NCBI RefSeq assembly: GCF_007120195.1
Contig: NZ_SKOG01000105.1
Span: forward strand, 1 to 51,286
Direction: 5' to 3'
From: Aquisalimonas sp.
Lineage (GTDB): Bacteria; Pseudomonadota; Gammaproteobacteria; Nitrococcales; Aquisalimonadaceae
Length of the DNA stretch: 51,286 nucleotides
The position numbers and the translations under genes are program-made. This document shows positions 1 to 51,286 of the stretch, piece by piece (within the stretch, counting starts at the first letter, position 1; the number at the start of each line of letters is the position of its first letter). Below the pieces are notes generated by a model that saw only the letters and a list, made by a program, of their open reading frames with translations, ran no database searches and was not told where the DNA came from.

Positions 1-127
1 CGGCCCTGACGGCCCCTGGCGGCGTTGCGCCTCCTCGCCGTAGTCCCCGCTACGCCTCGTCGGCGCGCCTTGCCAGGAACCGTCAGGATCCACGCCAATT
101 TTCGCAACTTATTTACGGGACGGGACA

Positions 128-1342
128 CTAGGAGGACGCTGGCTGCTTGGGTTGCCGACCGAAGAACCAGGGGCGAAGCCAGACGCCGGCCATATTGCCG
201 AGAAAGCCGAAAATCAGCCATACCCACCCGTGCAGACTGCCGGAGGCAATGCCGCTGAAATAGGCGCCGATGTTGCAACCGAAGGCGAGTCGCGCGCCAT
301 AGCCGAGCAGGAGGCCGCCGAGGATGGCCGCAAGCAGCGGTCGCAACGGCATGCGCAGGCTGGGTGCGAAACGCCCGGCGAGGGCTGCGGCCAGCAGGGC
401 ACCCAGGAGGATACCGATGTTCATCACTGAGGTTGCGTCGGCGACGATGCTGGCCTCCAGCGCCTGCGCGTTACCCGGGAGCTGCCAGTAGCCCCATTGG
501 CTGACATCGATGCCGATGCCCTGGAAAAGCTTGGCGCCCCACAGCGCAAACGCGGCGGTAATTCCCCAAGGCCGACCGGCGAGCAGCAGCGTGATGAAGT
601 TGAGCAGCGCGAGCGCGATCGCCCCCCAGATCAGCGGCCAGGGGCCGCGCAGGAAACGGCGCCAGCCGTCACGGGTACTGGCCGCCGGCTTTTCCAAATC
701 GCCATGGCGGCGTCGCTCCAGGCGTACGGTCAGCGCATAGATGGCCCCGAACAGGGCGAGGCTCAGGGCCAGGCCGCCGGTGAGGCCCAGGGAGTCCACC
801 AGTGACACGGCCTCGAACGCGGGTTGATCCCACCACCACTCCACATGATGGGTGGCGATGACCGAGCCCAGGATGAATCCGATCAGGGTAATGACCATGC
901 GCATGTTGCCGCCGCCGGCGGTAAACAGCGTACCGGAGGCGCAGCCGCCCCCGAGCTGCATGCCGATCCCGAAGATGAACGACCCCACGATCACTGCGGT
1001 GCCGATCGGGAACACAAAGCCATTGACAGGGTTGCCGAAGGCAAATCCGGCATCAAGCACCGGGAAAAACAGCACCACGGCCACAGCCAGCATGATCATC
1101 TGCGCACGCAGGCCTTGGCCACGGCGATCGGTAATGAATACGCGCCAGGCCGCGGTAAAGCCGAACGCAGCATGGTAGAGGACGACACCCAGCGCACCAC
1201 CCACCACAAACAGGGCCGACTGGGTCAGGCTGATGGCCTGCCCGACATACAGCAGCCCAATGGCCAGCAGCGCCAGGGCCACCCAGCCTGCCGGATGCAT
1301 GCCGCCGGGTTGTGCGGACATCGCGTGGGGCGAAACGGCCAT
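128..1342 (-). CDS. YeeE/YedE family transporter (sulfur-transport domain), probable thiosulfate or related anion uptake
   Basis: Integral inner-membrane protein of 404 residues with about ten hydrophobic segments and very few charged residues in them. Two signature cysteine motifs are visible: GGGCASGTLF (Cys134) in the first half and AFGCNIGAYFSG near residue 350, the duplicated arrangement of the YeeE/YedE/TsuA family in which cysteines relay thiosulfate through the membrane. The start at 1342 has a GGAGAG ribosome site about seven bases upstream. Family members serve thiosulfate uptake, and some YedE proteins occur with selenium genes; because this window carries selA/selB and a selenoprotein, a selenium-related role is possible but the gene lies 45 kb away. 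The stop codon TAG sits in CTAGTGTCCC, matching one arm of the palindromic repeat found at other stop codons here. Family call firm, substrate uncertain. Confidence 0.85.
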   Translation of the reverse strand: MAVSPHAMSAQPGGMHPAGWVALALLAIGLLYVGQAISLTQSALFVVGGALGVVLYHAAFGFTAAWRVFITDRRGQGLRAQMIMLAVAVVLFFPVLDAGFAFGNPVNGFVFPIGTAVIVGSFIFGIGMQLGGGCASGTLFTAGGGNMRMVITLIGFILGSVIATHHVEWWWDQPAFEAVSLVDSLGLTGGLALSLALFGAIYALTVRLERRRHGDLEKPAASTRDGWRRFLRGPWPLIWGAIALALLNFITLLLAGRPWGITAAFALWGAKLFQGIGIDVSQWGYWQLPGNAQALEASIVADATSVMNIGILLGALLAAALAGRFAPSLRMPLRPLLAAILGGLLLGYGARLAFGCNIGAYFSGIASGSLHGWVWLIFGFLGNMAGVWLRPWFFGRQPKQPASS

Positions 1343-1501
1343 CGAATACTCTCCACGGTTTCGGTACGGCGCAGAGCCTACCGGTGTGACCGGGGCTATG
1401 TGAAAGGCTGGATGTGCCTATGGTTAGAACTAGGCTCGCGGGTAGAACGCTGCGTGCAGCGGGCGCCTGGCCAACACGCAACGCGCCAGCAGCGGCGCAG
1501 C

Positions 1502-2653
1502 TCATGCGCCCGGGTCTGGTTTGATGAACGGGCGCCGGCCGGGCAGGCCACGCGTTGCCAGCGTGGCGACGATCAGCATCCCGGTGATCGCCAGCACCAT
1601 GCTTGTCCAACTCGCTTGGCTGAAAAGTATCCCGGGCAGCCAGGCGCCCAGGGTGCCGCCGGCATAATAGGAGGCGATGTACAGGCCATTGACCACGCCC
1701 CGCCGGTCCGGGGCAAGGGCGTTAATCAACCCGGGCGCCGTTGCATGGACCAGGAACATGCCGCCGCAAAACACAATCATGACGGCGAATAGCAGGGGCA
1801 GCGAGGGGAGCAGAAAAGCAACGGTTGCCGTGAGGAACACGAGCAACCCCAGGCGGATAGTGCCGCGCTGACTCCCCGTCCACGCCGTGACGCGCCCGGA
1901 CGCCAGGGCCACCACAATGCCCATGAGATAGCCGCCGTAGAGCAGTGCGATCGTGTCCTCACCGATCCCGGGTTGCAGCTCTACGGCGCGGAAGGGCAAG
2001 TAGGTGAGCAGCGCGGCGAAGACAAAAAACACGCTGAAACCGATAAGGCAGGTGGGCGCCACCCCCGGGCGTGCCAGGACGCCGCGGCATTCCTGCCAGC
2101 GGATGCGGGTGGTGTTCGGCGGCTGATCACCGCGGAGTCGCAGCAGCAGCGGCCCCAGCAAGATTAAGGCAAGGCCCAGCAGCCAGAAGGCGGCTGGCCA
2201 CGTCCAGTACGTCGAGATCAGGCCGGCCAGCAGTCGGCCCAGGAAACCACCAAGCACCGTCGCGGCGATATAAGCCGCCAGGGTGGTTGCCAAGCGCTCC
2301 GGCGCGGTGCGCCCGGCGATGAATGTCATCAGTGCCGTTAGCGCCGCCGGGATCACCACGCCTTGCGCGACGCGCGAGGCGAGCAGCACGCTGAAACTCT
2401 CCGCCATGGCGAAGACGAGTTGCGCGAGACCGAGCAGAACGACCGAGAGTGCCATGATGCGCCGGGCGCTTAGGCGCTCCAACCACAGCCCGTAGAGGAT
2501 CGGTGCGACGCTGAGCGGCAGCAGTGTGCCGGTGATCAGCAGTGCCGCCCGGGTCTCGGGGACTCCGTGCGCCGCCGCAAGCAGTGGCAACAGGGGCTGA
2601 GGCGCATAGAGCGTACAGAAAACCAGCACAGTGGCCGTCAGCAGCAGCGGCAT
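1502..2653 (-). CDS. MFS transporter (12 transmembrane segments, drug/sugar efflux type)
   Basis: A 383-residue polytopic inner-membrane protein with the hydrophobic pattern of a 12-helix major facilitator. Between helices 2 and 3 is GLWLERLSARRIMALS, a form of the MFS motif A region, and a related segment follows in the second half (ASGRVTAWTGSQRG). General resemblance is to the YnfM-like efflux branch. I place the start at 2653 because the ATG is preceded by GGGAGA at seven bases and the protein then opens directly with the first membrane helix; the longer frame reaching 2776 has no helix or ribosome site and would run into dapE. Substrate cannot be told from sequence. It lies 34 bases downstream of dapE on the same strand and could be co-transcribed. 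Confidence 0.82.
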   Translation of the reverse strand: MPLLLTATVLVFCTLYAPQPLLPLLAAAHGVPETRAALLITGTLLPLSVAPILYGLWLERLSARRIMALSVVLLGLAQLVFAMAESFSVLLASRVAQGVVIPAALTALMTFIAGRTAPERLATTLAAYIAATVLGGFLGRLLAGLISTYWTWPAAFWLLGLALILLGPLLLRLRGDQPPNTTRIRWQECRGVLARPGVAPTCLIGFSVFFVFAALLTYLPFRAVELQPGIGEDTIALLYGGYLMGIVVALASGRVTAWTGSQRGTIRLGLLVFLTATVAFLLPSLPLLFAVMIVFCGGMFLVHATAPGLINALAPDRRGVVNGLYIASYYAGGTLGAWLPGILFSQASWTSMVLAITGMLIVATLATRGLPGRRPFIKPDPGA

Positions 2654-2687
2654 GGGCGAATCTCCCAGGCATGGTGCGGCCCCTAAA

Positions 2688-3869
<1,182 letters not shown>

Positions 3870-3882
3870 TCAACGAAGCCCG

Positions 3883-4218
3883 TTAGTGTCCTGTAGCCGA
3901 GATTCGGTTGCAGGGCACTCGCACAGTCTCGCCGTGCTCGAGCAGCGGGCGCCGGATCAGTGTGGGCTGCTCCCACAGCAACGCCTCCAGCGCGCTCTCG
4001 GCCCGGGCACGCTGGGTGGCGTCGAGCCCGCGCCAGGTGACGCTGTGCCGGTTGATCAGCTCGGCGGTGCCGAGCTGATCAACCCAGGCATGCAGCCGCG
4101 CGGCCGGGACGCCGTCCGGGCGCCGGTCGTGGAAGGTGACATCGACGCCGGCGTTCCCGAGCCATTTCATGGTCTTGCGGCAGGTATCGCAGGCTTTGAT
4201 TCCATAGAGTGTGGTCAT
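3883..4218 (-). CDS. yffB: Spx/ArsC-family thioredoxin-fold protein YffB
   Basis: A small cytoplasmic protein of 111 residues with the arsenate-reductase-like thioredoxin fold. It opens with TLYGIKACDTCRKTMKWL, so the N-terminal active-site cysteines (CDTC) are present, and continues with the ArsC-family helices and a late RRPLLEHG segment that matches the conserved RRP motif. YffB proteins are commonly encoded next to dapE, as here; reported biochemistry points to a glutathione-dependent thiol reductase rather than true arsenate reduction. The gene overlaps a palindromic repeat: roughly its last nine codons (CNRISATGH) and the TAA stop lie inside the repeat at 3885-3919, so the C-terminus was probably rewritten by the repeat. 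The start at 4218 is two bases from the dapD stop. Confidence 0.9.
   Translation of the reverse strand: MTTLYGIKACDTCRKTMKWLGNAGVDVTFHDRRPDGVPAARLHAWVDQLGTAELINRHSVTWRGLDATQRARAESALEALLWEQPTLIRRPLLEHGETVRVPCNRISATGH
3885..3919. repeat. Palindromic stop-codon repeat, copy 1 (imperfect)
   Basis: Arms AGTGTCCTGTAGCCGA (3885-3900) and TCGGTTGCAGGGCACT (3904-3919) pair across the triplet GAT with three transition differences that still allow G-U pairs in RNA. The same family occurs at lpxD and dnaE. Here it lies within the 3' end of yffB and supplies its last codons. Confidence 0.7.
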
Positions 4219-4220
4219 TG

Positions 4221-5039
4221 TCAGGGCCGCAGCAGTTCGTTGATGCTGACTTTGCCGCGGGTCTTGGCGTCGACCTGCTTGATGATCACTGCGCAGTACA
4301 GGGAGTGTGTCCCGTCTGCCGACGGTAGGTTGCCCGAGACGACCACGGCACCCCTGGGCACCCGCCCGTAGACGACTTCGCCCGTCTCCCGATTGTAGAT
4401 TTTTGTGCTCTGACCGATGAATACGCCCATGGAGATGACGGCGCCTTCCTCGACGATGACGCCTTCGACGACCTCGGAGCGGGCGCCGATAAAACAGTTG
4501 TCCTCGATGATGACGGGGTTGGCCTGTAGCGGCTCCAGTACACCGCCGATGCCGGCACCACCGGAGAGGTGCACGCCCTTGCCGATCTGGGCGCAAGAAC
4601 CGACGGTCGCCCAGGTATCGACCATGGTGCCTGCGTCCACGTAGGCGCCGATGTTGACGTACGAGGGCATAAGCACCGCGCCGGGGGCGATAAAGGCGCC
4701 GCGCCGGGCGACGGCTGGCGGGACCACGCGAACACCGGCGCTGCGGAAGTCCTGGCTGTTGTAGTCGGTGAACTTGAGCGGGACCTTGTCGAAGAAGTTG
4801 ACAGCGCCGGTGCGCATGACTTGGTTGTCCTGCAGTCGGAAGGAGAGCAGGACGGCCTTTTTCAACCACTGGTTTACTGTCCACTCGCCGTTGCGCTTTT
4901 CCGCTACCCGAGCTTCGCCGCGGTCGAGCAACATGATGGCCTCTTCCACCGCATCCACCACCTCAGGGCTGGCGTTGCGGGGGGTGATTTCGGCGCGTTT
5001 CTCGAACGCGTCTTCAATAATGGCGCGTGTGTTTTCCAT
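4221..5039 (-). CDS. dapD: 2,3,4,5-tetrahydropyridine-2,6-dicarboxylate N-succinyltransferase
   Basis: Cytoplasmic trimeric acyltransferase that transfers succinyl from succinyl-CoA to tetrahydrodipicolinate, the first committed step of the succinylase route to diaminopimelate. The N-terminal helical domain is followed, from about residue 100, by left-handed beta-helix hexapeptide repeats (for example [20 protein letters not shown] and the segment around [15 protein letters not shown]). The C-terminus carries the family's [22 protein letters not shown] strand region. I chose ATG 5039 (MENTRAII) because AAGGA lies eight bases upstream; an in-frame codon at 5063 has no such site. Length 272 is close to the usual 274. 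Only two bases separate it from yffB. Confidence 0.96.
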
Positions 5040-5111
5040 GTAGTTTATCCTTGAGTTGTTCACGTGTTCACTGAATTCCGGGCCGGCGACGGGGCGTTCG
5101 CCGAGGCCCAG

Positions 5112-6305
5112 TCACAACGCCTCCACAAACCGCCTGATGCGCCACATGGCGGCTTCGCACTCCGCCTCGTCCGCCACCAATGCCATGCGCACATGCCCCG
5201 CACCCGGGTTCTCCCCCTCGTTGTCCCGGGACAGGTAGCTGCCTGGCAGCACGCGCACGTTCTGCTGCTCGAACAGTTGCCGGGCAAACGCGGTGTCATC
5301 CAGGGGCGTGCGCGGCCACAGGTAGAATCCGGCGTCGGGCCGGCTGACGTCGAGAACCGGTCCCAGGATCTCCAGCGCGGAGTCGAACTTCGCCCGGTAG
5401 CGCGCGCGATTATGCCTGACGTGGGCTTCGTCGTCCCAGGCAGCCCGGCTGGCGGCCTGCACATGCAGGGGCAGGGCACAGCCCTGGTAGGTGCGGTAGC
5501 GCAGAAAGTCGCGAAGAATGCCGGCGTCGCCAGCGACGAAGCCGGAGCGCAGGCCGGGGACGTTGGAGCGCTTGGACAGGCTGTGAAAGACGAGGCAGCG
5601 CCGGTAGTCCTCGCGGCCCACGGCGTGACAGACTTGCAGCAGCCCGGGCGGCGGGTTGTCCTCGTCCGGGTAGAGTTCGCTGTAGCATTCGTCGGCGGCA
5701 ATTACAAAGTCGTACCGGTCGGCCAGCTCGATCAGCCGGCGCTGCCAGTATTCGGGGAGAACGGCCCCGCTGGGATTACCCGGTGAACAGATATAGATGA
5801 GTTTGCAATCGCGCCACGTGGCCTCGGGGACTGCCGCCAGGTCCGGCACATGGCCCGTGGCGGCGGTGGTGTTCATATAGGCAGGCTCGGCTCCGGCGAG
5901 CAGGGCGGCACCCTCGTAGATTTGGTAGCAGGGGTTGGGCAGGAGCACCCGGGCGCCAGGCGTCGCCGGCGCCACTGCCTGGCTGATGGCGAACAACGCC
6001 TCGCGGGTTCCGGCCACCGGTAGCGCGTTCGTGTCCGCGTCGAGAGCGCCGTCACCGAGGCCAAAGCGACGTTCCAGCCAGCGGCAAATGCTGTGCCGCA
6101 ATTCCTGGGTACCGCCGGTGGCGGCGTAACGACCCAGACCATCCAGATTCTCGGCCAGTGCCTTGCGGATCAGCTCTGGCGGCGGATGTCTGGGCTCGCC
6201 AATGCCGAGGTTGATCGCCGCACCCAGCGGCGCTTGCACGCCTGCGAGGAGCGCGTTCAGGCGCTCGAACGGGTAGGGTTGCAGTCGCTCCAGGTTTGGG
6301 TTCAT
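5112..6305 (-). CDS. dapC: Succinyldiaminopimelate transaminase
   Basis: Class I/II PLP-dependent aminotransferase of 397 residues, predicted to convert N-succinyl-2-amino-6-ketopimelate to N-succinyl-LL-diaminopimelate with glutamate as donor. Key motifs: the cofactor-binding segment CSPGNPSGAVLP, the aspartate-tyrosine region IAADECYSELY, the Schiff-base lysine in FHSLSKRSNVPGLRSGF, and a late RMALVADEAEC segment. The flanking glnD and dapD genes and the orientation match the dapC arrangement seen in many gammaproteobacteria and betaproteobacteria, which separates it from general aspartate aminotransferases. The start at 6305 is two bases after the glnD stop, suggesting translational coupling. 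Confidence 0.92.
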   Translation of the reverse strand: MNPNLERLQPYPFERLNALLAGVQAPLGAAINLGIGEPRHPPPELIRKALAENLDGLGRYAATGGTQELRHSICRWLERRFGLGDGALDADTNALPVAGTREALFAISQAVAPATPGARVLLPNPCYQIYEGAALLAGAEPAYMNTTAATGHVPDLAAVPEATWRDCKLIYICSPGNPSGAVLPEYWQRRLIELADRYDFVIAADECYSELYPDEDNPPPGLLQVCHAVGREDYRRCLVFHSLSKRSNVPGLRSGFVAGDAGILRDFLRYRTYQGCALPLHVQAASRAAWDDEAHVRHNRARYRAKFDSALEILGPVLDVSRPDAGFYLWPRTPLDDTAFARQLFEQQNVRVLPGSYLSRDNEGENPGAGHVRMALVADEAECEAAMWRIRRFVEAL

Positions 6306-6307
6306 CG

Positions 6308-9010
6308 TCAAAGCCCGTTGGCCTGTTCCAGCAGGTCGCGGTTCTCGCCCAGCAGTTCCGTGAGCATGCGGCGGATGGCGTCGAACTGGTGCTGATGGCG
6401 CAGCGGCGCATTGTGCTGGTCGGTGATAAAGAACACGTCTTCGGCCCGAGCGCCAATGGTGGCGATCCTGGCGTTCTGCACGCGCACACCGCAGCGGGCG
6501 AAGGTGTAGCCAACCCGAGCTAGCAACCCTGGCCGGTCGGCAGCGATCAGCTCGAGGACGGTGCGTTCGTTGTTCACATCGTCCATGAAGCCGATGTGGG
6601 TGCCGATATTGAAATGCTGCAGTTGGCGTGGTATCGGCCGTCGGGTCGGCGGGCGCAGTTCGCTCTGACTCAGCACGGCACGTAATCGCGCGACGATATC
6701 CTGTTTCCGCCGCGGCCCTTGGACGGGATTGTCGTCGTCCTCCAGCACCAGATAGCTGTCCAGTGTGTAGCCGTTGCGCGTGGTGATGATGCGCGCGTCC
6801 TGGATATTCAGGTTGAGCTGGTCCATGGCGTAGACGGTCAGGGCAAAGACGTGGTCCTTGTCCGTGGTGTAGACGAATACCTGCGTGCCACCCCGGGCGC
6901 CGTGTTCGTCCAGCAGCACGAGCGGTAGGTCTGCCGGATCGCACCGGGCGATGGCCTCGGTGTGCCAGGCGATCTCCTCGGCGGAATAGCGCAGGAAATA
7001 GTCATGCGTGAAATGACGCCAGACCGATTTCACCGTCATGTGGTGCAGGCCCTTGACCTTCAAACGCCGACGCGCCTGGGCCTGGGTCTCGCGTATCAGC
7101 TCTTCCGTGTCGATGGGGTGTTCGAGCCCACGGCGCAGGGCGCGCTTGGCCAAGGTGTAGAGCTCCAGTAACAGGGCGCCTTTCCAGGAGTTCCATATTC
7201 CCGGATTCGTGGCTCGGATGTCGGCAACCGTGAGCACATAGAGGTAATCAAGCCGCGAGCGATCCCCTACCTGGTCGGCGAATGCGTTGATGACCTCGGG
7301 GTCGGAAATGTCCTTGCGTTGGGCGGTCATCGACATGAGCAGGTGGTGGCGCACGAGCCAGGCCACCAGCCTGGAGTCGTACTGGCTCAGCCCGTGTTCC
7401 TGGCAGAAGGTGTAGGCATCCTCCGCACCCAGTTCCGAGTGATCCCCGCCCCGCCCCTTGGCGATGTCATGAAAGAGCGCGGCCAAGTACAGCAACTGAG
7501 GCTTGGGCAGCCGCTGCATGATTGTGTGGCAGAAGGGTAGCTCCGAGGCATGCTCCGTCAGGGCGAAGCGCCGCAGGTTGCGTACCACGAACAGCGTGTG
7601 GGAATCCACCGTGTAGACGTGGAACAGATCGTACTGCATGCGCCCCGTGGCGGCGCCGAAGGCAGGGATGTAGCGGCCGAGCAGCCCGTAGCGGTGCATG
7701 CGCCGGAGTTCATGCGTGATCCCCCGGGGCTGGCGCAGTATCTCCATGAACAGGCTGCGGCAGCGCAGGTCGCTGCGGAAGCGCTCATCGATCAGGTGGC
7801 GGTTGGCGCGGATCAACCGGATCGTCGACGCGCGCACCCCCTTTAGCTCCTGGTGTTGCTGCAGCAGCAGGAACACCTCGAGCAGCGCAAATGGATAGCG
7901 TTGGAACACGTTCTGGTGGGTGACCTCCAGGAAGCCCTTGCGGCACTGAAAGCGCTTGTTAATCAGCTGGGGAGGCTCGCAGTCTTCGGCGTAGAGAATA
8001 ACCTCCTGGTAGAGCTGCAGCAGCATCTCATTAAGTCGGCTCAACTCCATGACTGTGCGGAAGTACCGCTGCATCAACTGCTCAACGGCCAGGGTATGGG
8101 CCTGATCGGTGTACCCGAACTGTTTGGCGAGCGCGACCTGGTGATCGAACACCAGCCGGTCCTCGCGGCGTCCGGCGAGGGTATGCAGGGCAAAACGGAT
8201 ATCCCACAGCAGGTTCTGGCCGCTGACGAGGTCCTGGTATTCCTGTTCGGTGAGAAAGCCTTGGTCCACGAGGTCATGCAGGGTTTCGGCGCCGAAGTGG
8301 CGTTTTGCCACCCAGCCCACCATATGGATGTCGCGCAGGCCGCCCGGGCTCTCCTTGATATTGGGCTCGAGGTTGTAAGCGGTGTCGTGATACTTGGCGT
8401 GGCGCACCAGCTGCTCACGCCATTTGGCTTCAAAAAAGGCGCGGCTGGGCCAGATTTGCCGCGGGCCGGTCGCCTCGCGCATGGCCCGATACAAGGGCTC
8501 CGGGCCCTTGAGCAGACGGGATTCCATCAGATTGGTGACGACGGTGATATCCCGTTCCGACTCCGTCACGCACTCGTCCAGGGTGCGCACGCTGTGACCG
8601 ACGTCCAGACCGATATCCCAAAGAAAGGTCAGAAACGCTTCAATATAGCGGTCGCGGCCTGCCAGGCCCGGGTCATCCAGTAGCAGCATCAGGTCGATGT
8701 CAGAGCCGGGGTGCAGTTCCCCGCGCCCGTAGCCGCCCACCGCAATCAGGGCGATGTCCGAACAGCTGTTGTCCATGATCCGGTCCCAGGCGCGCTGCAG
8801 CAGCTCGTCGATCAACCTCACGCGCAACGGCACGAGAATCCGGGCAGGGGTCCCTTCCCGAAATCGCCCCATGAGAATGGCATCACCGTGTTCGCGGGCG
8901 TCACGGAACACGCGTAGGGCCGGCTCACCGGCGGCGAGTCGGCGTTGCAGCTCGACGCGGTCGAAGAGCACGGCGTCGGCTTCGCTGGGATAGGCGCTGG
9001 CTGTAGACAT
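6308..9010 (-). CDS. glnD: Bifunctional [protein-PII] uridylyltransferase / uridylyl-removing enzyme
   Basis: Cytoplasmic nitrogen sensor that uridylylates PII proteins when glutamine is low and removes UMP when it is high. Domain order over 900 residues: nucleotidyltransferase domain with GGYGRGELHPGSDIDLML (Gly92-Gly93, Asp104, Asp106); PII-uridylyltransferase linker; HD phosphohydrolase domain with LAALFHDIAKGRGGDHSELG near residue 510, including the HD pair; and two C-terminal ACT domains (about 695-780 and 810-890) that bind glutamine. All catalytic residues that I can identify are present, so both activities should be retained. It is followed closely by dapC and preceded by map, a common neighbourhood for glnD (map-glnD-dapC). 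Confidence 0.97.
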   Translation of the reverse strand: MSTASAYPSEADAVLFDRVELQRRLAAGEPALRVFRDAREHGDAILMGRFREGTPARILVPLRVRLIDELLQRAWDRIMDNSCSDIALIAVGGYGRGELHPGSDIDLMLLLDDPGLAGRDRYIEAFLTFLWDIGLDVGHSVRTLDECVTESERDITVVTNLMESRLLKGPEPLYRAMREATGPRQIWPSRAFFEAKWREQLVRHAKYHDTAYNLEPNIKESPGGLRDIHMVGWVAKRHFGAETLHDLVDQGFLTEQEYQDLVSGQNLLWDIRFALHTLAGRREDRLVFDHQVALAKQFGYTDQAHTLAVEQLMQRYFRTVMELSRLNEMLLQLYQEVILYAEDCEPPQLINKRFQCRKGFLEVTHQNVFQRYPFALLEVFLLLQQHQELKGVRASTIRLIRANRHLIDERFRSDLRCRSLFMEILRQPRGITHELRRMHRYGLLGRYIPAFGAATGRMQYDLFHVYTVDSHTLFVVRNLRRFALTEHASELPFCHTIMQRLPKPQLLYLAALFHDIAKGRGGDHSELGAEDAYTFCQEHGLSQYDSRLVAWLVRHHLLMSMTAQRKDISDPEVINAFADQVGDRSRLDYLYVLTVADIRATNPGIWNSWKGALLLELYTLAKRALRRGLEHPIDTEELIRETQAQARRRLKVKGLHHMTVKSVWRHFTHDYFLRYSAEEIAWHTEAIARCDPADLPLVLLDEHGARGGTQVFVYTTDKDHVFALTVYAMDQLNLNIQDARIITTRNGYTLDSYLVLEDDDNPVQGPRRKQDIVARLRAVLSQSELRPPTRRPIPRQLQHFNIGTHIGFMDDVNNERTVLELIAADRPGLLARVGYTFARCGVRVQNARIATIGARAEDVFFITDQHNAPLRHQHQFDAIRRMLTELLGENRDLLEQANGL

Positions 9011-9019
9011 GGGTGCGCC

Positions 9020-9793
9020 TCAGTTAGGAATGACTTCGTCATGGCGAAGGGTGAGCACCTCGAAACCCGAGGCCGTGACCAGCAGCGTATGCTCCCACTG
9101 TGCGGATAGGCTGTGGTCTTTGGTGACCACGGTCCAGTTATCCCTGAGCAGGCGGGTTTCTTTGCGTCCGGCGTTAATCATGGGCTCAATGGTGAACGTC
9201 ATACCTGCCTCGAGTACCATACCGGTTCCCGGCGTGCCGTAGTGCAGCACCTGGGGCTCCTCGTGAAATTCGGCGCCGATGCCGTGCCCGCAATATTCAC
9301 GCACCACGGAGTAGTTGTGGCTCTCCGCGCAGCGCTGGATGGCATGGCCGATATCGCCCAGCCGGGCGCCGGGGCGCACAGCGTGGACGCCTTCCCACAT
9401 GGCGGCATGCGCCACCTCGCTGAGCCGCCGGCCTTGAATGGTGGGCTCGCCCACATAGAACATCCGGCTGGTATCGCCATGGTAGCCATCCTTGATGACG
9501 GTGATGTCGATATTGAGGATGTCGCCTTTCTTCAGCTTCTTCGGGCCCGGAATGCCGTGGCAGACCACATGGTTCACCGATGTGCAGATGGACTTGGGGA
9601 ATCCACGGTAATTGAGCGGCGCCGGAATAGCGTGGTGCTGATGGACGATAAAGTCGTGGGCGATCCGGTCCAGTTTCTCCGTGGTCACGCCGGGTTCGAC
9701 GTATGGCTCCAGGAGTGTCAGGACCTCGGCGGCAAGGGCGCCGGCGGCGCGCATTTTCTCGATTTCCGCACTGGACTTGATGGTTACCGACAT
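9020..9793 (-). CDS. map: Methionine aminopeptidase, type I
   Basis: Cytoplasmic dinuclear-metal peptidase that removes initiator methionine from nascent proteins. The five metal ligands of the family are visible in order: Asp in NIDITVIKDG, Asp in HGDTSRMF, His in CGHGIGAEFH, Glu in FTIEPMIN and Glu in SAQWEHT. I start at ATG 9793 (MSVTIKSSAEIEKMR), which matches the conserved start of bacterial enzymes and gives 257 residues, close to the 264 of E. coli; a GTG at 9844 is possible but would add an unconserved leader. The gene is divergent from rpsB, the classic arrangement in this group, with the shared 313-base intergenic region between them. Confidence 0.95.
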   Translation of the reverse strand: MSVTIKSSAEIEKMRAAGALAAEVLTLLEPYVEPGVTTEKLDRIAHDFIVHQHHAIPAPLNYRGFPKSICTSVNHVVCHGIPGPKKLKKGDILNIDITVIKDGYHGDTSRMFYVGEPTIQGRRLSEVAHAAMWEGVHAVRPGARLGDIGHAIQRCAESHNYSVVREYCGHGIGAEFHEEPQVLHYGTPGTGMVLEAGMTFTIEPMINAGRKETRLLRDNWTVVTKDHSLSAQWEHTLLVTASGFEVLTLRHDEVIPN

Positions 9794-9917
9794 GGGGGTG
9801 TGAAGATCTCCCGGCTCGGGGTCGATGGCATGGGCCACCGCCACAGTCTGACCTGCTGCCAGAGTACCGTGGTTTCTCGGAACCGAGGTGCTGGCGCGCT
9901 CTGGGCGGGGTGTGAAA

Positions 9918-9946
9918 TTGTCGCGATAGGCCAGTTATGGTATAAA
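9918..9946 (+). promoter_or_regulatory. Sigma-70-type promoter for rpsB-tsf
   Basis: TTGTCG (9918-9923) and TATAAA (9941-9946) are separated by exactly 17 bases, close to the TTGACA/TATAAT consensus, and are followed by a GC-rich discriminator (GCGCGCGCCC) typical of growth-rate-controlled translation genes. It lies about 160 bases upstream of the rpsB start. The 9794-10106 stretch without genes contains this promoter, the leader hairpin described next, and the map 5' region; I see no other feature in it. Confidence 0.7.
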
Positions 9947-10044
9947 GCGCGCGCCCTTCAGGCAAATGCCGAGGGCCAAAGAGTGCGGTCGCCACAAGGC
10001 GACTGAAATCACACCCGCATCATCATGAACCGGACAGCGGGTTG

Positions 10045-10095
10045 CCTGGAAACGGGTTCCTGTCTGGGATGCGGGGAGGCCCAAACCCGGTCAGG
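10045..10095 (+). promoter_or_regulatory. rpsB leader hairpin sequestering the Shine-Dalgarno
   Basis: In the 5' untranslated region CCTG (10045-10048) plus CGGGTT (10053-10058) can pair with AACCCG (10084-10089) plus CAGG (10092-10095). The 3' strand runs into the ribosome site AGGAGA (10093-10098) just before ATG 10107. In enterobacteria ribosomal protein S2 represses its own rpsB-tsf message through the 5' leader; this structure is in the right place for such control, though I cannot test homology to the known S2-binding fold. Confidence 0.5.
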
Positions 10096-10106
10096 AGACG
10101 ATCATC

Positions 10107-10880
10107 ATGGCCAACGTATCCATGCGCGCGATGCTGGAAGCGGGTGTCCACTTCGGGCACCAGACCCGTTACTGGAATCCCCAAATGGCGCCGTACATCT
10201 TCGGCGAACGCAACAAGATTCACATTATCAACCTCGAGAAGACCCTGCCGCTTTATCAGGATTCCCTTAATTTCATGGGAAAGCTCGTCGCCAACGGGGG
10301 CAAGGTGCTGTTCGTCGGCACCAAGCGCGCAGCGCGCGAGGCCGTGCGCGAACAAGCCCAGCGCTGCAACATGCCGTTTGTGGACCATCGCTGGCTGGGC
10401 GGGATGCTGACCAACTTCCGCACGGTCAAGCAGTCCATCCGGCGCCTGAAGGATCTGGAGCAGCAGGAGGAAGACGGCACCTTCCGCAAACTGGTGAAGA
10501 AGGAAGCGCTGGAGCTCACCCGCGAGAAGGACAAGCTGGACCGCTCACTGTCGGGTATCAAGAACATGGAGCGGTTGCCCGACGCCATGTTCGTGATCGA
10601 CGTCGGGTTCGAGAAGATCGCAATCAAGGAAGCGCAAAAGCTCAACATCCCGGTGATTGGGGTAGTGGACACGAACAACTCGCTCAAGGGCGTGGACTAC
10701 GTGATCCCGGGTAACGACGATGCCATTCGCGCGATTCAGCTCTACACCCAAGGTGCGGCGGATGCGATCGAGGACGCCAAGGCCTCGTCCGTGAAGCCGG
10801 GTGCCAGCGAAACGGACGACTTCGTCGAGGTGCGGGAAAACCCGAATGCCGCGGAGGGTGAGGGCGCCCGCGCCCAGTAA
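10107..10880 (+). CDS. rpsB: 30S ribosomal protein S2
   Basis: Component of the small ribosomal subunit, 257 residues. It opens with [25 protein letters not shown] cut here to its hallmark [13 protein letters not shown], has the conserved [13 protein letters not shown] region and [10 protein letters not shown], and ends in an acidic, unstructured tail ([17 protein letters not shown]) that is longer and more acidic than in E. coli, as is common in halophiles. It heads the rpsB-tsf-pyrH-frr gene run on the plus strand and is likely autoregulated through the leader hairpin before it. Ribosome site AGGAGA lies eight bases before the ATG. Confidence 0.98.
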
Positions 10881-10907
10881 CACGGCAGCACCGATGCGCG
10901 ACGCTGT

Positions 10908-10943
10908 AGCGGCGGGGCTGCCTGCAATAGGCGCCCGGCCGCT
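10908..10943 (+). terminator. Hairpin in the rpsB-tsf gap (possible attenuator)
   Basis: AGCGGC (10908-10913) pairs with GCCGCT (10938-10943), and inside it CCT/AGG and GGG/CCC pairs close a small GCAAT loop. The hairpin is very GC-rich but has no following T tract, so full termination is doubtful. It sits 27 bases after the rpsB stop in the 148-base gap before tsf and could lower tsf expression relative to rpsB or stabilise the upstream message. Confidence 0.4.
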
Positions 10944-11028
10944 GGCGCCGATGCGCGGTTGACGCGCTCATGGCGGAGCGTCGCGCGGTGAGCCGCTCTG
11001 AACTGACCGAACACGAGAGGGACCGGAC

Positions 11029-11910
11029 ATGGCAATTACGGCAGCGCAGGTGAAAGAGCTCCGGGAGCGGACGGGCTCCGGGATGATGGAATGCAAGAAG
11101 GCCCTGGTCGAAGCGGATGGCGATATCGATCAGGCGATCGAGGCGATGCGCAAGAAGGGCCTGGCCAAGGCGGAGAAGAAAGCGGATCGGGTTGCCGCCG
11201 AGGGCAAAATTGTGACGTGCATCAGCGATGACGGCCGTCAGGGCGTTATCCTGGAAATGAACAGTGAAACCGATTTTGTCGCCGCGGGTGAGGACTTCAA
11301 TCGTTTCGCCGATGCTGTGGCGCGCATCCTGCTGAAGGAGCAGCCCCGGGACGTGAACGCGCTGATTGAGCTGCCTTTCGATGACGAGCGCGACGTTCAC
11401 ACCGCCCGCCAGGAGTTGGTTGCCAGGATCGGCGAGAACATACAGTTGCGGCGTTTCCAGCTGTATGCCTCGGAATCGGGGCAGTTGCACTACTACCTCC
11501 ACGGTTCCCGCATCGGCGTCATGGTGGAACTCGAGGGCGGTGACGCCCAGCTCGGTCGTGACATCGCCATGCATATTGCCGCGAGCAACCCCATGGCGGT
11601 GGACGAGCAGGGCATTCCCGCTGAGGTGCTCGAGAAGGAGCGCGGGATTCTCAAGGCCCAGGCCGAAGAGAGTGGTAAGCCGCCGGAGATCGTCGAGAAA
11701 ATGCTCGACGGCCGGGTGAAGAAGTTTCTGAAGGAGACCACGCTTTTGGGGCAGCCCTTCGTCAAGGATCCGGACCAGAGCGTGGAGGCGCTGCTTCAGT
11801 CTGCGGGTGCTACCGTCAAGGGTTTCACCCGCTACGAGGTCGGCGAAGGTATCGACAAGCAGGATGGCAATTTTGCCGATGAGGTGATGGCGCAGGTTCG
11901 CGGTTCCTGA
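11029..11910 (+). CDS. tsf: Elongation factor Ts
   Basis: Cytoplasmic guanine-nucleotide exchange factor for EF-Tu, 293 residues. The N-terminal UBA-like domain includes [25 protein letters not shown] in part ([13 protein letters not shown] is the family signature), followed by the conserved core motif containing NSETDFVA and the C-terminal IAASNPMAV region with the DPDQSV segment. Length is about ten residues above E. coli. It follows rpsB, its universal partner, after a gap holding a GC-rich hairpin, and precedes pyrH by 25 bases. Confidence 0.98.
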
Positions 11911-11935
11911 GCCGGTATGAGAGGATCACGGCTGC

Positions 11936-12655
11936 ATGACAAAGCCGATCTACCGTCGAATCCTGCTTAAGCTCAGCGGGGAAGGCCTGATGGGCAGTGC
12001 CGATTACGGCATCGACCCGGCCGTGAGCCGGCGTCTTGCGCGGGAAATCCGCGAGGTGCGGGAATTGGGCGTGGAGATCGCGCTGGTTGTTGGCGGTGGC
12101 AACATTTTTCGTGGTGCTGGTCTGGCGGCAGCGGGAATGGACCGGGTGACGGCCGATCACATGGGGATGCTGGCGACGGTCATGAATGCGCTTGCGCTCC
12201 AGGACGCGCTGGAACAGGCAGGCGTCTTCACGCGGGTGATGTCCGCGATCAAGATCAATCAGGTCTGTGAGGACTACATTCGTCGCCGTGCTATCCGACA
12301 CCTGGAGAAGGGGCGTGTCGTCGTGTTCGCAGCTGGAACGGGTAATCCGTTCTTTACCACGGATTCCGCAGCGAGTTTGCGGGCCATCGAGGTGGACGCG
12401 GATATCATGATCAAGGCGACCAAGGTCGACGGGGTGTACTCCGCCGATCCGGTCCGCGACAGTGAGGCGTTGCGTTATCGCCGTTTGACGTTCGACGAGG
12501 TCCTGGACCGCAAGCTGTCGGTCATGGATGCCACCGCCATTGTCCTGTGCCGTGATCATGGATTGTCCATTCAGGTGTTCGACATGACCCACCCGGGCGC
12601 GCTCATGGAGCTGGTGCTGGGTGCTGATGTGGGCACGATCGTCGAGAGAGGTTAA
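11936..12655 (+). CDS. pyrH: UMP kinase
   Basis: Hexameric cytoplasmic kinase of the amino-acid-kinase fold that converts UMP to UDP in pyrimidine nucleotide synthesis. Seen in the 239 residues: the ATP-binding start [13 protein letters not shown], the glycine-rich [10 protein letters not shown], the UMP-binding [13 protein letters not shown], and the [13 protein letters not shown] segment. Length matches the family. It lies between tsf and frr in the conserved order; frr starts six bases after the pyrH stop, so the two are probably translated together. Confidence 0.98.
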
Positions 12656-12660
12656 TTGCC

Positions 12661-13218
12661 GTGATCGAGGATATTCAGAAAGATGCCCGCGGCCGGATGA
12701 AGAAATCGGTCGAGGCGCTGAAGTCCGAGCTCGTCAAGATCCGCACCGGGCGCGCCCATTCAAGCCTGCTGGATCATGTCACCGTGGAGTACTACGGCGC
12801 AGAGGTCCCCATTAACCAGGTGGCCAATGTCTCGGCCGCAGACGCGCGCACGCTTCTGGTCACGCCTTACGAAAGGGGCATGATCGGCAAAATCGAAAAA
12901 GCCATTATGCAGTCCGACCTCGGGCTGAACCCCGCATCGCAGGGCGACGTGCTGCGTGTCCCGATGCCGGCGCTCAACGAGGAGCGACGCAAGGAACTGG
13001 TCAAGGTCGTGCGTAACGAAGCGGAGCAGGCTCGAGTCGCGATTCGCAACATCCGGCGCGATGCCAACCAGGATTTGAAGAGTCTGGCCAAGGAAAAGGA
13101 AATTACTGAGGATGACCAGCGGCGCGGCGAAGAACAGATTCAGAAGCTAACGGATCAGTTTGTTGCTCAGGTTGATGAGCTGCTTGAGAACAAGGAACAG
13201 GAACTCATGGCGATCTGA
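12661..13218 (+). CDS. frr: Ribosome recycling factor
   Basis: Cytoplasmic factor that, with EF-G, splits post-termination ribosomes. The 185 residues match the usual length. Visible hallmarks: the N-terminal helix segment [26 protein letters not shown] (signature part KIRTGRAH), then [22 protein letters not shown], then the helical arm with [12 protein letters not shown]. The gene begins with GTG directly after pyrH. It is followed by a 68-base gap and uppS. Confidence 0.97.
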
Positions 13219-13286
13219 CTCCGGATTGAGCCGGTCCCGGTCGTGTCCTGGGAAACTCCGGGGTGGCATCCCTACGGCGGCGGATA

Positions 13287-14057
13287 ATGATGAGCAACAA
13301 CAATACAGCGGAAAGGAATCGGTTCGAGGGTGGTGTGCCGCGCCACATTGCCATCGTCATGGACGGCAATGGGCGCTGGGCGCGGGCTCGATTTATGCCG
13401 CGGCATGCCGGGCATCGCGCTGGAGTCAGCTCGGTGCGCAAAGTGGTGGAGACCGCCGGGGAACTGGGCGTTGAGGTGTTAACACTGTTTGCCTTCAGCA
13501 GTGAAAACTGGGACCGGCCAGCCGAAGAAGTCTCGGTGTTGATGGACCTCCTGTTGCGCACGCTGCAGAAGGAGTCGGCCCGGCTCCACGAGCATAACGT
13601 GCGCATTCGCCTGATCGGCGAGCGCTCACGGTTGTCGCTGCGGCTGCGCCAGGAAATTGCCGCCGCGGAGGAGCTCACCGCCAGCAATACCGGGCTGACA
13701 CTGGTAATCGCCGCGAGTTTCGGTGGTCGCTGGGATCTTCTCCAAGCCGCGCGTCAGGTTGCCGAGGACGTCCAGTCCGGTCTCTTGTCTGCGGACGAGC
13801 TGGACGAGCAGCGCTTCAGCGGCTACTTAAGCCTGGGTGGCCTGCCGGACCCCGATTTGCTGATCCGCACCGGGGGCGAGCAGCGCGTCAGCAACTTCCT
13901 TCTCTGGCATCTCGCCTACGCGGAGCTGCATTTCGTCAATACCCTTTGGCCGGATTTCGGCGCCGAGGAACTCAAGGCGGCGGTGGAAAACTTCGGCGGA
14001 CGCAAGCGGCGATTCGGACGCACCGAGGAGCAGGCGGAGCGCTTGAGCCGTGCTTAA
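13287..14057 (+). CDS. uppS: Undecaprenyl diphosphate synthase (cis-prenyltransferase)
   Basis: Cytoplasmic cis-prenyltransferase that extends farnesyl diphosphate with isopentenyl units to the C55 carrier lipid for peptidoglycan and O-antigen synthesis. Motifs: HIAIVMDGNGRWA with the catalytic Asp26, FAFSSENW, and the RTGGEQRVSNFLLW region near residue 200. Start: ATG 13287 gives Asp26, the same number as the E. coli enzyme, whereas a GTG at 13263 adds eight unconserved residues. The 256-residue product overlaps cdsA by eight bases. Together with dxr, ispD and ispF in this window it links isoprenoid supply to envelope synthesis. Confidence 0.96.
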   Translation: MMSNNNTAERNRFEGGVPRHIAIVMDGNGRWARARFMPRHAGHRAGVSSVRKVVETAGELGVEVLTLFAFSSENWDRPAEEVSVLMDLLLRTLQKESARLHEHNVRIRLIGERSRLSLRLRQEIAAAEELTASNTGLTLVIAASFGGRWDLLQAARQVAEDVQSGLLSADELDEQRFSGYLSLGGLPDPDLLIRTGGEQRVSNFLLWHLAYAELHFVNTLWPDFGAEELKAAVENFGGRKRRFGRTEEQAERLSRA

Positions 14058-14865
14058 ATGGCGGTTCGCCACCGCCCTCGTTCTGTTGCCCCTGGTCCTG
14101 GGGGCGGTATTCTTTCTGCCGACCGGCGGCTTCGCCTTGGCGGCGGCTGTCGTGGTGGCGCTGGCGGCCTGGGAGTGGACGCGGCTGATCGGCATTGCGA
14201 GCCTGCGTGACCGGCGGCTGCACGTCTTCGCCCTGTTGGTCTTGATGGCGGGAAGCGCACTCCTGCTTGCAGATGCCGTGGGTGCCGCGGTGATCTTGAC
14301 CCTGGGCGCCCTGGCGTGGGTCGTCCTGGCGTTTTGGTTGTTGCGTTTTGAGCGGGGTCTGACAGCCGATACCGCTGTCACGGGCGCTACGGCCGGTGCC
14401 GTCGGTCTCCTGTTGTTCGTATCCGCGTGGTTCGCGCTGGTCTGGCTGCACGCGCGCCCGGACGGGGCGTGGATGCTGCTGACGGTATTCGTGTTGACTT
14501 GGGCGGCGGATGTTGGCGCATACTTCGCCGGCCGCGCCTTCGGACGCCGTCGGCTGGCGCCACGGACCAGTCCCGGCAAGACGCTGGAAGGGGCAGCGGG
14601 CGGGCTCATTCTCACTCTGGCGGCTGCCGGGTTGCTGGCGGCTTATTTCCCCGTGGCTCTCCCTGGCGGGGCCACCCTTGTTATGCTGGCGCTTCTGACA
14701 TTCGTGGCCTCGGTCCTCGGTGACCTGGTGGAGAGCATGATCAAGCGCCGTTGCGGTGTAAAGGATAGCGGCGCGTTGCTGCCGGGCCATGGTGGTATCC
14801 TCGATCGCATCGACAGCCTCACGGCCACGGCGCCGGTGTTTGCGACAGGCCTGTTATGGCTTTAG
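14050..14865 (+). CDS. cdsA: Phosphatidate cytidylyltransferase (CDP-diglyceride synthase)
   Basis: Inner-membrane enzyme that makes CDP-diacylglycerol from phosphatidate and CTP, the branch point to all bacterial phospholipids. The 271 residues form about eight hydrophobic helices. The family signature is complete near the C-terminus: [16 protein letters not shown] followed by [15 protein letters not shown], containing the lysine and aspartates that bind metal and CTP. The start is a GTG at 14050 inside the uppS end (eight-base overlap), and its 3' end overlaps dxr by ten bases, so the three are tightly coupled. Confidence 0.96.
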
Positions 14866-16052
14866 AGACGGCCTCCATTACCGTGCTTGGGGCGACCGGC
14901 TCCATCGGCACAAGCACCCTGGGTGTGCTGGCGCGGCATCCGGAGCGCTTCCGTGTCCGCGCGCTCACTGGCCACAGGAATGTGATGTTGCTCGCGCAGC
15001 AGTGCCAGCGGTTTGCGCCGGAGCTCGCCGTGGTCGCCGATGCGGCCTCCGCAGCGCAACTGCGCTCCCTGCTTGGCGGTTTCGGCACCGAGGTGCTTCA
15101 CGGTGCCGAAGGGCTTGAGCAGGCCGCGGGAGCCGGTGCCGACATTACCGTGGCGGCGATCGTGGGCTCAGCCGGCTTGCGACCCACGTTGCGCGCGGTC
15201 CGCGGTGGTGGGCGTATCCTGCTGGCGAACAAGGAATCCCTGGTGATGGCCGGGGCGCTGTTCATGGATGCCGTCGCCGCGAGCGATGCCCTGCTGCTGC
15301 CGGTGGACAGTGAGCACAACGCCGTGTTCCAGTGCCTGCCGGGGAACTTTTCCCGCACCCGGCTCGTCGATAGCGGTGTGGTTCGCGTGGTGCTGACCGC
15401 ATCGGGCGGTCCGTTTCGACAGTCATCCACGGCCGAGCTGGAGGGCGTGACGCCGGATCAGGCGTGTGCTCATCCCAACTGGTCCATGGGCCGCAAGATC
15501 TCGGTGGATTCGGCCACACTGATGAACAAGGGGCTTGAGGTCATCGAAGCCTCCTGGCTGTTCGGCGTCGCGCCGGAGGCGCTGGAGGTTGTGATCCATC
15601 CCCAGAGCATTGTGCATTCCTTCGTGGAGTACAGAGACGGATCCATGCTTGCGCACCTGGCAAACCCGGATATGCGGGTGCCCATCGCCCATGCCCTGGG
15701 CTGGCCTGACCGTCTGGCTTCAGGGGTCGGGCCGCTGGACCTGGTTGGGCTTGGAAGGCTGGATTTTTCCGCGCCGGATACCCAGCGCTTTCCCTGCCTT
15801 GGGCTCGCCTACCAGGTCCTGCGGGCTGGGGGTACGGCACCGGCCGTGTTGAATGCGGCCAACGAGGAGGCCGTTGCTGCGTTTCTGCAGGAACGCCTGG
15901 CGTTTACGGCAATACCGGCGGTGATCGAACGCACACTTGCGCGCGAGCCACTGCAAGCCGTCACCGGGGTGGATGACATTATGGCGGTGGACGCGGCGGC
16001 GCGAGTGCGCGCGACAGCTGTCATACGGGAAATGGCGGGGATCGCGTTGTGA
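14856..16052 (+). CDS. dxr: 1-deoxy-D-xylulose 5-phosphate reductoisomerase
   Basis: Cytoplasmic NADPH- and metal-dependent enzyme that converts DXP to MEP, the committed step of the non-mevalonate isoprenoid pathway. Seen: NADPH-binding [13 protein letters not shown] at the N-terminus, [26 protein letters not shown] (metal-binding Asp and Glu), the substrate-binding TASGGPFR and [20 protein letters not shown] region with KGLEVIEA. Length of 398 is standard. The start overlaps the cdsA end by ten bases and the stop overlaps the GTG of rseP. Confidence 0.97.
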
Positions 16053-17404
16053 GTGGCATTGGTACCAATGTGCTCGCCTTTATTGTCGCCATCGGCATTC
16101 TTGTGGCGTTCCATGAGTACGGTCACTACTGGACAGCGCGGCGCCTTGGCGTGAAAGTGCTGCGCTTTTCCATCGGCTTCGGCAAGACGCTGCTTGTCTG
16201 GCGCGGGGGGGCCGACCGTACGGAGTACGCAATCTCTGCGATCCCGCTCGGCGGCTACGTCAAGATGCTCGACGAGCGCGAAGGCGCTGTGGCCCAAGAG
16301 GAACGCCACCGGGCCTTTAACGTGCAACCGCTGTGGAAGCGCACATTGATTGTTTGTGCGGGACCCGCGGCCAATTTCCTGTTCGCCATCCTGGTCTACT
16401 GGTTGCTTTTCGTTGTCGGCACACAGGAAATGCGGCCCGTGATCGGTCCGGTGGAGCCGGAGACACCAGCGGCTGAGGCGGGTTTTCAGGAAGGCGACGA
16501 GTTGCTGGCGCTCGACAGCCGGCAAACGCCGACCTGGGAACGTGTTCTGATGGGCCTGATGGACAGCGGGCTGCGCGGGCGTGCCGTCGATGTCGAGGTG
16601 CGTACGGAAGAAGGACGGCAGTTGGAGCGCCAACTCGACCTGAGCGGCCTGCCCAGAATTGGGGATGATCCGGATCTGCTGCGCGTGATCGGGCTGCAGC
16701 CCTGGCAGCCGAACATCCCTCCGCGGGTTGGTGAGCTCGTCGATGGCGGCGCCGCTGATCGGGCCGGTCTGCAGCCGGGGGATGAGATTGTCAGCGTCGA
16801 CGGGCAATCGCTGGAGGAGTGGCGGGAACTTGTCGAGGCCCTGAATGCACGCGCGGGGGAGCGCGTGACGCTGATTGCCGAGCGTGAGGGCGCGGCGCGT
16901 GATTTCGACGTGGAACTCAACGAACTCGGATCGGATCGTGGGGTACTCGGGGTGCGGCCTGATATTGCCCCGGATGCCTTCGAGCATATGTTTCATACGG
17001 TGCGATATGGGCCGATGGAATCGGTCGGAGAGGCGGTGCGAGGCACTTGGCAGACAAGCGCGCTGACCGTTCAAGTGCTGTGGAAGATGGTCGTCGGCGA
17101 GGCGTCGCTGAAGAATCTGAGCGGTCCGATTAACATCGCGCAGTATGCGGGGGACACCGCCTCGACGGGCTTGGTACCGTTCCTCAAATTCCTCGCCATC
17201 GTCAGTATCAGTCTCGGCATTATCAATTTGTTGCCCATCCCGATCCTTGACGGGGGGCACCTGCTCTACTTCCTTGCCGAGGCCATCAAAGGCAGCCCCG
17301 TGTCCGAGCAGGCGCAAGTCATCGGGCAACAAATCGGAATTCTGATGCTGTTCCTGCTTATGGGTCTCGCTTTTTACAACGACATAGCAAGACTCATCGG
17401 CTGA
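16049..17404 (+). CDS. rseP: Site-2 intramembrane zinc protease RseP
   Basis: Inner-membrane metalloprotease that performs the second cut of the anti-sigma factor RseA in the sigma-E envelope-stress response and clears signal-peptide remnants. The HExxH motif is His22-Glu23-Tyr-Gly-His26 in the first helix, at the same numbers as E. coli. Two PDZ domains follow (around residues 125-215 and 220-300; GDELLAL and [12 protein letters not shown] are their binding-loop segments). The C-terminal helices contain the third metal ligand in [16 protein letters not shown]. Start is GTG overlapping the dxr stop (GTGA). 451 residues is standard. bamA follows after 42 bases. Confidence 0.97.
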
Positions 17405-17446
17405 CGAAGTCAGACAGCACCGACACGATGCAAAGACACTTTATAT

Positions 17447-19726
17447 ATGCGCAAACTGGTTGTTGCACTCGCCCTGTGTGTTGCCGCGTTTTCCCCGGTG
17501 CAGGCGTTCGAGGCGTTCACTGTCGAGGATATCCAGGTCGACGGGCTGCGTCGTATTGCCCCGGGCACAGTGTTCACTTACTTGCCCATTACCACCAATG
17601 ACGAAGTCGACCAGCAGCTAGCGGCCGAGGCCGTGCGCAGCCTTTACGACACCGGCTTTTTCCAGGACGTGGCGCTCGAACGCGACGGCAATGTGCTGAT
17701 CGTGAACGTGGTCGAACGCCCTGCCGTCGCCGACATCGACATCACCGGGAATACGGTCATTCCCACGGATGCGCTGTTGCAGGCCATGCGGGATTCCGGG
17801 CTCGCGGAAGGGGAGACATTCAACCGCGGAATGCTGGAGAACATCGAGCGCGAGCTGCGCCGGCAGTATCTAGGTCAAGGACGGTACAACGTCGACATCG
17901 AGACCACCGTCTCACCCCTGCCGCGTAACCGGGTGGCGATTCGGATAGACGTCGATGAAGGGCGAGCGGCGCGCATCCGGGACGTGCACTTTGTCGGTAA
18001 CGAAGCCTTCAGTGATCGTGAGCTCAGGCGCGTATTTAATCTGGGTCCGAGGCCATGGTATCTGCCATTCTCCAGCCGCGACCGGTATTCCCGGGAGGCG
18101 TTCGGCGGTGATCTGGAGAATCTGCGCTCCTACTACATGAACCGCGGCTATGCAGATTTCGCCATCAATTCCAGCCAGGTCGCCCTGACCCCAGACCGCA
18201 GTGCGATCTATATCACTGTCAACATCGATGAGGGTCAGAAATATCGGTTGGGCGACGTCCGGGTCGTCGGGGACACGATTATCGACCCGGACGAGCTGCT
18301 CGAGCTGGTTGCGCTCCGCGATGGCGATCTGTTCTCCCAGGAGCAAATCGCTTCAGGGGCCAACAACATTCGCGACCGGCTCGGTGTGGAAGGCTACGCC
18401 TTTGCCAATGTGAATCCGGTTCCCGATGTTGACCGTGACGAGAACAAGGTGGATCTCACCTATTTCGTGGATCCGGGGAGCCGCGCCTATGTGCGCCGGC
18501 TCAACATCAGCGGTAACTATCGCACCGACGACGAGGTGATCCGGCGCGAAATGCGGCAGATGGAAGGGGGGTGGTACTCCTCGGAGAACATCGAAACCTC
18601 GCGTCTTCGCCTGAACCGGCTGGGTTTCTTCGAGCAGGTGGACATCGAGACGCCCCAGGTGCCGGGCGAGCCCGACAAGATCGATGTCAACGTGAATGTC
18701 ACCGAGGGGCTGTCCGGAAGCCTCCAGGCGGGCATTGGCTACGGTAGCGGGCAGGGCGTCCTGCTCAACTTCTCCGTGGCGCAGGATAACCTGCTGGGCA
18801 CCGGTGATCGGTTGCAGCTTGCGCTCAACAACAGCCGGGTGCAGTCCCTCTACCAGCTCAGCTATACAGATCGTTATTACACCGTTGACGGCGTGACGCG
18901 TCACTTCAATGCCAGCCTGCGGGAGACCGATGCCCGCCGGGCGCGCCTGTCCGACTACGGCCTGCGCGCAGGGAACCTGGACATCGGCTTCGGCATCCCA
19001 GTCAACGAAGAGGATGAGATCCGCCTCGACGTGGGCATCGAGGACCTGCGGCTGAACCTCGGCACCCAGGCCACCGACGACCAGCGAGGCTTTGTGGATG
19101 AGTTTGGCGATCGCTTCTTCAACTACAAGGCCGCGGCGACCTGGACGCGAAACACCTTTGACCGGCGCATCTTCCCGTCGAGCGGAGCCCGTCAGTCCGT
19201 TGGTCTTGAGCTCTCGCTGCCCGAGAGCGATCTGGAGTATTACAAGCTCAACTACAGCCAGCAGCGCTTCTTTCCCATTGCCGACAACTGGTCCTTCTCG
19301 CTTCAGGGGCGCGTCGGTTTTGGTGAGGGCTTCGGAGACACCAGCCGGCTCCCGTTCTTCGAGAACTTCTTTGCCGGCGGTATTCACTCGGTGCGTGGCT
19401 ACCGCACGAGCTCGCTGGGTCTGCGAGGCGAGGATGATCGTGCCACTGGCGGTAACGTCCGCACCGTGGCCAACGCCGAGCTCTTCTTCCCGGTGCCATT
19501 TATCGATTCCGACGCGGTTCGCTTTTCCGGCTTCGTCGATGGCGGGCAGGTCTTTGACACCCGGGAACAGTCCGTTCGATTTGACGACCTGAGGTATTCG
19601 GCCGGTGTTGCGTTTACCTGGATGTCGCCCCTGGGCGCATTGACAATGAGCCTGGCCGAGCCGTTAAATGACGAGCCGGGAGATGACCTCGACCGGTTCC
19701 AGTTCTCCCTCGGTCAGTTCTTTTGA
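17447..19726 (+). CDS. bamA: Outer-membrane protein assembly factor BamA
   Basis: Core of the BAM complex, which folds and inserts beta-barrel proteins into the outer membrane. A cleavable signal peptide (MRKLVVALALCVAAFSPVQA) is followed by five POTRA domains (about residues 25-420) and a 16-strand barrel. The loop-6 signature VRGYRTSSLG and a C-terminal beta-signal ending in aromatic residues (FQFSLGQFF) are present. At 759 residues it is slightly shorter than the E. coli protein (810). The sequence is strikingly acidic, consistent with a halophile. Its periplasmic chaperone partner skp follows, and rseP, which controls the stress response to misfolded outer-membrane proteins, precedes it. 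Confidence 0.97.
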   Translation: MRKLVVALALCVAAFSPVQAFEAFTVEDIQVDGLRRIAPGTVFTYLPITTNDEVDQQLAAEAVRSLYDTGFFQDVALERDGNVLIVNVVERPAVADIDITGNTVIPTDALLQAMRDSGLAEGETFNRGMLENIERELRRQYLGQGRYNVDIETTVSPLPRNRVAIRIDVDEGRAARIRDVHFVGNEAFSDRELRRVFNLGPRPWYLPFSSRDRYSREAFGGDLENLRSYYMNRGYADFAINSSQVALTPDRSAIYITVNIDEGQKYRLGDVRVVGDTIIDPDELLELVALRDGDLFSQEQIASGANNIRDRLGVEGYAFANVNPVPDVDRDENKVDLTYFVDPGSRAYVRRLNISGNYRTDDEVIRREMRQMEGGWYSSENIETSRLRLNRLGFFEQVDIETPQVPGEPDKIDVNVNVTEGLSGSLQAGIGYGSGQGVLLNFSVAQDNLLGTGDRLQLALNNSRVQSLYQLSYTDRYYTVDGVTRHFNASLRETDARRARLSDYGLRAGNLDIGFGIPVNEEDEIRLDVGIEDLRLNLGTQATDDQRGFVDEFGDRFFNYKAAATWTRNTFDRRIFPSSGARQSVGLELSLPESDLEYYKLNYSQQRFFPIADNWSFSLQGRVGFGEGFGDTSRLPFFENFFAGGIHSVRGYRTSSLGLRGEDDRATGGNVRTVANAELFFPVPFIDSDAVRFSGFVDGGQVFDTREQSVRFDDLRYSAGVAFTWMSPLGALTMSLAEPLNDEPGDDLDRFQFSLGQFF

Positions 19727-19848
19727 TGAAGCACTGGACGCGAAGCCGCGAGCGGCCAGCCCGAGGTGAACGGTCGTCCCCGTAGGTCCGGTATCGACTT
19801 GGAGGGATGGGCAGTGATCGCAGCTTCGACGCGGTGTTTGGAGTGGGG

Positions 19849-20370
19849 ATGATCAGAGCCCTTCGAGCGGCTTTGCCAGTGCTGTTGGCCGCAGCGCTGG
19901 CGTGGGGTGGCGTTGCCGCCGCAGACACCAGAATCGGCTTTGTCAACGCAGGGCGTGTCACCTCTGAGGCGCCGCAAGCCGAGGCCGCACGCGCAAGCCT
20001 GGAGGAAGAGTTCGGGGCCCGGGATCGCGCGATGTCCGAGGAGCAGGAGGCGCTGCGTGAGCTGGAGGACCGGCTCAACCGTGACAGTGCGGCGATGAGC
20101 GAAGGTCAACAACAGGCCCTGCAGCGGGATCTGATAGCGCGCCAGCGGGAATTGCGTCGCGCAGAAGAGGAGTTCCGCGAGGACTTCAACATGCGCCGCA
20201 ACGAGGAGCTTGGCCGTTTGCAGCGACGCATTGTGGAGGCGATCAATGACCTCGCCGAGGCCGAGGGTTTCGATCTGATTGTCAGCGAGGGCGTCATCTA
20301 TGCCAGTGATCGCGTCGATATTACAGATCGCGTCCTGGAGCGCCTGCAGAGGGATTTCGACAACAACTGA
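19849..20370 (+). CDS. skp: Periplasmic chaperone Skp (OmpH family)
   Basis: Trimeric periplasmic chaperone that carries unfolded outer-membrane proteins to BamA. I choose ATG 19849, which directly follows GGAGTGGGG and gives a clean signal peptide (MIRALRAALPVLLAAALAW then GGVAAA, cleaved before DTRIGFVN). The mature part begins with the Skp beta-strand IGFVNAGRV, continues as a long, charged coiled-coil arm (residues about 50-130), and returns to the core with FDLIVSEGVIYAS. Product is 173 residues. The longer reading from 19807 adds fourteen residues before the signal peptide and is less likely. Sits between bamA and lpxD, the standard position. Confidence 0.93.
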   Translation: MIRALRAALPVLLAAALAWGGVAAADTRIGFVNAGRVTSEAPQAEAARASLEEEFGARDRAMSEEQEALRELEDRLNRDSAAMSEGQQQALQRDLIARQRELRRAEEEFREDFNMRRNEELGRLQRRIVEAINDLAEAEGFDLIVSEGVIYASDRVDITDRVLERLQRDFDNN

Positions 20371-20528
20371 AGCAGCCCGCGGCGCATGCAGCGCAGGGCA
20401 TGCGCGACAGAACTGGAATGTCTCCGCGGCCGGATAAAGCGACGTTGCTCCGGCTTGGTTCGTTTGTGCAGCACGACGATGGCGGGCTTTGGTCTGTCAG
20501 AGTTCTCGGCCTGGAGGGATAGCGTTGC

Positions 20529-21545
20529 ATGAAACGGTTAGGGGAGTTGGCCTCGGCGCTTGACTTGGATTTGCGGGGCGACCCGGATCACCAGGTCGAG
20601 CGCATCGCTTCCCTCGAGGATGCTGGCCCGGATGCACTCACCTTCCTTGCCGACCCCCGCCAGCGAAAGCATCTTCAGGCGAGTCGGGCCGGGGTTGTCA
20701 TCGTGGCGCCGGGGGACGCCGCTCGGGTCCCCCGGAATGGATTGATTGCCGAAGATCCCCATCTTGCGTTCGCGCGCGCAGCGCGGCTTTTGTATCCGGT
20801 AACCCGGCGCAGCGACATTCACCCCCTGGCGAGCCTGGACAGCTCGGCAAGTATTGGCGAGCACGTCGCCGTCGATGCGCTCGCATCGGTCGGTCAACAC
20901 GTACGGCTTGAGGATGGCGTTCAGGTTGGGGCCGGGGCTGTCATCGGCGATCATGTCGCTGTCGGCGCCGGGACCATCATTTATCCTCGGGCAGTGATTA
21001 TGGGGAGTGCCCGTATCGGCGCGCGCTGCCAGATTCATGCCGGTTCGGTTATTGGCTCCGAGGGGTTCGGCTTTGCCCGTGATGGCCACCGTTGGGAACG
21101 CGTGCCCCAGGTCGGCTCGGTGTGGCTGGGCGATGAGGTTGATGTGGGGGCGAACTCGACGATCGACCGCGGGGCCATCGGGAATACGGTCCTCGAGGAC
21201 GGTGTCAAGATCGACAACCTGGTGCAGATCGGTCACAACGTCCACGTGGGCGAGCATACGGCGATGGCTGCTTGCGTGGGGATCTCCGGAAGTACCCGAG
21301 TCGGGCGTTACTGCACCATTGCAGGGGCCGTGGGGATCGCAGGGCATCTTGTGATTGCTGACAACGTGCACATCACGGGGATGGCGCAAGTCACGAAAAG
21401 CCTTACCGAGCCGGGCGTCTATTCGTCTGGCACCGGCATCGAGGACAACCGCAGTTGGCGGCGCAATGTCGCGCGCTTCCATCAACTCAATGACATCGCG
21501 CGCCGGCTGCGGCAACTCGAGCGTAAGCTGGGTCGCGAAGACTAG
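20529..21545 (+). CDS. lpxD: UDP-3-O-(3-hydroxyacyl)glucosamine N-acyltransferase
   Basis: Cytoplasmic trimeric acyltransferase that adds the N-linked hydroxyacyl chain in lipid A synthesis, third step of the pathway. It has an N-terminal uridine-binding domain (residues 1-100), then left-handed beta-helix repeats and a C-terminal helix. Catalytic His region: DNLVQIGHNVHVGEHTAM; acyl-carrier recognition region: GSVIGSEGFGFARDG. 338 residues is standard. The 157-base gap before it shows no obvious feature beyond a ribosome site. The TAG stop is inside the palindromic repeat at 21541-21581. Confidence 0.96.
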   Translation: MKRLGELASALDLDLRGDPDHQVERIASLEDAGPDALTFLADPRQRKHLQASRAGVVIVAPGDAARVPRNGLIAEDPHLAFARAARLLYPVTRRSDIHPLASLDSSASIGEHVAVDALASVGQHVRLEDGVQVGAGAVIGDHVAVGAGTIIYPRAVIMGSARIGARCQIHAGSVIGSEGFGFARDGHRWERVPQVGSVWLGDEVDVGANSTIDRGAIGNTVLEDGVKIDNLVQIGHNVHVGEHTAMAACVGISGSTRVGRYCTIAGAVGIAGHLVIADNVHITGMAQVTKSLTEPGVYSSGTGIEDNRSWRRNVARFHQLNDIARRLRQLERKLGRED

Positions 21546-21581
21546 TGTCCTGTGACCGAGATTCGGTTACGGAACACTAGT
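21541..21581. repeat. Palindromic stop-codon repeat, copy 2
   Basis: Arms ACTAGTGTCCTGTGACCGA (21541-21559) and TCGGTTACGGAACACTAGT (21563-21581) flank GAT. Three transition differences between the arms preserve RNA pairing. The TAG stop codon of lpxD is at 21543-21545, inside the left arm. A further partial CTAGTGTCCG follows at the right edge. The rest of the lpxD-fabZ gap (to 21825) contains no gene that I can support. Confidence 0.8.
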
Positions 21582-21825
21582 GTCCGTATCTGGATGTGCG
21601 TACCATTTGCGCGCGCACCGGCGCACCCCAAGCAAGGAGGCTCACCCCCTTTGCAAGCGGGCCGTTGTGCCTTGTCGACACAGGCGAGGCCTTCGTTGGC
21701 CGGTCTCGATTCGACGATGCGGTGGGCCCGGAAAATGGCACGCTCTTCCGGCTACGATCACCAGGGAAGCGCTGAGCGATTCGCTAGTCGAGACCAGCAA
21801 CAATAGATGGGCACATGGCGTTTTT

Positions 21826-22266
21826 ATGGATATCAATCAAATCAGAAAGCTGCTTCCGCACCGCTACCCGTTTCTGCTTGTCGACAAGGTGGTCGAAAGC
21901 GTGCCGGGTGAGCGCCTCGTGGCTCTCAAGAATGTCACCATCAATGAACCGTTTTTCCAGGGCCATTTCCCCATCCGCCCGGTGATGCCGGGAGTGTTGG
22001 TGCTCGAGGGCATCGCCCAGGCCTGCGGGTTGCTCGCCTACGAGAGTGTCGAAGAACACCCTCAAGGGAATCCACTGTTCTACCTTGTCGGCTACGACAA
22101 GGCTCGGTTTAAGCGCCGCGTCGAGCCGGGTGATCAGCTCCACCTCGAGGTATCGTTGCTGCGCGTGCGCCGGGGCATCTGGGTGTTCGCCGGCAAAGCA
22201 ACCGTCAATGGCGAGGTTGCCGCAGAGGCAGAAGTGATGTGCACGATGCGGGACGCCGAGTTTTGA
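21826..22266 (+). CDS. fabZ: 3-hydroxyacyl-[acyl-carrier-protein] dehydratase FabZ
   Basis: Cytoplasmic hot-dog-fold dehydratase of type II fatty acid synthesis, which competes with LpxA for hydroxyacyl-ACP and so balances phospholipid against lipid A. The 146 residues include the start [19 protein letters not shown] and the catalytic loop [17 protein letters not shown] with His47 and Glu61. I start at ATG 21826 because the conserved protein begins there; an open frame extends upstream to 21580 but carries no conserved residues. The ribosome site is weak. The stop TGA overlaps the proposed TTG start of lpxA. Confidence 0.96.
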
Positions 22267-23033
22267 TCGATCCCACCGCGATCGTTGACTCCTCGGCGCA
22301 GTTCGGCCGCAACGTGCGCGTCGGTCCATACGCGGTTATTGGCCCCCACGTGGTAATTGGGGATGACTGTGAGATCGGACCGCACGCCACCGTGTACGGG
22401 CCGACGCGCATTGGAGCGCAAAATCGCATATTCCAGTTTGCCTCGATCGGCGCAGAGCCCCAGGACAAGAAGTACTCCGGGGAGGACACACGGCTTGAGA
22501 TCGGCGATCGCAACACGATCCGGGAGTTCGTGACCATTAACCGCGGCACGGTCCAGGACAAGGGCGTGACACGGATTGGCGACGACAACTGGATCATGGC
22601 CTATGTCCATATCGCCCACGACTCGGTGGTGGCGAATCGGATCGTCTTCGCCAACGGGGCATCCCTGGCGGGTCATGTGGATGTGGAGAGCGACGTGATT
22701 CTCGGTGGTTTTACGCTGGTTCACCAATTCTGCCGGATCGGCGCGTCCAGCTTTGCCTCCATGGGGAGCTGCATCAAGCAGGACGTGCCACCCTTTGTGA
22801 CTGTCGCTGGGAATCCGGCTGCTCCCTACGGGGTCAACAGCGAAGGGCTGCGGCGGCAGGGGTTTACGCGCGACGAGGTGGTGGCTTTGAGACAGGCCTA
22901 CCGCGTCGTTTATCGATCCAGTCTGCGCCTGCAGGAGGCCCTCCAGAAGGTCGAGGAGATCGCCCGTGATCGCCCGGTGGTGTCGCGACTTGCGGATTTC
23001 ATTCGCCAGAGCCAACGCGGCATTGTGCGCTAG
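22263..23033 (+). CDS. lpxA: Acyl-[ACP]-UDP-N-acetylglucosamine O-acyltransferase (LpxA, canonical locus)
   Basis: Cytoplasmic trimeric left-handed beta-helix acyltransferase for the first step of lipid A synthesis. The catalytic histidine lies in [12 protein letters not shown]; the family's [11 protein letters not shown] and the C-terminal helices with [10 protein letters not shown] are present. Proposed start is TTG at 22263, which gives the conserved (M)[11 protein letters not shown] and a TTGA overlap with the fabZ stop; an in-frame ATG at 22239 would add eight residues and overlap fabZ by 28 bases. 256 residues. A second LpxA is encoded at 27129-27902, so this copy probably keeps UDP-GlcNAc as substrate while the other serves UDP-GlcNAc3N, or the two share the work. 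Confidence 0.93.
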
Positions 23034-23088
23034 ATCACCTGTGTCAGGCGGTGGCGGCAGTGCCCGTGAACAGGGCTCGGCGGCAGCC

Positions 23089-24258
23089 ATGCGAATCGGC
23101 ATTGTCGCAGGTGAGATGTCCGGCGACTATCTCGGTGCCGGATTGATGCGCGAGCTCAGACGCATTTATCCGCATGCGCGCTTCGAGGGTGTCGGTGGCC
23201 GCCGGATGCAGGCCGAGGGGCTCGCCAGCGTCTATCCCATGGAGGCGCTTTCCGTCATGGGGCTCGTGGAAGTGCTCCGGCACCTGCCGCACTTGCTGCG
23301 CATCCGCAGGGCCCTAGTGCGGCGGTTTCGGGAAGACCCGCCGGCGCTATTCATCGGTGTGGACGCGCCGGACTTTAACCTCCGGCTGGAGCGCCGGTTA
23401 CGGGATGTCGGAGTGCCAACGGTTCACTACGTCAGCCCGACGGTCTGGGCTTGGCGGCAGGGCCGTATTCGACAGATCGCACAGTCGGTGGACTGCATGC
23501 TGTGTATTTTTCCCTTCGAACGCGAATTCTTCCGCAATCACGCCGTGCCGGCCACGTTCGTGGGCCACCCGCTTGCCGACGAGATCCCCATGACCCCGGA
23601 TCAAGGCGAAGCACGGCAGGCCCTTGGACTGCCGGCAGACGGGCCCGTGGTGGCGCTGCTGCCAGGCAGTCGGATGAGCGAGGCAAAGTACCTGGGGCCG
23701 GTGTTTCTTGAGACGGCGGCCTGGTTATACCAGCATCGGCCTGATCTGCACTTCATTGTACCCTGCGCGACGGACGCCATCGCCGCCCACATGCGCGGTC
23801 TGGCCGCGGCGCGTAACGAGGGTATGCCCATCTCCCTGGTGGACGGGCGCGCCCGGGAGAGCCTCTCGGCCGCCACCGTTGCACTGCTGGCTTCCGGGAC
23901 AGCCAGTCTGGAAGCGATGCTTCATAAACGCCCGATGGTGGTCGCCTACAAGGTCTCGCTGCTCACGGGCTGGCTGGCGCGATACCTGATCAAGGTTCCG
24001 CATTTCGCCATGCCCAACCTCATCGCCGACCGGCGCATGGTTGAGGAGTTCGCCCAGCACGATGCGGTGCCCGGGAATCTTGGGCCGGCCGTGCTGGATT
24101 TGCTCGAACACCCGGAAAAACGCGACCGGCTGGTTGCGGAGTTCAGCGCGTTGCATGAACGGCTGCGCCAGGATGCCAGTGTGCAGGCCGCCGAGGCCGT
24201 CTCACGGCTGCTGGAAGCACGCCGCGGCCGGATAGCCGAAACAAGGGGGATGACATGA
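23089..24258 (+). CDS. lpxB: Lipid-A-disaccharide synthase
   Basis: Peripheral inner-membrane glycosyltransferase (family GT19) that joins UDP-2,3-diacylglucosamine and lipid X into the lipid A disaccharide. Visible: N-terminal [20 protein letters not shown], then [28 protein letters not shown], the [15 protein letters not shown] linker, and [13 protein letters not shown] with [14 protein letters not shown]. Start ATG 23089 matches the conserved opening; a GTG at 23041 is a longer option. 389 residues. Stop overlaps the rnhB ATG. Confidence 0.96.
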
Positions 24259-24890
24259 AGGTGTTCAGCGGTGGCAATGGCTCCGGTCGCGCGATCGCTT
24301 CTGAACACCGCCTGGCGGGCATCGATGAGGCGGGCCGTGGCCCCCTTGCCGGGCCAGTGGTGGTCGCAGCGGTGATACTCGATCCGCGCAACCCGGTGGC
24401 CGGAATCACGGATTCCAAGCGCCTTAGCGCCGCACAGCGGCAACGGCTGGCCACGCAGATCCGCGACCAGGCACTGGCCTGGGCGGTGGTCCATGCCGGG
24501 CCCGAAGAGATCGATCACGTCAACATCCTGCAGGCCACCTTGCGTGCCATGCAGGAAGCAGTCGTGCAGTTGCCCTTGAGCCCGAGCCGGGCCCTTGTGG
24601 ACGGCAATCGCTGCCCGGCATTGGCGTGCCGCGGCGAGGCACTGATCGGCGGCGATGGCCTGGAACCGGCCATCGGTGCCGCCTCAATACTTGCCAAGGT
24701 GGATCGGGACCGGGTGATGGTTGAGCTCGATGCCGTCTGGCCTGGCTACGGCTTCGCACGCCACAAGGGCTATCCAACGCGAGCTCACGTCCAGGCTCTG
24801 CGCCGCCTCGGCCCGACGCCCGTGCATCGGCGCTCCTTCGCCCCGGTCCGCGATGCCCTGGAGGCACCACCGTTGCCGCTGGCGGAGTAG
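24255..24890 (+). CDS. rnhB: Ribonuclease HII
   Basis: Cytoplasmic endonuclease that cuts RNA in RNA-DNA hybrids and at single ribonucleotides in DNA. The 211 residues contain the acidic catalytic set: Asp24 and Glu25 in [15 protein letters not shown], the Asp in [12 protein letters not shown], and Asp in AKVDRDRVM, plus the family's [12 protein letters not shown]. It starts by ATGA overlap with lpxB, the usual lpxB-rnhB order. In many relatives dnaE comes next on the same strand; here the three-gene minus-strand gnn operon is inserted between. Confidence 0.96.
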
Positions 24891-24998
24891 CAACGTCACG
24901 GGCAATCCCCGGCGCCATGGCGGCGCCTGCGGCCGCGGCCATGCTGGGAACCCGGCCCTGGAGGCCAGACTGCGGCCGTGCTGGCTGCCGGGCCGGTG

Positions 24999-25020
24999 CG
25001 CGGCTGGCATGCCAGCCGCG
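24999..25020. terminator. Perfect 10-bp-arm palindrome between convergent genes
   Basis: CGCGGCTGGC (24999-25008), spacer AT, GCCAGCCGCG (25011-25020). It lies ten bases before the stop of gnnB on the minus strand and 108 bases after the rnhB stop, in the only gap between convergent operons here, so a bidirectional transcription stop is the natural reading. There is no T tract on either strand. A second GC palindrome, GGCGCC twice around 24920, is nearby. Confidence 0.5.
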
Positions 25021-25030
25021 GCATTGGGGA

Positions 25031-26131
25031 TCATGCATCCACGGCGTGGCGGATCGTCTGCGCCACGCGCATGATCTGCTGATCGTCCAACTCCGGATAG
25101 ATCGGCAAGGACAGGCAGTGCTCCGATATCTTTTCCGCCATCGGCAGACTGACGTCGGCGTACGCGTCGCGGAAGACCGGCTGGCGGTGCAGCGGCACGG
25201 GGTAGTAAACGGCGCACCCGATGTTCGCCGAGCGCAAGGCCGTCATGATGGCATCGCGGTCGCATGCCAGCAGCGTGTACTGGTGATAGACATGGCGGCC
25301 GCGGCCGTCTTCATGGGGTAGTGCGATGCCGGGAACACCGGCCAGGCGTTCACGGTAGCTCTGGGCGACACGGCGCCGGCAGGCATTGTAACGGTCAATG
25401 CGGCTTAGCTTGGCACGCAAAATCATGGCCTGGATCTCGTCCAGGCGGCTATTGTAGCCGATGACGTTGTGATGGTAGCGCTCACGGCTGCCATGGTTGC
25501 GCAGCACACGCAACTCTTGCGCGGTCGTGGCGTCACTGGTGACGACGAGCCCCGCGTCACCGTAGGCGCCCAGGTTCTTGCTGGGGAAAAAACTGTAGGC
25601 CCCGGCGGCACCAAAGGTGCCGGTCATGCGGCCGTCCACGGCGGCACCGAAGGACTGCGCGCAGTCCTCGACCACCATCAGCCCATGGAGTTCCGCCAGT
25701 GGCATCAGCGCCGCCAAATCGACCGGCTGACCGAACAAATGGACGGGCATGATGGCCCGGGTCCGCGGGCTGATGGCGTCCTCGACCTGGTTGAGGTCGA
25801 TGTTGAATGTCTGCCCGTCGATGTCCACGAACACGGGCGTGGCGCCGACATAGCGAATGGCTTCCGCCGTGGCGATGAAGGTGAATGGCGTCGTGATGAC
25901 CTCGTCGCCGGGGCCCACACCCAGCGCAGACAGCGCGAGGTGCAGGGCGTCGGTTCCCGAGTTGCAGGAAACCGCGTGAGCCGTCCCTAGATAATTGGCC
26001 ACCTCCTCTTCGAGCGCCTGCACATTCGGGCCGAGAATGAACTGGGCGCTGTCCAGAACCGCCGTGAAACCCTGTTCGATTTCCTCGCGCAGGTCAGCGT
26101 ACTGGGCTTTGAGATCGACCATCGGAATCAT
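25031..26131 (-). CDS. gnnB: DegT/DnrJ/EryC1 aminotransferase, predicted UDP-GlcNAc3N-forming transaminase GnnB
   Basis: PLP-dependent sugar aminotransferase of 366 residues. Motifs: NSGTDALHLALSALGVGPGDEV (short hallmark SGTDALHLAL), VEDCAQSFGA with the cofactor-binding aspartate, and the Schiff-base lysine in FFPSKNLGAYGDAG. In Acidithiobacillus ferrooxidans GnnA oxidises the 3-OH of UDP-GlcNAc and GnnB transaminates it to UDP-GlcNAc3N, the substrate for an LpxA that makes amide-linked lipid A. Here the same trio is one operon (lpxA2-gnnA-gnnB), which is why I prefer this role over O-antigen enzymes such as WbpE/WlbC. Start ATG 26131 has AGAGGA ten bases upstream. The exact substrate is inferred from context. 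Confidence 0.8.
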   Translation of the reverse strand: MIPMVDLKAQYADLREEIEQGFTAVLDSAQFILGPNVQALEEEVANYLGTAHAVSCNSGTDALHLALSALGVGPGDEVITTPFTFIATAEAIRYVGATPVFVDIDGQTFNIDLNQVEDAISPRTRAIMPVHLFGQPVDLAALMPLAELHGLMVVEDCAQSFGAAVDGRMTGTFGAAGAYSFFPSKNLGAYGDAGLVVTSDATTAQELRVLRNHGSRERYHHNVIGYNSRLDEIQAMILRAKLSRIDRYNACRRRVAQSYRERLAGVPGIALPHEDGRGRHVYHQYTLLACDRDAIMTALRSANIGCAVYYPVPLHRQPVFRDAYADVSLPMAEKISEHCLSLPIYPELDDQQIMRVAQTIRHAVDA

Positions 26132-26169
26132 CAGCTGCGCGTCCTCTTGGGGCGTGTGAACAGGCCTGA

Positions 26170-27132
26170 CTACTGTGGTTGATTGGGTAGGGGATTGTCG
26201 CGCAACTGCCGGGTGATTTCGATGGCCGTGGCCAACGCCTGCCGCCCATCCGCCCCCGTCACCAGCGGCTCCCGTCCTTCGCGAATACAACCGATGAAGT
26301 CCGTGATTTCCGCGCGAAGCGCATCACCGTCCTCGAATGCGCGCTGCTCGCTGTGGATGTCCTGCATCGCCGGCGCGTCGCGATGGGTATTGAGGCGGGA
26401 GCGAATGTCCAGGCTGCGCTTTTGAAAATCCAGCGCGATGTAGCTGTTGCGCTGAAAAAGCCGCATCTTGCGCTCGGCCTTTAGGCTCACCCGGCTTGCA
26501 GTCACATTGGCTACACAGCCGTTATCGAACTGGATGCGGGCATTGGCGATATCGATATCGGACGTGATGACCGGGACGCCATTGGCGTCGATGCGACTCA
26601 CGGGACGATTGACGAGTTTCAGGATAATATCAATGTCATGGATCATCAGATCCAGAACCACGCTGACATCCGCACCGCGCGGGTTGAACGAGGCGACGCG
26701 CTGGGACTCGATGAACATCGGGGTACCCACGAGGTCGGCCAGTTCGCGCACGGCCGCATTGAAGCGTTCCAGGTGTCCGACCTGAAGGCGCAAACCGCGC
26801 TCGGCAGCGAGCCGAATCAGCTCATCCGCCTCGTCGAGGGTAGTGGTGATGGGCTTTTCCAGTAGCACGTGGGTGCCCTGGCGCAGGAATTCCGCGGCCA
26901 CCGCATAATGGAATCGCGTTGGTACGACAACGCTGACGGCGTCAGTCCGACCGAGCAGCTCCCGGTAGTCGGTATAGGCCTCAGTGCCCACCTCATCCGC
27001 CACCGCCTCGGCGCGCTCGGCGTCGATGTCCACCACGCCGACAAGATCCGCGTCCTCGAGCGCGTGATACTTCTGGGCGTGGAATCGACCCAAATAGCCG
27101 ACCCCAATCACGGCCGCGCGCACCCTGTTCAT
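26170..27132 (-). CDS. gnnA: Gfo/Idh/MocA oxidoreductase, predicted UDP-GlcNAc 3-dehydrogenase GnnA
   Basis: NAD-dependent sugar oxidoreductase of 320 residues. N-terminal Rossmann fold with VIGVGYLGRFHAQKY, the EKPITTTLDEAD segment whose lysine is catalytic in the family, and a C-terminal domain with LMIHDIDIILKLV and SRVSLKAERKMRLF. The neighbouring LpxA paralogue (overlapping ATGA start) and the DegT aminotransferase downstream identify the likely product as the 3-keto intermediate of UDP-GlcNAc3N synthesis. The WbpB/WlbA relatives act on UDP-GlcNAc uronates, and sequence alone does not exclude that. Cytoplasmic. Confidence 0.78.
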   Translation of the reverse strand: MNRVRAAVIGVGYLGRFHAQKYHALEDADLVGVVDIDAERAEAVADEVGTEAYTDYRELLGRTDAVSVVVPTRFHYAVAAEFLRQGTHVLLEKPITTTLDEADELIRLAAERGLRLQVGHLERFNAAVRELADLVGTPMFIESQRVASFNPRGADVSVVLDLMIHDIDIILKLVNRPVSRIDANGVPVITSDIDIANARIQFDNGCVANVTASRVSLKAERKMRLFQRNSYIALDFQKRSLDIRSRLNTHRDAPAMQDIHSEQRAFEDGDALRAEITDFIGCIREGREPLVTGADGRQALATAIEITRQLRDNPLPNQPQ

Positions 27133-27902
27133 CGTGTGATTCCCCGTTTTGAGGCGCGGATAAAAGAAACCAGATGGCGGACCTCCGCCGTGGCCAGCGA
27201 GCCGTCCTGGTCGATCTGCGCGAGCGCATCCTCGAGCCGCAGACCGGACTTGAACAGCACCCGGTAGGCGCTGCGCAGGGCCTGGACTGCGTCGGCATGA
27301 AAGCCGCCACGCTTGAGTGCTCTGCGGTTGAGCCCATACAGGCGGGCGTGATTTCCGGAGGCCATCGCGTAGGGAGGAATGTCCATGGACGCCATGGTGC
27401 CCCCACCGAGCATGGCGTACTCACCGATGCGGGCGAACTGGTGAATGGCGCACAGCCCCGCGATGTTGACCCGGTTCTCCACCGTAACGTGCCCCGCAAG
27501 TGTCGCCCCGTTTGCCATAATGACATGATCGCCCACAATGCAGTCATGGCCCACGTGGGAGTAAGCCATGAACATGTTGTGATCTCCCACGGTCGTGACG
27601 CCCCGGTCCTTGGCTGTGCCGCGATGGATGGTGACGAACTCGCGGATTATGTTGCCGTGCCCGATCTCCAGGCGAGTCGGCTCGTCGTTGTAGCCCAGGT
27701 CCTGGGGTGGGGTGCCAATGATGGCATGGGGGCCAATCCGGTTGTTCTCGCCGAAAGTGGTGGGCCCTTCCAGGACCGCGTGGGCACCGACCCGGCAACC
27801 GTCCCCGAGCACCACGCCGGCGCCGATACAGGCATAGGGCCCGATCGCCACATACTCTGTATGGTGTGCATCGCGATCGATTACGGCAGTGGGGTGGATC
27901 AT
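27129..27902 (-). CDS. lpxA: Second LpxA-type acyltransferase, probably specific for UDP-GlcNAc3N
   Basis: Full-length LpxA homologue (257 residues) with the beta-helix, the catalytic histidine in MAYSHVGHDCIVGD, IREFVTIHRGT, HQFARIG, and the C-terminal helical part with RSAYRVLFKS. It is clearly diverged from the copy at 22263 (for example GGGTMASMDIPPY in place of [13 protein letters not shown] near the acyl-chain ruler). First gene of a three-gene operon with gnnA (ATGA overlap) and gnnB. By analogy with Acidithiobacillus it should acylate the 3-amino group, giving an N-linked rather than ester-linked chain. Start ATG 27902 has GAGG upstream; divergent from dnaE, with a 171-base shared promoter region. 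Confidence 0.85.
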   Translation of the reverse strand: MIHPTAVIDRDAHHTEYVAIGPYACIGAGVVLGDGCRVGAHAVLEGPTTFGENNRIGPHAIIGTPPQDLGYNDEPTRLEIGHGNIIREFVTIHRGTAKDRGVTTVGDHNMFMAYSHVGHDCIVGDHVIMANGATLAGHVTVENRVNIAGLCAIHQFARIGEYAMLGGGTMASMDIPPYAMASGNHARLYGLNRRALKRGGFHADAVQALRSAYRVLFKSGLRLEDALAQIDQDGSLATAEVRHLVSFIRASKRGITR

Positions 27903-28073
27903 CGGCACGGGATCCTCATGGGAGTCACTGCGGGCCATCGATTCGTACCCTACCGGAGTGGACACAGGAGGGCCATAGCCGAAGTCGGCCGTGGCATTTT
28001 CGCGCGACGATCCCTCATTCATAATACCCTCCCAGCGTGAGCCTTCACCGATTAGCACAGGAAAAGCCCGAAC

Positions 28074-31000
28074 ATGGCCCAGCCCTTTGTCCACCTCAAT
28101 GTCCATACCGAGTTCTCGCTGGTGGACGGGATCGTTCGCATCAAGCAGCTGGTCAACACCGCTGCGGCGAGCGGAATGCCTGCCGTGGCGATTACCGACC
28201 AGGGCAACCTTTTCGGCATGGTGAAATTCTACAAGGCGGCCCTCGATGCCGGTGTCAAGCCCATCGTCGGGGCGGACCTCTGGGTCGAGGACCGGGATGC
28301 GCCTCAAGCGCGCTCCCGGATCACCGCGCTGTGCCGAGACGACACGGGCTACACCACCCTGACCCGCCTCATCAGTCGCAGTTACCTGGAGGGCCAGCAG
28401 GGTGATCGCCCGGTGATTGAGCGGGCCTGGCTGCAACACGATTGTGCCGGGCTGATCGTGCTTTCCGGCGGCCGCGAGGGCGATGTCGGCCGCGCGCTTT
28501 TGAACGGCGACCGGGCATTGGCGCGGCGCAAGCTTGCATTCTGGCAGTCGCTTTTCGCCGAATCCTACTATCTGGAGCTGCATCGATGCGGTCGACCCGG
28601 CGACGAAGACCAGCTCCACGAGGCCGTGGCACTGGCCGCCGAAGCTGATATACCCGTGGTGGCCACCAATGCCGTGCGGTTTGTCAACGCCGGTGACTTC
28701 GAGGCCCACGAGGCCCGGGTTTGCATCCATGAGGGTCGCACCCTGGATGATCGCCGCCGCCCGCGGGAGTTCACTGAGGAGCAGTATCTGCGCACCGGCG
28801 AAGAGATGATCCGGATTTTCGAGGATATCCCGGAGGCAATTGATAACACAGTTGAAATTGCGCGACGCTGCAATCTCGAATTGAGCATGGACAAGGACTA
28901 TCTGCCGGATTTCCCCATCCCGGACGGGTTGACCATCGACGCATACCTCGCGCAGGAAGCCCAGCGCGGCCTGGAGGAACGCCTGCCCCGGCTGGTCGAT
29001 GTCAACGCCCCGGATGCGGAAGCGCACTGTGCGGTGTATCGGCAGCGCCTGGAGCGCGAGTTGGGCGTGATCAGTCAGATGGGCTTCCCCGGTTACTTCC
29101 TGATCGTCGCCGACTTCATCCGTTGGGCCAAGAGCGAGGACATTCCAGTGGGGCCCGGCCGCGGCTCCGGTGCCGGTTCACTGGTGGCGTATGCTTTGGA
29201 AATAACGGATCTTGATCCAATACGTTATGACCTTCTCTTCGAGCGGTTTCTAAATCCGGAGCGGGTTTCCATGCCCGATTTCGATGTCGACTTCTGCATG
29301 GAGAAACGCGATCGCGTCATCGAGTACGTGGCGGATAAGTATGGCCGCGACCAGGTCTCGCAGATCACCACCCACGGCACGATGGCGGCCCGCGCCGTGG
29401 TGCGGGATGTGGGTCGGGTGCTGGGGCACGGTTACGGCTTCGTCGACCGCCTCGCCAAGCTGATTCCGTTCGAGCTGGGCATGACCCTGGCCAAGGCCCT
29501 GGAGCAGGAGCCCGATCTCAAGGCCCGCTACGAAGACGATGAAGAGGTCACGACACTGCTGAACCTGGGGATGAAGCTCGAAGGCATTGCGCGCAACGTG
29601 GGCAAGCACGCGGGCGGTGTGGTCATCGCCCCCACGCCGCTGACCGACTTCACGCCGTTGTACTGCGAGCCGAATGGCCAGGGGCTCGCCACGCACTTCG
29701 ACAAGGACGATGTCGAGGCGGTGGGCTTGGTGAAGTTCGACTTCCTGGGGCTGCGCACACTGACCATCATCGACTGGACCGTCAAGGCGGTGAACGCCAT
29801 CCGTGCGCAGCGCGGCGACCACGCGCTGGATATCAACACGATTTCACTGCAGGACCGCGTCACGTTCGACCTCCTTAAACGCTGTGCCACGACCGCCGTG
29901 TTTCAGCTTGAATCCCGCGGCATGAAAGATCTCATCAAGCGCCTGCAGCCGGATAGCTTCGAGGACATCATCGCCCTGGTGGCGTTGTTTCGTCCCGGCC
30001 CGCTGCAATCGGGCATGGTGGAAGACTTCATCAGCCGCAAGCACGGGCATTCGCAGGTCGCCTATCCCACTGCGGAGCTGCAGCATCCGGATCTCGAGGC
30101 GGTGCTGAAACCAACCTATGGCGTGATCCTCTACCAGGAGCAGGTGCAGCGCATCGCCCAGGTGCTGGCGGGTTACAGTCTGGGCGGGGCCGACCTGTTG
30201 CGCCGTGCCATGGGCAAGAAAAAGCCCGCGGAGATGGCGAAGCAGCGGGCGATCTTTCTCAAGGGCGCCCTGGAGCACGGGCTCACCCAGGCGCATGCCG
30301 AAGGCATCTTCGACCTGATGGAGAAGTTTGCCGGTTACGGCTTCAACAAATCCCATTCGGCGGCCTATGCGCTGTTGTCCTATCAGACCGCCTGGTTGAA
30401 AGCGCATTACCCTGCGCCCTTCATGGCCGCCGTGCTTTCCTCCGACATGGACCACACCGACAAGGTGGTGACCCTGATCGACGAATGCCGCTCCATGGGC
30501 CTGGGCGTCTTGCCACCGGATATCAACCGTTCCAGCTACCAGTTCCGCGCCTCGGATGAGCGCACCGTGGTTTACGGCATTGGTGCCATCAAGGGTGTGG
30601 GACAGTCCGCCATCGAAGCGCTCGTGGGCGAGCGCGATGCCAACGGCGCCTACGCGGATGTCTACGACCTGTGCCGGCGGGCGGACCTGCGGCGCGTGAA
30701 TCGGCGCGTGCTGGAGGCGCTGGTGCGTGCGGGCTGTCTGGACAGTATCGGTCATAACCGCGCGACATTGCTCGCGCAGATCGGGCCGGCGCTCAAGGCG
30801 GCGGAGCAGAGCCTGCGCAACGCGGAGGCCGGCCAGACGGACATGTTCGGACTCGGTGTGGCGGCGGAAAGCCAAGAGCTCCCGAGTGTTGCCGTGGCGT
30901 GCTTGCCCGAGTGGGACGAGGAAGAACGCCTGGCGGGGGAAAAAGACACCCTGGGCCTGTTCCTGACGGGCCACCCCATTACACGCTATGAAGGCGAGTT

Positions 31001-31577
31001 GGAGAAGATCGTCACGGGCCGGATCAGTGACCTCATGGCCGGGGCGGGTGGCGGCGACAGTCGCCGCGAGAAGAGCGTAGTGACCGCGGGGCTGGTGATG
31101 TCCCTGCGTGTGCGCACCACGCAAAGCGGTAACAAGATGGGTTTTTTGGTGCTCGATGATCGCACCGGGCGCATCGAAGTCAGCCTGTTTACCGAGGCGT
31201 TCCGGAAATACGGCGCTCTCCTGGGCAAGGACAAGCTGCTGGTGGTGGAGGGAGCTCTCAGTTACGACGATTTCAGCGACGCCTGGCGCGTGAGCGCCGA
31301 GAAGGTCCACGAAATCGGTGACCTGCGTGAGGTTTATGCGCGATGTCTGGTGGTGCGCATGAGCAGCTCGCAACTTGGCAATGGCGCCCTGGAACACCTG
31401 GAGGAGGCGTTGACGCCGTTTCGGGAGGGGCAGTGCCCGGTCTGGCTGGACTATCAGCGCCCGGACTCGCGCGCACTGCTTCGCTTCGGCAATGCGTGGC
31501 GGGTGCGTCCCACCGACGAGCTGATCAAGCGGCTCGACGGGCTCTCGGGAGAGGGGAACGTCCGCATCGAATACTAG
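28074..31577 (+). CDS. dnaE: DNA polymerase III alpha subunit
   Basis: Replicative polymerase catalytic subunit, 1167 residues, close to the E. coli 1160. Order: PHP domain at the N-terminus (FVHLNVHTEFSLVDG), C-family polymerase core with catalytic aspartates Asp402 and Asp404 in MPDFDVDFCMEKR and a third near residue 555 in VKFDFLGLRTL, the helix-hairpin-helix region, then the OB-fold and C-terminal clamp/tau-binding part. FAGYGFNKSHSAAYALLSYQ (20-residue segment) marks the fingers. The stop codon TAG lies within the perfect palindrome at 31574-31612. Upstream shares a short intergenic region with lpxA2. Confidence 0.98.
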   Translation: MAQPFVHLNVHTEFSLVDGIVRIKQLVNTAAASGMPAVAITDQGNLFGMVKFYKAALDAGVKPIVGADLWVEDRDAPQARSRITALCRDDTGYTTLTRLISRSYLEGQQGDRPVIERAWLQHDCAGLIVLSGGREGDVGRALLNGDRALARRKLAFWQSLFAESYYLELHRCGRPGDEDQLHEAVALAAEADIPVVATNAVRFVNAGDFEAHEARVCIHEGRTLDDRRRPREFTEEQYLRTGEEMIRIFEDIPEAIDNTVEIARRCNLELSMDKDYLPDFPIPDGLTIDAYLAQEAQRGLEERLPRLVDVNAPDAEAHCAVYRQRLERELGVISQMGFPGYFLIVADFIRWAKSEDIPVGPGRGSGAGSLVAYALEITDLDPIRYDLLFERFLNPERVSMPDFDVDFCMEKRDRVIEYVADKYGRDQVSQITTHGTMAARAVVRDVGRVLGHGYGFVDRLAKLIPFELGMTLAKALEQEPDLKARYEDDEEVTTLLNLGMKLEGIARNVGKHAGGVVIAPTPLTDFTPLYCEPNGQGLATHFDKDDVEAVGLVKFDFLGLRTLTIIDWTVKAVNAIRAQRGDHALDINTISLQDRVTFDLLKRCATTAVFQLESRGMKDLIKRLQPDSFEDIIALVALFRPGPLQSGMVEDFISRKHGHSQVAYPTAELQHPDLEAVLKPTYGVILYQEQVQRIAQVLAGYSLGGADLLRRAMGKKKPAEMAKQRAIFLKGALEHGLTQAHAEGIFDLMEKFAGYGFNKSHSAAYALLSYQTAWLKAHYPAPFMAAVLSSDMDHTDKVVTLIDECRSMGLGVLPPDINRSSYQFRASDERTVVYGIGAIKGVGQSAIEALVGERDANGAYADVYDLCRRADLRRVNRRVLEALVRAGCLDSIGHNRATLLAQIGPALKAAEQSLRNAEAGQTDMFGLGVAAESQELPSVAVACLPEWDEEERLAGEKDTLGLFLTGHPITRYEGELEKIVTGRISDLMAGAGGGDSRREKSVVTAGLVMSLRVRTTQSGNKMGFLVLDDRTGRIEVSLFTEAFRKYGALLGKDKLLVVEGALSYDDFSDAWRVSAEKVHEIGDLREVYARCLVVRMSSSQLGNGALEHLEEALTPFREGQCPVWLDYQRPDSRALLRFGNAWRVRPTDELIKRLDGLSGEGNVRIEY

Positions 31578-31612
31578 TGTGCTGTAACCGAATTTCGGTT
31601 ACAGCACACTAG
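31574..31612. repeat. Palindromic stop-codon repeat, copy 3 (perfect)
   Basis: CTAGTGTGCTGTAACCGAA (31574-31592), one T, then its exact reverse complement (31594-31612): 19-bp arms with no mismatch. The TAG stop of dnaE is at 31575-31577. Both outer ends read CTAG. In RNA this would be a very stable hairpin and may act as the dnaE transcript end, but no T tract follows. Confidence 0.85.
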
Positions 31613-31735
31613 GCAGCACGGGTATACCTCTCGAAAGGTTTGTCGATGTCCCGCTGGCGGCAGTCCGGACTTGTCACTTCGGCGACGACTGGATAGGGTA
31701 TCGGGCTTCCAGCCGTCAACGCGAAAAGCGAGCCA

Positions 31736-32692
31736 ATGAATCTCAATTTTCTTGATTTTGAGCGCCCTATCGCCGAACTTGAAGCGAAGATCGAAGAGCT
31801 GCGCTACGTGGGCGATGATAACGATCTCAATATCAGCGAAGAGATTCGGCGGTTGCAGGAGAAGAGCGTCAGCCTGACTGAACAGATCTTCGCCAATCTC
31901 ACCTCCTGGCAAATCGCACAGCTCGCGCGCCATCCCCAGCGCCCGCATTGCCTGGATTACATCGAGCACATGTTTACCGACTTCCATGAGCTGCACGGTG
32001 ACCGGGGCTTCGCGGACGACCCCGCCATTGTCGGCGGTGTGGCCCGGCTTGACGGGCGGCCGGTCATGGTGATCGGGCACCAGAAAGGCCGGGATACCAA
32101 GGAGAAGGTGCAGCGGAACTTCGGCATGCCGCGCCCGGAGGGATATCGCAAGGCACTGCGCCTCATGGAAATGGCGGAACGCTTCGACCTGCCGTTGCTC
32201 ACGTTCATCGATACCCCGGGTGCCTATCCCGGTGTCGGTGCCGAGGAGCGGGGGCAAAGCGAAGCCATTGCCCGCAACTTGATGGTGATGGCCCGTCTGC
32301 GCACGCCCATCGTGGTCACAGTCGTGGGAGAGGGTGGCTCCGGCGGGGCCCTGGGCATCGGCGTGGGGGATCAGGTGATGATGCTCGGCTACAGCATGTA
32401 TTCGGTGATCTCCCCGGAGGGGTGTGCCTCCATTCTCTGGAAGAGTGCCGACCGCGCGCAGGACGCGGCGGAAGCCATGGGGATTACCGCACCGCGGCTG
32501 CTTGAGCTCGGTCTGATCGACAGCGTGGTGGAGGAGCCTCTTGGCGGTGCTCACCGGAATCCGGCGGATATGGCCGGACGGCTTCGCAGCCAGCTGCTTG
32601 AGAAACTTGCCATACTGGACGATAAGGACTTCGAAACCCTGCTCGATGAGCGCGCCCGCAAACTTGAGGGTTACGGTCATTTTCGCACGTAG
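31736..32692 (+). CDS. accA: Acetyl-CoA carboxylase carboxyltransferase subunit alpha
   Basis: Alpha subunit of the cytoplasmic carboxyltransferase that, with AccD, moves the carboxyl from biotin to acetyl-CoA, giving malonyl-CoA. The 318 residues match the family. Visible: N-terminal [35 protein letters not shown], the oxyanion-forming [20 protein letters not shown], and [11 protein letters not shown]. Conserved dnaE-accA-tilS order. The TAG stop is in a short palindrome (32690-32715). Confidence 0.97.
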
Positions 32693-32715
32693 TGCCCTGA
32701 TGAGTTAGGGCACTA
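32690..32715. repeat. Short palindrome on the accA stop codon
   Basis: TAGTGCCCT (32690-32698), loop GATGAGTT, AGGGCACTA (32707-32715), perfect 9-bp arms. The first three bases are the accA stop. The TAGTGyCCT/AGGrCACTA ends equal those of the longer repeats, while the inner ACCGA part is missing, so this looks like a shortened member of the same family. Confidence 0.65.
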
Positions 32716-32752
32716 GAGCGCGCTGACGGGATGTCTCCGGAGCGCACGACCC

Positions 32753-34069
32753 ATGACCATCACCGCCGAAGGCATTGCTGATCGGGTGCTGGCGCTCGGG
32801 AAGGCCTCGGCCTACTGTGTCGCTTTCAGCGGCGGCCCGGACTCCCATGCCCTGCTGCACGCCTTGGCCGCGGTACGAACCCGCCTGCCGGCGCCCTTGC
32901 GCGCAATGCACGTCAATCACGGCCTGCACGCGCAAGCCCCCGACTGGGCTGCCCATTGCGAGCAGGTCAGCCGTTTGCTGCACATCCCGCTGGTTGTTGC
33001 AGCGGTTACCGGCAGACCGCCGGCGGATGCGGGGGAGACCTGGGCGCGGGAGCAACGCTACCGGCTGTTTTCCGCTCGGCTGGTTGCCTCGGAGATGCTG
33101 TTGACGGCGCATCACCAGGACGATCAGGCCGAAACGGTACTCCTGCGGCTGCTGCGTGGTGCAGGCGTGGATGGCCTCGGTGGTATTCCGCAGGTGCGCG
33201 CACTTGGCTGCGGCTGGGTCGGGCGGCCGTTGCTGGACGTCCCCCGCTCGGCATTGCAGGGGTACGCCCTGCGCAACGACCTGCGCAGCCTGCGGGATCC
33301 CGGCAATGACGACCTTGCGGCAGATCGCAATTTTTTGCGCCATCGCGTGCTGCCCCTGATCGCCGAGCGTTGGCCCCAGGCGGATCGCTCGGTCAGCCGC
33401 GCCGGGGCGTTGCTGCGGGAGGGTCGTGGCCTGCTGGAGCGTTACGCCCTGTCGCTGGAGCGCGGGGCGCGCCGGGGCGAGCAGCTCCGCTGCAAGCCGT
33501 TACGCCAGCTCGCCCCGGAGGAGCAGCGGCTGGTCTTGCGCCAATGGCTGCGCCAGCAGGGCCTGCCGCTGCCGGATGCGCGCCAGTTGGAGGCGGGCTG
33601 TGCCATGCTGATCCAGGCGCGGGCCGATCGCACGCCGGAATTCCTCTGGCCCGGTGGGCGCGTGAGGCGCTTCCGGGACGCGCTCATCGCTGACGCGGGT
33701 CGTTCATCCACGGGCAATGAGCGCCACCCCCGGGGGGCGACCTGGCACGGCGACCGGGATCTGCGGCTTGATGGGGGCTGGCTGCGCGTGCTGCCGGGGC
33801 GCGGCGGGCTGGATCCAGCGACAATTCCCGCGGACGGGTTCGCTATTACCTATCGCGCCGGCGGTGAACGCTGCCGGCCGGCCGGGCGCCCGTCACGGCC
33901 CCTGAAGAAGCTGTTCCAGGAGGCTGGTGTGCCGCACTGGGATCGGTTTCACTGGCCCTTGCTGGCAGCGGATGAGGGACTGGCCGTAATCCCCGGCATT
34001 TGCGTGTGCGAAGGGTACCAGGCCCCGAGGGACCAGCAGGGCCTCATGGTGATCTGGGAGCAAGACTGA
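32753..34069 (+). CDS. tilS: tRNA(Ile)-lysidine synthetase
   Basis: Cytoplasmic ATP-dependent enzyme that puts lysine on C34 of the CAU-anticodon tRNA-Ile so that it reads AUA. N-terminal PP-loop ATPase domain with AFSGGPDSHALLHAL (residues 26-31 are SGGPDS), AMHVNHGLHAQAPDW, and TAHHQDDQAETVLLRLLRG; central substrate-binding domain; C-terminal domain near FRAGGERCRPAGRPSRPLKK in similar form (short part GGERCRPAGR). 438 residues is standard. The dnaE-accA-tilS-pyrG order is the expected one. Confidence 0.95.
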   Translation: MTITAEGIADRVLALGKASAYCVAFSGGPDSHALLHALAAVRTRLPAPLRAMHVNHGLHAQAPDWAAHCEQVSRLLHIPLVVAAVTGRPPADAGETWAREQRYRLFSARLVASEMLLTAHHQDDQAETVLLRLLRGAGVDGLGGIPQVRALGCGWVGRPLLDVPRSALQGYALRNDLRSLRDPGNDDLAADRNFLRHRVLPLIAERWPQADRSVSRAGALLREGRGLLERYALSLERGARRGEQLRCKPLRQLAPEEQRLVLRQWLRQQGLPLPDARQLEAGCAMLIQARADRTPEFLWPGGRVRRFRDALIADAGRSSTGNERHPRGATWHGDRDLRLDGGWLRVLPGRGGLDPATIPADGFAITYRAGGERCRPAGRPSRPLKKLFQEAGVPHWDRFHWPLLAADEGLAVIPGICVCEGYQAPRDQQGLMVIWEQD

Positions 34070-34115
34070 CCGATCGGTCCGCGTTGTGCGCGGGTAGGCG
34101 TTCTGTTACTTTTAG

Positions 34116-36780
<2,665 letters not shown>

Positions 36781-36835
36781 GAGGGTGCTCGAGTTCCACC
36801 GGCGGGCGCGTATTTAAGACAACGAAGAGGCGTGA

Positions 36836-38131
<1,296 letters not shown>

Positions 38132-38215
38132 GGATGCCGCTCGGTGCTGGCGCGTTCGGGTGGTTTCGGGGGCTTGGCTTGGTTGACGCCGCCGTGGGCG
38201 TTGGCTGAGGGTTTA

Positions 38216-38242
38216 GGAGCAGGGAGCAAGGAGCAAGGGGCA
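38216..38242 (+). repeat. Tandem GGAGCAA-type repeat ahead of ftsB
   Basis: Four near-copies of a seven-base unit (GGAGCA, GGGAGCAA, GGAGCAA, GGGGCA) end directly at the ftsB ATG. Each copy has a Shine-Dalgarno-like GGAG or GGGG core, so the array gives the gene several overlapping ribosome sites. Confidence 0.5.
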
Positions 38243-38515
38243 ATGCGCATTCTAATCGCCAGCCTCGTGGCGCTGTTTGTGATCTTTCAGGCGCAGCTAT
38301 GGTCCGGCAAAGGCGGCTTGCCCGCGGTATGGCAGCTCCAGGACGCGGTCGACGAGCAGCAGGCGGAGAACGAGCGGCTGTATCAACGCAACCGGGCTCT
38401 GGAGGCGGACGTCGATGACCTCAAGGACGGCCTGGAGGCCGTGGAGGAGCGGGCCCGGGACGAGCTTGGCATGATCAGGGATGGCGAGGTGTTTTACCAG
38501 GTATCCGATGAATGA
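38243..38515 (+). CDS. ftsB: Cell division protein FtsB
   Basis: Small bitopic inner-membrane protein of the divisome that forms a coiled coil with FtsL and binds FtsQ. One N-terminal membrane helix (RILIASLVALFVIFQAQLW, about residues 2-20) is followed by a heptad-rich coiled coil from about residue 30 to 70 (QLQDAVDEQQAENERLYQ) and a C-terminal globular end with ARDELGMIRDGEVFY, typical for the family. 90 residues. Start ATG 38243 follows an array of GGAG repeats. The stop overlaps ispD (ATGA). Confidence 0.93.
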   Translation: MRILIASLVALFVIFQAQLWSGKGGLPAVWQLQDAVDEQQAENERLYQRNRALEADVDDLKDGLEAVEERARDELGMIRDGEVFYQVSDE

Positions 38516-39243
38516 CGCCGGGCACCCATAGGGTCCCGCCGGTCTGGGCGGTGGTGCCGGCGGCGGGCGTCGGCCGCCGCATGGCCACTCGGATTCCCAA
38601 GCAGTATCTGCCCCTGCTTGGGCATCCCGTGATCCGGTGGAGCGTGGAGTCGTTGCTGGCCGAATCACGGGTGGTCGGGGGCGTCGTGGCGTTGGGCGCC
38701 GATGATCATTGGTGGCACAGCTGGACGCCACCGCATGGCAAGACCTTGTATTGCGTCATTGGCGGCGCGGCGCGGGCCGATTCAGTGCTGGAGGCGCTGC
38801 GCTGTCTTCGCCGTAACATGGCACGGCCCGGCGACTGGGTGCTTGTCCACGATGCCGTGCGTCCCTGTTTGACCACGGCCGCGTTGACCCGGCTGCTGGA
38901 TCAGGGACTCTCCCATGCCCACGGCGCCCTGCTGGCCATCCCCGTACGCGATACCCTGAAACGCAGCGCCGCCGACGCCACGGTGGCGGAGACCACCAGT
39001 CGGGACTCACTGTGGCAGGCGCAGACCCCGCAGCTGTTCCCGCTGGGGCTGTTGCTCGATGCCCTGGAGGCAGCGCGCGATGCCGGCGGGCAAGTGACCG
39101 ACGAGGCCCAGGCCATGGAGCTTGCGGGTTACGCGCCGTTGCTGGTGGAAGGCGAGAGCACCAATGTGAAGATCACGCGGCCGGGTGACCTCCCTCTGGC
39201 CGAGTCCATTCTGCGTGCCCGGCACCACCGACAGGAGGACTGA
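38512..39243 (+). CDS. ispD: 2-C-methyl-D-erythritol 4-phosphate cytidylyltransferase
   Basis: Cytoplasmic cytidylyltransferase, third step of the MEP isoprenoid pathway (MEP plus CTP to CDP-ME). The 243 residues include the nucleotide-binding start [47 protein letters not shown] and [10 protein letters not shown], then [11 protein letters not shown]. Coupled to ftsB by ATGA overlap and to ispF by a two-base gap; ispD and ispF side by side is the rule, with dxr 22 kb upstream. Confidence 0.96.
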
Positions 39244-39245
39244 GC

Positions 39246-39728
39246 ATGCGGCTGCGTATCGGCCAGGGATTTGACGTCCACCGTTTTCAGCAGGGGGGCC
39301 GCCTGATGGTCGGTGGTGTGGAGATCCCCCATCACCTGGGGATTGCCGCCCATTCCGACGGTGACGTGCTCCTTCATGCCGTGGCTGACGCCGTGCTTGG
39401 CGCACTGGCCGACGGCGATATCGGCCAGCACTTTCCGGATGATGACCCACGCTGGCAGGGTGCTGACAGCGTTGACCTCCTCTCCCGCGTCATGGAGCGG
39501 GCCACCGCGGCGGGCTATCGCGTGAACAACCTGGATGCGACCGTCATCGCCCAGGCCCCCCGCATGGCCCCCCATATCCCAGCCATGCGTCGGTTGCTGG
39601 CGAGCGTCCTGGAGGTTCGCACCACCGATGTGAGCGTCAAGGCCACCACTACCGAACGACTCGGCTTCGCCGGCCGCGGCGAAGGGATTGCTGCCGAGGC
39701 CGTCATCCTTCTGACCGCCGATGACTGA
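39246..39728 (+). CDS. ispF: 2-C-methyl-D-erythritol 2,4-cyclodiphosphate synthase
   Basis: Trimeric cytoplasmic zinc enzyme that cyclises CDP-ME 2-phosphate to MEcPP. Metal ligands are visible as Asp10 and His12 in GQGFDVHRF and His44 in [25 protein letters not shown] and [19 protein letters not shown] complete the active site. 160 residues, the usual size. The stop overlaps the truD start by eight bases. Confidence 0.97.
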
Positions 39729-40785
39729 GGGTGCCCCGGATCTGCTCACCGCCTGGGAGGGGCTGCCGTTTGCTTATGGCCGGCCTCCAATCGCCGCTGC
39801 GGTGCGTCAACAGCCCGAGGACTTCCGGGTGATGGAGGACCTGGGCGTCGCCCCCGACGGTGCGGGGGAGCACATTTGGGTTCACGTTCGCAAGACCGGG
39901 TGGAACACAGCCGATGTGGGCCAGTGGCTGGCGCGGGCGCTTGGACGCTCGCCCCGGGATGTGACCTGGGCGGGACTCAAGGATCGCCATGCGGTGGCCG
40001 AGCAATGGTTTGGCGTGCATCGGCCCGGCGGCGGCGGGATTCCCGAGCTGCCGACGCCACCCGAGGGTATCGCGATCCTGGCGACACAACGGCATGGGCG
40101 TAAGCTGCGCACGGGCATGCTGCAGGGAAACCGGTTCCGGCTCACCCTGCGGGAGGTGGAAGGGCCGCTCGAGGAACTCGGCGGGCGGCTGCTGCGCATC
40201 GCCCACCGTGGCGTGCCGAACTACTTTGGCGGTCAGCGCTTCGGCCACGGTGGCGGCAACCTGTCTGGTGCCTGGCGGTTGCTGGACGGTATGCCGGTAC
40301 GCAACCGCCAACGGCGCGGCCTGTTTCTCTCGGCGGCGCGCGCGTTCATGTTCAATCAGGTACTGGCGGCCCGGGTTCGGCCGGGGCTGTGGGATGCGGT
40401 TATTGCCGGAGACCTGATGACGTTTACCTCCAGTGCGAGCCTGTTCCCGGCGGCCGAGCTTGCGCCCGGCGATGCACGCGTGCCGGCTGCCGACGTGCAT
40501 CCCTCCGGTCCGTTGCCCGGTCGCGGAGGCTGGCAGCCGGAGGCAGACGCGGGTGCCCTGGAGGCGGAGACTCTGGCGCCATGGCAGGCGCAGCAACAGG
40601 CACTTGCCCGGTTGGGCGTGGATGCGGCGCGACGCGCCCTGCGCCTGCCGGTCCGGGAGCTGGCGTGGGACTGGCCGGCCCACGGCGTGCTGCGCATCGG
40701 CTTCTGGTTGCCAGCCGGTGCCTTTGCCACGGCCGTGCTGCGTGAATGCTGCACTCAGCGCGAGCGCGCCTTAAGCAACACGTAG
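39721..40785 (+). CDS. truD: tRNA pseudouridine(13) synthase
   Basis: Cytoplasmic enzyme that forms pseudouridine 13 in tRNA-Glu. N-terminal [12 protein letters not shown], catalytic Asp88 in [17 protein letters not shown], the conserved [12 protein letters not shown], and [13 protein letters not shown]. 354 residues. Its last 31 bases overlap the 3' end of the convergent Smr gene, so the two transcripts share an antisense tail. ispF-truD-surE is a common gene order in this group. Confidence 0.95.
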
Positions 40786-41297
40786 ACGGCACCTGTGCCC
40801 CCGTCAACGGGTCGGGCGGACGCGAACACAAGGACTTCGTCGAGTTGCCTCATCCAACGGTCAACAAGGCCCTTGAGCACTGGTCCGCGATTACGGGAGC
40901 GTAGGCCCTTGCCGTGGATGACGCGTACGCAACGCAGTTCGCGCGTGCGGCATGCATTGATGAACTCTCGCAGTGCAGCGCGGGCCACTGGGAGGGTCAT
41001 GCCGTGGAGGTCCAGCTCGGCCTGGACGGGGTACTGGCCGCGCCGCAGCTTGCGGAGCACCCGGCGTTGCACCCCTGGGCGCACAAACGCCAGCTCGTCG
41101 CCTGTCTCCAACTCGCCCGGATCGAGGTCGCCGGCCAGAAGTTCGTCGACAACACGCCGCTCGTCGGCCTCAAGTTGGCGGGGCCGGGGGCTCGGCTTCG
41201 GCGGCCGGACCGAGGCCAGGTCATGGCGCAGGATGTGGACATCGCGCATGGCTTCACGGAACAGGGCGTTGTCGTCGTGGTCGTAATCGTTGCTCAC
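40755..41297 (-). CDS. Smr-domain endonuclease-like protein
   Basis: A 180-residue protein with a charged N-terminal half and a C-terminal Smr domain: the LDLHGMTLPVARAALREFI helix-strand segment and VIHGKGLRS, which are the LDxHG and GKG motifs of small MutS-related DNA- or RNA-binding nucleases. Reported functions in other bacteria include mRNA cleavage at stalled ribosomes (SmrB) for relatives. GTG start at 41297 is supported by GGGAGA seven bases upstream and by the acidic start SNDYDHDD common to proteobacterial members; the frame stays open to 41453 but has no ribosome site. Overlaps truD tail to tail. Confidence 0.85.
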   Translation of the reverse strand: MSNDYDHDDNALFREAMRDVHILRHDLASVRPPKPSPRPRQLEADERRVVDELLAGDLDPGELETGDELAFVRPGVQRRVLRKLRRGQYPVQAELDLHGMTLPVARAALREFINACRTRELRCVRVIHGKGLRSRNRGPVLKGLVDRWMRQLDEVLVFASARPVDGGTGAVYVLLKARSR

Positions 41298-41433
41298 GGC
41301 ACGGTCTCCCTCGACACGCTGTGCAGAATTATACGGGTCGGGTGTTGGCGACGGAAAGACTGCCGGTATACTAAGCGCCGCAGGGAAACGCCAGACGCAC
41401 GGCGTGCGTTTCGTCGCAACAATAGGGCCTTGA

Positions 41434-42186
41434 ATGCACATACTTGTCAGCAATGACGACGGCTACCAGGCGCCGGGTATCCAGTACTTGGCCGATGAGC
41501 TCGAGCGCATTGCGGCGATTACCGTTGTGGCCCCGGACCGTGACCGCAGCGGTGCCAGCAACTCCTTGACCCTGGATCTCCCCATTCGTGCCGTGGAAAC
41601 TCGCAAGCGCTGGTTTCGGGTTGAGGGGACCCCGACGGACTGTGTCCACCTGGCGGTGACGGGGCTGCTGCAGGATGACCCGGATATGGTAGTCTCCGGC
41701 ATCAATGCCGGTCCGAACATGGGTGATGATGTTCTCTATAGCGGCACCGTTGCCGCGGCCACGGAAGGGCGTTTTCTTGGCCTTCCCGCCATCGCGGTAT
41801 CGCTGGCGACGCAGCACGCGCGGCATTACGAGACGGCGGCTCGGGTGGCGGCACTGCTGGTGGAGCGCCTGGTGAGTGACCCACTGCCGGCGGATACCAT
41901 TCTCAACGTGAACGTGCCGGACGTCCCCTGGCATCGCCTCCGGGGCTTCGAGGCGACGCGCCTGGGTCAGCGCCACCGGTCGGAACCGCTGATCCCGGCG
42001 CGGGATCCGCGCAACCGGCCGATTTACTGGATCGGGCCGCCGGGTCGGGAACAAGATGCGGGCGCGGGAACCGATTTCCACGCCGTGCGCAGGTTTTGCG
42101 TGTCCGTGACGCCGATCCAGGTGGATCTCACGCGCTACCAGGCGCTGGACAAGATCGCGGGCTGGGTGACAGGGCTGAATGAATGA
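41434..42186 (+). CDS. surE: 5'/3'-nucleotidase SurE
   Basis: Cytoplasmic metal-dependent nucleotidase/exopolyphosphatase of the stationary-phase survival group. 250 residues. The active site is plain: Asp8 and Asp9 in [28 protein letters not shown] with the serine, and [24 protein letters not shown], here in short form [11 protein letters not shown]. It overlaps pcm by four bases, the usual surE-pcm pair; nlpD and rpoS, which normally follow, are not present. Confidence 0.96.
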
Positions 42187-42854
42187 TGGACGAGAAGCAG
42201 CGTCGCGGGATCGGCATGACCTCCCAACGCACCCGTGAACGCCTCGTGCAGCGGCTGCGTAATGAGGGCATTCGCAATGAGTCCGTCCTCGCCGCCATTG
42301 GCAATACACCACGGCACCTATTCGTGGACGAGGCGTTGTCCAGCCGTGCGTACGAGGATACGGCCCTGCCGATCGGTGCCGGGCAAACCATTTCTCAGCC
42401 GTATGTCGTGGCGCGGATGACCGAGGCGCTCGTCGACGACGGGATCCCCAACAAGGTGCTGGAGGTGGGCACAGGATCCGGTTATCAGGCCGCAATCCTC
42501 GCGCAGCTGGTGCCAGAAGTCTGCACTGTGGAGCGGATTCGCCGTTTGGCCGACCAGGCTCAACGCCGGTTACGGCAGCTGGGGTATCGCAATGTCCGTG
42601 TCCGCTTTGGCGATGGCAATGCCGGCTGGGACGGTGACGGGCTGTTCGATGGCATTCTGGTAACGGCAGCGCCCCACGGCGTGCCACCGGAACTGCTGGA
42701 GCAGCTCGCCGACGGCGGCCGCTTGATTGCCCCCGAGGGCGAACAAGGGCAGGCGCAGGAGCTGGTCTGCTACCACCGCCAGGGCGAGCAGACAACCCGG
42801 ACCTGTCTGGGGCTGGTGAGTTTCGTCCCCATGCTGCGTGGGACCGCCGGTTAG
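42183..42854 (+). CDS. pcm: Protein-L-isoaspartate O-methyltransferase
   Basis: Cytoplasmic SAM-dependent methyltransferase that starts repair of isoaspartyl damage in aged proteins. Class I methyltransferase core with the SAM motif [16 protein letters not shown], plus family segments [29 protein letters not shown] and GGRLIAPEG. 223 residues. Start ATG overlaps the surE stop (ATGA). After this gene the conserved synteny ends. Confidence 0.95.
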
Positions 42855-43043
42855 CGAAGCCGGGAAACAGGAATTGCTCGGATACACCCGGGTTGCATGG
42901 CGGGTTTCAGTGGTGTGTCTCGCCGACGGTTACCTGCGGGCGGACAGTGGTGAATGGCCAAGGCAGCCACGACGACCGCCTGGCTATGACCGCGCGCAAC
43001 ACCGGCGCCTAAGGTCGCCGGCTTCAATGCCGCAATCAAAGGA

Positions 43044-43068
43044 ATGGGTACCTGCTGTGGGTACCCAT
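43044..43068. terminator. Hairpin downstream of pcm
   Basis: ATGGGTAC (43044-43051) and GTACCCAT (43061-43068) pair perfectly around a nine-base loop. It lies in the 281-base gap between pcm and the convergent csbD gene; no other feature was seen there. No clear T tract follows on either strand, so termination is probable by position only. Confidence 0.4.
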
Positions 43069-43135
43069 CCGCGCTCCTATCGACAGGCGTCACGGCCTAG
43101 CGGATAAGTGCTAGACCGTCAGCTCGGCCCGGCGA

Positions 43136-43330
43136 TCAACTCTCTTCGAGGGACTTGACCTCGCGCTCGATTTCGTCTTTCGCCTTGCCATAGCGCTTCT
43201 GCAGGATGCCGACAAGCTCTTTGCGGGACCCTTTCACCTGGTCCAGCTCGTCATCGGTCAGCTCGCCCCACTTGCGCTGCACCTTCCCGCGCATCTCTTC
43301 CCAGTTTCCCTTTAGTCGGTCTTCGTTCAT
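43136..43330 (-). CDS. CsbD family stress-response protein
   Basis: Small, highly charged cytoplasmic protein of 64 residues. MNEDRLKGNWEEMRGKVQ and KWGELTDDELDQVKG are the CsbD-family hallmarks. Members are induced by general stress, osmotic shock or phosphate starvation; their molecular function is not known. Start ATG 43330 is the family's usual start; an upstream ATG (43345) would add MELGA. A tiny membrane protein gene lies about 200 bases upstream on the same strand, a pairing of stress-type small proteins. Confidence 0.9.
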   Translation of the reverse strand: MNEDRLKGNWEEMRGKVQRKWGELTDDELDQVKGSRKELVGILQKRYGKAKDEIEREVKSLEES

Positions 43331-43526
43331 TGCTCCAAGCTCCATGTTGCCAGTTGTGATGTTGGCCGCCTGCGCACAGGCCTCAGGCGCGTGGTGTCGG
43401 CAGTGTCGGCTCACTTAGGCCGTGGGCGACACCCCGTGAACTACGCCTGGGGTGGCGATGCGGTTCCGCAATCGTGACCACGCTGGGCAGCCAATGCACC
43501 GAGCCTGCCTGGCTTGGCAGGCCATC

Positions 43527-43607
43527 TCAGATCACTCGGGAGAAGATGAAAATCAGCACAAGAATTGAGGCGGGCACCCCGAGGATCCATGCCAGAATGT
43601 ACTTCAT
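43527..43607 (-). CDS. 26-residue hydrophobic membrane microprotein
   Basis: A short frame begins ATG AAG TAC ATT and encodes MKYILAWILGVPASILVL followed by an aliphatic stretch and the end FSRVI before TGA. It is one membrane helix with a Lys near the start and an Arg near the end, and a Gly-Val-Pro kink in the middle. GAGG stands five bases before the ATG, a good ribosome site. The sequence resembles very small hydrophobic proteins of unknown function found near stress genes in proteobacteria, but I cannot search for homologues. Likely inner membrane. Confidence 0.7.
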   Translation of the reverse strand: MKYILAWILGVPASILVLIFIFSRVI

Positions 43608-43869
43608 AGTGGCCTCCAATCAGCGACCTGATGTATTGACGAGCCGGCCCCAGATCGCGAGTCCAGCGTCGTGAGCAACTGCGCCTGAAAGGTATACGCC
43701 GGCAAGGCGTGGATCGTTCCAGTTAGCGGAAACGCTGGTCCGTGCCCTGCACGCGGAAAGGTCACTAAGAGCCAGTGCCGTCTGTCTCGCCCCGGGTTTC
43801 GGCGATGGGACGTGCCGGGACGGAAGCGGCGGGTCGGGGCGGGCGGGCGCTATAGATTGCGCCTCGCCG

Positions 43870-43913
43870 CGCGTGGCGATCGGCTGCGCTCACACCGGGC
43901 CGATCGCCGCGCG
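43870..43913 (-). terminator. Long GC-rich hairpin after dctP
   Basis: GGCGATCGGC (43875-43884) and GCCGATCGCC (43899-43908) are perfect 10-bp arms around a 14-base loop; five more outer pairs (one G-U) extend the stem to 43870-43913. It begins 16 bases after the dctP stop on the minus strand. No T tract follows, so it may stop transcription with help or protect the 3' end. The rest of the 43608-43928 stretch has no gene that I can support. Confidence 0.55.
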
Positions 43914-43928
43914 GGCGGAGGGTCGCAT

Positions 43929-44972
43929 TCAGTCGATGTAGCCGAGGTCAGCGAGCAACTCCCGCAGCATGTCGATGGCTTCCGCGGCGCGTTCGCTCTC
44001 CCGGGCCTGTTCCTCCCACATCTTTTCGCCGACTTCCACCATCCTCGCCTGCACGTCGTCTGGGAGGTTGATAAGCTCGACGCCTTCTTCGGCCATGGCT
44101 TGTGCCAGGGCCACCTGCTCCTGGTACATGTACTCAGTGGTCCGCCACCAGAACTGCTCCTCGATGGCATCCAGGAGAACAGTCCGGATATCGTCCGGCA
44201 GGTCATCCAGGGCCTCTTGGTTGATGACCCAGGCGTCGATTCCACCGATGTTGAGCGGTGGGCGCACGTGGTAGCGGGCCACCTCGTACAGGGACATGCT
44301 CTGGGCGCCCTGCACGGCACCCCAGTGGGCGCCGTCAACGATGCCCGTTTGCAGCGCGGAGTAGAGCTCCTCGCCCGGGATCATGGACGCGGCAGCACCG
44401 GTCTCGGTGAGGAATGTCTGCAGTGTGCCCGAGGAGCGGATGTTCAGGCCCCGAAAGTCCGCCAGTGACTCGATTGGTTCCTTGGCGACCATCTCCGTGG
44501 GATACACCTTCTCGGTGGCATAGAAGACGTCGTACTCGGCGGCTTCTTCGCGAATCATGTCCTCGAAGCCCATATGCTTGAAGAAGTAGACCGCCTCCCA
44601 TGTCTCCTGGAACGCCCCCGGAAGACCGAAGGCGATACCGGCCGTCGACAGCCGGTCCATTTCGTAGGCGGGTGAAATCGTGCCCATGGGAATGACGCCG
44701 CGGCTCACTGCGCTGAAGATCTCCCCGAAACTAAACAGGGAGCCTGCCGGGTGGAGCTCCAGTTTCAGGCGCCCGTCGGTGCGCTCGTCGACCGTGTCCC
44801 GCAGCAGCTCCAGGCTGTCCCCATAGGAGCTGCTGGCGCTGGGCCAGTGGGACTGCACCCTCCAGGTGATGACTTCGTCCGCACTCAGCGGCGATAAGCC
44901 AACGGCAGTGGCCAATAGCGCGCCCATTGCAGCGACTGAAATTCGTCCAGACATCTTGTTTAATGACAGCAT
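43929..44972 (-). CDS. TRAP transporter substrate-binding protein (DctP type), orphan
   Basis: Periplasmic solute-binding protein of 347 residues. A signal peptide (about residues 8-31, cleaved after GLSPLSA) is followed by the DctP fold: FPTE-like EKVYPTEMVAKEP, LADFRGLNIRSSGTLQTFL with the anion-gripping arginine, and VDGAHWGAVQGAQSM. Such proteins hand organic acids, amino acids or sulfonates to a DctQ/DctM pump, but neither membrane subunit is encoded here. The ribosome site GGAGGAGG is eight bases before ATG 44972. It is divergent from the thioredoxin-UGSC-selA-selB operon and shares its 296-base upstream region, which suggests a linked substrate. Substrate unknown. Confidence 0.88.
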   Translation of the reverse strand: MLSLNKMSGRISVAAMGALLATAVGLSPLSADEVITWRVQSHWPSASSSYGDSLELLRDTVDERTDGRLKLELHPAGSLFSFGEIFSAVSRGVIPMGTISPAYEMDRLSTAGIAFGLPGAFQETWEAVYFFKHMGFEDMIREEAAEYDVFYATEKVYPTEMVAKEPIESLADFRGLNIRSSGTLQTFLTETGAAASMIPGEELYSALQTGIVDGAHWGAVQGAQSMSLYEVARYHVRPPLNIGGIDAWVINQEALDDLPDDIRTVLLDAIEEQFWWRTTEYMYQEQVALAQAMAEEGVELINLPDDVQARMVEVGEKMWEEQARESERAAEAIDMLRELLADLGYID

Positions 44973-45093
44973 CGTCTTGCCCTCCTCCTCACTTTCATAT
45001 TGGTTGTCCACAGCAACCCATCCGTGATCGCGTGCCCAAGCGGGCACAGCGCTCGCGCTCCTGCTCCCAAGATCTGCGCGCTCCAGCGGGAAG

Positions 45094-45111
45094 GATCTGC
45101 TGGAGCAGGTC
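45094..45111. promoter_or_regulatory. Quasi-palindromic operator candidate in the dctP/UGSC divergent region
   Basis: GATCTGCTGGAGCAGGTC is an 18-base near-palindrome (CTGCT-GG-AGCAG core), preceded by a second GATCTGC at 45071-45077. A TATGAT -10-like hexamer lies at 45134-45139 toward the operon. The remaining part of the 44973-45268 gap shows no gene. A shared regulator for both directions is possible but unproven. Confidence 0.3.
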
Positions 45112-45268
45112 GGTAAGTCTCTTATATATAGGCTATGATGGTGGACGGTGCCATTGCCGGCGGCGTGTCGACAACGCGCGGGGCTGCACCCAATTTACGG
45201 CGCTGACGGCGTTTTGGGTCTCCTGGGCTGCCAACTGGAGCTCTGCGTTTCTGGGGATAACCGGTTCC

Positions 45269-46705
45269 ATGTCCGCTTTGCCCGACGGTCTCATCGTGGT
45301 TGCCAAGCGCGACTGCCCGACTTGCACGCTCATCGAGCCCCTGCTCGGCGAGCTCGCGCGTGGTGGTCACGCGCTCACGGTCTACTCCCAGGATGAACCG
45401 GACTACGCCGCGGATGTTCCCAATGTGGTCCATGACCGGACCCTGGAGATCTCTTACCGTCTGAGCATCGAGTTCGTACCGACGCTGATCCGTGTCGAGC
45501 ATGGGCAGGAAGTCGAGCGTACGTATGGCTGGCATCGAGGTGACTGGCAGCAAATCACCGGTTGCCGGGGCCTGGGGCTGGCGCTACCGGAAATGCGTCC
45601 CGGCTGTGGTTCGAAGACACTGGATCCGGGGATTGCCGAGGCATTGGCGGTACGCTTCGGTGATGCCGGCCTGACGTCCCGCCAGATAACGCTGGGGGAA
45701 TTCGAAGATGCCATCGAAGCCTGTTTCGAGCGCGGCTGGACCGACGGGTTGCCAGTGGTGCCGCCCACGGGCGAGCGCGTGCTGCGCATGCTCCGCGGAA
45801 CTGGGCGTGCTGCCGATGAGCTGATCGGCCAGGTGCCTCCGGACCAGGCCCCATGCACCGTGGAAAAGGTTGCTGTCAATGCGGTGATGGCGGGTTGCAA
45901 ACCAGAGTACATGCCGGTGGTGCTCGCCGCCGTTGAGGCCGCGCTGGCGGAGGAGTTCGGCATGCACGGCGTACTGTGCACAACGATGTTCTGCGGCCCC
46001 ATGGTCGTGGTGAACGGACCAGTGGCCCGCGCCATCGGCATGAATTCCGGGGTTAACGCGCTGGGGCAGGGCAACCGTGCCAACGCTACAATCGGCCGCG
46101 CGCTGCAGCTTGTTGTCCGCAACGTGGGCGGCGGGCGGCCCGGCGAAGTGGATCGCGCCACTATGGGCACACCGGGCAAGTACACCTTCTGCTTTGCCGA
46201 GGCGGAGGATGATCGGTGGGAGCCGCTTTCCCAGCAACGGGGGTTCGCACCGGGGACATCCACAGTGACACTGTTCGCCGGCGAAGGGGTGCAGACCGTC
46301 GTTGACCAAAAGTCCCGCACACCCGAGTCTTTGGCGCGCACCTTTGCCGCCTGCCTGCGAACGGTGGACCATCCCAAACTGGCGATGGCCGCGGACGTCT
46401 TTCTGGCCGTCTCACCGGATCACTGCCGCGTGTTCACCGATGCCGGCTGGTCCAAGGCACGCCTGCTGGAGGAACTGGAGGGCCTGTTGCAGCTGCCGGG
46501 CGACGAGATGGTCACCGGCGCCAACGGCATCGCCGAAGGGCTACCGGCAAAGTTCGCCGGCGGCATGGTGCCCAAGTTCCGCCCCGGCGGCATTAACATT
46601 GTGCGCGTCGGTGGTACAGCCGGCCTGTTTTCAGCCATCATCCCGGGGTGGGCCGCCTCCGGTCCCACCGGATCAACGCCAGTAACAAGGGAGGTCAGTG
46701 TATGA
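45269..46705 (+). CDS. Thioredoxin-domain fusion protein, partner of UGSC selenoprotein
   Basis: Two-part cytoplasmic protein of 478 residues. Residues 1-90 form a thioredoxin/glutaredoxin-like domain with KRDCPTCTLI (Cys16 and Cys19) and a cis-proline in EFVPTLIRVEHG (Pro71). After a linker containing PGCGSKT (Cys113) comes a conserved domain of about 340 residues, with cysteine-bearing segments AVMAGCKPEYMPVVLAAVEA, LCTTMFCGPMVVVNG and glycine-rich AIGMNSGVNALGQGNRAN, whose function I do not recognise. The TGA stop overlaps the UGSC gene's ATG (ATGA), so the two are coupled. ATG 45269 has GGGGA about ten bases upstream; the frame is open further upstream to 44927 but without conserved features and across the promoter region. 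Probably delivers electrons to, or shares a substrate with, the selenoprotein. Confidence 0.75.
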   Translation: MSALPDGLIVVAKRDCPTCTLIEPLLGELARGGHALTVYSQDEPDYAADVPNVVHDRTLEISYRLSIEFVPTLIRVEHGQEVERTYGWHRGDWQQITGCRGLGLALPEMRPGCGSKTLDPGIAEALAVRFGDAGLTSRQITLGEFEDAIEACFERGWTDGLPVVPPTGERVLRMLRGTGRAADELIGQVPPDQAPCTVEKVAVNAVMAGCKPEYMPVVLAAVEAALAEEFGMHGVLCTTMFCGPMVVVNGPVARAIGMNSGVNALGQGNRANATIGRALQLVVRNVGGGRPGEVDRATMGTPGKYTFCFAEAEDDRWEPLSQQRGFAPGTSTVTLFAGEGVQTVVDQKSRTPESLARTFAACLRTVDHPKLAMAADVFLAVSPDHCRVFTDAGWSKARLLEELEGLLQLPGDEMVTGANGIAEGLPAKFAGGMVPKFRPGGINIVRVGGTAGLFSAIIPGWAASGPTGSTPVTREVSV

Positions 46706-47226
46706 CAGAGCCCGAAATCCTGCTCGATCCCACGGCCGAACGCACGGCCGCGGAGCGGCCCCGCGCGGCGCGGCCGCAGCGTCTTGAGGGGCTGACGGTC
46801 GGCCTGCTGGACATCTCGAAGCCGCGCGGGGACGTGTTTCTGGGACGCCTCGAGGAGCGATTCGGCGAGCGCGGGATTGAAGTCAAGCGCTACCGCAAAC
46901 CGACGTTTACCCGGATTGCTCCCACCGAGCTACAGCAGCAGATGGCGGCGGAATGCAGCGTGATCGTTGAAGGCCTGGCCGACTGAGGATCCTGCACGTC
47001 GTGCTGTATGCATGACATCGCGGATCTTGAAGGTCGGGACATTCCGGGAGTCGGCGTTGCGACCATTGAATTCGTTGAAGCATCGGAGATGCAGTCGCGT
47101 GCCCTGGGGTTCGAACCGGCGATGGTGTTCGTCGATCATCCCATACAGGATCGTAGCGACGCTGAACTACGTGAGCTCGCCGACGCGGCGCTGGAGGAAA
47201 TCCTGCGCAAGCTTACCGGGCGCTGA
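46702..47226 (+). CDS. UGSC-family selenoprotein (in-frame TGA read as selenocysteine)
   Basis: One frame of 174 codons runs from ATG 46702 to TGA 47224-47226 with a single internal TGA at 46984-46986. Read as Sec95 this gives LAD-Sec-GSCTSCCMHDIADLEG: the Sec-Gly-Ser-Cys motif of the UGSC (seleno)protein family, with further Cys98, Cys101 and Cys102. Sequence on both sides of the TGA is protein-like and in the same frame (before: LEGLTVGLLDISKPRGDVF; after: GVGVATIEFVEASEMQSRAL and VFVDHPIQDRSDAELRELAD). The family was predicted from marine metagenomes and has no known reaction. GGGAGG lies before the ATG, and the start overlaps the thioredoxin-fusion stop. selA and selB follow directly. Standard annotation would split or truncate it. 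Confidence 0.9.
46999..47023 (+). promoter_or_regulatory. Candidate bacterial SECIS element
   Basis: Bases 46999-47007 can pair with 47015-47023 (nine positions: six Watson-Crick, two G-U, one C-U mismatch) around the seven-base loop AUGCAUG. The loop begins 22 bases after the UGA, within the usual bacterial distance for the SelB-binding apical loop. A competing small hairpin GCACG/CGTGC (46994-47004 region) exists, so the fold needs testing. Confidence 0.45.
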
Positions 47227-47289
47227 TGCGCCGCCGGCCACCGGCAGGGGGCGGTGGTCCGCGTTTTGTTCACCGCACCGCAGGTCGCC

Positions 47290-48705
47290 ATGGCCGATGG
47301 GCGCGGCATGACAGGGGTGCATCCCGACGCCCGGAGCCGGCTGCCCGCCGTTGACACGGTGCTGGGCTGGCCGGCTATCGCTGCGCTTGTCAGCACGCAC
47401 GGCCGGCCCCTGATTGTGGAGGCCATACGGGAGGCTCTGGCCGCGCGGCGGCTTGTAAACGAGCCGGCCCCCGCGCAAGCGCTTGTCGACGATGTCGAGG
47501 CCCGGGTCCTCGCAGTCGTCGCACCGTCCCAGCGCAAGGTCATCAATCTCACCGGAACGGTGCTGCACACCAACCTCGGCCGCGCTCCGCTACCCATGGC
47601 GGCAATCGACGCCATGGTCGCGGTCGCCTCTGGCGCGTCCAACCTCGAATACAACCTCGACACCGGCAAGCGTGGCGATCGCGACGATCACGTGCAAGTC
47701 TGGCTGCGCCGCCTCACCGGAGCAGAGGCGGCGACCGTAGTAAACAACAACGCCGCTGCGGTATTGCTGACCCTGAACAGCCTCGCAAGACACCGGCAAG
47801 TGATTGTCTCTCGCGGTGAGTTGATCGAGATCGGCGGCGCATTCCGCCTGCCCGATATCATGGCGCGGGCAGGCTGCAAGCTGTACGAAGTCGGCACCAC
47901 CAACCGCACCCACCTGCACGACTACACCGAGGCCATTGGGCCGAGGACTGGGCTGGTGCTCAAGGCCCATACCAGCAATTACCGCATCGAAGGATTCACG
48001 GCGCACGCCGACGAGCGCGCGCTCGGCAAGCTGGCCGGCGAGCACGGTGTGCCCTTCGTCGTCGACCTTGGCGCCGGTACAGTCGTGGATCTCAGCCGCT
48101 TCGGGCTCCCGCGCGAACCCACGCCGGCGGGCACGCTGGCGAGCGGCGCGGACTTGGTCACCTTTAGTGGCGACAAGCTGCTGGGGGGTCCCCAGGCGGG
48201 GATTATTGCCGGCCGCGCCGATCTGGTGGCACGCATCAAGCGCAATCCCATGAAACGCGCCATGCGCTGCGACAAGGTAACGCTAGCTGCGCTGGAGGCC
48301 GTGCTGCGCCTCTACGGTGATCCGGATCGGTTGCTGGAGCATGTGCCGACACTGCGTCTGCTGGCCCGTCCTGCCTTGGAGATTCGCGCCTTGGCCGAGC
48401 GCTTGCGGCCGTTCGTCGCACAGTGGCTCGGCGGCGAGCAGACCCATGTTGAGGTGGTGTCGGTGGCGAGTCAGATCGGCAGTGGCTCGCTACCGGTGAA
48501 CCTGTTACCGAGCTTTGCCCTGCGCATATCACCTCCTGGGCACGTTGCGTCGGGCCGGGCACTCAAGCGCATCGCCGGTCGATTCCGTGCATTGCCGACT
48601 CCCGTCATCGGACGCGTCTCCGATGGAGCGTTCCTGCTGGACCTGCGCTGCCTTGAGGATGAGGCGGGATTTCGGGCGCTGTTCCAGCGCTCCTGCGCGC
48701 CATGA
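47290..48705 (+). CDS. selA: L-seryl-tRNA(Sec) selenium transferase
   Basis: PLP-dependent decameric enzyme that converts seryl-tRNA-Sec to selenocysteyl-tRNA-Sec with selenophosphate. Motifs: INLTGTVLHTNLGRAPLP, VVNNNAAAVLLTL, SRGELIEIGGAFRLPD, and the Schiff-base lysine in FSGDKLLGGPQAG. I start at ATG 47290, which puts that lysine at 296 (295 in E. coli); GTG 47254 or ATG 47308 are alternatives. 471 residues. It follows the selenoprotein gene by 63 bases and overlaps selB by ATGA, giving a selenoprotein-selA-selB operon. selD and selC are not in the window and must be elsewhere. Confidence 0.96.
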   Translation: MADGRGMTGVHPDARSRLPAVDTVLGWPAIAALVSTHGRPLIVEAIREALAARRLVNEPAPAQALVDDVEARVLAVVAPSQRKVINLTGTVLHTNLGRAPLPMAAIDAMVAVASGASNLEYNLDTGKRGDRDDHVQVWLRRLTGAEAATVVNNNAAAVLLTLNSLARHRQVIVSRGELIEIGGAFRLPDIMARAGCKLYEVGTTNRTHLHDYTEAIGPRTGLVLKAHTSNYRIEGFTAHADERALGKLAGEHGVPFVVDLGAGTVVDLSRFGLPREPTPAGTLASGADLVTFSGDKLLGGPQAGIIAGRADLVARIKRNPMKRAMRCDKVTLAALEAVLRLYGDPDRLLEHVPTLRLLARPALEIRALAERLRPFVAQWLGGEQTHVEVVSVASQIGSGSLPVNLLPSFALRISPPGHVASGRALKRIAGRFRALPTPVIGRVSDGAFLLDLRCLEDEAGFRALFQRSCAP

Positions 48706-50636
48706 TCATTGCCACTGCGGGTCACGTGGATCACGGCAAGACATCGCTGGTCAAGGCGCTAACCGGCGTTGATACCGATCGACTGGAGGAAGAGAAGCGG
48801 CGCAGCCTCACCATCGAGCCGGGGTTCGCCTATGTACAAGCCGGTAGCGACCAACTTCTCGGATTTGTCGATGTGCCTGGCCACGCGCGTTTTATCCGCA
48901 ACATGCTCGCCGGCATCTCCGTCCTGGACTTTGCCCTGTTGGTGGTCGCGGCGGACGATGGCCCCATGCCCCAGACCGCCGAGCACGTTGCCATTCTGGA
49001 GTTGCTCGGCCTGCAACAGGGTGCGGTCGCCATCACCAAGATCGACCGCGTAGCGCCTGGGCGTGTCGGGGCGGTGGCCGATGAGGTGGCAACCCTGCTG
49101 GCGGGCGGCCGGCTCCGTGAGGCACCAGTTTTTTCGGTCGCGCCGCCGATCGGCAGGGGGATCGCTGCGCTGCGGGATCACTTGCTGACGATCAGCCGCA
49201 CATTAGCTGCGCACCCAGCGAACGGGTATTTCCGCATGGCTGTGGATCGGAGCTTCACGCTCAGTGGCGTGGGCCGCGTGGTGACCGGCGCGGTGTCTGC
49301 GGGCACTACGCAGGTGGGCGATCAACTGGTGATCTCCCCCCAGGGCATCAGCGTGCGCATCCGCGGAATCCACAGCAACGGCCAGCGATCGGAATCGGCG
49401 CGCGCCGGGATGCGCTGCGCGCTCAATATCACCGCCAGCGACACCCGCCATGCGGAGGCGGGGCGTGGCGACTGGCTGGTGGCCGGACCGGCGCACGCGC
49501 CCACCGCGATGTTTGACACCCGGCTGCAGGTGCTTGCCACGGAGCAGCGACCCCTTTGCCATTGGGCACCCGTTCGCTTGCACATCGGCGCCGCGGCGGT
49601 GAACGCGCGCGCGGTTCCCCTGGAAGGCCGCCACATCGAGCCAGGCGCAATGGGTTTGGCGCAATTGGTGCTCGATTGCCCGATCAACGCCGTCCACGGT
49701 GACCGCTTCGTGCTGCGGGATCCATCCGCACAGCGGACCGTCGCCGGAGGCCTCGTTGTCGACCCATTCGCCGTGAAGCGGGGACGCAGCAAACCCGAAC
49801 GCCGCGCGCGGCTGTCCGCCATGTCAGGCTCGACACCGCGAGGTGCGCTGTCGGCGTTGCTTGCCATCGACTCGGCGGGAGTCAATCTCGATTGCTTCAC
49901 CCGGGCTTACAACCTCACGCAGGAAGAGGCGCAGACGCTCTACCAGGCATTGCCGATGCAGCGCATTGTTCACGGTGAGGGTGCGATCGGCCTGACACCC
50001 GGCCACTGGCAGGCCCTTCGCGAGCGCGTGCGCGCGGCACTGCACGATCAGCACGCTCAGCACCCGGCGAGTCTCGGCCTGAGTGAGGCTGCGCTGGTGA
50101 CCAGGCTTGGTGAGATGGACGCGCCCCCGGCGATCCGTGCGGCCATCCGCTCGATGTTGGCACAAGGCGAGGCGGTTCGCGATGGTTTCAGCCTGCGCCT
50201 GCCCGATCATCAGCCGCGTCTGTCCACAAGCGATGCCGCGCTGCTGGAGGCCGTTTGCGAGGTGCTGCGCTGCGCCAACTTACGGCCGCCGGTCGTCGGC
50301 AAACTGGCTGAATCGCTCGAGATGGAACAGATAGCCCTTCGCGAGTCCCTGGAACGTTTCGCCCATCTGGGTTATCTCGTGCGTGTGGCACCCAACCGCT
50401 TTTTCCTGCCGGAAACCTTGGCGGCACTGGCGCGTATCGCGGCCGAACTTGCCGCTGAGTCGCTGGAGGGGACGTTCGATGCGGCCGCCTATCGCGACCG
50501 CTCCGGCATCGGGCGTAACGTCACCATCCAGGTGCTGGAATTCCTGGATCGCGCCGGCATCACGCGATTCGCCGGGGATCGGCGCAGCATGGCACCGGGA
50601 GCCGTTGCGTACCACGGCGGTGCTGGTACTGTGTAG
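48702..50636 (+). CDS. selB: Selenocysteine-specific elongation factor SelB
   Basis: GTPase that brings selenocysteyl-tRNA to ribosomes at UGA codons followed by a SECIS hairpin. EF-Tu-like domains 1-3: P-loop GHVDHGKTSLVKAL at the N-terminus, switch-2 DVPGHARFIRNML, ITKIDRV, and the selenocysteinyl-specific domain 2 and 3 strands; then four winged-helix domains (about residues 380-644) that bind the SECIS RNA, with the last ending YRDRSGIGRNVTIQVLEFLD in the conserved form RSGIGRN. 644 residues, close to E. coli (614). Start overlaps the selA stop. Confidence 0.96.
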   Translation: MIIATAGHVDHGKTSLVKALTGVDTDRLEEEKRRSLTIEPGFAYVQAGSDQLLGFVDVPGHARFIRNMLAGISVLDFALLVVAADDGPMPQTAEHVAILELLGLQQGAVAITKIDRVAPGRVGAVADEVATLLAGGRLREAPVFSVAPPIGRGIAALRDHLLTISRTLAAHPANGYFRMAVDRSFTLSGVGRVVTGAVSAGTTQVGDQLVISPQGISVRIRGIHSNGQRSESARAGMRCALNITASDTRHAEAGRGDWLVAGPAHAPTAMFDTRLQVLATEQRPLCHWAPVRLHIGAAAVNARAVPLEGRHIEPGAMGLAQLVLDCPINAVHGDRFVLRDPSAQRTVAGGLVVDPFAVKRGRSKPERRARLSAMSGSTPRGALSALLAIDSAGVNLDCFTRAYNLTQEEAQTLYQALPMQRIVHGEGAIGLTPGHWQALRERVRAALHDQHAQHPASLGLSEAALVTRLGEMDAPPAIRAAIRSMLAQGEAVRDGFSLRLPDHQPRLSTSDAALLEAVCEVLRCANLRPPVVGKLAESLEMEQIALRESLERFAHLGYLVRVAPNRFFLPETLAALARIAAELAAESLEGTFDAAAYRDRSGIGRNVTIQVLEFLDRAGITRFAGDRRSMAPGAVAYHGGAGTV

Positions 50637-50672
50637 GCGCCACATGTCGGCGCATGACCGCGGTGCTTTGCT

Positions 50673-51107
50673 ATGGCGATACTGCAGATACACGCACAGT
50701 TGCAGGCGGACTGCCACGACCTTGGCCGTATCGCTTCGTGCCAGGTGCTGTTGCACACGAACCCGGGCGTGCCTTGGTATATTGTCGTTCCGGAGACGGC
50801 AGCGCTTGAGCTCCACGAGTTGACGCTGCGGGAGCGCCTGGAGGTCGATCGCATCACCGACTCCCTTGCCCGTTTCATCAAACACCACCACCGTTCCCAG
50901 CGCATTAATGTCGCGGCCATCGGCAATCGGGTACCGCAACTGCATATACACGTCGTGGGTCGCTCGCCAGGCGACCCGTGTTGGCCGGACGTGGTCTGGG
51001 GTAACCTGCCACCGGCCGCTGCAAGGTGCATGAGCGAACTTCGCGCCATTCAGACCGCGCTGGATGGGGCCCTGGCAGACGAGAGCGAGCGCTGCGACCA
51101 CTCGTGA
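50673..51107 (+). CDS. HIT-domain nucleotide-binding protein
   Basis: Histidine-triad superfamily protein of 144 residues, probably a nucleotide hydrolase or transferase. The active-site strand is PQLHIHVVGR (Gln89, His91, His93), so the first of the three histidines is Gln, a variant common in a proteobacterial HIT subfamily that keeps the catalytic His. Also seen: PWYIVVPE, the early strand, and LHELTLRER. 36 bases after selB on the same strand; a link with selenium is not evident. Confidence 0.85.
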   Translation: MAILQIHAQLQADCHDLGRIASCQVLLHTNPGVPWYIVVPETAALELHELTLRERLEVDRITDSLARFIKHHHRSQRINVAAIGNRVPQLHIHVVGRSPGDPCWPDVVWGNLPPAAARCMSELRAIQTALDGALADESERCDHS

Positions 51108-51151
51108 CCGTTCCTTCAATGGCCCGGCGCTGGTGAAATAGCGCGAAGAAA

Positions 51152-51183
51152 ATGTTGCATCGCAACATTCCCGCTGCTATAGT
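51152..51183 (+). promoter_or_regulatory. Promoter overlapped by a perfect inverted repeat (PhaR-like operator)
   Basis: TTGCAT (51155-51160) and TATAGT (51178-51183), 17 bases apart, form a promoter. ATGTTGC (51152-51158), spacer ATC, GCAACAT (51162-51168) is a perfect inverted repeat lying over the -35 box, as expected for a repressor site. TTGC-N-GCAA-type sites are bound by the polyhydroxyalkanoate repressor PhaR ahead of phasin genes; the downstream gene fits. Confidence 0.55.
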
Positions 51184-51251
51184 GCACCGCAACAAGGTTG
51201 GAGAAGGGCTCCAGACCTTGTCAGAATCCGCAACCAAATGAGGTTTTAGCC

Positions 51252-51286
51252 ATGAGCAACCCAACGATCAATCAGGTCAACGAGCA
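51252..51286 (+). CDS. Start of a phasin-like gene (truncated by window end)
   Basis: ATG at 51252 after GAGG, encoding MSNPTINQVNE before the window ends. Eleven residues are too few for firm assignment. The polar, Gln/Asn-rich start and the strong promoter with a TTGC/GCAA operator suggest a phasin, the granule-coating protein of polyhydroxyalkanoate stores. Confidence 0.35.
   Translation, partial: MSNPTINQVNE

Follow-up and report, generated by a model that had tools for sequence, protein, structure and literature searches.

A UGSC-family selenoprotein encoded between a thioredoxin-fused partner and selA-selB, and its likely relation to the selenocysteine modules of glycine and proline reductases

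The window analyzed here is a stretch of 51,286 nucleotides from Aquisalimonas sp. (contig NZ_SKOG01000105.1), in which four genes on the plus strand are arranged in a tight operon in the order partner gene, UGSC, selA, and selB. The partner gene, designated UP (45269..46705), encodes 478 amino acids, and its stop codon overlaps the start of the UGSC gene in the sequence ATGA. The UGSC gene (46702..47226) encodes a selenoprotein of 174 amino acids, is preceded by the ribosome-binding site GGAGG (46690..46694) 7 bases ahead of the ATG at 46702, and terminates with the TGA at 47224-47226. The longest frame of selA (L-seryl-tRNA(Sec) selenium transferase, 47254..48705; TIGR00474, 556.4 bits) opens 27 bases past this stop, with GTG as start codon or alternatively an in-frame ATG at 47290 or 47308. 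It overlaps by 4 bases with selB (Sec-specific elongation factor, 48702..50636; TIGR00475, 363.9 bits). The original prediction of a UGSC selenoprotein hidden by an in-frame TGA, with a good ribosome site and with selA and selB immediately downstream, is correct in family, coordinates, and gene order. It had overlooked the upstream partner at 45269-46705 and left the type of enzyme open.

When the TGA at 46984..46986 (plus strand) is taken as selenocysteine, 46702-47223 is an uninterrupted frame of 174 residues, in which U95 stands in the context LAD-U-GSCTSCC; an ORF listing under translation table 11 splits the gene into two. Both curated family models match across the TGA and exceed their cut-offs, NF041046 with 139.8 bits (cut-off 125; residues 30-172) and PF24696 with 139.2 bits (cut-off 25; residues 7-172), which makes the protein a member of the UGSC family. 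Codon 95 is TGA in all 80 loci retained from genome_contigs, which are the best 80 among 125 relatives, and since the peptide patterns by which the loci were located never include residue 95, this is not a matter of chance. Purifying selection is similar on both sides of the codon: in 11 comparisons (8 distinct), dN/dS is approximately 0.12-0.25 over codons 31-94, ahead of the TGA, and 0.13-0.26 in the part that follows. The second half of the protein is largely conserved in alignment A1, which consists of the window and 38 loci picked from 89 UGSC entries (L001, L086, and L090 are repeats). The four columns of the [U/C]GSC motif, with Sec written as C, are invariant in A1 (39 rows) as well as in A7, an alignment of 22 UGSC members picked for their diversity; L003, L087, and L125 are in neither of the two. 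Judged from the sequences, the TGA is a sense codon for Sec95 of UGSC, and Cys98 (46993-46995, plus strand) is the presumed resolving cysteine. The expectation that all homologues carry Sec or Cys at this position is borne out, with one exception, among those for which the residue was read. Cys replaces Sec in L087 and L088 and in seven loci from plasmids (L118-L121, L124, L126, L129), and L122 and L127 retain the TGA. The exception is a Vibrio europaeus protein (L125), in which UGSC is fused to domain X of the partner described below; its motif is MGTS, and it scores 24.9 bits against the 25-bit cut-off. Another natural UGSC-X fusion (L003) has the motif USSC, a U followed by SSC.

A bacterial SECIS stem-loop is predicted at 46984..47028 (plus strand), with an apical stem of 46998-47004 paired with 47010-47016 and a loop at 47005-47009. 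As a rule, the apical loops of bacterial SECIS elements carry a G. None of 200 shuffles folded as well as the 63 nt around the TGA (z -4.24), 4 of 200 did so for 43 nt (z -2.34), and 19 of 200 for 81 nt, with a z of only -1.46. In an alignment of 65 sequences, from which L087, L088, and L090 were omitted as Cys forms, the apical helix shows pairing in 98.0% of cells and 40 cells are altered on both sides vs. 18.6 in shuffles; two of the five covariation measures are not above the shuffles. A covariance model derived from this alignment scores the element of the window, whose sequence is part of the training set, at 72.4 bits, the next match in the window at 8.5 bits, and two Sec loci outside the training set at 51.9 and 49.9 bits. 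Among nine Cys loci, four also give a score at the motif, namely 42.3, 30.2, 22.3, and 14.4 bits, and the other five give none there. Because the Cys form of Natrinema (L118) scores 42.3 bits and the Sec fusion L003 does not score with this model, the stem is partly explained by the codons. No Rfam family matches the SECIS region. Taken with the genes of the Sec machinery, decoding of the TGA as Sec95 through a SECIS element is strongly supported.

This machinery is encoded in the window and elsewhere in the same genome. A tRNA-Sec is present on contig C22 (77.4 bits, gathering 47). A search for SelD gave nothing above cut-off in the genome, in which the AIRS_C matches lie in frames taken as PurM, PurL (1302 residues), HypE, and ThiL. 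In two relatives (L007, L023), a frame of the Ndh-SelD fusion type lies downstream in the same locus. The window's genome contains the Ndh part of a fusion of this type, at 68% identity, which runs from C11:3458 to the end of the 4446-base contig C11, so that SelD was probably lost to an assembly gap. The selD gene of this genome thus appears to belong to an Ndh-SelD fusion that is truncated at the contig end. UGSC was found above cut-off in 7 of 59 relatives searched, including the window's genome, and one more (G802) has a match of 20 bits, short of the cut-off. The presence of selA was tested in 24 of the 59, namely all 7 UGSC positives and 17 others, and selA is above cut-off in exactly the 7 genomes with UGSC, each time adjoining it on the same contig. 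UGSC is patchy within the genus (3/5 genomes). It is rare in the sampled genomes of the class (3/274, with the window's genome as the sole one above the NF041046 cut-off) and of the phylum (5/398, own included). In 77 testable loci, selA lies directly downstream of UGSC in 48, selB alone in 8, and neither of them in 22; among the latter are loci titled Chloroflexi, Anaerolineae, and Deltaproteobacteria, and L080, which bears another title, is not one of these. The originally proposed tie between UGSC and the decoding machinery is supported at the level of genes. That UGSC and selA occur in the same genomes suggests that retention of the 21st amino acid in a lineage can hinge on a single enzyme.

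The upstream gene UP encodes a thioredoxin-like domain (residues 1-99) fused to a domain of about 350 residues, here called X (about residues 120-478; 45626..46702, plus strand). The thioredoxin domain carries a CPTC redox motif (C16 and C19; 45314..45325, plus strand). In the AF2 model of UP (pLDDT 88.6), residues 1-99 match thioredoxins with a Z of about 10. Alignment A3, which was built without L077 (a misaligned row of A2) and L003 (a partial frame), contains C-x-T-C in 32 of 37 rows, with gaps at this place in the other five. In domain X, the residues D159, C210, H233, N249, N285, D295, C308, and E311 are near-invariant, each being present in 35 to 37 of the 37 rows. No Pfam or NCBIfam family matched X, and its best Foldseek match in the PDB, fumarase class I, is weak (E 2e-3, TM 0.23). 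UP was found in 79 of the 80 genome_contigs loci, including two that hold it only in pieces (L031, L077); the remaining locus is cut by the contig end (L039). The exact 4-base overlap with UGSC occurs in 58 of these 79 loci and a gap of at most 60 bases in 76, the exceptions being L031, L079, and L081.

The association of UGSC with X extends beyond these loci. In the phylum search, X adjoins UGSC in all 5 UGSC genomes, including that of the window, and in a separate draw of 299 genomes X occurs in 4, all with UGSC, a fifth match covering only the thioredoxin part. X lies within 0.5 kb in 7/7 plasmid records with UGSC. Of the X matches left without a UGSC partner by tblastn, five were examined; in four of them UGSC adjoins X or is fused to it, and in Haladaptatus halobius, X has no annotated UGSC beside it. 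Both gene orders with X occur where UGSC has no fused thioredoxin. That UGSC travels with X is therefore strongly supported.

Gene neighborhoods give indications of the electron supply. In Arthrobacter the gene order is trxB-trxA-X-UGSC, and in Roseovarius and Variovorax the order is X-UGSC-trxB in one locus and trxB is near X-UGSC in another. Thioredoxin reductase (TrxR)-type genes near UGSC were detected by HMM in L003 (a partial gene), L119, L121, L124, and L126, in L119, L121, and L124 above the curated cut-off, and by eye in L089. They are absent from the gene listings of L118, L120, L122, L125, and L127 and scanning the short loci L002, L084, and L087 by motif revealed none; L129 has no annotation. 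UGSC loci of the thioredoxin-free type lie near genes for TRAP or TTT transporter proteins, CoA-transferases, and PEP-mutase-family and other lyases, and such neighbors may point to small organic acids as substrates. Catabolic genes also surround the Cys forms with X in haloarchaea, Arthrobacter, and Variovorax, and the gene tables of these loci, which are incomplete, list no sel gene within 8-9 kb. In loci of the thioredoxin-X type, no recurrent substrate gene was seen in the first 25 of 63 neighbor families (69/112 candidate ORFs scanned). The DctP gene of the window (43929-45047, minus strand) was ruled out as a fixed part of the operon, being found in the ORF sets of 1 of 80 loci. No UGSC or GRDB relatives were confirmed in IMG/VR.

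What kind of protein UGSC might be was considered from its predicted fold and its genetic context. The UxxC motif is reminiscent of a thioredoxin-fold selenoprotein, which was the guess made in 2008 in PMC2398784, and a title among the references of PMC3091704 ascribes peroxidase activity to GrdB. However, the AF2 model of UGSC (pLDDT 92.1) has five alternating strand-helix units, with Sec95 placed just before the start of a helix. Its PDB matches, among the 50 Foldseek and 50 VIA matches listed, are mostly of the flavodoxin, TIR, lumazine-synthase, CheY, and periplasmic-binding types, all of them alpha/beta folds other than thioredoxin, which does not appear among the matches listed. Thioredoxin models of Pfam were matched by none of the 39 members of A1, and the UGSC loci that lack thioredoxin have CoA-transferase, lyase, and TRAP genes as neighbors. 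A thioredoxin fold thus seems unlikely, and UGSC is predicted from the model to be flavodoxin/Rossmann-like; no solved relative was found at an E-value under 0.1.

UGSC could also be an accessory of selenium metabolism, active in delivery or sensing rather than as a catabolic enzyme, which would explain the link with selA-selB and would fit the finding that, of the 24 relatives tested, the 7 with UGSC above cut-off are also the 7 with selA. However, the Cys forms are found with X amid catabolic genes, the incomplete gene tables showing no sel gene within 8-9 kb of them, and in 22 of the 77 testable loci UGSC is followed directly by neither selA nor selB, which leaves this explanation very improbable. 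The chance that the TGA is a plain stop in a decayed or truncated gene is negligible. The two ORFs seen under table 11 are what such a gene would give, but no homologue was found to end at the TGA or to lose conservation beyond it: the codon is kept in every one of the 80 loci, and the protein is conserved, with equal dN/dS on its two sides.

The favored reading, in which UGSC is a catalytic selenoprotein, gains from its relation to the reductase selenoproteins. The GrdB motif prompted the comparison of UGSC with GrdB. UGSC members match 7 of 18,950 NCBIfam models at E-values up to 10, namely UGSC itself, five reductase selenoprotein B models, and Ada. The model gly_red_sel_B is matched by 12 of 22 UGSC members (best E 0.0023), GrdF by 7 (best E 1.3e-4), PrdB by 4 (best E 0.033), various_sel_PB by 3 (best E 0.031), GrdH by 2 (best E 0.0015), and Ada by 1. 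The UGSC protein of the window itself scores 11.3 bits with TIGR01917 (GrdB), far under the cut-off of 602.2 bits, and PF07355 of Pfam is matched by 0 of 39 UGSC members. Conversely, 5 of 14 PrdB/GRDB proteins match PF24696 in Pfam (best E 0.0039); 3 of the 14 match Asparaginase with a best E of 0.0015, which is lower than that for UGSC.

First, shallower profile-profile comparisons were weak (8.5% and 1.6%). After more diverse alignments had been built (A7 and A8), UGSC vs. the reductases gave 71.3% (E 3.6e-5, score 42.0) with Sec aligned on Sec, a result that hinges on A7. As controls, 120 column shuffles scored at most 19.5 (at most 0.9%) and the reversed profile 21.2 (1.1%). An unrelated profile, that of X, reached a score of 23.5 at 1.0% with the reductases, above the shuffle maximum of 19.5, and SelA, SelB, and thioredoxin domain profiles gave at most 1.7%. 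Swapping query and template lowered the value for A7/A8 to 39.1%, and masking the four motif columns to 12.6%. Against PrdB alone, UGSC reached 67.9% or 87.9% depending on the direction, against GRDB-like proteins alone 34.5% and 68.1%, and against the two Sec-bearing GRDB-like proteins alone 3.2% and 14.8%. A profile search for a solved relative of PrdB/GrdB found none, its single match being a designed protein. By sequence profile, the UxxC Sec module of UGSC appears to be related to that of GrdB/PrdB with moderate strength, and the nearest curated relatives of UGSC outside its own family are, on the same basis, the Sec modules of the glycine, sarcosine, betaine, and D-proline reductases. 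Common ancestry of UGSC with the GrdB/PrdB Sec module is likely, but not proven.

The better-known reductases suggest how such an enzyme might work. In D-proline reductase, as described in the passages of PMC3091704 available, the pyruvoyl group of PrdA binds the substrate and the selenolate of PrdB could attack its alpha carbon; a cysteine of PrdB would then cleave the selenoether, and an electron carrier would restore the selenol. The electron chain of glycine reductase is given there as TrxR-Trx-GrdA-GrdB. By analogy, we consider it reasonably probable that 45269-47226 encodes a two-component, thioredoxin-driven selenoreductase, in which UGSC is a stand-alone Rossmann-like Sec module from GrdB/PrdB stock, and that in this lineage, where selA-selB belong to the operon itself, UGSC and the Sec system are retained or lost jointly. 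As part of the same proposal, X would bind and activate an imported small organic acid, and the selenolate of Sec95 would attack this substrate and bring about a reductive bond cleavage. Cys98 would resolve the intermediate under formation of a Se-S bridge, which would be reduced by the CPTC thioredoxin domain or, in other operons, by separate TrxA and TrxB. Domain X would stand in the place of the pyruvoyl proteins PrdA and GrdE of proline and glycine reductase. X as a relative of PrdA was ruled out (hhalign 0.1% in both directions, three PrdA sequences), and activation of the substrate must consequently differ. More tentatively, and with slightly less than even confidence, UGSC and X may represent an undescribed class of glycine/proline-reductase-like selenoenzymes that occurs outside the clostridia and, in Cys forms, in haloarchaea. 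In this class the Sec module would stand alone, the pyruvoyl subunit would be replaced by the unrelated X, and thioredoxin would be fused, and in this proteobacterial lineage the enzyme would be the reason for the existence of the Sec system, the whole operon being inherited or lost as a unit.

UGSC was already known as a predicted selenoprotein family without a biochemical role, and the literature passages agree with the original prediction on this point. It ranks fifth by number of sequences (255) in the selenoprotein table of the Global Ocean Sampling data (accessible portion of PMC2398784), and a 2026 review gives it no function in the part available. The available passages of PMC2398784, PMC13188914, PMC9312934, PMC7539508, PMC9402790, PMC5029168, PMC5330540, PMC1088965, and PMC3091704 contain neither a function for UGSC nor a link with GrdB/PrdB. 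New are the near-constant partner X, the all-or-none link with selA in this lineage, and the likely GrdB/PrdB ancestry; this ancestry and the two-component mechanism are what we infer. Descent from GrdB/PrdB stock, combined with the regular partner X and with thioredoxin, would give a concrete type of reaction, a complex to purify, and clues from gene context to the substrate.

Compared with known systems, the protein of the window does not differ from the UGSC family (PF24696/NF041046) at the family level. Matches of the GrdB, GrdF, and GrdH models to UGSC members are weak but recurrent, spanning residues 81-151 around the Sec in the protein of the window, and TrxR/Trx genes lie near some UGSC loci. 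However, the GrdB model has 431 positions and UGSC 174 amino acids, and GrdA, GrdC, and GrdE of glycine reductase do not occur in the annotated UGSC loci examined. PrdB (TIGR04483, PF07355) resembles UGSC in having UGTC where UGSC has its motif, at the same place of the strand-helix module. It differs in that UGSC stays under the cut-off, with a profile match that does not reach its first half, and in that UGSC has the thioredoxin-X protein as partner in place of a PrdA-like pyruvoyl protein. Lastly, the domain 'Unknown_1', which is fused to UGSC in ocean metagenomes (as described in the available passages of PMC2398784), may be X, and the UGSC-X fusion of L003 is of that kind.

UGSC and X, the unnamed domain of about 350 residues found in its partner protein, occur elsewhere as a single polypeptide. 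A natural UGSC-X fusion with the motif USSC is encoded at locus L003 (500-2209), where a partial thioredoxin reductase gene precedes it, while in the fusion protein of a Vibrio europaeus plasmid (L125, 7323-9008) the UGSC motif is changed to MGTS; genes for aconitase X and DUF126 lie near the latter. On a Halorientalis plasmid (L120, 7851-10513), a single Cys-form UGSC is flanked on either side by an X gene.

Beside the operon in the window, and divergent from it, stands a lone gene for the TRAP solute-binding protein DctP (43929-45047, minus strand; PF03480). TRAP proteins are again close to UGSC in Roseovarius and Halorientalis, and among the best 80 of 125 relatives DctP is present in the ORF sets of only one locus.

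SelD is seemingly absent from the window's assembly, probably because the gene likely to encode it, an Ndh-SelD-type fusion on contig C11 (3458-4446), is cut by the contig end. The congener G788, which has no match to UGSC and no selA above the cut-off, keeps a sequence that matches the Ndh-SelD fusion over nearly its whole length (C12:226822-229062), perhaps for a different use of selenium.

The Cys-form UGSC of genome G537 (L087, 1486-1905, minus strand; motif HCGSC) contains a TGA at the position held by Trp in the relative L002; this codon may reflect a nonsense mutation, an error or a second recoding event. Locus L106 encodes a PF07355 (GRDB) protein (739-1983, minus strand) whose reading frame contains a TGA (PV-U-PFC), and immediately after it comes a frame named SelA-like by eye (1-720, minus strand). 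In a genome of the window's own phylum, a second Sec reductase family, proposed to be related to UGSC, adjoins selA.
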